This document shows, piece after piece, positions 1 through 64,000 of a stretch of DNA of 64,000 nt. The first letter of the stretch is position 1. Each line of letters begins with the position of its first letter. The notes beneath the pieces were generated by a model, which was not told the origin of the DNA, did no database searches, and worked only from the letters and a program-made list of their open reading frames with translations. A program made the translations under genes and the position numbers. Where the stretch lies: positions 11,471,726 through 11,535,725 of the forward strand of contig OY987232.1 in the NCBI GenBank assembly GCA_963920705.1. The letters run 5' to 3'. The stretch is from Odiellus spinosus (Eukaryota; Arthropoda; Arachnida; Opiliones; Phalangiidae).

Positions 1-70
1 GGACATTGGTCGTTTTCACATGGAATGACCCTCTTATTCTATAACTTATAGTTTATTTTTAATTAAATAG

Positions 71-208
71 GGTTATGATGGCGAACCTAGAGCATATGTT
101 GCTACTCAGGGGCCAATGGCTCACACAGTTGATGACTTCTGGAGGATGGTATGGAACAACAGGTCTCCAATAATTATTATGATCACGAAACTCAAGGAAA
201 AAAACAAG
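71..208 (+). CDS. PTP-ER: KIM-type protein tyrosine phosphatase, catalytic-domain exon a
   Basis: Exon of 46 codons, phase 0 at both ends, between an acceptor (AAATAG at 65-70) and a donor (GTGAGT from 209). The translation holds YVATQGPMAHTVDDFWRMVW and ends MITKLKEKNK. This is the core of a classical cysteine phosphatase domain, and ATQGPM with MITKLKEKN is typical of the PTPRR/PTPN5/PTPN7 group that dephosphorylates MAP kinases. The single insect member is PTP-ER. The N-terminal part, including the kinase-interaction motif, must lie left of the window. The symbol is inferred from the family; orthology was not tested. Confidence 0.88.
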
Positions 209-607
209 GTGAGTTATAAAGAGAACCCTTATTTTTTCTGCACCTAGTTTTCTACCAGCTTGCAACCCGTGATATGTAGTACCCGAATGGTGTTTCTAGC
301 CATAGCACTCTTGAGACTGCTCCAGTGGAATTCGAGGGTCGCTATCAGAGTTCTCCATATGGATAGTTTAATATTTGTTTGTAATTATATTATGCTAGTT
401 GATTAGGCCTTTTTTCAACGATAAAGAATCGGTAGAAAATCACTTGTTGTTGACTCACATTTTATCTTTAGTGAATTCTTAGTTTTTTTATAGATGGCAT
501 TGCTTGATGAATTACTATAGACCTGCTAAAGGGATCACTATAATTTTGATTATGAGACATTCCCATACTTTCAATCAAGTATTCATCTTGATCTTATATA
601 TTTTCAG

Positions 608-721
608 GTTAAATGTGAACCTTATGTCCCAATACATAGTGACTGGTTTGGAGATATTCAGGTTACTGTTACAAAAATGGTTCATCGGGATGGCTACACA
701 ATAAGGGAGCTATACCTAAAA
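608..721 (+). CDS. PTP-ER: KIM-type PTP, exon b
   Basis: Exon of 38 codons, phase 0 at both ends, after a TTTTCAG acceptor and before GTAAGA. It encodes VKCEPYVPIHSDWFGDIQVT and then KMVHRDGYTIRELYLK, the beta-strand region following the KLKEKNK segment of exon a; the family pattern KCxxYWP...YGxxxV is recognisable. The reading frame continues from exon a across a 399-bp intron. The next intron (722-7785) is very large and full of transposon debris. Confidence 0.88.
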
Positions 722-1323
722 GTAAGACCTTTTTTGCTGTGTTTTTAAAAATGTGTTACAGGTTTTATGAACTTGTCCATAAACTCAAGGAGGATAGATG
801 TTGGAATTCGAATCGTTAAGTGTGTCGTGGTGAATTAAGAAATTAGGTTTTAAACTAAAACTAATTTGTTAATGTTGTAATAGTTTCCGTGGAATTCCTA
901 AATCAAAATGAGCTAATTTAACAATTTGCACTTTCATCGTTGAAACAAAGAAAAATAAAGATTAATTAAACGAAATATAATCTAAACAGATAATCCCAGA
1001 CCCTTTTTCTAGTATTAAGATTTAAAAATCACCTGGAGATAAGTAATGACAAGGATATTGAATTATAGAAAATTATTAATTTAATTATCATAACAAGTTG
1101 TCCATTGATACCGGATAATTTTAGTTTAGTTTTATAAAAAGACGCGACTATACCAAGATGACACGTGAGATCATGAGTGAGTCCAAATCAAGAGAGTCGC
1201 GAAAATTATCTTCCTTCTCGAAACATTCTAGCTGGGTCAGAAGCCACCGAAATACTTTCTCGCCTCCTCCTATCGTCGTTGACTCGTGCCTTGTCAAGAT
1301 CTGCCCTTTTGGTCACTGTCGCG
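722..1323 (+). other. Intron 2 head, no gene
   Basis: AT-rich. At about 880-910 a stretch resembles the start of the LTR at 3155. Otherwise nothing recognised. Confidence 0.5.
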
Positions 1324-1385
1324 TTGTAGGAACTATTGAATAATTAACTACTGTTCAACTTAATTAATTTATTAATTTAACAATA
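1324..1385 (-). repeat. 62-bp direct repeat, right end of Gag-MBD element (LTR-like)
   Basis: Identical to 2443-2504. Read on the minus strand its core starts TGTTAAAT and ends CCTACA (58 bp, TG...CA), as an LTR would. It contains the stop codon of the Gag-MBD ORF. No purine-rich tract precedes it and no target-site duplication is visible. Confidence 0.8.
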
Positions 1386-2325
1386 CGTCGTGAATATCGC
1401 TCGGTGTGATTCCTGATATTAAACTTTCGGTTCTATTCTTCTTTGAGAAATTAAATAAGTTCGGTTTATATTCTAAATTCCTTTCTTCATGGTATCGTTT
1501 GGCGTCTGGTTCTGATCTAATTTTCTTTCCTTCTTTATCATAATAATAAATGTCCACCTGTCCTTTGCTAGCTCCCTTCTGTCTGATTTTTACCTCCCTT
1601 CTCCAGCCATCACCGGTTTTCAGTTCGCTTTCTTTTGTTTTTGTTTCGTGTGTAACATTAGTATTTGTCAAAACGATATCATTATTTTCGTCGCCATTCT
1701 CAATATCGACCCCCTTGTTTATTTTAATGTGTTGGGCACCTATTTCTTGGTTTTTCTCCTCCCTTTTTGTCGTTTTTGACTGTGCAACTAGTGAGTCTAC
1801 CTCTTCGGTGTTTTCTTCCATTTTTGTCTTATTTGGTTGTATCAATGAAATATCCTTTTCTGCCACTTTTTCTCCAGCTTCTTCCAATTGTCTTTTCACA
1901 TTGTACAATCGGCCAATAAATGAAGGCATGCTCTCTCCTATGTTATATTCCAAGGAGTAGAATTCTTTTCTTAACGTGGCAATACGAGCTCTAGATTTGG
2001 GTTCAAACGCGTTTCTTAGAGCCTCCCATACACCAGCTCCAGTTGTTTCTCCTTCGATTAAACTGCGTATGTCCTCGTGTATTCCCATCGCTATCGTTGA
2101 GTAGGCCTTGGACTTTCGTAAATTATATCTTTGCATAAGCTCTACCTTGTCTGATGCCGGTGGCACTTCTGTTGTATTGACTATTTCCCACAAGCCACGA
2201 TCTCTTAAGATCATCTCCATTTCGAATTTCCACGTCCTGTAGTTTTCTGAATGTAATTTCGTCATTTGGCTCACCACTATCAACGAACCTCCTCCACCGT
2301 CCGCCATCTTGAATCTATTATGCAC
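1372..2325 (-). CDS. Copia-type Gag N-terminus fused to a methyl-CpG-binding domain
   Basis: Intact 317-codon ORF inside intron 2 of the phosphatase gene, antisense to it. Residues about 7-161 are Copia/Ty1 Gag: MADGGGG start, ENYRTWKFEMEMILRDRGLW, YNLRKSKAYSTIAM and AKDIS-like end, matching the decayed Gag at 3.7-4.3 kb. Residues 162-237 are a Lys/Glu-rich linker with no Gag similarity. Residues about 238-296 read as an MBD: GWRREVKIRQKGASKG, DIYYYDKEGKKIRS and LEYKPNLFNFS. Arg248, Asp258, Tyr260 and Arg270 occupy the positions of the DNA-contacting residues of MeCP2/MBD proteins. The ORF runs into a 62-bp repeat and stops there (LLN-stop). No protease, integrase or RT follows. It could be a captured host exon or a chimeric retrocopy. 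Whether it is expressed is unknown. Confidence 0.78.
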   Translation of the reverse strand: MHNRFKMADGGGGSLIVVSQMTKLHSENYRTWKFEMEMILRDRGLWEIVNTTEVPPASDKVELMQRYNLRKSKAYSTIAMGIHEDIRSLIEGETTGAGVWEALRNAFEPKSRARIATLRKEFYSLEYNIGESMPSFIGRLYNVKRQLEEAGEKVAEKDISLIQPNKTKMEENTEEVDSLVAQSKTTKREEKNQEIGAQHIKINKGVDIENGDENNDIVLTNTNVTHETKTKESELKTGDGWRREVKIRQKGASKGQVDIYYYDKEGKKIRSEPDAKRYHEERNLEYKPNLFNFSKKNRTESLISGITPSDIHDVLLN

Positions 2326-2428
2326 GTCTGCCAGGCCAGTTCATTTATGTCCAATTTCAATTCTCACGATTGATCAACTAATTATACTGTTCCTTAATCT
2401 TTGTTAATTATTCATATTCAATAACCAC

Positions 2429-2440
2429 GCTCTGCTACCA
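2429..2440 (-). promoter_or_regulatory. Primer-binding site of Gag-MBD element
   Basis: Minus strand TGGTAGCAGAGC; the first 11 bases are complementary to the 3' end of initiator-Met tRNA (CTCTGCTACCA). It lies between the 62-bp repeat and the Gag start, in the order LTR-PBS-gag. Confidence 0.7.
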
Positions 2441-2442
2441 TT

Positions 2443-2504
2443 TTGTAGGAACTATTGAATAATTAACTACTGTTCAACTTAATTAATTTATTAATTTAAC
2501 AATA
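2443..2504 (-). repeat. 62-bp direct repeat, left end of Gag-MBD element (LTR-like)
   Basis: Second copy of the 1324-1385 repeat, with no mismatch seen. On the minus strand it ends CCTACA three bases before the primer-binding site, exactly where a 5' LTR should end. At 58-62 bp it is far shorter than normal Copia LTRs, so it may be only the U5 end of an LTR or a very small TRIM-type terminal repeat. Confidence 0.8.
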
Positions 2505-3154
2505 TAATAGAAAACAACAACTGTACTACCCCATAGCTGAGGAGAGAGTGAGTATATCTGGTCTTAATCGAAGCAGACGACACTTCCCACACCGGTCACA
2601 TGATTTTCTAACCAATCAAAAAAAATGTTGATATTGTAGGTCAAAGGGTTTACATTCCGCCCACACGCGTCCTCTTTTTAAGGTGAAATTGGTACGGCTT
2701 TCGCTGCGGGAAAAGGGAAAATAGAAAAAACGAAGTTCGTTTGAACGGTTGTTCTCAGAAAGTTTTTTCGATGTAGACAACGTGATTAGTAGATATACGC
2801 GTTGGTGCTACAACTTGCGAAATTTGGCGAGGTTCCTATTTTCGTGAAGGAAATTTTATTTTCGCGCGAAACGTGTTAGCGCATAGAAAATTCGCTCGTT
2901 CTACGTGAAAACCATACACATATAATTTGTTTTGCCAAGACAGTCATATAACAGATGAAAATGAGTGATTTAAAACAGCAGTTACTGCTCTTACACTAGA
3001 GAAAAATCGGTCCTTAAGGGTGAGGGAATTATTCCGCAAGAGACAGCAGCGAGAAGATTTCACAATTTGTTAGTGGATTTGAAAATTTCCAATCATAGGG
3101 TTAGCTTGTTTAACTCAGATTTCTATGATAACAATAAGGATATTTCAATTACAT
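2505..3154. other. Intron 2, between two Copia remnants
   Basis: No coding similarity seen. On the minus strand it is where the rest of the 5' LTR of the Gag-MBD element would be expected if its LTR is longer than 62 bp. Confidence 0.4.
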
Positions 3155-3498
3155 TGTAACGGTTTCTTTAGAATTCCTGATAGGGGTATCCCCAAATCGA
3201 AGTAATTCAATTTGTCAACCGTTCACAAAGTGTTGATTTATAAATATTGGCAATTTATCATCTTGAATTCCCCGGTCAAACTTTCCCACCTTTAATTAGG
3301 TCACATGATTAATGATGTCATCGCTTATCAGTTAGTATCTTACCAGTTGTTGGTCAACCCCACTTCTCACTGGTCGGGGGTTTATTGATTATATTTTTCT
3401 TGAGTAGGAGTTCAATTCAGTCTGCCGCGAAGTTATGTTAAAAGAGCTTAACAATGTTACTTAAATGTTTTAGTAATTTTTATTAAACTATAGTTATT

Positions 3499-3533
<35 letters not shown>

Positions 3534-3567
3534 AGTAGTCTTACTTTAAAACTTGAGATCCACAACA
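3155..3567 (+). mobile_element. Probable 5' LTR of a Copia-type element
   Basis: Begins TGTAACGG and ends CACAACA two bases before a primer-binding site. It contains a T homopolymer at about 3500-3531. No 3' partner was found because the element is cut off near 4877. A short stretch at about 880-910 resembles its first 28 bases, perhaps another decayed LTR. Confidence 0.55.
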
Positions 3568-3569
3568 AG

Positions 3570-3581
3570 TGGTAGAAGAGC
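3570..3581 (+). promoter_or_regulatory. Copia primer-binding site
   Basis: TGGTAGAAGAGC, one mismatch from the initiator-Met tRNA 3'-end complement, directly after the LTR and before gag. Confidence 0.6.
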
Positions 3582-3691
3582 TTAAGGTAGATTTTATGGA
3601 GTGTTTTTGATTACTTTCACTGTGGAGAGATTGAATTCAAGAAACCCTGGAAGTCGGCTTTTGTGCATAGCGGCGATTTTCGACAAACAGA

Positions 3692-4877
3692 ATGGCGGAA
3701 CGTTCGGGCGATTCGTTTTTTGTGAATCATGTCACGCTTTTAACATCCGACAATTATCGTAATTAGAGTTTTGAAATGGAACATCGACTGAGAACTCAAG
3801 ATTTATGGAACATTGTTCGAGGTACTGAGAAATTTCCTAAGGGGGAGGCAGTTACTGAAGAGATTCAATGGAAATTCAAGTTGCGAGAGGTCAAGGCTTA
3901 CTCAATGATTGCGCTGTCAGTTAGTCAAGAACTTCGATGTTTAAGTGGAGAAGCTGACACGTCGGGTCTGGCCTGGGAAGCATTAAAGGAAGCATTTTTT
4001 CCTGGATCAAGAGCACGCATAGAATGAAGAATTTCATACAATGAGTTATCAAGATGGAGAATCAATTCCGGCGTTTCTTGGAAGACGTTATGGTGTAAAA
4101 ATTCAATTAGAGGAAGCTGGGGAAACTGTACAGGACAAAGACATTTCATATAGAATGATTCGGAAGTTACCTAAAAGTTATGAAAATCTCGTACAGCAAA
4201 TATATCATTACGAAGATAAGATGTTCACTCCACAGAATATCAAGAAGACGCTAATAGCGGAATATAGCCGACAAATCCTAATCAACCAAGGAAGTTCAGA
4301 TCAATCAAGTGCCTTATCGACACAAGTTCAAAATAAGCGATTGTAGTATGACCAATTACGTCCTGGTATTGAAAAATTTAAATTTAAAGGTAGATGTCAC
4401 AAATGTCAGATAATTGGTCGCCAAAGATTGTAGGCGAGAACAGTCAAATTCTGATCAATGTAGTTATCACGAAAGAAATTGAAACAATGACGATTTTCGG
4501 CGCAGATATAACAATTCAAGAGACTATGGCAATAAATATGCGTATTTCGTATCGGCCCAATCCCCATCTGTTGCAACAAATGAATGGATTATAGATACAG
4601 CGGCTACTCACCATTTCTGTCATCAACGGGAATTGTTTGCAACGTATACAGATTTCGACGCTGAAGCAACCTATTAAAGTTGGCGGTAAGAATAGAAACA
4701 TTTGAGTTAAAAGAGGTGCTATATACACCAGGAATGAAGAGAAATCTAATATAAGGCAGAATCATAGATCAATCTGGGCATAAGGGCATCGTAACAAATT
4801 CAAAGTATACCGTTTGCGATAATAAAGGAAGATTTTTGTGGCAAGCAAATTTATCATGTGAAAATTTATACACGCGT
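3692..4877 (+). pseudogene. Copia gag-protease pseudogene
   Basis: Starts MAERSGDSFFVNHVTLLTSDN; the conserved Trp of the NYxxW motif is a TAG stop. It continues through EMEHRLRTQDLWNIVRGTEK, LPKSYENLVQQI and a broken zinc knuckle (CHKC near 4395). It then runs out of frame into WIIDTAATHHF, the aspartic protease site with DTAA in place of DSGA, and LYTPGMKRNLI before integrase. Several stops and frameshifts make it dead. It ends abruptly near 4877, where an oppositely oriented gag begins. Confidence 0.8.
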
Positions 4878-5365
4878 CTTGATTCAATTGTACATCTGAA
4901 GTTTTCAAAACTCTCTGGCAAACTATGCAAGAGAATGATCATCAGTAAATCATTATTGATTTCCAAGTCTGTTTTGTGTAACTTGTCAACTGCGAAACAT
5001 TATCTTGGACATTCTTTCCTTCTCTCATCTTGTTTAGAGTTAACCACATCAGGAGTAGCCTTTCGTGCGGGACTCATGGATGGTAAATGGCTTCCCATTT
5101 CTTCCAACCTTCTCGTGCGGTGTCGCACAATTCGGAAGGACTGATGGCGCAGATTAGATCAGCTCTTGCTTTCTTATCACTGTTCACCCATGCCGCTACT
5201 TCGGTTGAATTTGTAGTAGTTGCTGTTGGTTTTACGTTGCTAATGTCCACATATCCCAAGGCGTCATTTTTGACCAAGAGGGCTTCCATCTGCAACTTTC
5301 ATGTGTCATAGTTCTCTTTTGTCAAAGTTGCAGTTGCAATTCTAACGTTATGACTTCCTGCCATT
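4878..5365 (-). pseudogene. Second Copia-type gag pseudogene, opposite strand
   Basis: Starts MAGSHNVRIATATLTKENYDT; the conserved Trp is a TGA stop. It continues KLQMEALLVKNDALGYVDIS, then in other frames DLEINNDLLMIILLHSLPES and FENFRCTIESR, the classical C-terminal Gag motif. It is a different Copia family from the upstream plus-strand copy. Its leader, primer-binding site and LTR lie at higher coordinates and are split by a GC-rich insertion. Confidence 0.78.
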
Positions 5366-5395
5366 TCCTTGTCTCCTTTGAATAAGATGACTATC

Positions 5396-5884
5396 TGAAC
5401 CTATATACATCAGGTTTGATTGTTAAGGGGGTGCACCGTGCTGGGTAGCACATAACACCCCCGCCAATCCGTGCGGCTCATCATTTGTCCCTAAAGTGCC
5501 GCACGCGAAATCGTGCCCGGAACGGGTAACAAGGCCAAACAGCGGGAACCGAAGAACCCCAGACCAGTGCACCCGCACACACGTGAGGAGGCTAAGGCAG
5601 CAGAAGGAAAGGTATATGGCTTGGCGACCAGAACCCACACAGCAGTGCCATACGGCCTCCATAATGTATCCGTGACCCAACAAGACCGACTCAAAGGCAG
5701 AGGGAGCTGCCAGGGCCTAGGACGGGCCCAGCGAGTCGGCCGGGTGTGGGCGAGACGGCCGTGTTCCAATTCGTGGAACTAGGACGGATCCTAGAACTCG
5801 GGGCCCCCCTCACCACGACAAGGATGGAACACTACCCCCACCCTGCGCACGGACAGGTGGGGGGAGGGGGTGAACCTATATACA
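5396..5884. mobile_element. GC-rich 461-bp insertion with 14-bp target duplication
   Basis: The block 5410-5870 is strikingly GC-rich and is bounded by identical TGAACCTATATACA copies at 5396-5409 and 5871-5884, so it is an insertion in the Copia leader. Near its left end is a hairpin (GGGGGTG...CACCCCC). The long duplication suggests LINE-type retroposition (SINE or truncated LINE 5' region). No pol III boxes or poly-A tail were found directly at an end; the A-run at 5921-5950 lies outside the duplication. The open frames inside are probably only a result of base composition. Confidence 0.65.
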
Positions 5885-5915
5885 GGCGAAAAAACTAAAT
5901 GGCAATAACTACACT

Positions 5916-5920
<5 letters not shown>

Positions 5921-5950
<30 letters not shown>
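5921..5950. repeat. Poly-A tract
   Basis: About 30 consecutive A in the leader of the minus-strand Copia remnant. Confidence 0.9.
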
Positions 5951-5953
<3 letters not shown>

Positions 5954-5974
5954 AGGATAATTACACAGTGGCAG

Positions 5975-5992
5975 CATGCTAGGCCCATAACC
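5975..5992 (-). promoter_or_regulatory. Copia internal-tRNA (half-tRNA) primer-binding site
   Basis: Minus strand GGTTATGGGCCTAGCATG follows ...CTACA. It resembles the primer site of Drosophila copia, which pairs with the anticodon-arm region of initiator-Met tRNA (GGGCCCATAACC). This marks the LTR end at 5993. Confidence 0.65.
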
Positions 5993-6120
5993 TGTAGTTT
6001 TTAGATAAGGAACGAGAGCTACATTTAAAATAACCTTTTATTTCAATCGCCTAAAACGTGAAAGAACGACAAACAAGAATTAGTGTTTTAATACATCGCA
6101 TATCAAACTTTCTTTTTTAA
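5993..6120 (-). mobile_element. LTR remnant of the minus-strand Copia element
   Basis: Inferred only from the primer-binding site next to it and the ACA end at 5993-5995. The outer boundary is not visible because the P-like fragment begins at about 6121. Confidence 0.4.
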
Positions 6121-7150
6121 TTCCCATCAATTTCAATACCAGAAGTAGATTTAATGATGCAGCACTGTTGGAAATGAGGCAAAATATTTATTTAAATAGT
6201 TTGGAAGAACACCAAAAATATTTTACTCTTATAATCAATGAAATTCAAGTGAAGCAGGATTTAGTCTTCAATGGTAGTACTGAGGAATTAATTGGAGCCA
6301 CAAATTTAAATTCAATCAGGAACAAGGTGAAAGAAATGGAAAATAAAATTAAAGGAGTTTTATAAAATGCAAACAAAATGGTTCGAGGAATTTCAACCAA
6401 TTTCAAGTTATGCCTATTTCCCATCTGGCAATAACCATGCCGATGGTCTACACACAATCGTTTGGGATGCAATAGAAAACTCACAAGCAGCTGAATTCCG
6501 TATCCTCACTATTGTTTGTGATAAGGCTACCTCAATCCAAAAATAAATAAAGATCTGCACAGAAATTGAACGAAGACGAAACAATCACAAATTATATAAA
6601 TATGGCTGTTATCACATTTTAAGTCCTTGGATTCAAGAGCATTAAAAGTTGCTATTATTTTTAAATGATTTCTTCAACTCTGAAGATAATTCAGAGACGT
6701 TCATTAGACCGTGTCTCTTAACCGTAAACTTTGGTTTGTCTAAGATTCCACTCATATCATCACAAAAACTGAGATCTGATCAAAAGCTTCGCCAGTTAAT
6801 TTACAAATTTTGGTTTTCCTTAATTCTTGCAATGCATCCCAAAGAAAAATTATTCAGAAAATAATATTAAAATTAGTCTATCAACAGCTTTGAATGGTTT
6901 AAACTACAGCCATGCGTTTGCCAACTGATTATAATATGGATAATAGAGCTTGATTGAACCTGGGCTGCTCAAAATGGCTCACTCTGTCAGTCAGGCAATG
7001 ATGTAGACTTTTTTACTTACAATTACAGGGTTGGATCTCCCAAGAAATGTTACACTCTGTAACTCTGAGGTATTAGCAAAATTAGCTCAAATGGGATATC
7101 AAATAAAGTTGAAAGCAATACCTAAAAAAAATGTAAAACGTTTAGCAAAG
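6121..7150 (+). pseudogene. P-element/THAP9-like transposase fragment
   Basis: Decayed coding with NEIQVKQDLVFNGSTEELIG, then in another frame PISSYAYFPSGNNHADGL and FRILTIVCDKATS, which match the RNase H-like core of P/THAP9 transposases (DExxIKxxLVF..LIG; YFPSG; VCDGAxxN). A later piece, LLKMAHSVSQAMM, resembles the region after the GTP-binding insertion. Stops and frameshifts throughout. It sits in phosphatase intron 2, so it is not part of that gene. Confidence 0.6.
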
Positions 7151-7785
7151 GCTTAACTTAGTATAATATTTTGCCAATATATTTCTAGCAATCAAATATT
7201 AAGTAGTTTTTCTTACCTGAATCTCATTTTTGTTGTGGTGATTCACCCTTGTTTTAATTTGTAAAAATTATGATCGATCCTATCCATAGTCATTAGTAAA
7301 ATACCCTAAAATCAAAATTAGGTTCTTGAAATACAATGTTTTCAATAATTTCAAAAAATATCGCCATAGTTTGAATATTTTCACTTTATTTGGGTCCTAT
7401 TAAAATTCTTTCCACAAAGGAAGAACGTTTGTATGAAAATATTCTAAGGATAGCTGCATAAAATTCACTAACTAGAATAAATGATAAGTGATGATAAAAA
7501 TCTCATTAAGCTCTTAATTGTTTCCTATTCGACTTTACTTATCTTCAGAATGTTCCCCCTTTTTTGACCTATTATTATGCTAAAAGTCTATTTTTTTTTT
7601 ATTTTTATTTTGTTGGGTGCCACTGCTTAACTGTTCGCCTATTGGCTAAACCTATTTTAAGAGTAGAAAACCCCTTTTTAGACCTCTCTTTTGTAATTTA
7701 CAACAATAAAAATACATTTGAAAATAGAAATAACCTGCTGTCATTTTTTAAGATGGATAATAACCCCTTTTTTTTTTTACTATAG
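7151..7785 (+). other. Intron 2 tail, no feature
   Basis: AT-rich intronic sequence ending in the pyrimidine-rich acceptor at 7765-7785. No coding or repeat structure recognised. Confidence 0.6.
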
Positions 7786-7949
7786 TATGGTGAAGAAGCT
7801 CACCAGGTGCTCCATTTCTGGTATACGGCTTGGCCGGACCACAAAACGCCTAGCACAGCCAAACAACTTCTAGCCATGGCCCTGGAAGTTGAAGCACTGA
7901 GACACAATAATAACGGAGGGGTCAAAGGACCGGTTGTTGTTCATTGCAG
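7786..7949 (+). CDS. PTP-ER: KIM-type PTP, exon c with WPD loop and catalytic Cys
   Basis: Exon of 164 nt, starting phase 0 after TTTTTACTATAG and ending phase 2 before GTAAGC. It encodes YGEEAHQVLHFWYTAWPDHKTP (WPD loop with the general acid Asp) and ends GPVVVHC plus two bases of the next Ser. The Cys codon at 7945-7947 is the catalytic nucleophile of the HCSAGIGRTG loop, so the active-site signature is split by an intron. WPDHKTP is the KIM-PTP form of the loop. Confidence 0.92.
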
Positions 7950-8358
7950 GTAAGCGGACACTTATTATAATGATGAAAATAGGGAGCCTTCAATCTTGTT
8001 CTTGTCACGCGAGACCCTCATATATTTTACTCAGCTGAACTTTCATATGCTCTCTTTTGGAACTATTTGTTATTTGGAAACTGAGGCACTCATTTGATCC
8101 ATGTTGGGCATTTTTAATGAATCCAATTTCAGGTTAATACCAAAATATTGAGGTATAGCCAGTTAAGAAGGTTAGAGCCAAATTAAAAAACATGGCGTAT
8201 TTGTGTTTGACGCAAAAAAAATGTACTTTGTAAGGAAACACGCAGATCACAATACTTTTTACCTATAAAAATGTGATCCCGCACTGCCTTTGACTGTACA
8301 GTTTTGCGTCCAATGCAAATTCATGTTTTAGACAGTCAGTGGCGTATTCTTGTGGCTA

Positions 8359-8549
8359 CCCTTACCAAATAGAGTTAGTCTTACGAGGTCTTGGGTAAGT
8401 CTTTCGGGTGTCTTATGTAGTCTTAAGAGGGCTTGGGGAAATCTTTCTTTGTATCAAGAAGCCTTGGAGAAGTCGTAAAGACTTCCCCAAGACTTTTGCA
8501 GTGTTCTTGAGGACCTCTTCAAATCAGACTTCAGTTTTTTCGGTAAGGG
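8359..8549. mobile_element. CCCTTAC MITE, copy 1
   Basis: 191 bp with inverted ends CCCTTACC...GGTAAGGG flanked by TA on both sides, fitting Tc1/mariner-type target use. The inside is made of repeated AGTCTTGGGGAAGTC-like words in both orientations. It lies in phosphatase intron 3. Related copies at 11398, 26118 and 57504. Confidence 0.8.
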
Positions 8550-9108
8550 TACCATGATTTAACGTTGCTATTATGGGCTCTTCCATACATACCTACACAC
8601 GGTTTTTCTTTTACACTCCTGATATTACCAAGGCTACAATTAGCAATCTTACAATTGGAAAATGGTTCTAGTTCAAAAAAAAAAAAAAAAAAAACTTTAA
8701 ACTAAGTCAAGACCTGGACATAATACTAACACTCCGTAACAGTTAAGATTAGTAGTAAAGATATGGCCTAAGTTTATAGGATTAAGTTTTTGGTCATGTT
8801 TTCTTTAGTGAGTAATATCTGTCCAAATAACCATAGCTCTTGCCTAGTGGGCTTCAACGAGAGTTTGTCTTGGTCTCGTAATGTGTTCAAGTAAAGTTTA
8901 CTTTGTTAAGAATATTTTTGTCCTTAGGTTTTTTTGTACACTATTTGAATTCTCTAGACCATTCAGATTAACCATCGTCACTCGCAGTATTGCCTGTTGT
9001 ACCCTCTCATTGATCAAATTAAATATTGATGATGTATAGCTATCACTGAGGTCTTACTGTAATATAATTTCGAACTGTTCTCTAATGGATCACCCTCTTA
9101 TTTAAAAG

Positions 9109-9222
9109 TGCTGGAATTGGAAGAACAGGGTGTTTTATAGCTACAAGTATTGGTATACAACAGCTGCTGGAGGAAAGTATGGTGGACATTCTTGGTATAG
9201 TCTGTTCCTTAAGGCTAGATCG
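9109..9222 (+). CDS. PTP-ER: KIM-type PTP, exon d with P-loop
   Basis: Exon of 114 nt. Its first base completes the Ser codon, giving SAGIGRTGCFIATSIG, the phosphate-binding loop with its Arg. It goes on through QQLLEESMVDILGIVCSLRLD and ends with CG of an Arg codon before GTAGGT. The acceptor is a weak TTTAAAAG. The MVDIL...CSLRLDRGG pattern agrees with PTPRR/PTPN7 relatives. Confidence 0.92.
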
Positions 9223-9591
9223 GTAGGTGTTTTGTATTATCTTCTTTCTTCTTTAGCAACAAAAATTATGAAAGCGAATTCAGCTGGACTACACTGAGTG
9301 TTCTGGATCTCGCTGAGAAATTTTATAAAGATTCCATTCCCCTATCAAATAAGTGAAAAAAAGTGGAATTTTTTGGTTATTCTCTTGAAATTCGCTTGAT
9401 TTTTCTCAGTAGAACATTAAGAAGTTTGCTCAGCAATGCTCTGACTTGCGCTATGGAATATAAAACTTTCTGAAAGAGTGATTTCTCTTGCTCTAGAGCA
9501 CCCAGTGGAATTCGCTATTATAGAACATCAAATTTGGTTGTGATGTCACACTTTTTTAAGGCCAATAGATAATATTTTTTATATTATTTAA

Positions 9592-10270
9592 GCCCCATTC
9601 AGACTAGGATTTTTGCTGAAAACCCTCGCCCAACTTTTGCTGTACGATTTTAGTTGTACAACTTCGTTTTCACACAGAAGCTCAAAAATTGCACAACTCC
9701 TAGTGCAATTTTCCCGACTTCACGCCATCTATGACGTCATAATTCGATTTCTAGTTATAAATATTCAGACTAGAGGGCGTAATTTCTGAAAAAAAAATAG
9801 ACCCATGAGGTGGTAAAAAAGTCTGAACTGAACTGAACTTTACATTTGGTTATTTTTCTTCCTGTATGCTATAAAAATCATGAACTTGTGGCGAGGCTTA
9901 ATAGTTGGCTGAAATTAAGTCATTAAATTTTAGTATTTAAAATGGAAGTAACCATTCAAAATAAAAAAAGCCTTGGCTAAAATTGCGCTATTAAGTTCTC
10001 TTAAAACCAAAAATATGTCAAACAGTAAAAATAGGAGTATTTACGCGAAGCGTTAAGCCTAGGCTTGTGAAAATGGCCCTAATAATTTATCCGCGAAATA
10101 CGTCGCTTTCCTATTGGTCACTTTGAAAGTAGACAAAAATTGTACAGCAGAAATCGCAATGTTGAATCAGCAAAAGTTGTACAACCTCGGCTTTCACATT
10201 TCACGATTAATTGTACAACAAAAGTCGTAACCCAAGTTTTTCAGCAAAAATCCTATAGTCTGAATGGGCC
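9592..10270. mobile_element. MITE with GCCCCATTCAGACTA ends
   Basis: Terminal inverted repeats: left GCCCCATTCAGACTAGGATT, right end reverse-complement GGCCCATTCAGACTATAGGA; both continue as TTTTTGCTGAAAA and further, more degenerate pairing reaches about 100 bp. TTTAA flanks both sides (9587-9591 and 10271-10275), a probable 5-bp target duplication. No ORF. In phosphatase intron 4. Confidence 0.8.
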
Positions 10271-11397
10271 TTTAATGTGTATTAAAAATTTTAAAATTCT
10301 GGATTAAGCCATTTTAAAGAAACTTCAAATATAAAATGTCTGAAATTTAAAGATTAAAATTTTTCTGCTTGATGATATAAAATGGTTCCCAATTGACAGT
10401 CTTATGGAGTAACTGTTACTCTTTAGAACTCTGTAGATTATCACAAAAACCCTGACTATTTAAAGAGAGCACAATAAGGCTCATAAGACAGGCATGGCCC
10501 AACTACTAGGCAACTGACTTTAAAGAGTCTTTGAACTGATATTCGAAAATCAAAGGGATACTCGTTCAGCCCTAAATCAAGACCGTAATCCATTTCTTTT
10601 GTAATGCGGAAAATTTTGCCTCTTTAAATTTTGGCCTGATCTGAGCGTACCTGATTGTTATATTTCCCCATTAATATCAAGATTAACTACTAGTCTGATT
10701 AATGTCGATCAGCTAATTTGTAATTGAAGAGGCGTTGATTTAATATAAATCAATTATTTTATTCATTTGACTCTATAATCTTTAACTGCTGGACGAACGC
10801 CACGGGATTAACTAAAATTTGACTGCCCTCGTTGACAGTCGCGAAGAGGATAGTGGACACTTTTCGTTCTCCTTTTTTTTTCCTCCTCCTCTCTGGGAGG
10901 TGGGCATAGATAGAAGGTCGATGACCACAGTCGGTCCGAGAATTTTTTTGTAGATTTTACCAGGCTTACTGTCGTCCTCTTTGATCCGTTGCATTTTCTT
11001 AGAAATTCAGTTTTTCTTGCATTAGAACACTATGGACAGTTAACTTAAGAACCCAAGGCGCACCCACTACATTTAAATAAAGCTAAAAAAAAAAGTGCTA
11101 ATTGGAAAAAAACCTAAATTTTTGGATTTTCTTTATACTCTTTTTAATCAAAATGTGAAAAATACAAAAATTACAAAGTTAATTTGTTCAAACCCGCCAA
11201 TGATTTGGCGCTAATTTATATTTAATCATCAAAGCTGTGAAATTATTTCCAAAGACATTTCATATTGAAAAGACCATAAATGCTGATGCCAAAGAGTGTT
11301 GTCTTTGAAATGACCCATTAATTTTATTGGAAACTACATAAAGACTTGAAACATCCCCATGTAGATTTTAATTGATAAAATTAAATCTTTAATGTTA
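10271..11397 (+). other. Intron 4, no gene
   Basis: AT-rich intron with no recognised element. A 60-codon minus-strand frame at 10812-10994 has no recognisable motif. Confidence 0.5.
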
Positions 11398-11586
11398 CCC
11401 TTACCAAAAAAGTTGGTCTTAAGAGGTCTTGGGGAAGTCTTTCAGGTGTCTTATGTAGTCTCCAGAGGTCTTAAGGAAGTCTTCCATTACGTCAAGAAGA
11501 CTTGGGGAAGTCTTAATGACTTCCCCAAGACTTTTGTAGTGTTCTTGAAGACCTCTTCAGATCAGACTAACTTTTTTCCGTAAGGG
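11398..11586. mobile_element. CCCTTAC MITE, copy 2
   Basis: 189 bp, inverted ends CCCTTACCAAAAAAGTTGGT and the complement of AACTTTTTTCCGTAAGGG, TA on both sides. Best preserved copy of the family. It lies about 100 bp before the last phosphatase exon. Confidence 0.85.
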
Positions 11587-11681
11587 TAACTTGGCCAGCC
11601 AGAAGTGGAGTACTTCTGACTCTTTAACGTGTTGGCCGCTAAATTAAACTATGAAGATTTATAAAGGTTTTATTGTTTCAG

Positions 11682-11775
11682 AGGAGGAATGGTTCAAACG
11701 GCTGAGCAGTATGAATTTGTTCATCAAGCTCTAAGTTTGTTTGAGAGAAGCCTTCCTGAACAGAATGGTGAGTGA
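11682..11775 (+). CDS. PTP-ER: KIM-type PTP, exon e with Q-loop; end uncertain
   Basis: Acceptor TTGTTTCAG, then a base completing Arg and GGMVQTAEQYEFVHQALSLFE, containing the Q-loop Gln and the last helix of the domain. The frame meets TGA at 11773-11775 after LPEQNGE, close to where mammalian homologues end, so this can be the terminal exon. However, a perfect donor G|GTGAGT begins at 11768, so the exon may instead end at 11767 and continue in an exon not recognised further right. Both readings are open. Confidence 0.82.
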
Positions 11776-14126
11776 ATCAATAAAAGACTACAGCAAAAAT
11801 CTCCGTTGCAAAAAAAACCAAAAAAAAAAACAAAGAATCATCTGGCAATACTTAGGCTTTAAAATTGAAAAATTTTAAGAAATTCTGTATTGATCAGAAA
11901 ATTGTTCAAAAAAAGTCGAGCGGCTTTCTAGTTCCTGTTTATTGTGAGGGGGAGAAAAAAGTATACCAAAGAGTTTAAAAATATACGAGGTTGAGGTGTG
12001 TGAGATTAAATTTCTGAGAACCATTTAAAAAACAATTACCATCATCTCCTAAAATTATAACCCTGCAAAATTTTTAGGAAAACGATATTATTACAAATGG
12101 TATCTTTTTTCAGCATCTTGTAGTACCATCGTTAAAGTTATCAAGGAATCCATTCCTAATTTACAATGATGTCTATGCGTGTTTTATAATTTTCTTAGCG
12201 AGTGTATTAACGTTAAGAATCATCATTGTTCTTTCTCATGATTCAGTAAAGCTTGGTAGGCATCTAGAAATTTAAGCTTATAATTTTAGTTTAAAATATG
12301 CTTGTAAATGTTTTCCGAAGGTCCATTGACTCACGGTCTTATTAATTGGGATTGCTTATAAATATCTTGGAATTTGATTTATTTTTATTTAGATAACCAA
12401 TATTAATGGCAAAAATATCTCTTTAATATTAGTATATTATTTTGAGACACATTTATGCATTGTAGAATTGTCGCGACACCTCTAAACTGAAGGGCTGCCT
12501 TGGATAGTACATTTAAATACCAAATTCACATACAGGGAAATGCATCTAGCGCAGCACTTGGGTTAAGTTCCATCGAGAGTTTTCACGCATAATTTGCCCA
12601 AAAGACTCACATTAGTAGCAAGCAGACACCGCGTTTTAGGAAGTTTTCTGAGTGTAATAATCTCGTTCAACGTTCCTATGGTCTTCAATTCATTGCTCTC
12701 AATACTAATATTTTTACCGATAGGCAAAATTGATAAATCGAAACAATTTTCAGTTATTTATAAATATTTTTTCAATTTAATGCACTCTGCAAGCGCCATC
12801 TATCGCTCTGAATGAGTATCAGTTTGAGAAAATATCTAAAATTGACGTTTTGTAATTGATATCAATTTCTTACGCTTGAAATCTCATAGTATATACTGAT
12901 ACTTCATTGACATTAGTATCAGATTTTTGATACCAATAGGTTATCTGAGTTATCTTTAAATAATCTAATTCATGCACTCTGATTAAGTTGAAATTTACAA
13001 AAATAATTCCCTTATCTACTAAGTTGGTTTTCTGCATGACTCTGAAACTGTTAAAAACGGTTAAACTGGTGTAAAATCTCTCACTTAAGCTCATAAGGAG
13101 TACAAGGCTCTGAAATACGTCATAGAACTGTTCAAGGATATATATTTATTTTTAAGGAATAGAAATATTTATTGTAAATCCATCAAAATTCGGAGTTTTT
13201 ATTATAATTATTATAATAAATTGTTCCAGTCGCAATAAAGCTTAAAATCTAAATCTAGAATTAAACTTTACCACATTTAAACTATTAATATCATGCATCT
13301 CTATTAATTTATGCCTTGAACTCCTTGTGAGGAATAAACTTAGCAAAATTTTAATGCATGCTCAAATTATTAAATATTTTCCTGTCCAGCCGTGACTTTT
13401 TTAGGTAAGGGTTCCAAAAGGTCTTTAAGTTTACACAACTCGTGAGCATGTAGGATACGTCTTATTAACTTGTTACAAAAAGTGAATTCTCATGCAAGTA
13501 AGGCTGGAATTCAGACTTGGTTACCTTTTTCAAACATTGTCTCAAGAGACAAAAATTTCCTAAGCTTTTAAAATGTTTTAAATACCTTACTCAAACCATT
13601 TATCAAAAGACCTTCAGAATTAAATAGGTGGTTTAAATCACCTGTCATGTATATTTACTAGCTACATTGTCTTAAAACAAGTTGAAATCAAAATTTTAAT
13701 AATTTGAAAAGTAAATATCTATTAATAAGCCACTTAATAGAAGAATCCCATGAGATATCATGATAATTATATTTAACCCTTTAAATAATTATAAATTCCA
13801 AGCATGCGGATTATCAGAGACTTGGTCATGCTATACCGACTATTATGCGAGTATGCAATGGTGGCCCAAAGGCTATTCCAAAATTACACCAGTAGCAGTA
13901 GGTTTCATTCGCTGCCCTTTACAGAGGCACCAATGCATTCCTTTATAACAAGATGCAGCTGTAGTAGGCACTCTAAAACAGAAAATATTGCCCTTCCAAG
14001 GCTGGTGTTAACTGACCAAGGATTTTCGTTGGTTCACAGTTGACTTGTGTTCAGAGTATAGATCTCTGTCATAAGTGCACTTCTCGCTTTAAGGCTGGGC
14101 TGATACTCTCACAGGGCATGTTTGCC
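11776..14126. other. Gene-free AT-rich stretch downstream of the phosphatase
   Basis: May hold the 3' UTR and any further phosphatase exons, but none is recognisable. A short GGTAAGGG end near 13403 may be a decayed fragment of the CCCTTAC MITE. Confidence 0.4.
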
Positions 14127-14127
14127 T

Positions 14128-14400
14128 ATTAAAGGGACTGTCTGCAATTTTCAAATCCCCTTTAAAGTCGCCTTCTTCTCTATCTTAGCAGACGACGTTG
14201 TACAAAACAAATTGTACAGTCAAAGCTAGGCTGCGTGCATAAGGGAAGAGCAATTTATAAAAGTTTTTGAGCAGATAAGGCCTTTAATGGGACTATCTGC
14301 AATTTGTAAAGCCGCTTTAAAGTTACCTTCTTAGACGTTGTTGGCCATAAAAAATTATATAGCCATACTAAGCTGTGTTTATGAGGCCAGATGATTTTCA
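14128..14400. repeat. Two-copy tandem repeat, about 152-bp period
   Basis: TTAAAGGGACTGTCTGCAAT at about 14129 recurs, diverged, as TTTAATGGGACTATCTGCAA from 14283. The downstream words (CTTTAAAGT.ACCTTCTT, GGCTGCGTG/AGCTGTGTT) keep the same order. Confidence 0.6.
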
Positions 14401-15340
14401 AGGGGTTTAGGAATGACCGCACAGTAAACCGCTCACAAATATGGAGAGTCTTAGTGAGGGCATAGTGATTACATTTGGGTTATATTCTCTTTTATCTTCT
14501 GCAGCGATATCTCTCAGAATTTCACCTACATAAATAAACAGCTTAATATAAGCATCAACACTTATCCTACTTACTACATCGCTAACGGTGATTTTTTAAT
14601 ATTTGATTTATACTTACATTTCACGTAAGCTCACACTCAATCACTAAAATAAGTATCAAGTCCCATCAATTAATGCTCACTTTACAAAGCCCAGTTTGAA
14701 AGTCTTATATATATATGCCTAATTCATTGTGTATTCATTTTTACTAATGTTATTAATACCAGAAGGGTGTTATAAGAGAGGGGGCACCTCTGTATATCTT
14801 CCTCTGACCACTGCAAATGCATGCAAAATGAGCCTACAGTATATATATTCTATGAGTATTTGATGTGTTAGTGTCTGGAAGAAAAAAACAAAGGCTTAAC
14901 GCGCAATTCTGATTGGCTCATGTGATGGGTAGTTTTTAACTCCACAAATAATGCAATATCTTCAACCAAAGCATCCAAAATCTACAAAGTTTTTTTTTTT
15001 TTTTTTGTATGAGCTTTTGGCCATGTTTAAACCGTCCCCTTAATCCTAATTAAGGATTTGTCACCAATTTCGAGAAGTCCCTATGGGGATGTCAACCTTT
15101 CGACCTTTCGACCTTTCCTACTATAATCTCAGGGTATACTTGTACTAATTCCCTCATATCCTCAAAAAGGAACGTTCTCCAGGAACCCTTCTAACCCTTC
15201 ACTAGCGTACTGAGCTATTCTAAATCTCAAAGAACAAAGCTTTTTCTTAGATCGATTAACAGAAAAACTATGTTAACTTATAGATAGAAGATAATTGGTT
15301 TTTTAATATTTACAATTCAATAAATAATTATCTCTATAGT
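14401..15340. other. Gene-free stretch
   Basis: A T-run at 14991-15006 and a triplicated CGACCTTT word near 15100-15117. Nothing else recognised. Confidence 0.5.
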
Positions 15341-16205
15341 TACCAACTTGTTTTCAAATTTAGGAACAATTGCATAAGCCAACTGAACGAGATGGTTGTG
15401 CAAATTGAGTATTCCCTCACGGGAAAAAATTTTCCTCGTCAGAAAATTGCAGAATTTGTGGGAAATCTAAGACATTCACCCAGGCCAAAAAAACTGACAA
15501 AATTCAAGTCGTCTCACATAGTTTGCTTCGTTTAACGGAGAACCTTTTGTAAATGATATGGGTGGAACGAACTAATGTCCTTTATGGATTTTCCAGACAG
15601 TAAAGTGGTCTTCGACCCATTCTGGTGCTTGTAGAAGGATCGTCCTCAAAAATAGTTAATTCTTTTTCTTCGATATTCTAAGGAACGCTTCGTGTTTGAG
15701 GTCCAGAATATTGTAATTTACCGGTTTCTCTTAAGCGTCTGTCAACAGTCGTGAACGTTTGGTAATTGGGTGGTTGTCTTGATGCAGGCGCCGAGCTTCC
15801 AAAGCATTTCCTGACCCTGTCCATACATTAGATGCATGCTCAAATACTCGGAATTTGTGAAGTGCATCATACTTTAAGTTATTCTAAAAGTGTGATTTAT
15901 TTGTGCAGCACGTTTACTTAAATGCTACAATTGCTAATTGCAACATTATTTTTATCTACTTATCAGAAGCCGTTTAAACCTTCCTCTCTCTCTCTCTCTC
16001 TCTCTGTAGTAAAGATTTATTGAGTAAAACAATATTTCATTTATGGAAAAACCTTAAATCCATTGATAGTTGAATTAGCTAATAACATTGTTTATAGTGA
16101 TAGCACACTTCTAAACGCAATAAGTTCATTAACTAACTTTTATTGATAAGCTTTAAGCCTGTTATCTCGTTCGGTTGGCTTATGCAATTGAAAATAAGTT
16201 GGGTA
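15341..16205 (-). mobile_element. Mariner-like transposon relic with inverted ends
   Basis: Ends pair as CAATTGCATAAGCCAACTGA (15367-15386) with the complement of TTCGGTTGGCTTATGCAATT; the outer words CCAACTTGTTTTCAA and CCAACTTATTTTCAA also pair, and TA flanks both sides. The minus strand between 15800 and 15395 carries decayed transposase words: ITKRS, SGPQ-like, ILRTILLQAPEWVED-region, LNEANYVRRLEFC and FSREGILNLHN. These match the order of FHPYKIH..VEFC and FYRDGTVNRHN in the intact-looking mariner ORF at 27.6 kb. A (CT)n run lies at about 15984-16006. Confidence 0.65.
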
Positions 16206-17439
16206 AATCCATAGAATGAGTTTCGCAACTTTTGTGATTTGAAGGCTACTTTTGGGGAGCCAAAATTCTGAAACCGTGGGATTTGTGCGCATGATTCATG
16301 AGTCTTTTCCACTTACAGTAACCCAAAGAACAAGCACCTGAATTTTTTACAGACTTTTCAGCAACACCCTGTACAAACAGAAGAGGACACGAAATCCTTA
16401 AAACCAAAACGCATCAAATCACATATATACAAAAAAAGGTCCTCCGCACTGTTCCTGGAATGACCATTAAGGTCGAACTATATGAAGTCACATCTTACTT
16501 GCTGTGCAAGAGATGCACCGAATAAGATATCAGATCAACCGACTGCAGTGAGAATACTTAGTCGACGGCTCCTGGACCTTCTTCACTCTCTTAATTTTTA
16601 AAGGTTATCCAATGGACAAAATAACACAGGGACGATTCACACCCTATCACTTAACACTATACCATCTGAAAATGGTTGGATCAATGTTTCCCCTGTCTGA
16701 CCACTTCACCTCTAGAAGCTAGCTAGCCGGGCGAAACGGATAGAGCGCCGCCATCTAGTTCGCAAAAACCGCGTATTTTAGTTTCAATGACGTATTTTTT
16801 TTTAAAATCGTCTGCTGTTAGAGTAGTAAAAAAGTTATAGGGATAATTTAAAGTCGGTAAGTAGTTTTTTGTGGAAATGAACACTTGAAATCTTGACTTT
16901 TCATGTGTTAATACATTTTTATATTTAATTAATATTGTAAAAATATTTTGGTTATGTAGGAAACATCTTAACTGTTAAGATAAGGAAAAAACTTTGCGTT
17001 TACTAGCCATGTAGGAGCGATTCAAGATACAGGGTGTATTTTTTAACCCATTCCCAAAACCAAAGACCAGTTTTGAGAAATGCCAAAAAAGGATAAACTG
17101 GTTATCAAGGGAAGATTTCTCAATAACACGAGTAAATAGTGATACATACAACCCTATTCACAACCTTTTCGTAAGTTGTATCTCTCTTAGTTATTAGGAA
17201 TACGTATCAATCTTGAAAACTCCGGCAACAGATAATTCACACGTGACTGAGTCAAAAGACAAAATCGTTCCGACTCAAGTATTTTCAAGAAGACTTCCAT
17301 ATAGAAAATTAATGTTGTATGCCTAGTCCCAAAACTATTCAATGACTTTGAAACAATGAATTTTGAATGTGAATTGCGGAATTTTAAACCACCACTAAAT
17401 TGGGCTGTCCAGGGAAAGACTGTCATAAGATTTTCAGGT
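16206..17439. other. Gene-free stretch
   Basis: GGTCCTCCGCACTGTTCCTG near 16439 is the complement of a word in the dispersed repeat at 21.3 and 54.6 kb. Weak coding-like words near 17190-17440 may be an N-terminal remnant of the P-like transposase that follows. Confidence 0.4.
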
Positions 17440-19575
17440 TAAAAGAAGGAACCGACAAGGTGGAACTTGCCATTAAACTTGATGCAGAATCGACAGCTTC
17501 ATACGATGTACGAGGGAAGCTTAAATGACTTTGACTTGCTTTCAAACCTCCCAACTAAAGTCAGTAGTTTGAATAATCTTAATTATCTAGTTACGTTCCT
17601 AAACTCTCGTAAGTTGTGCCCAGGAAATGGGGAGGAGACGTTTCTAACAATACATGAAAGTCGAACTGATAAAATAGGAATTTTAAGTGAATTAACTGGT
17701 GGATTACACAGTGATAATTGTCTTCTGCTTTTTAATGATGAAATAAAAATTAGATGCTTTTTGTGTTAGGCAAATGTTAAGCTTGAGCAAGAGCAAAAAG
17801 AAAACCGAAACCATTGCAACATAATTTAAAAACCTAAACAAAGGACAACTTTTTCAAACACTAAAGAACACCAAATGTTCCGAAGCCAAATTGTAAACTA
17901 AAATAAAGAGAATACGAGCGCACATGGTTAAGCAAATTAAGAAGCGAAGGCAAGTATTATATGATCAAGATGATGGTTATTTAATGGAGATTTTGGAAAA
18001 ATTGGCGATTTGGACAAAAATAACCCGGATATTTCTAAACTTTTCTTGAGAACACAACTAAAAATGCTGAAAGAAACCACAAAAATTGAAGATGGCACCC
18101 ACTGATAATTCAGTGGTGTTTATTTACGTACGCAAGATAAGCTGTCCTCTACAAGACCTTGAACGAATGTGGCTTGTTATTACTACCATCCAAAAGCACC
18201 ATAGGTAGACACTCGGATAATTTGGGGGCAACCTGAAGATGAAAAAAGATTTTGAAACTATAAAAACAGGAACATCAAGAATAGTTCATAATTGCCGTGG
18301 AAGAAGATTCTGTATTCAACGTGGACACCGGTGACATTAGTTGTTATACCATTTGAGTAACGCAGAGGTCGAAATTTCTCAATATCAATCTGAACTTTAT
18401 AAAGAGAAACCCGTGGCATCACACATTCTTCAGTTCATGATTAGGAGCGTGACAAATGGTTTTTGCTACAAATTCCTTAAAAGCTGAAAATATTGATTCG
18501 CTATGGTGAGAAGCTGTTCAAAAGTTAGAACTCTCTGGCTTTTAAAATATATTAGGAGTTGCTTGTGATGGAGCAAGTATGAACCGAAAATGTTTCAACT
18601 TAAATTTTAAAGACCAGGAATCTAAATGCACAAATACTTTCGATCGAGAAAGGTCTATATTTTTTATTTGTGACGTACGTACCACATCTTATAAAGACAG
18701 TCCGGAATTTCCTAGCAAACAATGAAGAGGGTTGTAACTACCGATTAATGAAAGTGAACAGATAAACTTTAAAATGGGCAACCATTAGAGACCTCTATAA
18801 TTTGGACATGAATAGGCCAATCAATTTTAGGAAACTGAACAAATTAACATCGGACCACATCTCGAAAATCTCGTGAAAGTCAAGTATGGCACTCAAGCAA
18901 TTAGCCAATCAGTGGCCAATGCTTTGAAATCAGAATATGGTTTGCTTCTTGGAAATATTCAATAAATGGTATGATATTATGAATGTAGGTCATCTTTCTA
19001 ACGGATACCGCAACAGAAATCCAAATCCATACCCTTTTAGGCATATTAATGACTCAAGGCTATATGTAAGATACTCTACAAAACTTATTTCATTTTGACT
19101 GTACTTCATACTTGATATTATGTTATGTAGTGGCTGATGCCTGGATGAATGGGAAGAGTATGTTAAAGCTTTAGATGTGAAAAAAAAAAAATAAAAAGAA
19201 GATGCTTCTTAGTCAACACACCTTGTATAAAATTATATGAAAGTTCCTCATTACAAGCTCAGTTATTAATTGCTATAATTTTCCAGCTAATGTGGTATTG
19301 GAGATAATACCCTTTTTGCTTAACAAAGGCATAAAATTTGTTTTAACTGCGCACTTGAATCAGGATCCAATAGAACAGCTCTTTAGAAGGCACCTACAAA
19401 TTTGCGAATCTGGATACAAACCAACAGTATACCAATTTTCCATAAATACCCAGAGACTTCGCAAATTGGGGGAGTTACCACAAAAATAATCATCTGATGA
19501 AATTTCTACCCTTTCAAATTCATTTGCAGGAGGACCTATTCCTAACTGCTCAAATGTGTGGGAATAAGAACTCAT
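17440..19575 (+). pseudogene. P-element/THAP9-like transposase pseudogene
   Basis: Words of a P/THAP9-type transposase appear in correct order but broken frames: LNNLNYLVTFLNSRKLCPGN; KLSST..TLNECGLLLLPSKSTIGRH near 18150; ENIDSLW and NILGVACDGASMNRKCFN near 18490-18600 (catalytic-core VxCDGAxxN); FICDV; LTSDHIS; VKYGTQAISQSVANALKSEY; FNKWYDIMNVGHLSNGYRNR; and VLTAHLNQDPIEQLFRRH near 19340-19395 (the LTxRxxQDPLENxFGRxR C-terminal motif, decayed). Many stops. No inverted ends were found, so element limits are unknown. Longer and closer to complete than the fragment at 6.1 kb. Confidence 0.75.
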
Positions 19576-19689
19576 ACTGTTTTAAATTCATAGATTCATC
19601 ATTTAGGCATTAGCTTAGGTTTAAAAATTAAAAGTCAAAATGGCAGACGACAGCAACCAACGACCTTTTTTTATTTTAAAATCACCCCC

Positions 19690-20090
19690 TCTCAATAAAA
19701 AAAAAGTCACCCCCTTTTGATTTTGACCCATTTCCCAGTACTTCTAAAAGTGGCTACCAGAGGGAACATTGACCCAGCGTTTTTCTTAAGCTCTCGCTTG
19801 AGAATCGCACCTGTGTTATCCAAAGTGGCACTCTGGATTTTTAAACCCTTTAGCAAGCTAGAAGTTGATTTCATGATGTTGATTCCAGGAATTGCGAAGA
19901 GAGGCAGTGTTAAATCTATATGCGTGACGCTCTTTTATACTTATAAACAATGTCGACGCCTCTTAAAAAACCAGTTTGGCATAATAGCATTAGGCCTACT
20001 AAAAAACGAATTTGTAAAAGGTTCCATTGTGTCGACTGGACAACGAGATCGAAAGTTGAGTGTTGCAATATTTTCAGACATTACACATCT
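19690..20090 (-). repeat. Dispersed repeat family R, inverted copy
   Basis: Reverse complement shares words with the plus-oriented copies at 20.96 and 54.15 kb: TTTCGATCTCGTTGTCCAGT, ACAATGGAACCTTTTAC, TAGGCCTAATG, and ATTCCTGGAATCAACATCATG. No protein recognised; may be the UTR of an unknown element. Confidence 0.6.
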
Positions 20091-20959
20091 TTAAATTAAC
20101 CACCCTACTAAGCAGTTTTGGAACACTGGTCATAACTATAGAGATTAGCAAGATTGAGAAATATTTAAAGGTTTTAACAGATTCTGCTTCTAAAAATAAG
20201 ACATATTTGCTTAATAATACATTTCAGGAAGTGTCTCTAAATTGTTTAAAAAAAAACAATACCCTAATTTTTGCATTCAATTGAAAGGAAAACCTCATTT
20301 AATCAAAAGACGCCCCACCTTGTAACCAGTTTATTTTGGAAGGCCATATGTGGCTCTCTAAATTAGCTACAATTAAAATGTTGTTCACCCTGTTATTTCC
20401 ACCCGTTTGGTCTATAAATAGACAAATTCGATTTTTTTGATCATTTGAATCATTCGAGTTGTCATTTGACGAACTCTTCCTGGTGTCATTAAATCGATGT
20501 GGCATTGTTTAACGTGATAATCCAAAGTATATTTTATTAGTTAAATAAATATCGCCCCCAACACTCATTCGTGAAAAACTTTCCGTCTTGTTCATCGAAT
20601 GTTAAACTTTAATCTTTCAAATGATTTTACAAAATAACTTACGAAAAATAATATAACTTACATCAAACCAACTGTACGATACAAAGATCTTGTTCATTTT
20701 TTGCATGGTAAGATGGATTTCATGTTCTGTTTGGCCTTGTATGCTATTATATAAATCGGCTTTAGCTCTAGCATGTTTGTGGTCAGCTCAATAGTGTCCC
20801 ATCATTCTCCCTTGAAATTCCTTCCATGCTGAGACCCGAATCTGGCATTACTTCATAGGATCGTTGGTAATAACCCCATCTTCTATCTTTCTGATAGATA
20901 ATTGAATCTTATATATTCACTGTAGCCTCTCAGGAATTCTGAAACCTTTTGGATGCTAA
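20091..20959. other. Gene-free stretch between two copies of repeat R
   Basis: A 68-codon minus-strand frame at 20299-20505 (Ser/Asn/Asp-rich) has no recognised family. Otherwise nothing. Confidence 0.4.
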
Positions 20960-21560
20960 GTCCGTCCAATTAGGGCGTTCGAACTTTCGACGTTAGTGAA
21001 CGTTCATCATAGCGAATTTTCGATCTCGTTATCCAGTAGCCACAATGGAACTTCTACTAATTCATTTTTTTTAGGCCAAACTGTTTTTTAAAGGTATGAA
21101 AGCTAATCGCGCCTATTGAGAAAACACAGTCTCTTAGGCATTCCTGGATTCAACATCATGAAGTGAAATAAACTCTCCCAGCCTGCTACAAGGTTTAAAA
21201 TTCCAGTATGCCTCCTTGTGTTATCGTATAATAGGCATACATAATCAGCAATGATGATGGATATCCAAGTAGAAAAAAAAGTAACGATGCCAAGGGCCAT
21301 TGGCAAAGTATTCTAAAGTTGATCCTACAGGAACAGTGTGGACTTGTCACCTTTTTTGTAAATATGATAATGATTTGTCGTTTAAACAATTTCGTGTTCC
21401 TTGGCCCTTTATAGAATCTATTAGATATGAGATGTATATTTTGTATATATTAAAGTTTAATCATTATTCTGGTAAAGAATATCGTTAATTCTCTTCTTGA
21501 TATTTTAGTATCTTAGCAGAGGATTCTGGTAACCCCTTATAATTCCTATCTACAGGATAC
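20960..21560 (+). repeat. Dispersed repeat family R, copy 2
   Basis: Shares CGAACTTTCG, CGATCTCGTTATCCAGTAG, AGGCCAAACTGTTTTTTAA, TTCAACATCATGAA, AGCCTGCTAC, AAAGTTTAATCATTATTCTG and GATATTTTAGTATCTTAG in the same order with 54150-54800. Inverted relative to 19690-20090. Confidence 0.65.
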
Positions 21561-21779
21561 GATAGTTTTTATGTTAATCAATATAGCTTTGGTCTTAGAT
21601 TAAGCAAAGCTCAATACGCTAGAACTAAGGGTTCTAGGGGAGCATTATTTTGTACTCTAGGAATCAGTACAGGGTATTCCTCATAGCCCGAGATTATTGA
21701 AAGAGTGGTCGGAAGTTCGACATGTCCTTAGGGACTCACCGAAATCGATAGCAATGTTTAGGAAGGTTTATCAATTTCA

Positions 21780-22330
21780 TTTAACTCTTGGCTAATGCTT
21801 TTAGAGGTTGACCTTGGAGATAATGGTGGACTTTGATTGGAAACTGTTACATTTGTTGTTTCAGGAATAAGAGAAACTCCTGGTACTAACGTAGGCTGTT
21901 GTGGCATTAGGTTATATTATATATGTTGTCACTGAGGGGGTACCATTCTAGTTGCGGATTATATGGCATAGTCATCTGTCCATTTAAATAATATCGTACT
22001 TGGTACTTGACGCTAAAGGTGCCAATCCTTCAGGCTCAATCAAAGGATTTACCAAAGGAGGTCTTTGTTGAAGGAATAATTTGCCCTTGAGATCCTAGGA
22101 TTTGACTTCCTGACGATCCTACACCTGTAACCAAACGTTGGGGATTTGTAGACTGAATCGATAAGATGGATGTTGAAGTTGAAGGTGGTATTTGCACTTA
22201 TATTACTTAATGGAGTAATGCTAGGTCGCTAGCTTTTCTCCCCAACCCTGGAGGCTAACGGGCGACCTATTTGAAGGGGAGGAAAAGACTTATGTCTCAG
22301 ACATAAACCTGTTTTTTACCAGGTTCATGG
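21780..22330 (-). pseudogene. Possible decayed Ser/Pro/Gln-rich coding sequence
   Basis: Minus-strand frames, with shifts, read SITPLSNIS, then VQIPPSTSTSILSIQSTNPQ and RLVTGVGSSGSQILGSQGQI, then MTMPYNPQLEWYPLSDNI and MPQQPTLVPGVSLIPETTNV followed by SNQSPPLSPRSTSKSISQEL. The composition is like a low-complexity transcription cofactor exon or a mobile-element gag, but I recognise no family. At least two frameshifts or stops. Confidence 0.3.
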
Positions 22331-22554
22331 GTATTGGATGTATGGGCTTCAGTTTTCAAGGTATCAGTTACAGTTGACTGTTGCAACCTTAAATAAAATC
22401 AAAGCTAAATCTCTCTCTTGATTATTTTCACAATCGTGCATATAACAATGTGCACTCATAATTTATGAAGCCAAAGGAGGGGAGTCTTTTGATATTTCAT
22501 GAAGGTTTTAATTTTTCTATGGTTATGATAAGAAATGTAGATTATAACGGTGTA

Positions 22555-22760
22555 TTGTGTGTAAACTCGAAGATGTCTCCACAATAGAGCCTATTATGCG
22601 AGACCCGCCACTGTCGCCTGCAGCATGCCCATCCGCCTCGAGGGCGGAATACTGGGAAAGATGTAAGACAGTTCATTTGACTGAGAAATAAATCGTTCCC
22701 AAATAATGCTTACCCCCAGGACAATGGTGATCCCTATTATGAAAATCAGAGCCATATCGT
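22555..22760 (+). repeat. Dispersed repeat, copy 1 (partner at 46045)
   Basis: GTAAACTCGAAGATGT, ATAGAGCCTATTATGCGAGA, ATACTGGGAAAGATGTAAG and GAGAAATAAATCGTTC occur in the same order at 46045-46240. Unknown element. Confidence 0.6.
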
Positions 22761-25138
22761 GTTTTTTCCTTGTACTAAATAACGCTATACTACCGCTTTA
22801 ATTCCTTTAATATTTACATCTTACTGTCTCCCATCTCCTATTGGACGCTTCTGGTATTATGGAAAATCTATTTCATGGCTATGAACAGTAAATTGTTGTA
22901 CAAGTTTCACACCTACTTAGTTGTCGTTATAAAATCTGTAGCTTGCTCTCAATTTGAGAACATCAGATCGAAGTTCTATAACCTTTTTATAAGAATAATA
23001 ACAATAGTTTTTCATTTGAACTCCATGAATTTCTTCACGTTTAATGTTACTGGAAAAATATTGTGAAAAATCATCTTACAGCTATGTACTGAATTTTTAA
23101 AAGTTATGTTTATAATTTAATCAGTTTTAATATTCATATGAAATCATGCATGTTTTTCACAAAATTTGGTATATAAATCTTGGGGTGGTGCTGACCTGAC
23201 TATTTCGACTGGCCTATAGATTTAAAAATCCCTAACTGACATCTAAGAAAAAATCAGTAAATATTTTTAGTAGGCAAATGAAAGTTGGCTTGAAGTATCT
23301 AATCAAACGATTTACCAGACCAGACTGGTTGACCCTGGATTCGTATGATAATTTTGAACTAACATTTTTAAGGTCAAAGCAAACCAAAATATTAACAAAA
23401 CAACGTCCATATATTTTTTAGTTTCCACTGTAGTTTTGTAAATTACTCGCCATAATATTCAAAATCGTAGAAAAATTATGTTCTCAAGACCCACAATCAA
23501 GGCTGGATTAAGCTATTTTGTTAGAAAAAGATATCCCCCCACTAATTTGATATCAAACTTGTCAACGTTCATTACATGCTTGTTCAGGGAAAAACTCCAA
23601 CTAAGCCCGTATGCCCCTGTTTGACTAGAGCCCGGAGACCATTGCACAAAACCACCATTTATAACAGGGCCTCTAAGTTGTCCACAGTCTTATAATTTTC
23701 TTTAAACTGATAAAATCATGAAATCTTAGTGGCTTTCTCGAGATTAATTAGAAAAAAGCATTAGAATAAATGTCACTAAAGTTTTGGAACTCATCATTCA
23801 AAGATCTAGACTCTTAGTTTATTTAAAACAGAACTTGATACATTTCTAACTGTTCAAAATTTTAAAGATATTGTTTTAAAGTTAAACGTACTTTTATTTT
23901 TAGCTAGGACTTCTATTTATCCAGATTTTTAAACTGACAGTTATATCCAATAAATATTCTTATTATTATTATTATTATATAGATTATTTTCCTAAAGGGT
24001 AAATTTTAAATACTAAGTTTGAAATTTTATAATCGCTACTAGTTGTGTGAAGGTTTTGATAATGTTTTGCTAGCTGATACACTTTGTTTATTCATACCAT
24101 TAAAATTGAACATTAAAAGAATAAATCGTTTTCCTGGGTGCACAAATCTTACATACCTTAGATTTATGGTATAATCAAGGAGGATTAACAATGGAAATGT
24201 TATTCACATACTGTTAATGTTACATCTTTTACCTGTCCACGCGTTTTGGCAAATACAAACCACTGTATTGTTAATTCTCCTTGGTATTACATAATGAACT
24301 AAAAATGGCAGCTAGTCTTTTGTGGCTTAAAAAATAGTCACTATGATATTTCACCCACGTCCGTGAAAAAAAATTGCGTAGAACCTGAAAATTTAAGTGT
24401 ATAATTTATATTTAAGTGTTTTAAATTGACAGTGTGTGTATGAATATTGTTGTTAGATAATTTAATTTCACTTTGGATGTGAATATACTAAATCCATTTC
24501 TAGTCTTTTCACGCACAGTTAAAATGTAAAGCACATGGTTTCATCGTAATATTTAAATGTATACTTCCGAATTGTAGATGAAAAGTAATTAGAATATGCT
24601 AGTCATATTATTATTGGAAATTTTGCTGTTCTAAGGAGATTTTTTTACCTAATATTGTTACTGTTGAAATGAGGAAAAAATTACCATGGAACAGATGTTT
24701 GAATCATTTCTATACCCCTAAATATATACTGGTATATTATTAATTTTACGATATAAAATAATTGTTACGCTGCAATAATAATGCAATATTTGCAAGTATT
24801 TATCCACACGCGTAACTTTTTAAACGTAATATAATGGTGAGCGTCAAATTTTACTCGTGTAGTTGACTTTAATACAGCATTCCATACTAGATTTTTAATC
24901 TTAAATTAGTATCATTCATTCCTTAAGGTAAATTACCAATATTATTTTCTTTGTTGAAAAATAAAGTTGATTATAAATTATAATAAATTTTATGTTAAAT
25001 AAATCCAGTCAATTTATGTAACATATGTTCATAACATTAAAAATTTTAAATGTTCACTGTAGTTCTCAGACAAATTATTTTTCAATGGCAGTGATATTTA
25101 GGGTTCACAATTCAGATTAAAAACTAATGGCTTCTGTG
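22761..25138. other. Gene-free AT-rich stretch
   Basis: Very AT-rich with a short ATT repeat at about 23959-23980. No coding region or element recognised. Confidence 0.5.
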
Positions 25139-26117
25139 AGCTTATGAGTTTTTATCATCGATACTCTGTTCTTTAACAACCCAGGGTACGTTCAGTTAAC
25201 CACAAAATACGCATCGATGCATATTGGAAAAATCGAAACTGTTACTTGTACACCTTTTTTGTATTGCAACAGGGCGCCAAAGGATTTGAAAAGCCCGCCA
25301 GATTTTTAGCTTAGTAGGTTTGGTGGCGCCCTCTTGCATTTTCCCTCCCAAATCTTTCTTATTAGTAACACAAATGTAAAAAGATCAGTTCCATCCTTGC
25401 TCCGCTGACAGGTTAGCTTCTCCAAAAATTACTGTAAAGTTTTTCTCTTTTCAAGAATTTCGAGTCTGAGATTTAAGAGTTAAAATAACTCAATTGTCAT
25501 ATTAGGTATTCAGTAAGAAAAATATATAATTTTTGGACGTCCTTATTCTATAAGAAGCCAACGCTTTACCTAGTCCTAGGCAAGATGAAACCTAAGTATA
25601 AGGTGAGTTCAAGTTGAATCTCATTATTAAGGGTTAAAATAAAAATTTTGACATTGAACGAATTCGTTCCCCAATGAAGGGAATTTAAATAAACTAAATA
25701 AAATTAGCAAATAATCTTAGTTGACATTAGGCTTAGGAGATAATAATAAGAAATTGTAACAGTGGGTTTAAACTTAAACAGTAGGCTTCCCTGAAGTGGG
25801 AATATTTAGAGGTACAAAGTTTAAGTCTGTTACAGTATTTACAGTTTTATGTGGCGATGCTCATCGATAGTGCATCAAGCTCATTGGCTCAATGAGCTAA
25901 TTAGATAAGTTTGGGATATTTTAGGTAAACATATTGTAACCAATATTTTCCTTTCTAATAAAGAATGTAATCTCTAGAGATCTTCATTAAATTAAGAGTT
26001 ACAGCGATAAATTGATTGGCTGTTATTGGTCTATAAGAAAAAAGTGTCGACGATTGATTTGCTAAATTTGTTTATTTATAACACATACCTTTTGAGAAAG
26101 TAACAAAGAAAACGTAA

Positions 26118-26343
26118 CCCTTACCAAAATAAGTTATTCTTAAGTGGTCTTGGGGAAGTCTTTCGGGTGTCTTACGTAGTCTTAAGAGGTCTTGGGAAAG
26201 TCTTTCGGGTGTCTTACGTAGTCTTAAGAAGGGAAGTCTTTCATTGTGTGTAGTAGTCTCGGAGAAGTCGTAAAGACATCCCCAAGACTTTCGTAGCGTT
26301 CTTGAGGGCCTCTTCCGATCAGACCAACTTTTTTCCGTAAGGG
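26118..26343. mobile_element. CCCTTAC MITE, copy 3 (in duplication A)
   Basis: Ends CCCTTACC...CCGTAAGGG. Contains an internal repeat of about 60 bp (GTCTTGGGGAAGTCTTTCGG with the following GTGTCTTACGTAG, twice). TA flanks are not preserved. Confidence 0.75.
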
Positions 26344-27327
26344 AAATTACAATGTATCTCCTCCTTTCCAAACATCAACTACCGACTTCGCAATTCACAC
26401 AGTCGTATCAGTGTCCCCACCATGAAATATAGGTGGCATACAAGATACAGTGGATGTTTTTCCCCTCTGTCGCGTTCTTTATGTTTCGGAAGGGCTGGCA
26501 CTACATTTAAGAATTTTGGCACTAGTACCCGCCTGGTTAAACCCTAGTTCTCTCGTTGTATTGGGGGAAGCTGTAATGGGGAGAATATAATGATAAACTC
26601 TATCTGTTTGAAGGAAAATAGATAAATAATTAAGTGTCTTTCAGAATTAAATGTCATTGTGTGTTGCCTATACCAATTTTTTTTAAGGAAGCTAGTTCAT
26701 CTCATTGGTCTGTTTTTTCAAACTAAATTAGGAAAATTCGAAAATACTCAAAGAAAATTCTACTATCTGTGCAATATAATAAAGAATCTTAACTCAAAAA
26801 ATGAGAGCCTCCTCAATATGATGAATTTATAAACAAGTACAACATATATTCAACTTTAATTCCATAATTAAACGCGATATAAAATTTGCAAACAGCGTTT
26901 TGATTCACAGATACAATTGTCCTGAGCTACTACAATGTTTCTACCTTAACTGTGGTGTACGAAATAAGAGGAAAAGAGATATCTTTTATGTACGTCATTC
27001 TTTGTCTAAAATAATCTCAAGGATAGTATCACATATAAATAAATTTGGTGGCAAAAAAATTTATTTAATAATAGGTTACAGTTGCGAAATATTACTCATG
27101 CGATGAAAATTTTCGTTGTATATCTACAATTTTTTTATATTTATTATTTATTTTTATGATACTATTTTAATTGTTTTAAATCTCCAATCCTTGAACTATA
27201 TTAGTAATCTGATGTTCTCCATCAGATATAATGCAGTTGTAGTAGACGTAAAGTGTATTAACTTGTTGGTATCTGTACTGTTTTAATGCACTAAATATAT
27301 TCAATTAAATATGTGTATGTGTACATA
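26344..27327. other. Gene-free part of duplication A
   Basis: Downstream of the IR 3' end; closely matches 57736-58684. No gene seen. Confidence 0.5.
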
Positions 27328-27637
27328 CAGGGTGGAAACCTTCGCCGGCGTCCAGTCGAGATATTTCCCCTTACGCATTGTTGTTATTCAGTGAAATGTT
27401 AAGGGATTTACAGGCGCTATTGGGATCAGTTCACTTCAGTTCCACTTAATAATCAAAGGTTTCAGTTTTAATGTAGAGAAATGAAATGCATAAGTGAAAT
27501 CAATGACGGATTTATTTTAATTTAATTAGGAAAGAAAAAATGTCACTTGCGGAAACCAAATAGCCCAAATTGAAATTAATCAAACATTTCAAAATTTAAA
27601 CATTAAACTCTTCAAATTCATTTTTAATAACAAAGCA

Positions 27638-28738
27638 TTACATTAAATGTTCAAAATGTCTTCCGTCGACATTGACACATTGCCGACAACGGAATTGCCA
27701 GTTTTCTCTTTCCCGAGTTAACATCTCGGGAGAAACGAGAGCAGCCGCTTGCTGAATTCGGTCTCGAAGGCTATCAAGTGTTGGTGGCTCAGTGGCGTAC
27801 ACAAGGCTTTGTACATACCCCCAAAAGAAAAAATCCACCGGCGTTAAATCTGGCGAACGAGGTGGCCAAGCGACTGGACCACCACGACCTATCCATTGGG
27901 GACCGAATTCCGCGTCTAGCCAATCCCGAGAAACACGTGCAAAATGCGGTGGTGCACCATCGTGCTGGTACCAGACTCGTCTTCGTTCTGCTAAGGGAAG
28001 ATCGTCTAGGGCATCGGACACTACGGTGTTTAAGAGATCAACGTAACGATCTCCGTTTAGATGTTCTTCGAGAAAAACAGGTCCAATTACCCGATCACCT
28101 AACAATCCACACCAAACGTTTATCCTCCAGTTTTCTTGGTGATGATTCGCCCTTAGCCAATGAGGATTTTCCCTCGACCAGTAGTGCATGTTGTGGCGGT
28201 TAACTGTACCGTCCCGGTAAAACGTACACTCATCACTCGTAAGTACGTGGTTTAGGAAATTTCCATCGACTTCAATTTGGTCCAATACCCATCGGCAAAA
28301 CTCTACGCGTGGTCCAAAGTCTTGTGGTTTAAGATGTTGGTGAAGATGAATTTTGTAGGGGTGAAATCCTTCACCACGAAGAATTTTTAAGACCTTTGTA
28401 TGAGAACAATTTAATTCCGCTCCGATTGCCTGTGAACTGGTGTGGGGGTTTTCTACGATACGCTTTACTACTTCGTTTCGTCTGCCCGCCCCGTATCCAC
28501 CTCCTTGTACAACTGGCGGATGATGTTGATGTCGCACTGGTGCATTACGTCGAATCACCGTGCCTCTTTCAAGAAATCGGGTTATTGCGTTTAAAATTAC
28601 TTGATGCCCCGGATGTGGCCGGTTCGGAAACCTTTCTGCAAACGTCCTAGCAGCTAACCTTGCGTTTCTCTGACACTCTCCGTAAATGAAAAACATTTCA
28701 AGGTAATCCTCAAAACTGTACAAATCAATTTCAGCCAT
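27638..28738 (-). CDS. Mariner-group transposase, DD41D type, full-length ORF
   Basis: 366 codons, uninterrupted. An N-terminal helix-turn-helix region (MAEIDLYSFEDYLEMFFIYG, ARTFAERFPNR, the DUF4817-type start) is followed by a second DNA-binding helix region (SSQAIGAELNCSHTKVLKIL). The DDE core follows: HVLTSDECTFYRDG (first Asp), VWYQHDGAPPHF (second Asp) and PPRSPDLTPVDFFFWGYV (third Asp). I count 41 residues between the second and third Asp, hence DD41D. All three acidic residues are present. The start Met lies 28 bp after CGTTTTCTAGC in an arm-adjacent leader. It could encode active enzyme, but inner termini are lost, so the unit would have to move as the whole palindrome. Confidence 0.9.
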   Translation of the reverse strand: MAEIDLYSFEDYLEMFFIYGECQRNARLAARTFAERFPNRPHPGHQVILNAITRFLERGTVIRRNAPVRHQHHPPVVQGGGYGAGRRNEVVKRIVENPHTSSQAIGAELNCSHTKVLKILRGEGFHPYKIHLHQHLKPQDFGPRVEFCRWVLDQIEVDGNFLNHVLTSDECTFYRDGTVNRHNMHYWSRENPHWLRANHHQENWRINVWCGLLGDRVIGPVFLEEHLNGDRYVDLLNTVVSDALDDLPLAERRRVWYQHDGAPPHFARVSRDWLDAEFGPQWIGRGGPVAWPPRSPDLTPVDFFFWGYVQSLVYATEPPTLDSLRDRIQQAAALVSPEMLTRERENWQFRCRQCVNVDGRHFEHLM

Positions 28739-28853
28739 GTTTTACCAGATGTAAGCTAGAAAACGGACTGCTTTCTTCAATTAGAAACATGTAGCCTTTG
28801 TTTCGCATTTACTGTCTTGGTTTTTTATTGTTTTAAAAAATAAGAATTTTGTT

Positions 28854-29740
28854 GTGCATGACGTAGACTGCGAAACAAAGGTTAAATGTTTCTCATTGAA
28901 GAAAGCAGTCCGTTTTTTGTTGTTTGATTATGACCTAGACTGTTTTGTAAAAACCCGATTTCTTGAAAGAGGCACGGTGATTCGACGTAATGCACCAGTG
29001 CGACATCAACATCATCCGCCAGTTGTACAAGGAGGTGGACACGGGGCGGGCAGACGAAACGAAGTAGTAAGGCGTATCGTAGAAAACCCCCACACCAGTT
29101 CACGGGCAATCGGAGCGGAATTAAATTGTTCTCATACAAAGGTCTTAAAAATTCTTCGTGGTGAAGGATTTCACCCCTACAAAATTCATCTTCACCAACA
29201 TCTTAAACCACAAGACTTTGGACCACGCGTAGAGTTTTGCCGATGGGTATTGGACCAAATTGAAGTTGATGGAAATTTCCTAAACCACGTACTTACGAGT
29301 GATGAGTGTACGTTTTACCGGGACGGTACAGTTAACCACCACAACATGCACTACTGGTCGAGGGAAAATCCCCATTGGCTAAGGGCGAATCATCACCAAG
29401 AAAACTGGAGGATAAACGTTTGGTGTGGATTGTTAGGTGATCGGGTAATTGGACCTGTTTTTCTCGAAGAACATCTTATCGGAGATCGTTACGTTGATCT
29501 CTTAAACACCGTAGTGTCCGATGCCCTAGACGATCTTCCCTTACAGAACGAAGACGAGTCTGGTACCAGCGCCTTGTGTACGCCACTGAGCCACCAACAC
29601 TTGATAGCCTTCGAGACCGAATTCAGCAAGCGGCTGCTCTCGTTTCTCCCGAGATGATAACTCGAGAAAGAGAAAACTGGCAATTCCGTTGTCGGCAATG
29701 TGTCAATGTCGACGGAAGACATTTTGAACATTTAATGTAA
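28854..29740 (+). pseudogene. Second DD41D mariner transposase, broken copy
   Basis: Near-identical to the 27.6-kb ORF from FLERGTVIRRNAPVRHQHHP through VVSDALDDLPL. The natural N-terminus (about 60 residues including its Met) is replaced by unrelated codons. A single-base loss in CTTA(G)CAGAAC shifts the frame. A deletion of about 160 bp then joins GTACCAG to CCTTGTGTACGCC and removes the second and third catalytic Asp. The original C-terminus (RENWQFRCRQCVNVDGRHFE) is still readable in another frame to 29740. Dead. Confidence 0.88.
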
Positions 29741-30153
29741 TGCTTTGTTATTAAAAATGAATTTGAAGAGTTTAATGTTTAAATTTGGAAATGTTTGATT
29801 AACTTCAATTTGGGCTATTTGGTTTCCGCAAGTGACATCTTTTCTTTCCTAATTAAATTAAATTAAATCCGTCATTGATTTCACTTATGCATTTCATTTC
29901 TCTACATTAAAACTGAAACCTTTGATTATTAAGTGGAACTGAAGTGAACTGATCCCAATAGCGCCTGTAAATCCCTTATCATTTCACTGAATAACAACAA
30001 TGCGTAAGGGGAAGTATCTCGACTGGACGCCGGCGAAGGTTTCCACCCTGTATATCATCAGATAAAGGGAGTCTATAGCTTGGCTATATATAATAATCTT
30101 GAGCTATTTTTTCTCACATCGAATGAATGAAATATACCATTTATTTCGGTGTC

Positions 30154-30409
30154 TCAGGGAAATGGTTTTAGATATTTGGATTTTAGTTTCGGTTTGCGAT
30201 TCTTGTAAATTTCCTGGATTGTTTCGAGGAATTTGACGGCGATTGCCACAGCCAGTCCGTAGCCGTAGAATTGAAATGGAACGGACAAATCGGCCATTTC
30301 GTATGCGGTGAACAATTGAACATAATTATTAAATTTATTCTTTAATCGATATTCAACTTCCATTTGTTCGAAGTTATTTCCTATTGATCCTTCGTACAAT
30401 CGTAGTTCC
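30154..30409 (-). CDS. Ionotropic receptor-like gene, last exon (copy A)
   Basis: After a TTATTATTAG acceptor the first base completes Arg. The exon encodes ELRLYEGSIGNNFEQMEVEY, then FTAYEMADLSVPFQFYGYGL and AVAIAVKFLETIQEIYKNRK and stops at 30154-30156. The hydrophobic run LSVPFQFYGYGLAVAIAVKFLE sits where insect IRs have the last transmembrane helix (xLSLxxLxGxFxLLxxGxxLAxxxFxxE). Same phase (2) and length (256 nt) as copy B at 59085-59340. Confidence 0.6.
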
Positions 30410-30557
30410 CTAATAATAATAAAATTTATTTCAGAACATCTAATTATAGCAAAATATATAACGCTTGTATTTGTACGGGCGTGGATGGCAATTAAATTTG
30501 TTTTAAAATATTTTTTCGAGTTTTTAATGGTCCGCATATTTGTAATAAATTATTCAC

Positions 30558-30647
30558 CTTTCAAGAGTTATCAGTAATCGGTTATTAAACAACGGTGGGT
30601 ACATTGGTGATTTAAATATTTGTGGATTATTTATTCCAAATACCGAA
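30558..30647 (-). pseudogene. IR-like penultimate exon, copy A, acceptor lost
   Basis: 90 nt, coding SVFGINNPQIFKSPMYPPLF and NNRLLITLE plus AG, then donor GTGAAT. In copy B the exon follows TTTTTAG|G; here the same bases read TTTTTTT, so the AG acceptor is gone and the first codon of the exon, split with the previous one, changes too. The open frame itself remains intact. Normal splicing of this copy should skip the exon or use a cryptic site. Confidence 0.65.
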
Positions 30648-30756
30648 AAAAAAATGTGTTCGTAATCTGGCGTGAAATCAGATTATCAGCTGGGGTGTCT
30701 GAATCAGACCGCATTTTGAATTGTTCTTCGGTACGTGGTGTTTTAGTGTCTCTTAC

Positions 30757-30974
30757 CAGTTCATGATGGTTTCGTGTATTCGGGCATCGTACTTGAACGG
30801 GCTCGAATCGTTATTTCCCAGCCATACTAGCTGTGTTAAAAGTTTCTCCGCAGGTGATTTCTTCGAGACGTAAGCATATGTATCGAAAGAAGCATCAAGG
30901 AAGCTCGTCAACACCATCGTCCTTATTTTTCCGAATTCTAAATCAAATAGACGGACGTGTCTTAAGGGGAAGCC
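30757..30974 (-). CDS. IR-like exon (copy A)
   Basis: 218 nt from a CGCTCAG acceptor (phase 0) to AACTG|GTAAGA (phase 2). It encodes GFPLRHVRLFDLEFGKIRTM, SFLDASFDTYAYVSKKSPAE and LVWLGNNDSSPFKYDARIHE, ending TIMN plus TG. Placed between the channel exons at 36.3-37.0 kb and the last transmembrane exon, it corresponds to the second half of the ligand-binding domain, which is poorly conserved in IRs. Phase 0 fits the GAT|GTAGGC donor of the exon at 36325-36506 across a 5.35-kb intron. The acceptor lacks a pyrimidine tract. Confidence 0.55.
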
Positions 30975-32504
30975 CTGAGCGGTTTTTTTTTTTCTGGGCC
31001 ATACTTTTGACATGTTTTTCTTGGCTTCTAGGTCTATCAAAACAATTCCATGACTTGGTAATGAAACAAGAGACAATTCCAAGTAACTTTCCCGAGTAAC
31101 ATTTTCAATTACAGTTATAGATAATTTTTAAATTAACTTTAAACTTCTTTAAATAGTGAAAAGATAGGGTCATTTAGGCAGTATTTATTTGAAAACGAAT
31201 GAAGATTTTTTTCAGGCGGTATTTTTGGTTAACTATATGAGATATAATAACGTAACTTCCCCGAGAGACATTTAATTAAAAAAAATTGCATTAACATTTA
31301 ATTACTATTCAAAATAACCCAATGTTTGACATTTTTTCAGTTTTAAAATAAACTATTTAATATTTTTGTTATAAATAGGCTAATAATAGATGAGATAATC
31401 ATTTATCATACAAATTTTAGATTTCATTTATACCATAATTATTAACAGAGATATGACCATTTTACGTATCCAAGTTTTCCACTAAATTAACCAGAGACTA
31501 GTGAAGGATGAAAAGGGAATGCTAGTTGCCGAGAAAGAAAAGGGTTTTTTAGACTAGAGTCGCCATTCTCCGTCTACCGTGGCACTCCTTGTCGTCGAGC
31601 GCCTTACGTACTCCCTTTCCCCATCCGCTCCGTGCGTTTCCCCCGCGCATGTGGGACAAAAAAAAAAACAAGTTGGAGTGGCTTAAAAACCTTAAAACAG
31701 GCCCAGTAAAAACTTTAATAACTCTTTTAAAAATGATCGTAGAAATGAAAATTAAACTTAATTATGTTAATGGAGAGTTGCTTAATTAAGTAATATACAG
31801 GAAGAATTTTTTTGCCTTAAATATTGCTGAAAAAATGATCAAATATAGGCTATTTTGGGAAGATAATTAAAGTTAACGGTAGTTATTAAAACTAAATTAG
31901 TTTGGGGTAAAATGTTCAACATAAGCTCAAAAACGAAACCCTATTTAATTTTTGAAAAAATGTTAGTTCATTTGACCGGAAATCATACTTAAGTGGAGGT
32001 ATAAATCACGAATACTTAGCTTCGTAAAATTATCATAACTCACTTAATAATAATCGTAGCACTTAATTTAAACATTCGTACGATAGACGAATAACTTATC
32101 TATTACCCTATTTAGACAAAACACATTTAGTTCCGTTAATAAAGAAAGAAAAATTACGTCAAAGGGCAATTAAATGTTAATGCTATTTTTTAAATGAAAT
32201 GTCTCTCGGGTAATTTACGTTATCATATCTCATTTAGTAAACAGAAAAAACCACCTGAAAATAACTTTATTCGTTTTCGAATAAAACCTATCTAAGTGAC
32301 CCTATCTTTTCCCTATTTAGAGAAGTTTAAAGTTAATTTAAAAATTAAGTATAACCGTAATTGAAAATGTTACTCGGGGAAGTTATTTGGAATTGTCTCT
32401 TGTTTCATTATCAATAAGGAAATAGTTCTGATAGCCCTAGAAGCCAAGAAAAACGTGTCGAAAGTAGGGCCCAGAAAAAAAAAACGCTCCAGGCTTCCCC
32501 TTAA
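30962..32504. repeat. Long inverted repeat in IR intron (copy A)
   Basis: Arms about 30962-31310 and about 32150-32504 are reverse complements with scattered differences (for instance TTCTTGGCTTCTAGG, GAAACAAGAGACAATTCCAA, GATAGGGTCA, GAGAGACATTT), separated by about 840 bp. The left arm includes the acceptor and first bases of the exon starting at 30974. Fainter pairing may extend inward. Copy B has the same structure. Confidence 0.8.
31311..32149. other. Loop of the inverted repeat
   Basis: No coding recognised; an A-run near 31658 lies in a locally GC-richer stretch (31560-31650) rich in CCCTTTCCCC-like words. Confidence 0.5.
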
Positions 32505-32659
32505 ATTTCATATGAAATGAAAGGGTTCACTTTTTTTCTGCAAGATGGCACGATCTAAAGGAAACCAAACAGAATGCATAATAGTATAAGGGCGAGTATA
32601 GGAGATCAAACAAGTTATAATCTAATAATTGTTTATTAAATTAAAATTATTTAATTTTA

Positions 32660-33800
32660 GTGGGTTTGGTTGCCAAAACAATAATACAATAAAAGGCTTG
32701 CGGATTCACCGTTTTCGGCTACCGCGGCAGATTTTAGCCAAGGCATGGGAAGTAGCTTTAAGAATGGGGAAGAAATTCTTCAAAACTATAGTTCTTTGTT
32801 CATTTTAAACACGAAGATTACAAGACTATTCCTCAAGGTTTTGAAGGTAAGAAAAATGTTATACGTAAATACTGATTACAAATGTAGAAATATCAAAATT
32901 AATATCATTTATCAGATCAGTTCAAATATCCACCACGTCTGAGGCGACCGTTAGCAATTCCTAATCGTATCCATGGTAGAAAATCAACACAATCATCAGA
33001 AGCAGAGGTATTAGGAGAGGGTAAAAAGACTGAATAATATCAGCGGAGAAGAAAGGTGATGAAGATGTGGATTTAGAAGAACAATTGCTTGTGGATCACC
33101 AAATGGAAACAGGTAAAACTGATGAAAATTAAAATACCTACACCATTGTAACTTCAGAAAAAGGAATAATGGTAAATACGATCGAAAAGCACCCGTAGTA
33201 ACTTCTATTTGCGGAATATTAAAGAAACAAACTGTGGTGTGTGACTGAATTCAATCAATGGAACCAGAAATAGATGAACTTATTTACGAACTAGTTAAAG
33301 GTTAATTTTCAAGTACAAGCCCGTTACCAGTTGGTGACAGAATTTTACTTTCATCAATGAAACTTAAATTGGGTATTTTTTACTCAATTCTTGGAGCTCC
33401 TTCTCGGTCTTTGCCGACAGAGAACGTCTACGTATTTTAAACAAACCAAATGCCAATTAGCCACAGTCTTAGAATCGTCAGTTCTCTCTAGAGAAATTGA
33501 AATCTTTGAATCTACGCCCATTTGCTTTCATTATTATGTACGAGGACTTTCCTGGATTGTGCGGAGGTACACGTATAAAAGCCTAAGTGTCTGAAGTGTG
33601 AAATCAAAACATTTTTTTACTAAAAACGCACCGTGTGTACAAATTAGTGTTTTTCCTTCCGGTGTGATTACCATAATGAGCAAGGCATTTCGTGCAAAAT
33701 TATTTGATAAACAAATAAAAGAAAAGTTATAGAATAGTGCATTACCATATGTTGGTACCATAATGCTTGACAAATGGTTTGCCATTAAAAAATATATGTA
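32660..33800 (+). pseudogene. THAP-domain DDE_4 transposase pseudogene, copy A (5' part)
   Basis: A THAP zinc-finger remnant is readable: GCQNNNTIKGLRIHRFRLPR, AKAWEVALRMGKKFFKTIVL(C) and EDYKTIPQGFE before a GTAAG-type donor at 32848. Downstream words match Harbinger-related DDE_4 transposases: VGDRILLSSMKLKLG, RTFLDCAEVHV..KPKCLKC, FPSGVITIMSKAFRAKLFDK and GTIMLDKWFAIKKYM (family GDxIMxDKGFxI). Frames are broken. The C-terminal part is missing here, replaced after 34066 by LINE sequence. Confidence 0.7.
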
Positions 33801-33865
33801 GTGAAAGAGCGCTCAAATTAGATCACTTTTTATAAAAAGAAAGGCTAAAGATCGAAGCACTAAGG

Positions 33866-34066
33866 GGTGCCGGGAGTGGTGGCGCACTCCTGTAAACTGG
33901 CGTCTCAGTGGCAAGGTCTGGGTATTGTCCGAATCGCAGGTCCCTAGTCCATAGGGAGTGTTGCGAATGGTCCGCAACGGTATGGTCCTTCCTCTTCCCC
34001 TTTCCCTTCTCCATCCGTTGCGTGGGCAATTCCCACTCCTCATACTTGCGTAGTTTCTAAACTCAA
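33866..34066 (+). ncRNA. 7SL/SRP RNA-like sequence (possible SINE), copy A
   Basis: GTGCCGGGAGTGGTGGCGCA followed by CTCCTGTAAACTGG resembles the 5' Alu domain of 7SL RNA (GCCGGGCGNGGTGGCGC..GCCTGTAATC). Only about 200 bp and no S domain recognised, so a 7SL-derived SINE or RNA pseudogene is more likely than a working gene. It interrupts the THAP-DDE_4 relic, as seen from copy B. Confidence 0.4.
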
Positions 34067-34800
34067 GAAGAATTATCGTGGCAAGGTTATTCAGATTTTC
34101 ACCGATAGCTAGGCTGATTTTAAGGCTATAAATAGGTTTTATATTTCCTTAAAACTGGTTAGTAGTTTTTCGGATCGACTCTCGAACCTAGGTACCCATA
34201 ATAAGGTTCACCTTTACTGGGTACCTGGACATCAAAGCTATGGTGATAATGAGGAGGCCAGGCAAGGGGGGCGGAGGCTAGGTTCATTGGATTAGAATCC
34301 ACTCTCCGTACTCCGACTGGCATGATGCGGAACCAACTTTGAAAAGTCATGGCTAACCTCCAACTAAGGCTCTGGTTTGAGATGGATGGTCAAACGCAAT
34401 TAAGGAGTTTATCCTTGGTCCGTCTAAACAGAGAGCGAGGGACTTTACTTGGCCTAGTATTAGGTTGGTCAGTGGTCTACTAACTGGACACTGTCAACTC
34501 AACAGGCACCTCCATTTGATTGGTAATGGGGAGGAGGAAACCTCCCATGTTATGTGTAACTGCGTTAACTACTCGGCAGAGAGGTTTGAGCATCTTGGTA
34601 TGTATAAAATGGAAACCCACATGGTTTCTGATATCTCGGTGAAGCATATTCTTGGTTCCATCACAGAAATCGGACTTTTTAAGTCATGAACTGTCTGGGG
34701 CTATATAATGGACTACTAATCGACGTGCGCGGCCCGATATATCCGGCCACCCCTCTCTTAATAATAATAAAAATAAGCTGTCTCAGACAGGCAACCCCTA
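34067..34800 (+). pseudogene. 5'-truncated LINE: RNase H and C-terminal domain
   Basis: Words in order: GKVIQIFTDS (first RNase H Asp), FKAINRFYISLKTV, NKVHLYWVPGHQSYGDNEEA (the VPGHxGxxGNExAD motif), then VSGLLTGHCQLNRHLHLIGN, EEETSHVMCNC and FEHLGMYKM. This is the C-terminus of a non-LTR retrotransposon with RNase H (I/Jockey-like group). It is frameshifted. The 3' end is probably the TAATAATAATAAAAAT stretch near 34759-34775. It abuts the end of the duplicated segment. Confidence 0.75.
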
Positions 34801-36324
34801 CCGGTCCGTGGGTCCTGTTCAGGGCCCGGGTTACTTTTGCCCGGCTTACCCCTAATGCCAGTCATTCTCAATAAAAATAATTTTCCTACAATTAAAGTAT
34901 TGTTTTCCACTTTTAAAATAAAAATGGTATATTCTCGGTCGCTGCGTTTGTGTTGTTCGGGATTCTCGTTAAGCGCGACACTGGGAACAGTACGTATTAT
35001 ATCCTTGCAATTGACATTTGGGCCTTCTTAGTCGTCTCATCGCCAAATTAAACCGTAATATTCTTCTTCACTTACTATCGCTGTAATATATTTTCCGCTC
35101 ATCAACCTGAAAAATACGAAGACAAATTAAACTCGTGACTCCATAAATCCGTCACCGATTACATGCCTAACTAGATAGAAACCATCAAAGGCCCCTTTAC
35201 CGCGATGAGGCGAGTGCCGCCGGGCTACTACCGATCAATGAAAAAGATTAAAAATTGTTTTTGGATAAAATTTAACTATAAAGATTATATGTACGAATGG
35301 ATATAGTTTTTGGAAATATTTAACTATAAAGATTATAAGTACGAATGGATATAGTTTTTGTATAACATGGACGAGAAATTCGAAAAGTGAATAAACTGAC
35401 TATTTCGGTAATGACACTCAGAAGTTATGGAAAATATTAATGAGGAAATTTTCCAATCTCGAATATTGAGAAGAAACCAAATGTTTCATTAACGTTTCAT
35501 AGCCGTTTTAAGTCAATCTTTTTTATAACTCGTAAAGCGATTGAGAGAGACGCGGCTTTCGAAGCTCGTGCGAATCTCCCCATTATCCACCCTAGATAAA
35601 GGATTAAGTGTGGGCACTACCTACTGTGGTTAAGCCTATCCGTAGGAAAAAAGGGGAGAGGCGGAACCGATTTAAAAACTATCGTTAGTTGTAAAGGCGG
35701 GAATATCAAATGTAGGCGGAGAAAAATTTTGTGTACATAAATTGGGATTTATTTTTAGTGTTAAATAATTAAAAATGACTTAAATGTTTATATTTTAAAC
35801 TATTTCTCGATTTTCAAATCAAATCAATTTTAAATCAAAATCTTATATAACCTAGGTGTCGCTAATTGTTCTACGATCTTACTTCGATAGCGCCTTATCT
35901 AATTTGCTCTTGGCTATTCATTACGTTATCCCTATAGAATTCTCAGGAAGGTGCTAATTACTCAGACAAATAGAAAATTAAAAAATGACCAAAAAACTTT
36001 GTAGCTGGTATTTCGAAGTCTAGTATTAGAGAAGGCAGTGGTGTGGGAAATGGAATGATTTCGAAAAAATACAATTCACCAATAAAGGTCCAGATTTCGA
36101 TCGCGTTTAAATTAGAATAAAATTGCCCAGTTCCTCCCCCTGATTAAACCTGCGGCAGAGTTAAGTTATTTATACTTAAATAACATACTCTATTAATGAA
36201 TTTAAAAAGTTAGCTTGTTTTTCCGGCAATAAGCGTTACTGCCGGATAAATTCTTTTCCTTATCCAACAGTTAAAAGTTATCGGAACACCGCCCTTTAAG
36301 CTGAGTAGCCCCCGTTTTGCCTAC
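34801..36324. other. IR intron, mostly empty
   Basis: Intron between 36325 and 30974. Besides the tandem repeat at 35257 nothing is recognised. Confidence 0.4.
35257..35354. repeat. Two-copy tandem repeat, 49-bp period
   Basis: GTTTTTGGATAAAATTTAAC... and GTTTTTGGAAATATTTAACT... each continue AAAGATTATA.GTACGAATGG. Confidence 0.85.
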
Positions 36325-36506
36325 ATCAATTTGCAATTTGTACTCGAGCTCGTCTAGGTTTTCTTCAGTTTCGACGCCGGCGTATTCTTTGACGGATAGT
36401 TTCCCCTTGAAAAAACCGTTAACTTCGTTGCAAAATATGGTAATGCCCAACAGCCAGAAAGAAAGGACGACACGAATAGCCAATACTCCTGAATCCGAGG
36501 GAAAAG
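36325..36506 (-). CDS. IR-like exon with second transmembrane helix
   Basis: 182 nt from ATCGTTTCAG (phase 1) to GAT|GTAGGC (phase 0). It encodes FPSDSGVLAIRVVLSFWLLG and ITIFCNEVNGFFKGKLSVKE, then YAGVETEENLDELEYKLQID. This follows the insect IR pattern: a short pore-exit segment, RxxLxxWLLxxxxxxxxYxxxL helix, then PxIxTxEeLxxxL at the start of the S2 lobe. Phase and order join it to the exon at 36868-37009. Confidence 0.68.
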
Positions 36507-36867
36507 CTGAAACGATATGAAAGATAAGCGTCGAGCGAAACGGTGCGTGGCGTATATATCTAACAACATCCGCGAGATGTTGACAAAATATATTCCCCAA
36601 CTATTCAAATACCTTAATAATAAAAGCTTCCTTTGCTTAACACGCAATGGTTTTGAGCATGGATTAACTACTAGCTCCTTAAGGATAGGCATAATGCAGG
36701 AAACGTTATTTAGACCGAATGTAATCTACCGACCACAACTGGTAAACTTATGAATTTACCTCGGCTTTTCTCATTTTGAAAACTTCTGTCGAACTTAAGA
36801 CATTTTCATTTACTTTTTGATTTTAGCGTTAGTTGATCCATGTTTTGAGAATGCCCTATTGTCTTAC

Positions 36868-37009
36868 GTTCGTAGAAGAATGAAGCGAAGAAGTCCCAGA
36901 GAATTGTCGAAAACCCGGTGGTACTCGGGAACCAGCGACGGAGACATCTCGTTGAGAAGTAAACTGTGGCGGCGGAAAGAAACATCAGCAGTAAGAAACA
37001 CAACGCGGA
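36868..37009 (-). CDS. IR-like exon with first transmembrane helix and pore
   Basis: 142 nt from CACCCCGCAG (phase 0) to GAAC|GTAAGA (phase 1). It encodes SALCFLLLMFLSAATVYFST, RCLRRWFPSTTGFSTILWDF and FASFFYE. A hydrophobic helix followed by a LWDFFASFF pore-like segment is as in IRs. The other two frames are also open over this stretch, so the frame choice rests on phase agreement with both neighbours and on the channel topology. Confidence 0.62.
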
Positions 37010-37302
37010 CTGCGGGGTGGATATCAGAAACGAAAAAAGCTGTTAAAGAATCTCTCGGCACGAACTAAGTTACCTAATTTCTCTTGTATATTTGAACCGG
37101 AGAAAACAAAAACCCTAGAGACGCTTGCGAAATTGAAAGCTCAATTCCGGAAAATAATTATATATTTAATTCCCTTCCATCACTCGACTTCAACTTCTAT
37201 TAGAGAACATGACGCCAGTCGCAGTTCGGAATCGAGATAAAGCTCCCAACTATAATTGGAAACCACGTAGCCTGCTTAGTTCTAAATCTTAAATCGGTTT
37301 AC

Positions 37303-37497
37303 CTGAATGTCAATATCAACGACTGAACCGGAATTTTTCCAAATCAGCGGGGGATCATAAGTGAAATAATATGTCGGTTGCCACTCGTGAATCGGAGCCA
37401 ATAGGGTAGATTTAAAACCCATTTTTCGATAATCATCCAATGGATATTTTTCGATGGATTCAAAGTGAACAGGAGTCAATTCATAGCCGCCCACCTT
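37303..37497 (-). CDS. IR-like exon, ligand-binding S1 region
   Basis: 195 nt, phase 0 at both ends, acceptor TTTTTTAG and donor CAG|GTAAAC. It encodes KVGGYELTPVHFESIEKYPL, DDYRKMGFKSTLLAPIHEWQ and PTYYFTYDPPLIWKNSGSVV. It lies directly before the transmembrane exons, so it should be part of the S1 half. The acceptor means at least one more 5' exon exists; none was recognised to 64 kb. Confidence 0.6.
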
Positions 37498-37879
37498 CTA
37501 AAAAATGTAATTTTGCAATAAGTATTGAGCGTTATTGTTTTCTCTCTTCAAGAGGTATAGTCGACCGCGGACCAATTGTTTATGGTCGGCGAAAGTCTAA
37601 AGGGCCACTTATCGTCGGCAGGCGGAAAGGGAGATTACTCTTCCGCTCGGTGTGATAAAGCTCGCACTGGGTAAATATTTCCGGTCGAGTATCCCTCGTT
37701 AAGAGAGTGCATTAGCAAAGCCGCGCTTTAATTATTGTTGCCACACCAGCGCGTGGTTGCCTTATCAAGTGAGAGCGCGGCTTCACTTAGCGGAGATGGT
37801 CCCATCGATCAATGGAATAAAACGGAATTTACCACAATTTCATTGTAGTTACACGTGACTCTGTTTCGAAAGAAAGAAT

Positions 37880-37988
37880 TATAGTGGGTATGTCGGACGA
37901 AGGTATTGGATATCTCCGAATGGAACCACAGAATATAGTGGGTATGTCGGAGTTATAACGAAAGAATTGGTGATCTCCGAATGGAACT
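37880..37988. repeat. Two-copy tandem repeat, 54-bp period
   Basis: TATAGTGGGTATGTCGGA and ATCTCCGAATGGAAC recur 54 bp apart with small differences. Confidence 0.8.
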
Positions 37989-38489
37989 CTACTATCTGTA
38001 CTAAAATGAAGTTAATTCGCTTAAATAGGCCATTGTGGGTTGATTCGGTATATTTTGTGTTAATCTCGTTTCGTTTACGCTTCGATCGTAAGAATAATCG
38101 TGTTACGAGTCCATTCGAAGTATTCTGTGCTAGCAATCAAATAATGACGTGCTATAAATACCAACTTAAAATTAGAGACTATCTTCTCGTAGAGCGCGTT
38201 CAGTCTCCTGTCGAGGAAATCCTGTATAAAGATATAGGTATAGGGTCAATCTATTCGAAGACTCATGTTACCATGGATCGGCCGATCTTAATGCAATTCC
38301 ACGTACGTTAAGAAGACCAACAACAATAAGTAGACCTCCTCAAAAATGAACTACTTAATATTTACAGATATGAGGTTTGGATGTCATCTCTGATAGTATT
38401 TGCGCTCTTGTAGCCCAAAATCTGCTCATCAATATCAATAATCAACGGAGAACAAAGTTGGAGGACTTCTTCCATAACATAAAGGTATG

Positions 38490-38645
38490 TAGGTAGTATA
38501 GCGCTTCCCTATATTTGCGATTCTCAAAACAGCGTTACCAAAAAAGCGTTCCTGCAAAACAGCTTTATCATGAGAGCGGATATCCAAATTAGCGATTACC
38601 GTAACAGCAGTTATTCAAAATAACTATATCATGTCAGCGAATCCG
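38490..38645. repeat. Degenerate AGCG-rich array, left flank of helicase block
   Basis: Starts TGTAGGTAGTATAGCGC and carries repeated AAAACAGCG/AGCGTT words at about 20-bp spacing. The reverse complement of the array at 41690-41905 has the same words and the same edge (TGTAGGTAGGTCAGCG). Together they look like subterminal repeats of one element. Confidence 0.5.
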
Positions 38646-38826
38646 CATATTTAAAATTAAAGAGTTTCCGTCTTGCTCGTTGGTGATTTTAATCAACGTG
38701 ATTATTTCGCTTTTCAGCCACCAAGTGAAGCTGATAATCCTTATGTCTCGTTGATTGGAAACCCTGTATGGGAGGAGTTCCAGTTTTCAGAACTCGACGT
38801 CGGTAAAATGACAGAAAAGAATGTAG

Positions 38827-40000
38827 CAGTGGCGGCGATCCTGGGGGGGCTGCGGGGCCAGAGCCCCCAGGCGGATAATAATGGGGAGCAGAGCCCCCAG
38901 GGAAAACTGTCGAAGCCCCTAACCTTATTTTATTCTTTGGTCGCGAGTATATAGGAGTAAGGATTAAAAAAAATCAAAAGAAAAAGTCCTATTAGATGTG
39001 AATAGGCGTAATAGACCTAACGCGAAAACATTCCTTGAAAACTATGAGAAAGTTGACGGAAATAGGTCTGACTCAAGGTGAAAGCTCGTCTCATTCTCCA
39101 TGGGAATTTTCGTTACCCATCTCGGAGTTCCCAAGCACAGATATAGCTATACTCTCTTAAACACTAAATAGTGAAATCACAACTACATACATGGAAAAAT
39201 AGTTTCCTGATTTATTCTATATATATTGTAATGAAACCAAACAGCCTAGCCGGATAAGATTGTGAAAATTGCCTTTGAATCGCATTATCAACGTGACAAA
39301 TGTTGGTTATGTGTAAATTTTCAACTCAAAAGATGCGCCCAAAACCCTCCAAAAATATTTTGTGTTTTTTCGGCTTTTGACGATATCTTGGCCAAATTAT
39401 CACCAAATCTAATATTTTTTTAATTAAAGATCTCTCGAAGCCCTAGTTGGTGGTCTTTAAAAAAAAAGCAAATTTTTTACTACCGAAAAATAAATATATG
39501 TATATTTTGGGTAAAAGTTGACCCCTGAATTTTTTCAGATTTTTAATATTTGCGGAACAAAGTCACAAAAATTAAAAATCGCATTTTCGGCCATATATTT
39601 TAAATACGAGACGTGCATACATCTTTATCATTTATTCATAGAAAGGCTAGTTTTCAAGCGCCAAACTTTTTATTATTTTCAAATTTTAAAACGCTTGTAA
39701 AAGATTTGCTTTGAGCGTGATTTGTTTTTAATTACCTCCTACTAGGGCTTCGAGAGACCTTTAATTCAAAAAGATATATTAGAATGGTGATAATTTCGAG
39801 ATAATTTGGCCAAGATATCGTCAAAAACCGAAAAAACACAAAATAGTTTTACTCATAACCATCATTTGTCATGCTGATTATTATGGGACTATTTATTTCG
39901 TCTCGCTTCATTCAATGGCAATTTTCAGTGTCTTATCCAGCTAGGTCCTTTGCTTGGAGCCTCGGGCCCCCAGCCATATTTATTATGATCGCCGCCACTG
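38827..40000. mobile_element. Non-autonomous hAT element inside the helicase
   Basis: Perfect 14-bp inverted ends CAGTGGCGGCGATC...GATCGCCGCCACTG, flanked by exact 8-bp duplications GAATGTAG (38819-38826 and 40001-40008), diagnostic of hAT. A GC-rich subterminal block near 38835-38920 repeats GAGCCCCCAGG. No transposase. A fold-back MITE lies inside. Confidence 0.93.
39244..39945. mobile_element. Fold-back MITE nested in the hAT element
   Basis: Arms 39244-39450 and 39735-39945 pair over about 205 bp: CCTAGCCGGATAAG, TGTGTTTTTTCGG, GACGATATCTTGGCCAAATT, TCTCTCGAAGCCCTAGT. No clear target duplication. Confidence 0.8.
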
Positions 40001-40925
40001 GAATGTAGACCTTTTCGCTAGTTTAGAAATAAATGCGAACAGGAACCCTCCAAAAGATTCTATTCATCTTTTCGCCACTAATGTTGAGGTGGACCGCTTT
40101 AATTCGGAGAAACTTGCTAAGATAGAAACTGAAAAGATTTGTACAGAATCAATTGAGTTTGTAAACGGAGACTTGAGTAACAAAGTCAAGATTGATATTT
40201 TAGCACAAGTTCAAAAGTTAGCAACTTCCGATACTTATGGTCTTCCCAGAGAATTGAAACTGGCGTGTGGCATTAGATATATGATGACTAATAATGTGGA
40301 CACAGCAGACGAACTAAAGAATGGGGCGACTGGTTGGTTACGTAAAATAGAATATGGTACTAATAGAAACGGATGTCAATTTCCATCAAGAGTTTGGGTC
40401 GAGTTTGATGACCAAAATGTTGGGAAAAAATTAAGGCAAAGAAGTTACGGGTTGTATAGGCTAAATAATAATATGTCTTGGACGCCCGTTGAAAAGGTAA
40501 CCAAAACATTCGCTAGAAAATGAAGGCAGAGCAATTTTACGGTGTCCAGGAAACAATTTCCCTTGGTAATTTCCGAAGTAATTACTATACATAAAAGTCA
40601 GGGAGATACGTATTCCTCAGTGGTGGTTCATTTTAAATCGTCAAAGAAACTAAAAAAAAAAAAAACCCTCCTTGTATTTCGCATGCAATAGAGCGAGGTC
40701 AGCTTCCGGTTTGTATATTGATGGCAAATTTGATATTCCAAGTTCCAAATTCCCTTAAAAATAACGTCGTATATTTGGAACTCAAAAGATTGCGAGATAC
40801 AAAAAGCATTGATCTGTCATTCTTAAAAAAACCAGTGTCCATATTTGTTCAGAATGTCCAGTCTTTAAATTTGGAAGATGGTTTTAATAATTTACCGAAA
40901 TATAATGGACAAATTCGAAATTGAA

Positions 40926-41689
40926 TATGAACTTCCCGGGGCACAAAAACATTGAGGTACCATCTGTACGCGCCGATCTGCTAAGAGATGGCGCTTTCGT
41001 AGTTCCAGGACTCCCAGCCATTTCAAAAAAAGAAATATAGGAATTAGGGTCAATGTCTCAAAATTATAGAAGTTTTTTAGGATCAAAATCGTAGAATAAT
41101 AGGATTCTATAGGATCAAATTTTTGAATTGATATGCTTTCCGATCAGAAATTAACTAAAAGTAACACTTTCATTGAAAATGTATAACTTAATTTTGGTTG
41201 GGTCTATTTAAAGATAGAAGAGCTCATTTTGTAGATAAAGAATGGGGCTATTTGTGGAACGCTACTTCGACACTCTAGGAAAAGACCTGGAGAAGGACAA
41301 CCCTAATTACCGAACCGTGATAATTAGCCTAATTAATTAGACCGTTTTTAAGGGAATGTTTCGTTATATGGTCCGGGAAATAAGCTTTTACGAGCTCCGG
41401 AAAAATCGCGGGCTTACGCGCTCGATTTAACACTTAATTACGTTATCCTTATAAAGTATAAAAATCTTGTCTCAATTTAATTTCTACTCCTTTGCTTACC
41501 CCAGGACTCTTAATTTTTGAAGTCCAATCAGGGATTCAAACTAGCAAAGGACTGTCACTCCACCTCTATGAGGGTTGTTGACAATTGTCAACAAGGAGTG
41601 ATAGAGCTGGTCATGGAGCCACTGCCTTAAATAAGAGCAACGGTCCAGAGGACGTACGAGAGCATAACCAGTTGTACGTCATCTAATTA
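40926..41689. other. Helicase downstream stretch
   Basis: No coding recognised. A short perfect hairpin (TTGTTGACAATTGTCAACAA) at about 41577-41597. Confidence 0.5.
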
Positions 41690-41905
41690 ATAAAACGATA
41701 GAAAGACAATCGCAATGAGAAACCGTTTTCATGAGAAAGCGCTAATAGGAGAAACCGTTGCTGATAAGAGAAAGACAATTTCCGCTGTTATTTTGACTAT
41801 CGCTGTTATGAGCGAGTTTATTTTGATAATCGCAGCTCTGCGACACCGCTGTTTTGACACACGCTGAACTGGGAAACGCTGTTTTACAAACCGCTGACCT
41901 ACCTA
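41690..41905. repeat. Degenerate AGCG-rich array, right flank of helicase block
   Basis: CGCTGTTTTGA, AACGCTGTTTT and AATCGC words recur at about 20-25 bp. Mirror of 38490-38645. A related short piece lies at about 47085-47205. Confidence 0.5.
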
Positions 41906-42938
41906 CAAACCAATACAAAGGATAGGAGGACGTTAATTAGAGAAGCATAGACGTGGAGAAGTTCAGTGACATAGGGTATCATCGGGACATGTATCCAGTG
42001 TTGGAAAAAAAAACTGAAGATACTTTTCAGGTGGCCATTTCTGACTTCAACGGGCCACCTTAGTTCGCAAATTACGTCACCGTAATTGACGGCATGATTC
42101 AGAATGCACGCGTCGTTGTTGCGACCATTGGCACCTTATGGACAAATAATTTCGATGATATAGGTGGTAGTGGTGACAAGTAGCATCGGCTCAAAGATAA
42201 GCAGGCCTTCGGTTACGCAAAATGAGCTTTGTGGGAGTGTATAGTCACTGGATTGACCAACTCGGAAGTACCATCAACAATAGTGATAAGACCCCTTAAG
42301 AAAATGTAACGCGACATATAGGCTACTTCCATACAACTTTAGAGCAACCATCAGTTTTTGTAGCAACTATCAGGCTACCAAGCTCAACCATATTTTCAAC
42401 CTTTTTTAATTTAAGTTTAAAATGATGGGTCGAAAAGTTGCTAATAAATCATCTCTCTCAATAAATCATTTGAACTATCGAAAAATGAAGAGTCGAAAAA
42501 TGGAGTCGAAAAATGAAGTTTTTATTGGTGTAGCTATTCTACGAGCTTGACCATCTTGATGTATTCTTCGGCCTATTGTTTGCATATTTTATCTCGTCTT
42601 CCGTGCCAATCCCATTTCAGTTACAAAACGTAACCATCTCAGATTAGTCATTTGCCTTTTATACATAACTGTTCCAAGTTTCAGCGGAGTTTGTGCGGGG
42701 GATGATAGTGTACTCCGACTTTGAATCCGACCCGTTTTCCTATCTTTTACATTGCGGAAAAAAAACTCCAACGTTTGTATACTCCGTTGATTATTGATTT
42801 TAACGAACAGATTTTGCGCTACAAGAGTGTAAATACTCATAGATGACAACCAAACCAGATATTTATAAATATTAAGGTACTATTTTTTTACATTACTTGA
42901 CCCAGAGGTCTACCTACTGTTGTGGGTCTTCTTTGCAG
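41906..42938. other. Gene-free stretch
   Basis: Nothing recognised; an 86-codon minus frame at 42589-42849 has no motif. Confidence 0.4.
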
Positions 42939-43275
42939 CAGAAGTAGATGAAACCCTCCTTTGAAGTCTACTACTCTAATGTTCGATATAGCGCTCCTCT
43001 CTGTATGGGTAAAATTCCCATTTTTACGAGATCGGAGGGGTCCTACTTCATACCCCCTGTCTACGCAAACTTGGGAATTCTCTCTCTCCACAAACGACGA
43101 CGTTTTTTTGACGAACTCCAAGGCTGCTAGAGATATTCGCTCGACGAACTCCCGCTCCGAAAATATCTACCGTTAGGAGGCGTACGAATTGCGCTTTTTG
43201 AAACTAACCCGTACAGAGAGGGGTAGACAAGACCAGGGAGTAATAGACTTCAAAGGAGGGTTTCATCTACTTCTG
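42939..43275. mobile_element. MITE with CAGAAGTAGATG ends and 7-bp target duplication
   Basis: Inverted ends CAGAAGTAGATGAAACCCTC, continuing CTTTGAAGTCTA.TACTC, about 40 bp each. Flanks TTTGCAG at 42932-42938 and 43276-43282. Frames inside are non-coding. Confidence 0.88.
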
Positions 43276-44692
43276 TTTGCAGCTATTAGATGGACAAACC
43301 CGAGTTTTTGCCCAAAATATTGATTATATAAGAAACTAGATACTTTTGAAAACATTTGATGAAAAATATTTTTCAAGTTTGTCAAATTTCGTAATATTTT
43401 GAGATTTAGGGTAATGTATAGCGTAGATTTTATCTTTGATGGTGCTCTCAAATATTGTGAAGAAGCGTACCAACTCTGAAAAGTAGCAACTTCGATTTTA
43501 AAATTTTAACCAAATATAGATGGCCCTATACAAAGGCTTTAATTTATATCCAATTTGTTTGTAATATTTGAGTGCTAAAGATCATAAAATGCGAAAACTA
43601 AATTTGGAAGAAAAACAGTATAATTTTTTATTTGGGCATAAATAATGCATAATTTGGAATTTTCAATTTGATGGTTGCTTGTCTGAATGAAGTAGTAGCT
43701 CGCTGTCTTGAACGGGTGCAGATAAAATGATTAAAATGCAATTTAAATTAGCACTGCAGTGTAGTGCATAGAAAACCTTTTTCAGACGCAGTATACCACC
43801 CCATACGCGATCTGTCCGAGACTATAACTCCATTCCACTCGTAAATCAACCGATTATGGGCATTTACGAGCTTCGAATATTACTGGTGAGCCGAGTTCGA
43901 GTAGATCACAAATATCTAAATTACATTTAATCTATGAAAAATGTGTAGGCACATACCTTAGTAAAACACACTGATATATTGAGTCGATTGTCCATGATTC
44001 CCGATTATCGCGAATGAAGCCTTACAGCGTTGAGTACTGGTTCCCCCGGGACCCTACACTATCTTTCCGAGTAATTTTCATCACTCTCGGAATGATGAAA
44101 CGCGGTGACGTCTTTCGCGACTTAACTCCTTAATTATAAATCGGTGATGAGGCTGCCGTTAAAAATCGTAGACGGATCTTATATCGTCCGCACTAATAAG
44201 GCGCCCGAAAAAAATGCGCATTAGCTCTATTCGTGACTTCTGAGCCCTGCCTGAAAAGTATTAAGCTGGTCAATAACGGGGAAAATTCGAGCTCTAGTTT
44301 CAAGTTCTAGTATAAACATTGGCTAAAGGAAGAGTGAAAAGGGAACAGTCGCCCGTTGATTATATTCTGGCGGGTAATTAGTTTCGCAGATCAGTTCATT
44401 TAATTTACGGAACGCGAATTTTAAGCGGAAAGTTGCGGGCTCAAATACCACCCGAGACCCAAATCTTTTTCACGGGTTAACATAATTGTTGCCCATTAAG
44501 ATCCATTTAATTTCCGATTCTTTTAGCCCCTAGCTTTATCCTAGATACCCGAAACTCTAGACTCGATCCTTTCCACGATATTACGCCGATTTTGAAAAAG
44601 ACCTACGACTAACATTTTCTCTAATTTTGCTTCCAACTTCACCCCCTTGGTATAAGATTATATAATATCATAGAAAAAAATGCACAAAATTG
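43276..44692. other. Gene-free stretch
   Basis: No gene or element recognised. Confidence 0.45.
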
Positions 44693-45096
44693 CCTAGTAT
44701 CGCACCGAAATGCTTCCAAAAACATTGTCAAAAAATGTTTCCTAATTAGTTACCTACATTTACTGACTGTATTATTATAAGACACTCTATTTCTTTAATA
44801 AATATAGTCATTTTGCAATCACGTGGCATTTAAATAAAGCGCTGCAGGAATACCTACTCAGACCACTAATAAATTGATATTATTATGTTGCCTCGCGATT
44901 GCCAAGTGACTATATTTATTATAGAAATCAAGTGTCTTATATTAATACAGCCAGTAAATGTAGATAAGATACTAATTTAGTAAACAATTTATGACAATGT
45001 TGAATGGATGCATCATAAGAAGTAAAATAACTGACTTGGCTTAACATTATATCTCACAACTTTTTACATTGGAAGCATTTCGGTGCGAGACTTGGG
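44693..45096. mobile_element. MITE with TCGCACCGAAATGCTTCCAA ends
   Basis: TCGCACCGAAATGCTTCCAA at 44700-44719 pairs with 45069-45088. Pairing continues inward (ACATTTACTG.CTGTATTA, AAGACAC, AATAAATATAGTCA, TTGCAATC.CG), with arms of over 100 bp. No ORF. Confidence 0.8.
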
Positions 45097-46044
45097 ATTT
45101 TTTTACTTTTTATGTTTATTCTATCTTGTAAACTAGACATAGAAATACCACCACGTGTGTTGGAATAGCTAATTGTAGTATGCAGTCTTCGTTACTAAAA
45201 ATTCAAACTTCAAGCTTTAACCACAACGAAAATATCTGGTATCCAAAATGTTCTGAATTGGATGGTACGGTCGTGCAGACTTGGCGGGGACACTGCCGTT
45301 ATATCTTCCGATATGAATCTGCGAATGAGATCAAAGCACTCGGCTCGTTTGAATTATTCAGTCGCTTTTCTTTTGAATCTTGCGGAAAACCTAATTGCTC
45401 TTTCCATCGCTTTCCATCGAGCATCGAGTTGTGGAACTGAAAATTTTAAAAATATTGCGTCCCCCAGTCAAATCAGTGCAAAAAGTGCTCTCAATCGGTT
45501 ACTGTCTCGAAAAACGAGTCTCGCCAGGGCTTGATTTTTGCGGCTTGTGGAATACAAAAATTGATTATTACCGCTACAACTCACTTAGTGGAATATAAAA
45601 TTCATCATCTCGGTGTGATTTCTCTCGCTCTAGAGCTCAAGCTTATTGCGAATCGCTCATCTATGGAGCGCACATTTCATTTTAAAGTTATCTGTTGGAA
45701 TATTTAGAGTGAAAGAGAGCCTTTAAAACGGTAGTGAATGGGTAACTCATTATAAAGGGTCATTTTCCCTACCTATTTAAAAGCGAACAAAACGCTTTCA
45801 GTTCGCGGTTTCCCTTAAATTTGAATTGAAATCTCATAATTCATAGCCTAACACGAGCGATTAGCCAATATTGTTTAAAAATAATTTATCCAAATTTTAC
45901 CATTTTTGTACCTATTACCATACATTGTAATATAGCTAGATTCTTTAACTTTACTTTCGACGAACCATAAATCGTTCATAATATAATTTGACAATTTTAA
46001 AGTTTTCATTTTTCTCTAGTTCCGATGGTAATTGTCGATGTTTT
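45097..46044. other. Gene-free stretch
   Basis: Overlapping short frames at 45180-45600 have no recognised motif. TGATTTCTCTCGCTCTAGAG near 45618 resembles TGATTTCTCTTGCTCTAGAG near 9479, a faint shared repeat. Confidence 0.4.
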
Positions 46045-46240
46045 ACGAGTAAACTCGAAGATGTTGTCACGATAGAGCCTATTTTCCGAGACCCGTCATC
46101 GTCTGGCCTACAGCGGTCCCAACCGCCGGGATACTGGGAAAAGAGGTAAGGGATAGTTCAGTAGACTGGGAAATAAATCATTCATAAACAATCATTACCC
46201 ACAGAAATTGTGAGACCGTTGTCATTACAGCCTTAACTGC
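46045..46240 (+). repeat. Dispersed repeat, copy 2 (partner at 22555)
   Basis: Same word order as 22555-22760 (GTAAACTCGAAGATGT, ATAGAGCCTATT, GATACTGGGAAA, GGAAATAAATC). Confidence 0.6.
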
Positions 46241-46509
46241 TAGTAATATCATCTATAACAAGTCGTTTTTTTGTGTTAATTCAGGTCGTCGTTAATCCTA
46301 TTATGCGAGGTTATTCTCATTTCAATCAGTTTTATTCGAATTGTTCGCTAATTGAGAAGGCTTTGCAATCGTTTAGACTCTTTGATTTGACGGCTAGCAC
46401 TATAGTGATTGCGAAATTCAACGCGATTAAACGTTTAAACGTAAGCGTAGTAAGTTTTATGTTGAAGATGTCGTTGGCGGCTCTAATTTTTCCATTGTAA
46501 TCCCGTATT

Positions 46510-46705
46510 CAGGGACGGAAATAAGCACAAGTCACTGGTCATTTGTCCGATAAATTTTCCAAATGTCCGATAAAAAAAGGTACTTTTCAATACAGGAAAT
46601 GTAGCTTTGTCCGGTAATTTTGTTAAATGTCCGATAACTTTTGAATTTTTAAGGGGGGTTACTGGACATTTGTCCAATAAGAAAAATTTCTTATTTCCGT
46701 CCCTG
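46510..46705. mobile_element. hAT-like MITE, CAGGGACGGAAATAAG ends
   Basis: Perfect 16-bp inverted ends, 196 bp long. The inside repeats AAATGTCCGATAA words. Flanks CCCGTATT and, two bases off the right end, GCCGTATT, a probable 8-bp duplication with one change. Confidence 0.85.
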
Positions 46706-48537
46706 CGGCCGTATTCCTTTTCAGCTTACCTTTTTCTTTCGTTATTTTATTTTTGTCGTAGCTAAATCCAATAAAACAAAACCTAATTACATTTGCGGCG
46801 TTTATATTGTCTTATATCACATGAGGATTATTTTCGAAGTGACGGTGACGCTAAAATTACTCCGTATCACTAACAATTAAATTATTAAATTCGAGAATGT
46901 ACAAAGTCGAATCCTGGTACGTTTCCAACGGTGCTACCATCTATAAGAGTGCTATATTCATTTGTGGGTAGGTGGCAGCAGCTTTTAAAACTGCGTTACC
47001 CGTGTCAGCGTGTGTCGGAACATGGGATGTATCGGAACAGATGATTCGTCTATTAATAATCTAATCTAAACTAATATAATCTAATCCGTACTTGCGATAA
47101 TGCTGATTTGCATAAACGCTCTTTCGATAACGCTGTTTTGAGAATCGCAAAAAAAAAGTAAATTACTATTATACCTACGTACCAGCGATTTGGGTCGAAA
47201 TGATCGAATTTCATATGATCGATTGAGTTAAAAAACTAACCTAACCTAACCTAACCTAAATATTTCGATCATTTAATCTAAAAAACTGGTTTCGATCACT
47301 TAAAAGTCGATCAATTGGGACGATACCCGTACGAGCGCGGTTCTATGTTGGGTGAGAAAATCGTAAAAAGGAAAATGTTATTGATTATTTTTTTCAATTA
47401 TGGAAAAACGTAAATAGAGGTTTCACAAGAAGCTTCGTATCTATAGGAATGGGTTAAGATAGTAGATTAAACGCCGTCAAATCTATTGGTATTATTTTTA
47501 ACTCTGTTCTCGATTTTTGAAAATAGTTCTTGGTACCATACGTAAAAAAATCAAGCTTCATTCAACCAGACTCGGCCTTACGTAATTACCATTGGAATTA
47601 ATAAGTTTCTTCATCAGCGAAATTAGTTTCTAGTGTAGATAAAGGGGCAGTGGGGTCAGGTGCTCCGGGTCCAAAAATCGTTTTTGTGGTGAAATCATAA
47701 ATTTTTTTGAAAATGTTTGGGTCACAAAATTCTTCTTATTTGGTTCTAATTGCTAAATTCAAACCTAATCTGACGAAATGAAAAAAAGAGAGGGGGGGGG
47801 GGGGGAGTTCGTTAGAAATGGTCTATTAGGTAAAATCGGACCCCCATCTTTGAAGAAATTACTTTTTTTCCTGATTGGGTAAGCAGATTTCTTTGGTTAT
47901 TCTATGGGAGCTCGTTCAATTGAAAAGTAAAGCCGAAGTCACGTATGTGTAATTTCTCGTGATTAAATTGGGGAGCTTGCTGCGCGAGATCAAATTGACA
48001 AGGTGCCCGAATCGAGTCAACCGTCTGGTGTATACATTAATTCGTCGTATCACCGTCACTTGGAGTAAAAATTGACCGAAGGCAAAATTGAGTTTCTGGT
48101 ATTTTTCTCACGAATTGCCAAATTATAATCGACCGCTTAAAAACTCCGTGTAACTTGATGTGAGAATAATTATATTCACGTTGTGAGGAAATATGATAAA
48201 TAAGAACTTTGTTTCAGACTCGAAAAATCTATAGTTTGATCGTGGGGCTAGATTAATCTGGGTTGGTGCAGTGGCGGTGCCACGGGGTAGGCTGCGTAGG
48301 CTATAGCCTACGTGTAAATTTCAACGAAGGCTTTTAAATCCACTCGAAGGGCCCTGGCCGAAAAATATCCTCAAGCGTAAAATGTCAGCTATGATCTATA
48401 CACGTATAAAAAGTTCCACTGAATTTAACAGAGCTATATTATCAAAAAAGGTTATTTGAAATTACATATTTTTTAATTAATTTTAATGTAAAGAATATGC
48501 TTAGACAAATCCCAAGGTATAAATTTAATTCGTCCCA
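46706..48537. other. Gene-free stretch before duplication B
   Basis: G-run at about 47794-47805. CAGTGGCGGTGCCACGGGGT at about 48270 looks like a single hAT end without a partner found. Confidence 0.45.
47236..47259. repeat. Short CCTAA (insect telomere-type) tract
   Basis: Almost five CCTAA units in a row. TTAGG/CCTAA is the common insect telomere repeat. Too short to imply a telomere fusion. Confidence 0.8.
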
Positions 48538-49056
48538 AGCTTATGAGTTTTTATCATCGATACACTCTGTTCTTTAACAACCCAGGGTACGTTCAGTTAA
48601 CCACAAAATACGCATCGATGCATATAGGAAAAAACGAAACTGTTACTGTACACCTTCTTGTATTGCAACAGGGCGCCAAACGATTTGAAAAGCCTAAGTA
48701 TAAGGTGAGTTGAATCTCATTATTAAGGGTTAAAATAAAAATTTGGACAAACGAATTCGTTCCCCAATAAAGGGAATTTAAATAAACTAAAATAGAACTA
48801 GCAAATAATCTTAATTGACATTAGGCTTAGGAGATAATAAGAAATTGTAACAGTTGGTTTAAACTTATACAGTAGGCTTCCCTGAAGTGGGAATATTTAG
48901 AGGTACAAAGTTTAAGTCTGTTACAGTATTTACAGTTTCATGTGGCGGCCGCGATGCTCATCGATAGTGCCTCAAGCTCATTGGCTCAACGAGCTAATTA
49001 GATAAGTTTGGGATATTTTTGGTAAACATATTGTAACCAATTATTGCTTCATTTCT

Positions 49057-49565
49057 AATTATACAAAAAAGAGGTTGCCTCGCACCCTTAAAAAAACTCT
49101 TTATCTAACTCGAATCAAACCCGTGAAGGGACAGAAATTATTTGTTAGAGAAAGAGCAATTTCATATCTTTAAAATTATAGTTAGTAGATTTAGTCTACT
49201 ACTTCAAAGATTTTATTACTATTATATATTTTCCAAAAAACGGATAAAGACGACCTAGGACTAATGATAAATATATATACATTAAAGGAACTCCATCTTT
49301 AGCTAATTTTATTAGTGATACTGATAGAATTTAAAATTAACATCAATGGGAGAGGATGGTTAACTAGGTCGTCTTTATCCGTTTTTTGGAAAATATATAA
49401 TAGAAATAAAATCTTTGAAGTAGTCGACTAAATCTACTAACTATAATTTTAAAGATATGAAATTGCTCTTTCTCTAACAAATAATTTCTGTCCCTTCACG
49501 GGTTTGATTCGAGTTAGATAAAGAGTTTTTTTAAGGGTGCGAAGCAACCTCTTTTTTGTATAATT
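49057..49565. mobile_element. Fold-back MITE with 202-bp arms
   Basis: Arms 49057-49258 and 49364-49565 are near-perfect inverted copies beginning AATTATACAAAAAAGAGGTT and containing AAACCCGTGAAGGGACAGAA. End sequences resemble those of the element at 56312. Confidence 0.9.
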
Positions 49566-49719
49566 TCTGTCCTTTTTTCACCAAAAATATACACCTTTTC
49601 CACTTTTCACTATATAGGTTTATTGAACCTTATTTCTTACTAATGCTGAATAAAAATTAAAGCGTTTAATTGAGGCTTCAATCTATTCGTAATTGAGACC
49701 CTGGTACAAATCTCGAAAG

Positions 49720-50180
49720 GCTGAGATTAACTAACCTAACCTTACCTAAGTTGTAAAACAGGGATGGGCTAGTTCAATTGATTAACTAACCTAAACTAAT
49801 CTTACCTAAAATACTGCAAGAGGAACGGGTTAGCCCGAGTTATAGGGATTACCTAGTTGGAGGGATGGGCTATTTCCAGGGTTTAATTAACCTAATTTAA
49901 CCTTAAAGATTACTTGATGGAATGGTTAACCCGAGGGATTAACTAGTTGGAACGATGGGCTAATTCGAGGAATTAACTAACCTAACCTAGCCCTACCTAA
50001 AATATTACAAATAGCCCGAGCTAAGGATTAACTAGTTGGAGGGATTGGCTAATTAGAGGGATTAACTAACCTAACCTTAAAGATTACCAGATGGACGGGG
50101 GAGGTCGAGGGATTAACTAACCTAGCCTTACCTAAAATATTACAAGAGGGACGGGCTAGACCGAGCTAGAGATTAAATTT
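49720..50180. repeat. Degenerate minisatellite with CTAACCTAACC words
   Basis: Repeating units of roughly 60-120 bp: GGGATTAACTAACCTAACCT, TACCTAAAATATTACAAGAG, GACGGGCTAG.CCGAG, AACTAGTTGGAGGGATGGGC. Inverted, decayed pieces lie at 53975-54110 and about 54820-54910. Confidence 0.75.
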
Positions 50181-51095
50181 ATAATATTGAATCGCATCGA
50201 CAAAAATGAGCATGGAAAGCGAAACAATTCTTTAAAGCAAGAGAACATAATTCATGAGACCAGAAGTATGTGGCCGTTTATTTAACTCGCCGACATCAAT
50301 TTCCGTTTCGTATATCCTATTTAACATTATAAATCTTTATTTTTTATTATACTTAAGTTAGACGTGCTTTAGATACAGACTTCAATAATTGGCCAACTAC
50401 TTAATAGCAACGTTATTACGTAGTAGTAATGACGAAGCTATTGGATCTAAAGCACATCCTAGTCGCAAAACTCAAGTATTTTAAAAAATAAAGAAGAGAT
50501 TGAGAACGTTAAACTATAAATTTCATGTGTAATCGAGCACTTGGCAGGATATGAAGTCCAACTCAAGTGATATTTAATCCCTAGAACTCTCTTTTTGAAA
50601 TATTTTTAGAGTGACTTAATATATTAAATTGGCCACATTTCTAGGTAAGGCGATTTACATTCAATCGCCTCGGTTTATTCGAGTACTCTACCCAAATGAT
50701 CCTGAGAAAAAAGTCTCTTATCACCGAAATATAAGTGAGAAACGATTGCCTAAACAATCGAAGACGTCACCATTGCACAAACGAGAGGGCTCGCCACAAT
50801 TTTAACCGCTAACGTAAACCACGCATTGGTACAGTGCATCTGTGAGTACTGAATCTGCAAATCTCGCTTATATAGGCCGAGAAGAGATATATTATTAAAG
50901 TTAAAAAATCAAATGATAAGAAAATCATGGCAACTTTTTAATTACGGTGAATTAGGGTGAATATAATGGGATACTCATGATATGACATAATAGTCAAAAT
51001 TAGACGGCTGAAGAGGGCTACCCTAGTAAAAGAACCCAATAAATGCAATTTTCCGTTAACGATAAAAAATGCCATTAAAAAAAGCTTATCAACTG
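50181..51095. other. Gene-free stretch
   Basis: A weak inverted pair (GTGCTTTAGAT / ATCTAAAGCAC) at about 50364-50455. Nothing else recognised. Confidence 0.5.
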
Positions 51096-51490
51096 TTTAA
51101 TAAAATCAATTTTTGTTTATCAATTTAAAACCAATTAATAAAGCTCGGCTAGTTATATGTTTTACCCTTTTCGTCACCCATACAGGCATCTGTCTCTCTA
51201 TTAACTCTAATTCGATGGATATTCATTATCATTCTACTGTTTAAGAAATAAAATTTTGTTTACCATTTTGAAGCAATTAATAAAGCTCGGCTAAGCTTAT
51301 GATTTCACCCTTTTGTAACCCATTCAGGCACCTTACTTTCTATTAACTCGAATTCGATGGATATTCCTTATCATTCTACTGTTTAAGAAAAAAAATTTTT
51401 GTTTATCATTTTGAAGCAATTAGTAAAGCTCGGCTAAGCTTAAGATTTCACCCTTTTGTAACCCATTCAGGCACCTTACTTTCTATTACT
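51096..51490. repeat. Tandem repeat, about 142-bp period, 2.7 copies
   Basis: AAGCTCGGCTA occurs at about 51141, 51283 and 51426. Each is followed by TTTCACCCTTTT.TAACCCAT.CAGGCA and preceded by CTGTTTAA.AAA. Confidence 0.9.
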
Positions 51491-52584
51491 TCATATATTT
51501 AATCAACATTTCATTATTGAAATCTGTGTTTAACTAGAGATACTCTTGTACCTGATCGAAGTCTTATCAAATTTTTTCAAAAGTACTTTTGTCTGTATTA
51601 ATTCGAATTCAGTGGACGGTGGGAAGAGGGAAACGACGACGACGATTTCAGTTATCAAGCGCCGCGGGTCCATTGGAAAAGACATTACGATTTCTGATGA
51701 AATTCGAGTTTAGATAAAGGGATAAACACGAACGTGTTTATCCTAATAAAGAATTCAATCTCTAGAGATTTTCATTAAATTAAGAGTTACAGCGATAAAT
51801 TGAATGGCTGTTATTGGTCTATTAAAAACAGGCCGTGCCGGCCTGTTTTATTTATAGGTCTCTCACAATTTCATCAGAAACGTTTATGGAAATTAACCAT
51901 ATGAGGTGCAATTCTTTGTCATATTGATAACTGAGATATTCTTCTTCTTCTTCTTCTTCTTCTTCTCCCGACCGCGAGTCCGTTTCATTGAGAGTTTGCA
52001 TTCGAGAGAGAAAAATATGTTAGGATCATGGGGGTACTCTATATTTTTCTATGTTTTTCTGATGAATACTTCGACTGAGATAACAAAAGCTTTATAGATA
52101 ACGTTGAAGCTACGTGAAAGACGGCGTTTCATTCAGAGTTTGCATTCGAGAGAGAGAGAGAAATGTTGGGGTGTTCTATATTTTTTATACTTTTCTGATG
52201 TTGAATACTACGACTGAGATAACAAAAACTTTAGATAACGTTAAAGCGAAAGACGGAATAAGGAAACTATTTTTTTAGTCAAAGCGAAAGACGGAATAAG
52301 GAAACTATTTTTTTAGTCTCTATATCTAAGAAACGCACGGAATGTTTTGTTGATAATGTTTTATTAACAAAATTAGAATGATGTACCGTAGGGTAGATAA
52401 ACTAGGGTATTTCACATTAGCCTCAATTATATATAGAGATGAGATTTCCAAAATGTCTTAGAAAAATGGACTCTGAGACAGATTTAATTAATTCATTAGT
52501 TTATAAAAATCGGCGGTGGGACACCACTCCCCCAGTAGGCCACTCTTTGTTAGTGGGCCCGTTTTTTATCTTGCCTACTTTGGG

Positions 52585-52592
52585 TATAAAAG
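52585..52592 (+). promoter_or_regulatory. TATA box of the small ORF
   Basis: TATAAAAG, with an initiator-like TTCAG about 19 bases on, slightly closer than usual. The ORF starts 134 bp downstream. Confidence 0.5.
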
Positions 52593-52726
52593 GCTAGGTA
52601 TTCAGCGAAACAATATCGTTTGACTGCTTAATATCTCGACGTCAACTTGGAAGTATTGGTTAGTCATTACTTTGAACTCCAAGGTGGAAGGATAGCGTCT
52701 CATCTTCATTAACTGACTGGCGTGCC

Positions 52727-52921
52727 ATGAAACACTCGACCATCACATTGTCAGCAGTATCTACTTATCATCTGCATAAGTCATTCTATGAAGAAACCTG
52801 CCTGCTAGAAAACCGCGCTATGCGTCAAGACTTTGAGGAAGTGGGAACCCTGAGCAAGAACTTCTACATCGTCAGCCTGATCATTGCATACATGGAAATA
52901 TTCATTTTAACCATCGCGTGA
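52727..52921 (+). CDS. Small hypothetical protein with C-terminal membrane segment
   Basis: 64 codons, start context GTGCCATGA. The N-terminal two thirds are polar (MKHSTITLSAVSTYHLHKSF, ENRAMRQDFEEVGTLSKN) and the last 20 residues are strongly hydrophobic (FYIVSLIIAYMEIFILTIA), suggesting a tail-anchored or membrane peptide. Codon third positions are more GC-rich than the surrounding DNA. A TATA box lies upstream and AATAAA follows at 52936, just before the hairpin that opens the next tandem unit. I recognise no family. It could be a real small gene of a repetitive or mobile unit, or a chance frame. Confidence 0.4.
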   Translation: MKHSTITLSAVSTYHLHKSFYEETCLLENRAMRQDFEEVGTLSKNFYIVSLIIAYMEIFILTIA

Positions 52922-52935
52922 ATTACGCTTGACTA

Positions 52936-52941
52936 AATAAA
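52936..52941 (+). terminator. Polyadenylation signal after the small ORF
   Basis: AATAAA 15 bp after the stop codon, followed by the AACAGGCC hairpin. Confidence 0.4.
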
Positions 52942-52945
52942 TCAT

Positions 52946-53732
52946 ATTAAAAACAGGCCAGCTGGCCTGTTTTATTTATAGGTGTCTCAAAATTTCATTA
53001 GAAAAGTCTATGGAGATTAGTCTTATGAGGTGGAATCTTTTTTGTCAATGATAACTGAGGTTTTCTCCTACTTCTTCTTCTTCTTCGTCCGACCGCGAGT
53101 CCGTTTCATTGAGAGTTTGCATTCGAGAGAGAAAAATGTGTTAGGCTCGTGGGGGTACTCTATATTTTTCTATACGTTTCGGATGAATACTAAGACTGAG
53201 ATAACAAAAGCTGTAGATAAGGTTGAAACACCGTGAAAGACTGCGTTTCATTGGGAGTTTGCATTAGAAAGTAAGAAATGTGTTAGATTTACAAGGGTGT
53301 TCTATTATATTTTTATTATACTTTTATTATGTTGAATACTAAGACTGAATAACAGTAGCTTTGATTACGTTGGATGGGAAGACGGATAAAAAGATAACGT
53401 TGGTGTATGAAGTTGAATAAAAAACTCGTGTCTAATTAAATATAAATAATAAAGCAGAACGCGAGAGATACAAACAATAAATGTTTTGGTTTAAAAGATA
53501 TAGGACGATGCCTAGAATTCTACGTATTGAGTCTAATGCAAAACAATGTTTTTAACGTTTATAGTGCGTATTGAATTTTTTTTATCAATGATTATAAGCC
53601 GCAGGGTACATAAACTTGGGTATTATACATTAGCCCAAATGGTATATAACGGTGAGATTTTGAAATGTCTTAGAAAATGGACTCTGAGACTGACGTACAA
53701 TAAATTGATTTAGTTATAAGAGTTGGCGGGAA
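52946..53732 (+). repeat. 1125-bp tandem unit, partial second copy
   Basis: Follows 51821-52520 in order: hairpin AACAGGCC-AGCT-GGCCTGTT at 52952-52971, TTC run, TTTCATTGAGAGTTTGCATT, AGGGTA.ATAAACT, AATGGACTCTGAGAC. It lacks the part holding the small ORF. Confidence 0.8.
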
Positions 53733-53784
53733 ATTTAAATGATGCTGCAGAATTTAAAGGAGTCTAGAAAGGATACGGATATAA

Positions 53785-53950
53785 GAACAAAATAGGACAC
53801 ACGCGCGATAGGACACAATAACGATGGGATATAATCTCGATGGGACGCAATCTCGACAGAACATAAGGTCGATGCGAGACAATCTTGATAGACCGTAATC
53901 TTCATGTACATAATCTCAAGTGGAATCTTTATCGATAGTTCACAACCTCG
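53785..53950. repeat. Degenerate minisatellite, about 20-bp period
   Basis: GATAGGACACAATAACGATG, GGATATAATCTCGATG, GGACGCAATCTCGACAGAAC, and so on: a repeating GATrGGACryAATCTC pattern over about eight units. Confidence 0.65.
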
Positions 53951-54149
53951 AAAGGACATTTTGTTTCCTTTCCCTTCTTGTAATATTTTAGGTAAGGTTA
54001 CGTTAGTTAATCACTCGAACTACGTCATCCCTCCAACTAGTTAAACACTTGCTCTAACCCATTCCTCTTATAATATTATAGGTAAGGTTACGTTAGTAGA
54101 GTGCAACAGTCTCAGTCTGATTTAGTTGCAGTCGACGCGAAGTCAGCCC

Positions 54150-54800
54150 CTTTTGAGTATTCGAACTTTCGGTACTATCACGTGTTCGACATAACGAACT
54201 TTCGGACTCGTCGTCCAATTCTTACAATGGGATGTAAATACGTTTTTCAGTTGGCCTATCGCCAGTAGGCCAAATCCGTTTTTTAAGGGACGTCGACGTA
54301 TTTTTTCGAGAGATAAAAGTCATTTGCGCCTATGGATAGAACACATTCTCTCTCTGTCATTCATGCGTTCAACATCGTGAAAAAAAAAGTTTACGTCTTT
54401 AGCCTGCTGCAGAGGTGGAAGTTCCGTGGTGACGCCTATAATGTCCTAGCCTTCAAGGATTAGGATAGGCCAAGTAGAGGACAAGTAGTGGATAGATGCC
54501 TGGGGCCATCATCCTGTACATCTCTTGGACAGCAGAGTAAAGGAAGACTTACGTTTCTTTAGGAACAGTGCGGAGGACTTGGCATATTTTTTTGCAAATA
54601 TGTTCTTTAACGCGATGTTGTTTTTACGACTTCGTTTGCTTTTTTTGTGCAGGGCTCTTTGAATTTATGAGAATTATACTTGTAATAATAAAGTTTAATG
54701 TTTATTCTGGTCTCGATCGTCTCGTTAATTCTCGAGTAGATATTTTAGTATCTTAGTGGATGTTAATGGTAATCACTTTTCGTTATCTTTAAGTTAGCAG
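54150..54800 (+). repeat. Dispersed repeat family R, copy 3
   Basis: Shares the ordered words listed for 20960-21560. Flanked by decayed pieces of the CTAACC minisatellite. Confidence 0.65.
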
Positions 54801-56311
54801 ATTAAAACAACGCTAGTAAGGTCACGTCAGTCTAGTATATTTTATCACTCGAATTAGCCAATATCCCTTTAGCTAGTAATCCCTTGGTATCACCCTTCTC
54901 TCTTATAATTGACGAGTTCGGAATTGAAGCGAATCTTCCAGACCCATGGCGAGATTGAGGTATAACTTCGTTATGCGCGGATTTGTTACGAGGTGCCGCT
55001 TTCGTCGTTCTTATTCTAACTAAGCGTAGTGGATGGAAACAAAGAAAGAGTCATCATATTATATGTAACGGCAAATTCGGACTTTATTTATATTTTCTTA
55101 TATAACCTTTAAAATCTTTGACTCCTACCCTTTAATTCGTAAATACTTTTATTAGTAAACGGCAGAGACTCCCCCCCCCCCCCAGAACAATTACAGTCGT
55201 AGGGTGTTTTTTCTTTTAGGTCTTCCGATACGCGTATCTAGCTAGCGCGAGGTCGGAGGTTAGAGTTGTAATGGTTTTTCTTGCACATGGATTTCCTTTT
55301 TTTATAAATCGGTCCCATGTGTACTCAATTTTAAGAAAACTTTAAATTCCTTTTAGTTGCCATGCCCGCGTATGCCGCGACATGGTACCAATTATATATT
55401 TTCCTACTTACTGTATCCTGAGGTTGGACTGGAGACTTAAAAGCGAGAGGTCATAATTTTTAAATTGAGTTTTAATCTACGGAGTAAGAAAAAGGCTTGA
55501 TCGCCATGTACAAAATAAAATCTAACCGGGCAATCAGATGATTCGAAATCACGCGATGACGAGACGTCAGCGACCAGTATTCTGTATACATTTCAATCTT
55601 TAATTGTGCGCGTCCGTCCACCATTTTTTGTGCGCGTCGTGTAACGCGTCCTCACAGGAAAACGAGTGAGTTCAAAGCTATTTTAAAAGGGTACCAATTA
55701 ATTAGGTCAAAACTATTAATCTAATAGCCCATGAGGTGCACCATGGCAGACCAGTATTTATTAAGTGTTGTTAATAATTTTCATTAACCGGCAAATAAAC
55801 TGAATGGTTTCATTTTAAATCTAAGTGAAAAATGAAAATTAAACGGTATAAACCATCAAAATGAAAACAACGGCTTAAGCGATGTTAATATTCATCTAAA
55901 TCGAAAGCACTTCTGAATTAAACTGTGTGAAATGAAATTTAAGAACTATAGTTTTATGCTGAGAGTATTGACGTGTTCGTTCTGCGGGAGCTCGAGGGAA
56001 TATTTTTGAATATGGCAAAAACAAGAACTTAATCAATTTACTTTTAAAAAGATCGAATAACGTGCTGCGATCGAGATTAAAAAAGATGTTGCGTGCACCA
56101 TAGGATATTTAATCTTAAACCACAGTTATAGGGCCCCATAACTTAGAACAACAATAACCGATTTTAAAGTTTGTACAATATAAAATAATCATATATATTA
56201 AATCATTTCAATTTAAACTTGTAAATTTGCAATTTTAATTCCTACCACTAAATAAAAAAAATTGGTTAATTGATTTACAAGTGTTTCATTTTTCCAAAAG
56301 CAAACACAAAT
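54801..56311. other. Gene-free stretch in the copy B insertion
   Basis: C-run at about 55171-55184. No gene or element recognised. Confidence 0.5.
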
Positions 56312-57422
56312 TATACAAAAAACAACGTTTTGCTTCGCACTTCAAAAAAGTGCATTTATAGGTAAGAATTTCAAACCCGTGAAGGGACAGAAATTTTAAA
56401 TTCACAGTGAAAGAAATATGAAAGTCACAGTCTAAGAAATCATAAATCTATAATTATTATACAAAAACGTTGTTTTGCTTCGCACTTCAAAAAAGTGCAT
56501 TTAAAGGTAAGAATTTCAAACCCGTGAAGGGACAGAAATTATAAATTCACAGTGAAAGAAATATGAAAGTCACAGTCTAAGAAATCATAAAGCTATAATT
56601 ATAATAATTAATATGAATAAAAAATTTACAAAAAAATGACGTATAAATTCGGCCTATCGAAACTTTTAATTATGCAGAAATCATTCTGTTGTAGAATTCA
56701 CTCTTGGTAAGGGTAACTAAAAGCCATCTATGCGTGGAAAGGTAGAATAGCATAATACCAAATAGTTCCTGCCCGGGTTTTTAAAATGTTTAGTTGTTAG
56801 GGTGGAGAATTATATTATCTTAAGAGGGGTTGCTGTTTAGATGAGACTTTTGATTTTTAAACATGTTTCACCACGGGGAATACACTAACAAACCTTTACT
56901 CGCGTGTTATCGTCATCTGACAGCTACTAAAGTTTAGTTGACTCTTACTTTTTCCCTTCTCCTAGACTCTAGAGTGGTGATATCGAATGGCGATGGTTGC
57001 AGTTTTCAGTTAGTAAAAGGAAACATTCGCCTCTTTATAAAGTTTCTAATCATTAAATCTACATAAGTAAAAGTTTCGATAGGCCGAATTTATACGTCAT
57101 TTTTTTGTAAATTTTTTATTCATATTAATTATTATAATTATAGCTTTATGATTTCTTAGACTGTGACTTTCATATTTCTTTCACTGTGAATTTATAATTT
57201 CTGTCCCTTCACGGGTTTGAAATTCTTACCTTTAAATGCACTTTTTTGAAGTGCGAAGCAAAACAACGTTTTTGTATAATAATTATAGATTTATGATTTC
57301 TTAGACTGTGACTTTCATATTTCTTTCACTGTGAATTTATAATTTCTGTCCCTTCACGGGTTTGAAATTCTTACCTATAAATGCACTTTTTTGAAGTGCG
57401 AAGCAAAACAACGATTTTGTAT
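56312..57422. mobile_element. Fold-back element with doubled termini
   Basis: Arms 56312-56670 and 57066-57422 are inverted copies. Each arm holds two tandem copies of a 146-bp end unit (TTGCTTCGCACTTCAAAAAA, CAAACCCGTGAAGGGACAGA, CACAGTGAAAGAAATATGAA). Outer ends resemble the element at 49057. The central 400 bp has no ORF. Confidence 0.88.
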
Positions 57423-57503
57423 ATAAGAAAAAGTGTCGACGATTGATTTGCTTTTGTTTATTTATAACACATACCTTTTGAGAAAGTAACAAACAAAACG
57501 TAA

Positions 57504-57735
57504 CTTTTACCAAAATAAGTTATTCTTAAGAGGTCTTGGGGAAGTCTTTCGGGTGTCTTGCGTAGTCTTAAGAGGTCTTGGGAAAGTCTTTCGGGTGTCT
57601 TACGTAGTCTTAAGAGGTCTTGGGGAAGTCTTTCATTGTGTGTAGTAGTCTCGGAGAAGTCGTAAAGACATCCCCAAGACTTTTGTAGCGTTCTTGAGGG
57701 CCTCTTCAGATCAGACCAACTTTTTTCCGTAAGGG
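57504..57735. mobile_element. CCCTTAC MITE, copy 4 (in duplication B)
   Basis: Partner of 26118-26343. The left end is mutated to CTTTTACC; the internal repeat is kept. Confidence 0.75.
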
Positions 57736-58716
57736 AAATTACAATGTATCTCCTTCTCCTTTCCAAACATCAACTACCGACTTCGCAATTCACACAGTCG
57801 TATCAGTGTCCCCACCATGAAATATAGGTGGCATACAAGAAACAGTGGATGTTTTTCCCCTCTGTCGCGTTCTTTATGTTTCGGAAGGCCTGGCACTACA
57901 TTTAAGAATTTTAGCACTAGTACCCGCCTGGTTAAACCCTAGTTCTCTCGTTGTATTGGGGGAAGCTGTAATGGGGATAATATAATGATAAACTATCTGT
58001 TTGAAGGAAAATAGATAAATAATTAAGTGTCTTTCAGAATTAAATGTCATTGTGTGTTGTCTATACCAATTTTTTTTAAGGAAGCGAGTTCATCTCATTG
58101 GTCTGTTTTTTCAAACTAATTTAGGAAAATTCGAAAATACTCAAAGAAAATTCTACTATCTGTGCAATATAATAAGGAATCTTAACTCAAAAAATGAGAG
58201 CCTCCTCAATATAATTAATTTATAAACAAGTACAACATAGATTTAAGTTTAATTCCATAATTAAACGCGATATAAAATTTGCAAACAGCTTTTGATTCAC
58301 AGATCCAATTGTCCTGAGCTACTACAATGTTTCTACCTTAACTGTAGTGTACGAAATAAGAGGAAAAGAGATATCTTTTATGTACGTCATTCTTTGTCTA
58401 AAATAATCTCAAGGATAGTATCACATATAAATAAATTTGGTGGCAAAAAATTTATTTAATAATAGGTTACAGTTGCGAAATATTACTCTTACAATGAAAA
58501 TTCTCGTTGTATTTCTACAATTTTTTTATATTTATTATTTATTTTTATAATACTAAATTAATTGTTTTAAATCTCCAAATCTACAAATAATGCTGTTGTA
58601 GTAGACGTAAAGTGTATTAACTTGTTGGTATCTGTACTGTTTTAATGCACTAAATAAATTCAATTAAATATGTGTATGGGTACATATATCATCAGATAAA
58701 GGGAGTCTAGCTTGGC

Positions 58717-59008
58717 CAAGAAGGATCAGATAAGGAGAGGAAAAGTGGGGCTGCGTTGAGTTAGAGAGAGAAGAGCCAACCTCCCACTCGGGTGGAAAGG
58801 GGGGATAGGAAATTCTCGAGGTAAACTGTTGTCACGTGGCCGCTAGCTAGCGCGTCTCATAAAGGATTCGTTTTATCCACGTGACAACAATTTACCACGA
58901 AGCATCTCTACCCCCGTCTGTCCCCCGTTCTCCCAGAGTGGGAGTTTAGGCCGACGCAGTAGGAGCCGCGCCGTTCCCACTTTTCCTCTCCTTATCTGAT
59001 CCTTCTTG
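58717..59008. mobile_element. MITE with CAAGAAGGATCAG ends and 7-bp target duplication
   Basis: Inverted ends CAAGAAGGATCAGATAAGGA, continuing GAGGAAAAGTGGG, about 33 bp. GCTTGGC flanks at 58710-58716 and 59009-59015. Duplication A keeps a single GCTTGGC with no insert, proving a recent insertion. Subterminal GTCACGTGG/CCACGTGAC words also pair. Same family as 63613. Confidence 0.93.
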
Positions 59009-59084
59009 GCTTGGCTATATATAATAATCTTGAGCTATTTTTTCTCACATCGAATGAATGAAATATACCATTTATTTCGGTGTC

Positions 59085-59340
59085 TCAGGGAAATGGTTGT
59101 AGATATTTGGATTTTAGTTTCGGTTTGCGATTCTTGTAAATTTCCTGGAGTGTTTCGAGGAATTTGACGGCGATTGCCACAGCCAGTCCGTAGCCGTAGA
59201 ATTGAAATGGAACGGACAAATCGGCCATTTCGTATGCGGTGAACAATTGAACATAATTATTAAATTTATTCTTTAATCGATATTCAACTTCCATTTGTTC
59301 GAAGTTATTTCCTATTGATCCTTCGTACAATCGTAGTTCC
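59085..59340 (-). CDS. IR-like last exon (copy B)
   Basis: 256 nt, same phase and acceptor as copy A. Encodes ELRLYEGSIGNNFEQMEVEY and the last transmembrane segment LSVPFQFYGYGLAVAIAVKF. Differs from copy A at very few codons (for example ETLQEI for ETIQEI). Confidence 0.6.
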
Positions 59341-59486
59341 CTAATAATAATAAAATTTATTTCAGAACATCTAATTATAGCAAAATATATAACGCTTGTA
59401 TTTGTACGGGCGTGGATGGCAATTAAATTTGTTTTAAAATATTTTTTCGAGTTTTTAATGGTCCGCATTTGTAATAAATTATTCAC

Positions 59487-59576
59487 CTTTCAAGAGTTAT
59501 CAGTAATCGGTTATTAAACAACGGTGGGTACATTGGTGATTTAAATATTTGTGGATTATTTATTCCAAATACCGAC
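59487..59576 (-). CDS. IR-like penultimate exon (copy B), intact acceptor
   Basis: 90 nt after TTTTTAG. Its first G completes TGG with the preceding exon (phase 2). It encodes SVFGINNPQIFKSPMYPPLF and NNRLLITLE plus AG, then GTGAAT. The P.lPLF..RLLITLE pattern resembles the IR stretch before the last helix (SPLxxxFNxxILRLxE). Confidence 0.6.
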
Positions 59577-59685
59577 CTAAAAATGTGTTCGTAATCTGGC
59601 GTGAAATCATATTATCAGCTGGGGTGTCTGAATCAGACCGCATTTTGAATTGTTCTTCGGTACGTGGTGTTTTAGTGTCTCTTAC

Positions 59686-59903
59686 CAGTTCATGATGGTT
59701 TCGTGTATTCGGGCATCGTACTTGAACGGGCTCGAATCGTTATTTCCCAGCCATACTAGCTGTGTTAAAAGATTATCCGCAGGTGATTCCTTCGAGATGT
59801 AAGCATATGTATCGAAAGAAACATCAAGGAAGCTCGTCAACACCATCGTCCTTATTTTTCCGAATTCTAAATCAAATAGACGGACGTGTCTTAAGGGGAA
59901 GCC
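59686..59903 (-). CDS. IR-like exon (copy B)
   Basis: 218 nt, same limits as 30757-30974, open, with few substitutions (SFLDVSFDTYAYISKESPAD). Upstream channel exons for this copy are not in the window, since the duplication ends at 63020. They would have to lie beyond 64 kb or be absent. Confidence 0.55.
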
Positions 59904-61435
59904 CTGAGCGTTTTTTTTTTTCTGGGCCATACTTTTGACATGTTTTTCTTGGCTTCTAGGTCTATCAAAACAATTCCATGACTTGGTAATGAAACAAGAG
60001 ACAATTCCAAGTAACTCTCCCGAGTAACATTTTCAATTACAGTTATAGATAATTTTTAAATTAACTTTAAACTTCTTTAAATAGTGAAAAGATAGGGTCA
60101 TTTAGGCAGTATTTATTTGAAAACGAATGAAGATTTTTTTCAGGCGGTATTTTTGGTTAACTATATGAGATATAATAACGTAACTTCCCCTAGAGACATT
60201 TAATTAAAAAAAAATTGCATTAACATTTAATTACCTTTCAAAATAACCCAATGTTTGACATTTTTTCAGTTTTAACCTATTTAATATTTTTGTTATAAAT
60301 AGGCTAATAATAGATGAGATAATAATTTATCATACGAATTTTAGATTTCATTTATACCATAATTATTAACAGAGATATGACCATTTTATGTATCCAAGTT
60401 TTCCACTAAATTAACCAGAGACTAGTGAAGGATGAAAAGGGAATGCTAGTTGCCGAGAAAGAAAAGTTTTTTTTAGGCTAGAGTCGCCATTCTCCTTCTA
60501 CCGTGGCACTCCTTGTCGTCGAGCGCCTTACTTACTCCCTTTCCCCATCCGCTCCGTGCGTTTCCCCCGCGCATGTTGGACAAAAAAAAAAAAAAAAAAA
60601 AAAAAAAACAAGTTGGAGTGGCTTAAAAACCTTAAAACAGGCCCAGTAAAAACTTTAACTCTTTTAAAAATTATCGTATAAATGAAAATTAAACTTAATT
60701 ATGTTAATGGAGAGTTGCTTAATTAAGTAATATACAGGAAGAATTTTTTGCCTTAAATATTGCTGAAAAAAATGATCAAATATAGGCTATTTTGGGAAGA
60801 TAATTAAAGTTAACGGTAGTTATTAAAACTAAATTAGTTTGGGGTAAAATATTCAACATAATCTCAAAAACGAAACCCTAGTTAATTTTTGAAGAAATGT
60901 TAGTTCATTTGACCGGAAATCATACTTAAGTGGAGGTATAAATCACGAATACTTAGCTTCGTAAAATTATCATAATTCACTTAATAATAATCGTAGCACT
61001 TAATTTAAACATTCGTACGATAGACGAATAACTTATCTATTACTCTATTTAGACAAAACACATTTAGTTCCGTTAATAAAGAAAGAAAAATAACGTCAAA
61101 GGGCAATTAAATGTTAATGCTATTTTTTAAATGAAATGTCTCTCGGGTAATTTACGTTATCATATCTCATTTAGTAAACAGAATAAACCACCTGAAAATA
61201 ACTTTATTCGTTTTCGAATAAAACATACCTAAGTGACCCTATCTTTTCACTATTTAAAGAAGTTTAAAGTTAATTTGAAAATTAAGTATAACCGTAATTG
61301 AAAATGTTACTCGGGGAAGTTATTTGGAATTGTCTCTTGTTTCATTATCAATAAGGAAATAGTTCTGATAGCCCTAGAAGCCAAGAAAAACGTGTCGAAA
61401 GTAGGGCCCAAAAAAAAAACGCTCGAGGCTTCCCC
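59890..61435. repeat. Long inverted repeat in IR intron (copy B)
   Basis: Arms about 59890-60245 and about 61085-61435, equivalent to copy A. An A-run of about 25 lies in the loop at 60583-60608. Confidence 0.8.
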
Positions 61436-61594
61436 TTAAATTTCATAAGAAATGAAAGGGTTCACTTTTTTTCTACAAGATGGCACGATCTAAAGGAAAC
61501 CAAACAGAATGCATAATAGTATAAGGGCGAGTATAGGAGATCAATCAAGTTATAATCTAATAATTGTTTATTAAATTAAAATTATTTAATTTTA

Positions 61595-63205
61595 GTGGGT
61601 TTGGTTGCTAAAACAATAGTACAATAAAAGGCGTGCGGTTTCACCGTTTTCCGCTATCGCGGCAGATTTTAGCCAAGGCATGGGGAGCAGCTTTAAGAAT
61701 GGGGAAGAAATTCTTCAAAACTATAGTTCTTTGTTCATTTTAAACACGAAGATTGCAAGACTATTCCTCAAGGTTTTGAAGGTAAGAAAAATGTTATACG
61801 TAAATACTGATTACAAATGTAGAAATATCAAAATCAATATCATTTATCAGATCAGTTCAAATATCCACCACGTCTGAGACGACCTTTAGCAATTCCTAAT
61901 GAGAAATTAACTAATCGTATCCATGGTAGAAAATCAACACAATCATCAGAAGCAGAGGTATTAGGAGAGGGTAAAAAGACTGAATAATATTAGCGGAGAA
62001 GAAAGGTGATGAAGATGTGGATTTAGAAGAACAATTGCTTGTGGATCACCAAATGGAAACAGGTAAAACTGATAAAAATTAAAATACCTATACCATTGTA
62101 ACTTCAGAAAAAGGAATAATGGTAAATACGATCGAAAAGCATACGTAGTAACTTCTATTTGCGTAATATTAAAGAAACAAACTGTGGTGTTTGACTGAAT
62201 TCAATCAATGGAACCAGAAATAGATGAACTTATTTAAGAAATAGTTAAAGATTAATTTTCAAGTACAAGCCCGTTACCAGTTGGTGACAGAATTTTACTT
62301 TCATCAATGAAACTTAAATTGGGTATTTTTTACTCAATTCTTGGAGCTCCTTCTCGGTCTTAGCCGACAGAGAACGTCTACGTATTTTAAACTAACCAAA
62401 TGCCAATTAGCCACAGTCTTAGAATCGTCAGTTCTCTCTAGAGAAATTGAAATCTTTGAATCTACGCCCATTTGCTTTCATTATTATGTACGAGGACTTT
62501 CCTGGATTGTGCGGAGGTACACGTATAAAAGCCTAAGTGTCTGAAGTGTGAAATCAAAACATTTTTTTACTAAAAACGCACCGTGTAAATGTACAAATTA
62601 GTGTTTTTCCTTCCGGTGTGATTACCATGATGAGCAAGGCATTTCGTGCAAAATTATTTGATAAACAAATAAAAGAAAAGTTATAGAATAGTGCATTACC
62701 ATATGTTGGTGCCATAATGCTTAACAAATAGTTTGCCATTAAAAAATATATGTAGTGAAAGAGCGCTCAAATTAGATCAACTTTTATAAAAAGAAAGGCT
62801 AAAGATCAAAGCACTAAGGGGTGCCGGGAGTGGTGGCGCACTCCTGTAAACTGGCGTCTCAGTGGCAAGGTCTGGGCATTGTCCGAATCGCAGGTCCCTA
62901 GTCCATAGGGAGTGTTGCGAATGGTCCGCAACGGTATGGTCCTTCCTCTTCCCCTTTCCCTTCTCCATCCGTTGCGTGGGCAATTCCCACTCCTCATACC
63001 TGCGTAGTTTCTAAACTCAACTGACCCTCCCATCGCTCGTGGCTATAACCTTAGCCCTCGTACGGTTGCAAAAACATCACTGTTACGCAACGTTAGAAAA
63101 AAAGAACTAAGGGGTCAATTTTCCCCGGAAGAGACCTTGCTTACATCCAAAATAGCTTGTGTTAGAGTTCATGTTGAACGTATTCTGATTTACATAAATT
63201 ACAAA
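61595..63205 (+). pseudogene. THAP-domain DDE_4 transposase pseudogene, copy B, with C-terminal part
   Basis: Same THAP and DDE words as copy A. After the 7SL-like insertion (62821-63020) the relic resumes with RGQFSPEETLLTSKIACVRV and HVERI, the family's conserved IASVRIHVERxIxRIK end. So the pseudogene predates both the duplication and the 7SL-like insertion. A following frame at 63205-63440 has a GRKHDSMIY word of similar flavour but in the wrong order. Confidence 0.7.
62821..63020 (+). ncRNA. 7SL/SRP RNA-like sequence (possible SINE), copy B
   Basis: GTGCCGGGAGTGGTGGCGCA, then CTCCTGTAAACTGG, as in copy A. Both copies end at the border of the segmental duplication. Confidence 0.4.
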
Positions 63206-63612
63206 GGCTTGGCTATGAAAGCATTACAGGAACCATGCGCTCAGTGCTCCTCTAAAAATTCTTCTATATTTTTTTCCTCTACATTTATATATAAAGAGGA
63301 AAATGCTGTTATGGGTACCTACAAGTTATACCATAATGCATGGTGGCGGCCTACCAAATGGGTGTTAGTGTTTTACGGCTATTTGAAATGTGACGTAGGA
63401 AGAAAACATGATTCAATGATTTATACTGACAAGCAATTTTAATGAGTCATGTTAGATGGTTAGACAGTTGAAGACTGACTTGGATACATACAAAAATTAG
63501 GTCATAATAATATTGTCAATATAATTTCTCCCGCTAGATGTCTGTACGTTCTCAGACTATGAATCTACCACTGACACCCCTCCTGGATTAGTAATCCCCA
63601 TCTGCTTTAGGT

Positions 63613-63893
63613 CAAGGAGGATCAGAGAAGGAGAGGAAATGTGGGGACGGCGCGGTTCCTACTGCGTCGGCCTAAACTCCCACTCTGGGAGAACGGGGGT
63701 AGAGACGTTTCGTGGTAAAATGTTGTCGCGTGGGTAAAACGAATCCTTTATGAGACGCGCTAGCTAGCGACCACGTGACAACAGTTTACCTCGAGAATTT
63801 CCTATCCCCCCTTTCCACCCGAGTGGGAGGTTGGCTCTTCTCTCTCTAACTCAACGCAGCCCCACATTTCCTCTCCTTCTCTGATCCTCCTTG
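63613..63893. mobile_element. MITE with CAAGGAGGATCAG ends and 7-bp target duplication, second copy
   Basis: Ends CAAGGAGGATCAGAGAAGGA, continuing GAGGAAATGTGGGG, inverted. TTTAGGT at 63606-63612 and 63894-63900. The internal sequence is the reverse orientation of 58717-59008. Confidence 0.92.
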
Positions 63894-64000
63894 TTTAGGT
63901 GTAGATCCATTTTTGGGCTTGGAATTATTTTCGTGAACTGATCAGCTAGATTTAAGTCTGTCTTCACGTAACATAGCTTTATCCTTTTGTTTTCAATAAT

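Follow-up and report, generated by a model that had tools for sequence, protein, structure and literature searches.

Non-autonomous LTR elements of the TRIM and TR-GAG types are short LTR elements that carry a Gag frame. Chromatin readers on retroelement integrases are also already known: according to the accessible part of PMC8632968, a chromodomain is located behind the SH3-like C-terminal domain (CTD) of the Ty3 integrase. Retrotransposons bearing a DNA methyltransferase (DNMT) include Ty3/Gypsy elements in the accessible part of PMC6338049, and Symbiodinium Copia elements without a DNMT domain appear in that of PMC5890265. No DNA-methylation reader on an integrase and no methyl-CpG-binding domain (MBD) on a Copia element was found among the papers listed by the literature searches, which covered few subscription papers, and the accessible portions of PMC8616336, PMC6338049, PMC5890265, PMC8632968 and PMC8885841 contain nothing on an MBD in an integrase. 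Here we analyse a frame from Odiellus spinosus that is, in the reading we consider likely, part of a young, internally deleted Copia remnant whose relatives carry an MBD2/3-type domain on the integrase tail, where it would serve as a tether to methylated CpG.

A deleted Copia element in the window

The window is a stretch of 64 kb (C8:11471726-11535725) of the 443-Mb genome. The first-pass annotation had pointed to a single intact frame starting as Copia Gag and continuing into an MBD with both arginine-finger positions, next to Copia pieces riddled with stops. Such a frame is indeed present on the minus strand at 1372..2307, with 311 codons counted from the first ATG (2307) and 322 codons from stop to stop (2340-1372), and it consists of a Gag front, an integrase-tail linker and the MBD. 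Pfam profile searches identified PF14223 (Retrotran_gag_2) at residues 30-154 (1846..2220, minus strand; E 3.5e-20) and PF01429 (MBD) at residues 223-291 (1435..1641, minus strand; E 5e-13, with 48.9 bits where the cut-off is 21). The MBD assignment also draws on alignment and on structure comparison, MBD2 being the top solved-structure match of the frame (E 3.8e-7). Both arginines are retained, together with the Asp and Tyr contact residues, and the adjoining Copia Gag is split by stops, as had been described. When the whole frame was folded from its single sequence, the pLDDT was 44. Protein searches returned 0 matches among 1127 candidates with the whole frame as query and 0 among 38 candidates with the MBD alone, and nothing useful was found in viral contigs, plasmids and Rfam.

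Only three frames of at least 200 codons were found within the window, the Gag-MBD frame and two others, a transposase with a DUF4817 match and its partly identical second copy. The two largely identical transposase copies (27325-30053) are inverted, with arms that are 98% complementary, and one of them keeps an intact 367-codon frame with the DUF4817 match. A direct duplication of several kb (30078-33935 and 59009-62889, about 29 kb apart) shows 96-99% identity in the blocks listed, and a second duplicated block (26067-27198 and 57453-58589, about 31 kb apart) shows 91-98%. Reading by eye further revealed a decayed Copia relative with Gag pieces and a primer-like site, TGGTAGAAGAGC, at 3690-4870 (plus strand), a fragment of a different Copia-type Gag at 4990-5360 (minus strand) and, at 62-720 upstream of the element, exon-like pieces of a putative receptor-type protein tyrosine phosphatase gene.

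Perfect direct repeats of 62 nt stand on either side of the Gag-MBD frame. In minus-strand orientation, the right-hand one is the end of a complete 5' LTR of 222 bp (2665-2444, TG...CA), which starts with TGTGGGCGG and ends with TTCCTACA, and the left-hand one is a 3' LTR remnant (1385-1325) that represents the final 61 bp of the LTR and is identical to the 5' copy. Behind the 5' LTR comes the primer binding site TGGTAGCAGAGCGTGG (2425..2440, minus strand), which we take to be initiator-tRNA-Met-like. The target-site duplication CGCGT lies beside the 3' LTR remnant (1320..1324) and beside the 5' LTR (2666..2670). This pentamer occurs four times in 1200-2900; the boundary of the element does not rest on it alone, because the LTRs of the siblings described below share both ends. 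The LTRs, the duplications and the primer site place the frame within an element that was inserted here and measures 1,341 bp, and the last codons and stop of the frame lie within the LTR remnant. The annotation had overlooked the flanking 222-bp LTR, the 61-bp remnant and the CGCGT duplications. An element with LTRs of 62 bp was also considered and was ruled out by the 222-bp LTR and the duplication, the sibling LTR ends being alike.

Two full-length siblings, at C8:11441183-11443900 (30 kb from the window element) and C4:4779126-4781843, contain one 1444-codon frame each. The sibling copies span about 4.9 kb, have LTR pairs without mismatch and 5-bp target duplications, and possess the same primer site. 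The Gag half of the query is 98% (C8) and 97% (C4) identical to the siblings and the MBD half 99%, the two halves matching separate parts of the sibling. Against the C4 sibling, the window element differs at 2 of 222 LTR bases and at 7 of 885 coding bases; against the C8 sibling, its LTR shows 3 mismatches and 4 gap columns, and 3 of 885 coding bases differ. The window element thus belongs to the same family as the siblings, with two deletions. The first is joined in frame at GGATATTTC (1847..1855, minus strand), 9 bp common to Gag and the sibling integrase tail, and takes out the remaining Gag, the Pol_BBD/protease region and the integrase core. The second connects the end of the MBD segment with LTR position ~161-162 (1385..1387, minus strand); here the RT is lost with the region that follows it, as are the polypurine tract and most of the 3' U3. 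Without integrase core, RT and polypurine tract, the element no longer has an autonomous gene set. The second deletion came, most simply, after insertion, given that nothing is missing from the 5' LTR. The Gag-MBD join, which had been put forward as a possible new variant, is therefore a deletion scar in a single copy: in the genome-wide search with the fused query, only one of 127 scored matches (759 candidates) covers it whole, so that the fusion is a one-off as far as seen.

An intact 311-codon frame next to decayed Copia could also be expected from a co-opted Gag-MBD host gene held by selection, the second idea put forward for this frame. We found no support for it and regard it as extremely improbable. 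The LTR, primer site and target duplication are all present, which is not the pattern of a domesticated Gag, and the LTR remnant itself supplies the stop codon of the frame. In addition, the whole query is covered only once in the genome, near-identical full-length siblings exist, and the few mismatches to these siblings indicate a young element, which can explain why its frame is still open. The host gene was accordingly rejected on the LTR, the target duplication, the copy number and the siblings, and the frame is treated below as part of a deleted Copia element.

Position of the MBD in full-length relatives

When pieces of the C8 sibling were scanned, the Pfam domains came in the order Gag, Pol_BBD, gag_pre-integrs, rve, SH3_retrovirus, MBD and RVT_2. 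This is the Ty1/Copia gene order, Gag followed by integrase and an RVT_2-type RT in one frame, with a protease deduced from Pol_BBD; the last piece of this sibling gave no Pfam match for RNase H. The MBD region extends approximately over residues 747-905 of 1444, the spacing being about 90 residues from SH3 to MBD and about 57 from MBD to RT. A position at the C-terminal end of the polyprotein is excluded by these coordinates and by the Pfam order. Since the MBD lies between SH3 and RT, it is by position the tail of the integrase. The retroelement does therefore carry a genuine MBD, as had been claimed, but the domain does not belong to Gag. The likening to chromodomain integrases was apt in that the MBD of the sibling follows the integrase SH3 domain; no chromodomain was found at E 0.1 in the Pfam scan of the sibling and family pieces, in which the domain at this place is an MBD.

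The same order of rve, SH3_retrovirus and MBD was obtained in families L037, L039, L048 and L056. RVT_2 follows the MBD within the piece in L037, L048 and L056, and the L039 piece stops at about the RT start. SH3-MBD was found in L105 and L106, and SH3-MBD-RVT_2 in L103, a piece of one unit of a tandem array. PF01429 scored above the cut-off in all 8 further stretches of the Odiellus spinosus genome that span the region.

Conservation, spread and origin of the element MBD

In an alignment of 12 MBDs, where the window element and the C8 sibling count as one family, W18, R25, G28, G32, D35, Y37, Y38, G43 and S48 are invariant and R47 is nearly so. In the alignment, R25 and R47 each correspond to an arginine of MBD2; the first of these arginines is substituted in chain 7mwm and the second in chain 7mwk, as seen in the match lines. 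We take these positions to be the methyl-CpG arginine fingers, and the two Arg fingers with the Asp and the Tyr to be the MBD contact residues. Among 22 distinct MBDs from 33 loci of the genome, none lacks the first Arg, the Asp or the Tyr, while four (L045, L046, L103 and L105) lack the second Arg; the other 18 keep all four contact residues.

The median identity between families was 0.43 for the MBD (115 pairs), 0.46 for the RT (98), 0.53 for the integrase part (75) and 0.25 for the linker (77), values that are rough for broken copies because the segments were cut at fixed distances. By these comparisons the MBD is nearly as conserved as the RT. The dN/dS ratio was 0.15-0.28 in three unsaturated MBD pairs (0.07/0.46 for L035-L050, 0.09/0.32 for L033-L034 and 0.13/0.50 for L045-L046), ratios that are only indicative because stops interrupt L034 and L045 and L050 is in part without a single clean frame; the closer pairs L053-L056 and L058-L052 have a dS of 0 and are uninformative. 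These ratios can be read as signs of purifying selection on the element MBD. A model of the 86-aa domain had a mean pLDDT of 74, and its best Foldseek matches were DNA-bound MBD3 and MBD2 (E 1.1e-4, TM by target ~0.7). Profile and model together suggest a domain of MBD2/3 type.

The absence of the second Arg in 4 of the 22 distinct MBDs, and the loss of contact residues in three members of their RT clade (P0005, P0006 and P0008), would be compatible with a fading relic from which methyl-CpG reading has gone. This explanation is nevertheless quite improbable, as 18 of 22 sequences have both Arg, the Asp and Tyr are found in 22 of 22, and MBD-bearing copies have LTRs free of mismatches in 13 of 17 pairs. 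A domain retained by the element is the reading that we follow.

With the MBD half as query, at least 150 scored matches (281 candidates) were obtained in the genome. A list compiled by hand from the matches listed, leaving aside the C4 array, one second fragment and the host exon, holds at least 128 MBD places, the window's own included and not each checked singly. Among the genome matches of the fused query, an MBD is at the expected position in all 25 Gag places that have an open frame of at least 1390 codons (23 by match, 2 by Pfam). Among the best 150 RVT_2 rows listed, 49 have an MBD just upstream, plus 2 by Pfam. When these rows are sorted by frame length, with absence meaning no MBD among the matches listed, the numbers with and without a listed MBD are 1 and 4 for frames of 1190-1300 codons, 0 and 9 for 1300-1345, 3 and 13 for 1345-1395, and 21 and 5 (L105 and L106 among the 5) for 1395-1480. 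The MBD thus looks like a trait of one Copia lineage and not of all Copia in the genome. LTRs paired cleanly in 17 of 20 fetched copies, of which 13 pairs are without mismatch and 16 have a 5-bp target duplication. Three pairs were left out, because C18:6259 and C5:4063 aligned through different shared repeats and C12:3436 lacked shared words. The MBD-Copia lineage is recently active in the Odiellus spinosus genome.

Two further observations were made on these copies. An array at G000:C4:3460872-4294620 contains at least 46 copies of a Copia SH3-MBD-RT fragment, often 17.5 kb apart and mostly with a 418-codon open frame; here a unit bearing a transposon has been amplified in tandem on a large scale, and the piece read (L103) has Asn in place of the second Arg finger. 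In the copies at C7:465 and C13:19122 (L089, L090, L101 and L102), the aligned LTRs begin with TA and not TG.

In a search of 5.8 billion proteins with the integrase-MBD-RT piece as query, PF01429 was present in 3 of the best 120 of 255 matches, P0002, whose source organism is the spider Araneus ventricosus, and P0001 and P0013, which carry the source label 'lgn'. An RT tree (FastTree, midpoint root) was built from 11 loci and 119 proteins and keeps 130 of 133 sequences, L046, L058 and the MBD-bearing P0013 having been dropped because their RT match was short or absent. The tips bearing a clear MBD are united in a single clade, which contains 21 of the 130 tips and has a support of 0.998; the sample is not neutral, because the proteins were gathered with an MBD-bearing query. 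P0004, P0005, P0006 and P0008 of the same clade score i-E 6e-11 to 5e-5 with a profile built from these MBDs, P0010 and P0027 are marginal (0.03 and 0.06), and P0003 and P0009, inside the clade, have no MBD by profile; no score below 0.1 was obtained for the 109 tips beyond the clade. This distribution fits an uptake that happened once, long ago, and was followed by decay in a side branch. P0005, P0006 and P0008 are distant members of the clade in which an MBD-like segment has lost contact residues, and may form a decay series.

The host has its own MBD2/3 gene at C4:6381897 (L104), in which reading places an intron inside the MBD; the element MBD, unlike it, is uninterrupted. Eight element families are identical to the host gene at 19-23 of 41 positions (46-56%) and to human MBD2 at 17-21 of 41, whereas the host MBD2/3 is identical to human MBD2 at 32 of 41 (78%). 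The low identity between element and host, compared with that between host and human, makes the uptake look old, and the sequences argue against a recent copy of the host's own MBD2/3 gene.

Target choice and comparison with known systems

In the full-length relatives, which form an animal Ty1/Copia lineage, the integrase region runs from the SH3-like CTD through an acidic/basic linker to the MBD. After processing of the polyprotein the MBD would stay on the integrase and would anchor the integration complex on DNA with methylated CpG, in the way that chromodomains hold Ty3/gypsy integrases to chromatin. By this analogy, the MBD most likely works like an integrase chromodomain, with integration tethered to methylated DNA, and the full-length relatives may sense methylated DNA when picking landing sites.

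The genome contains a host DNMT1 exon (E 2e-26 against DNMT1 chains) and a DNMT2 exon; no DNMT3 exon was among the 2 genome matches of an exon-wise search, which may miss one. The CpG o/e of the window is 0.98, without TpG excess, and heavy germline methylation is therefore unlikely; methylation is probably sparse. Three indirect tests, on target duplications, flank CpG and copy segregation, gave no target signal, though none of them is decisive. CpG-containing target duplications were found in 3 of 17 copies (the window's own included), a number close to our estimate of what base composition predicts. For the flanks of 17 insertions (300 + 300 bp), the CpG o/e ranges from 0.6 to 3.0 with a median of 1.04, against 0.955 across 212 window tiles, and gives no sign of CpG targeting; the flanks of the window element have a CpG o/e of 1.56. 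Finally, copies with and without the MBD are not segregated along contigs, as 60 of 107 nearest neighbours share a label against a shuffle mean of 56.9 and 338 of 1000 shuffles are as high as observed (140 of 150 RT rows, ten partial tail rows left out).

The outcome of these tests would also be expected if the integrase MBD had another job, such as general DNA or nuclear retention, or competition with host MBD2/3 against silencing. The host indeed owns an MBD2/3 gene and a DNMT1 exon, and the MBD is conserved whatever its role. On the other hand, the MBD is directly behind the integrase SH3 domain, which is the place of the Ty3 chromodomain, the domain that makes target contacts in the accessible part of PMC8632968. 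We consider another job rather unlikely and favour the tether to methylated CpG. The wider proposal, that one old MBD2/3-type uptake, inherited with the RT and kept by selection, lets an animal Copia lineage choose methylated DNA, is advanced tentatively, as somewhat short of an even chance.

If this were true, DNA methylation would serve both to mark a transposon for silencing and to signal where it can land. In animals that retain DNMT1, an integrase with an MBD makes it testable whether DNA methylation draws some transposons. The original lead is in any case corrected: the Gag fusion is a scar, and the true architecture is a trait of a Copia lineage in this genome, with a spider record in addition.

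Several known systems can be set beside this lineage. The window element resembles TRIM and TR-GAG elements in being short and in keeping a Gag frame; unlike them, it is found once, has a truncated 3' LTR and is not an amplified family. Among host proteins, MBD2/MBD3 is the closest to the element MBD in profile and fold. The integrase-MBD architecture is already present in public protein records under generic names: the Araneus ventricosus protein P0002 (and also P0001 and P0013) combines Copia polyprotein domains with PF01429 in the database annotation, and the part of its source name that is displayed, 'Retrovirus-related Pol polyprotein from transposon TNT 1-94', leaves the MBD unmentioned. 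DNMT-bearing retrotransposons, as described in the accessible part of de Mendoza 2018 (PMC5890265), are similar to MBD-Copia in having taken up a part of the host cytosine-methylation machinery; these elements (LINE, DIRS) carry writers, whereas MBD-Copia carries a reader on the integrase. Closest in layout are the chromodomain integrases of Ty3/gypsy elements (chromoviruses, Tf1, Ty3), which likewise have a small chromatin reader directly C-terminal to an SH3-like CTD, as the accessible part of PMC8632968 describes for Ty3. MBD-Copia differs from them in being Ty1/Copia, in having an MBD as its reader, and in a putative mark that lies on DNA and not on histones or TFIIIB.
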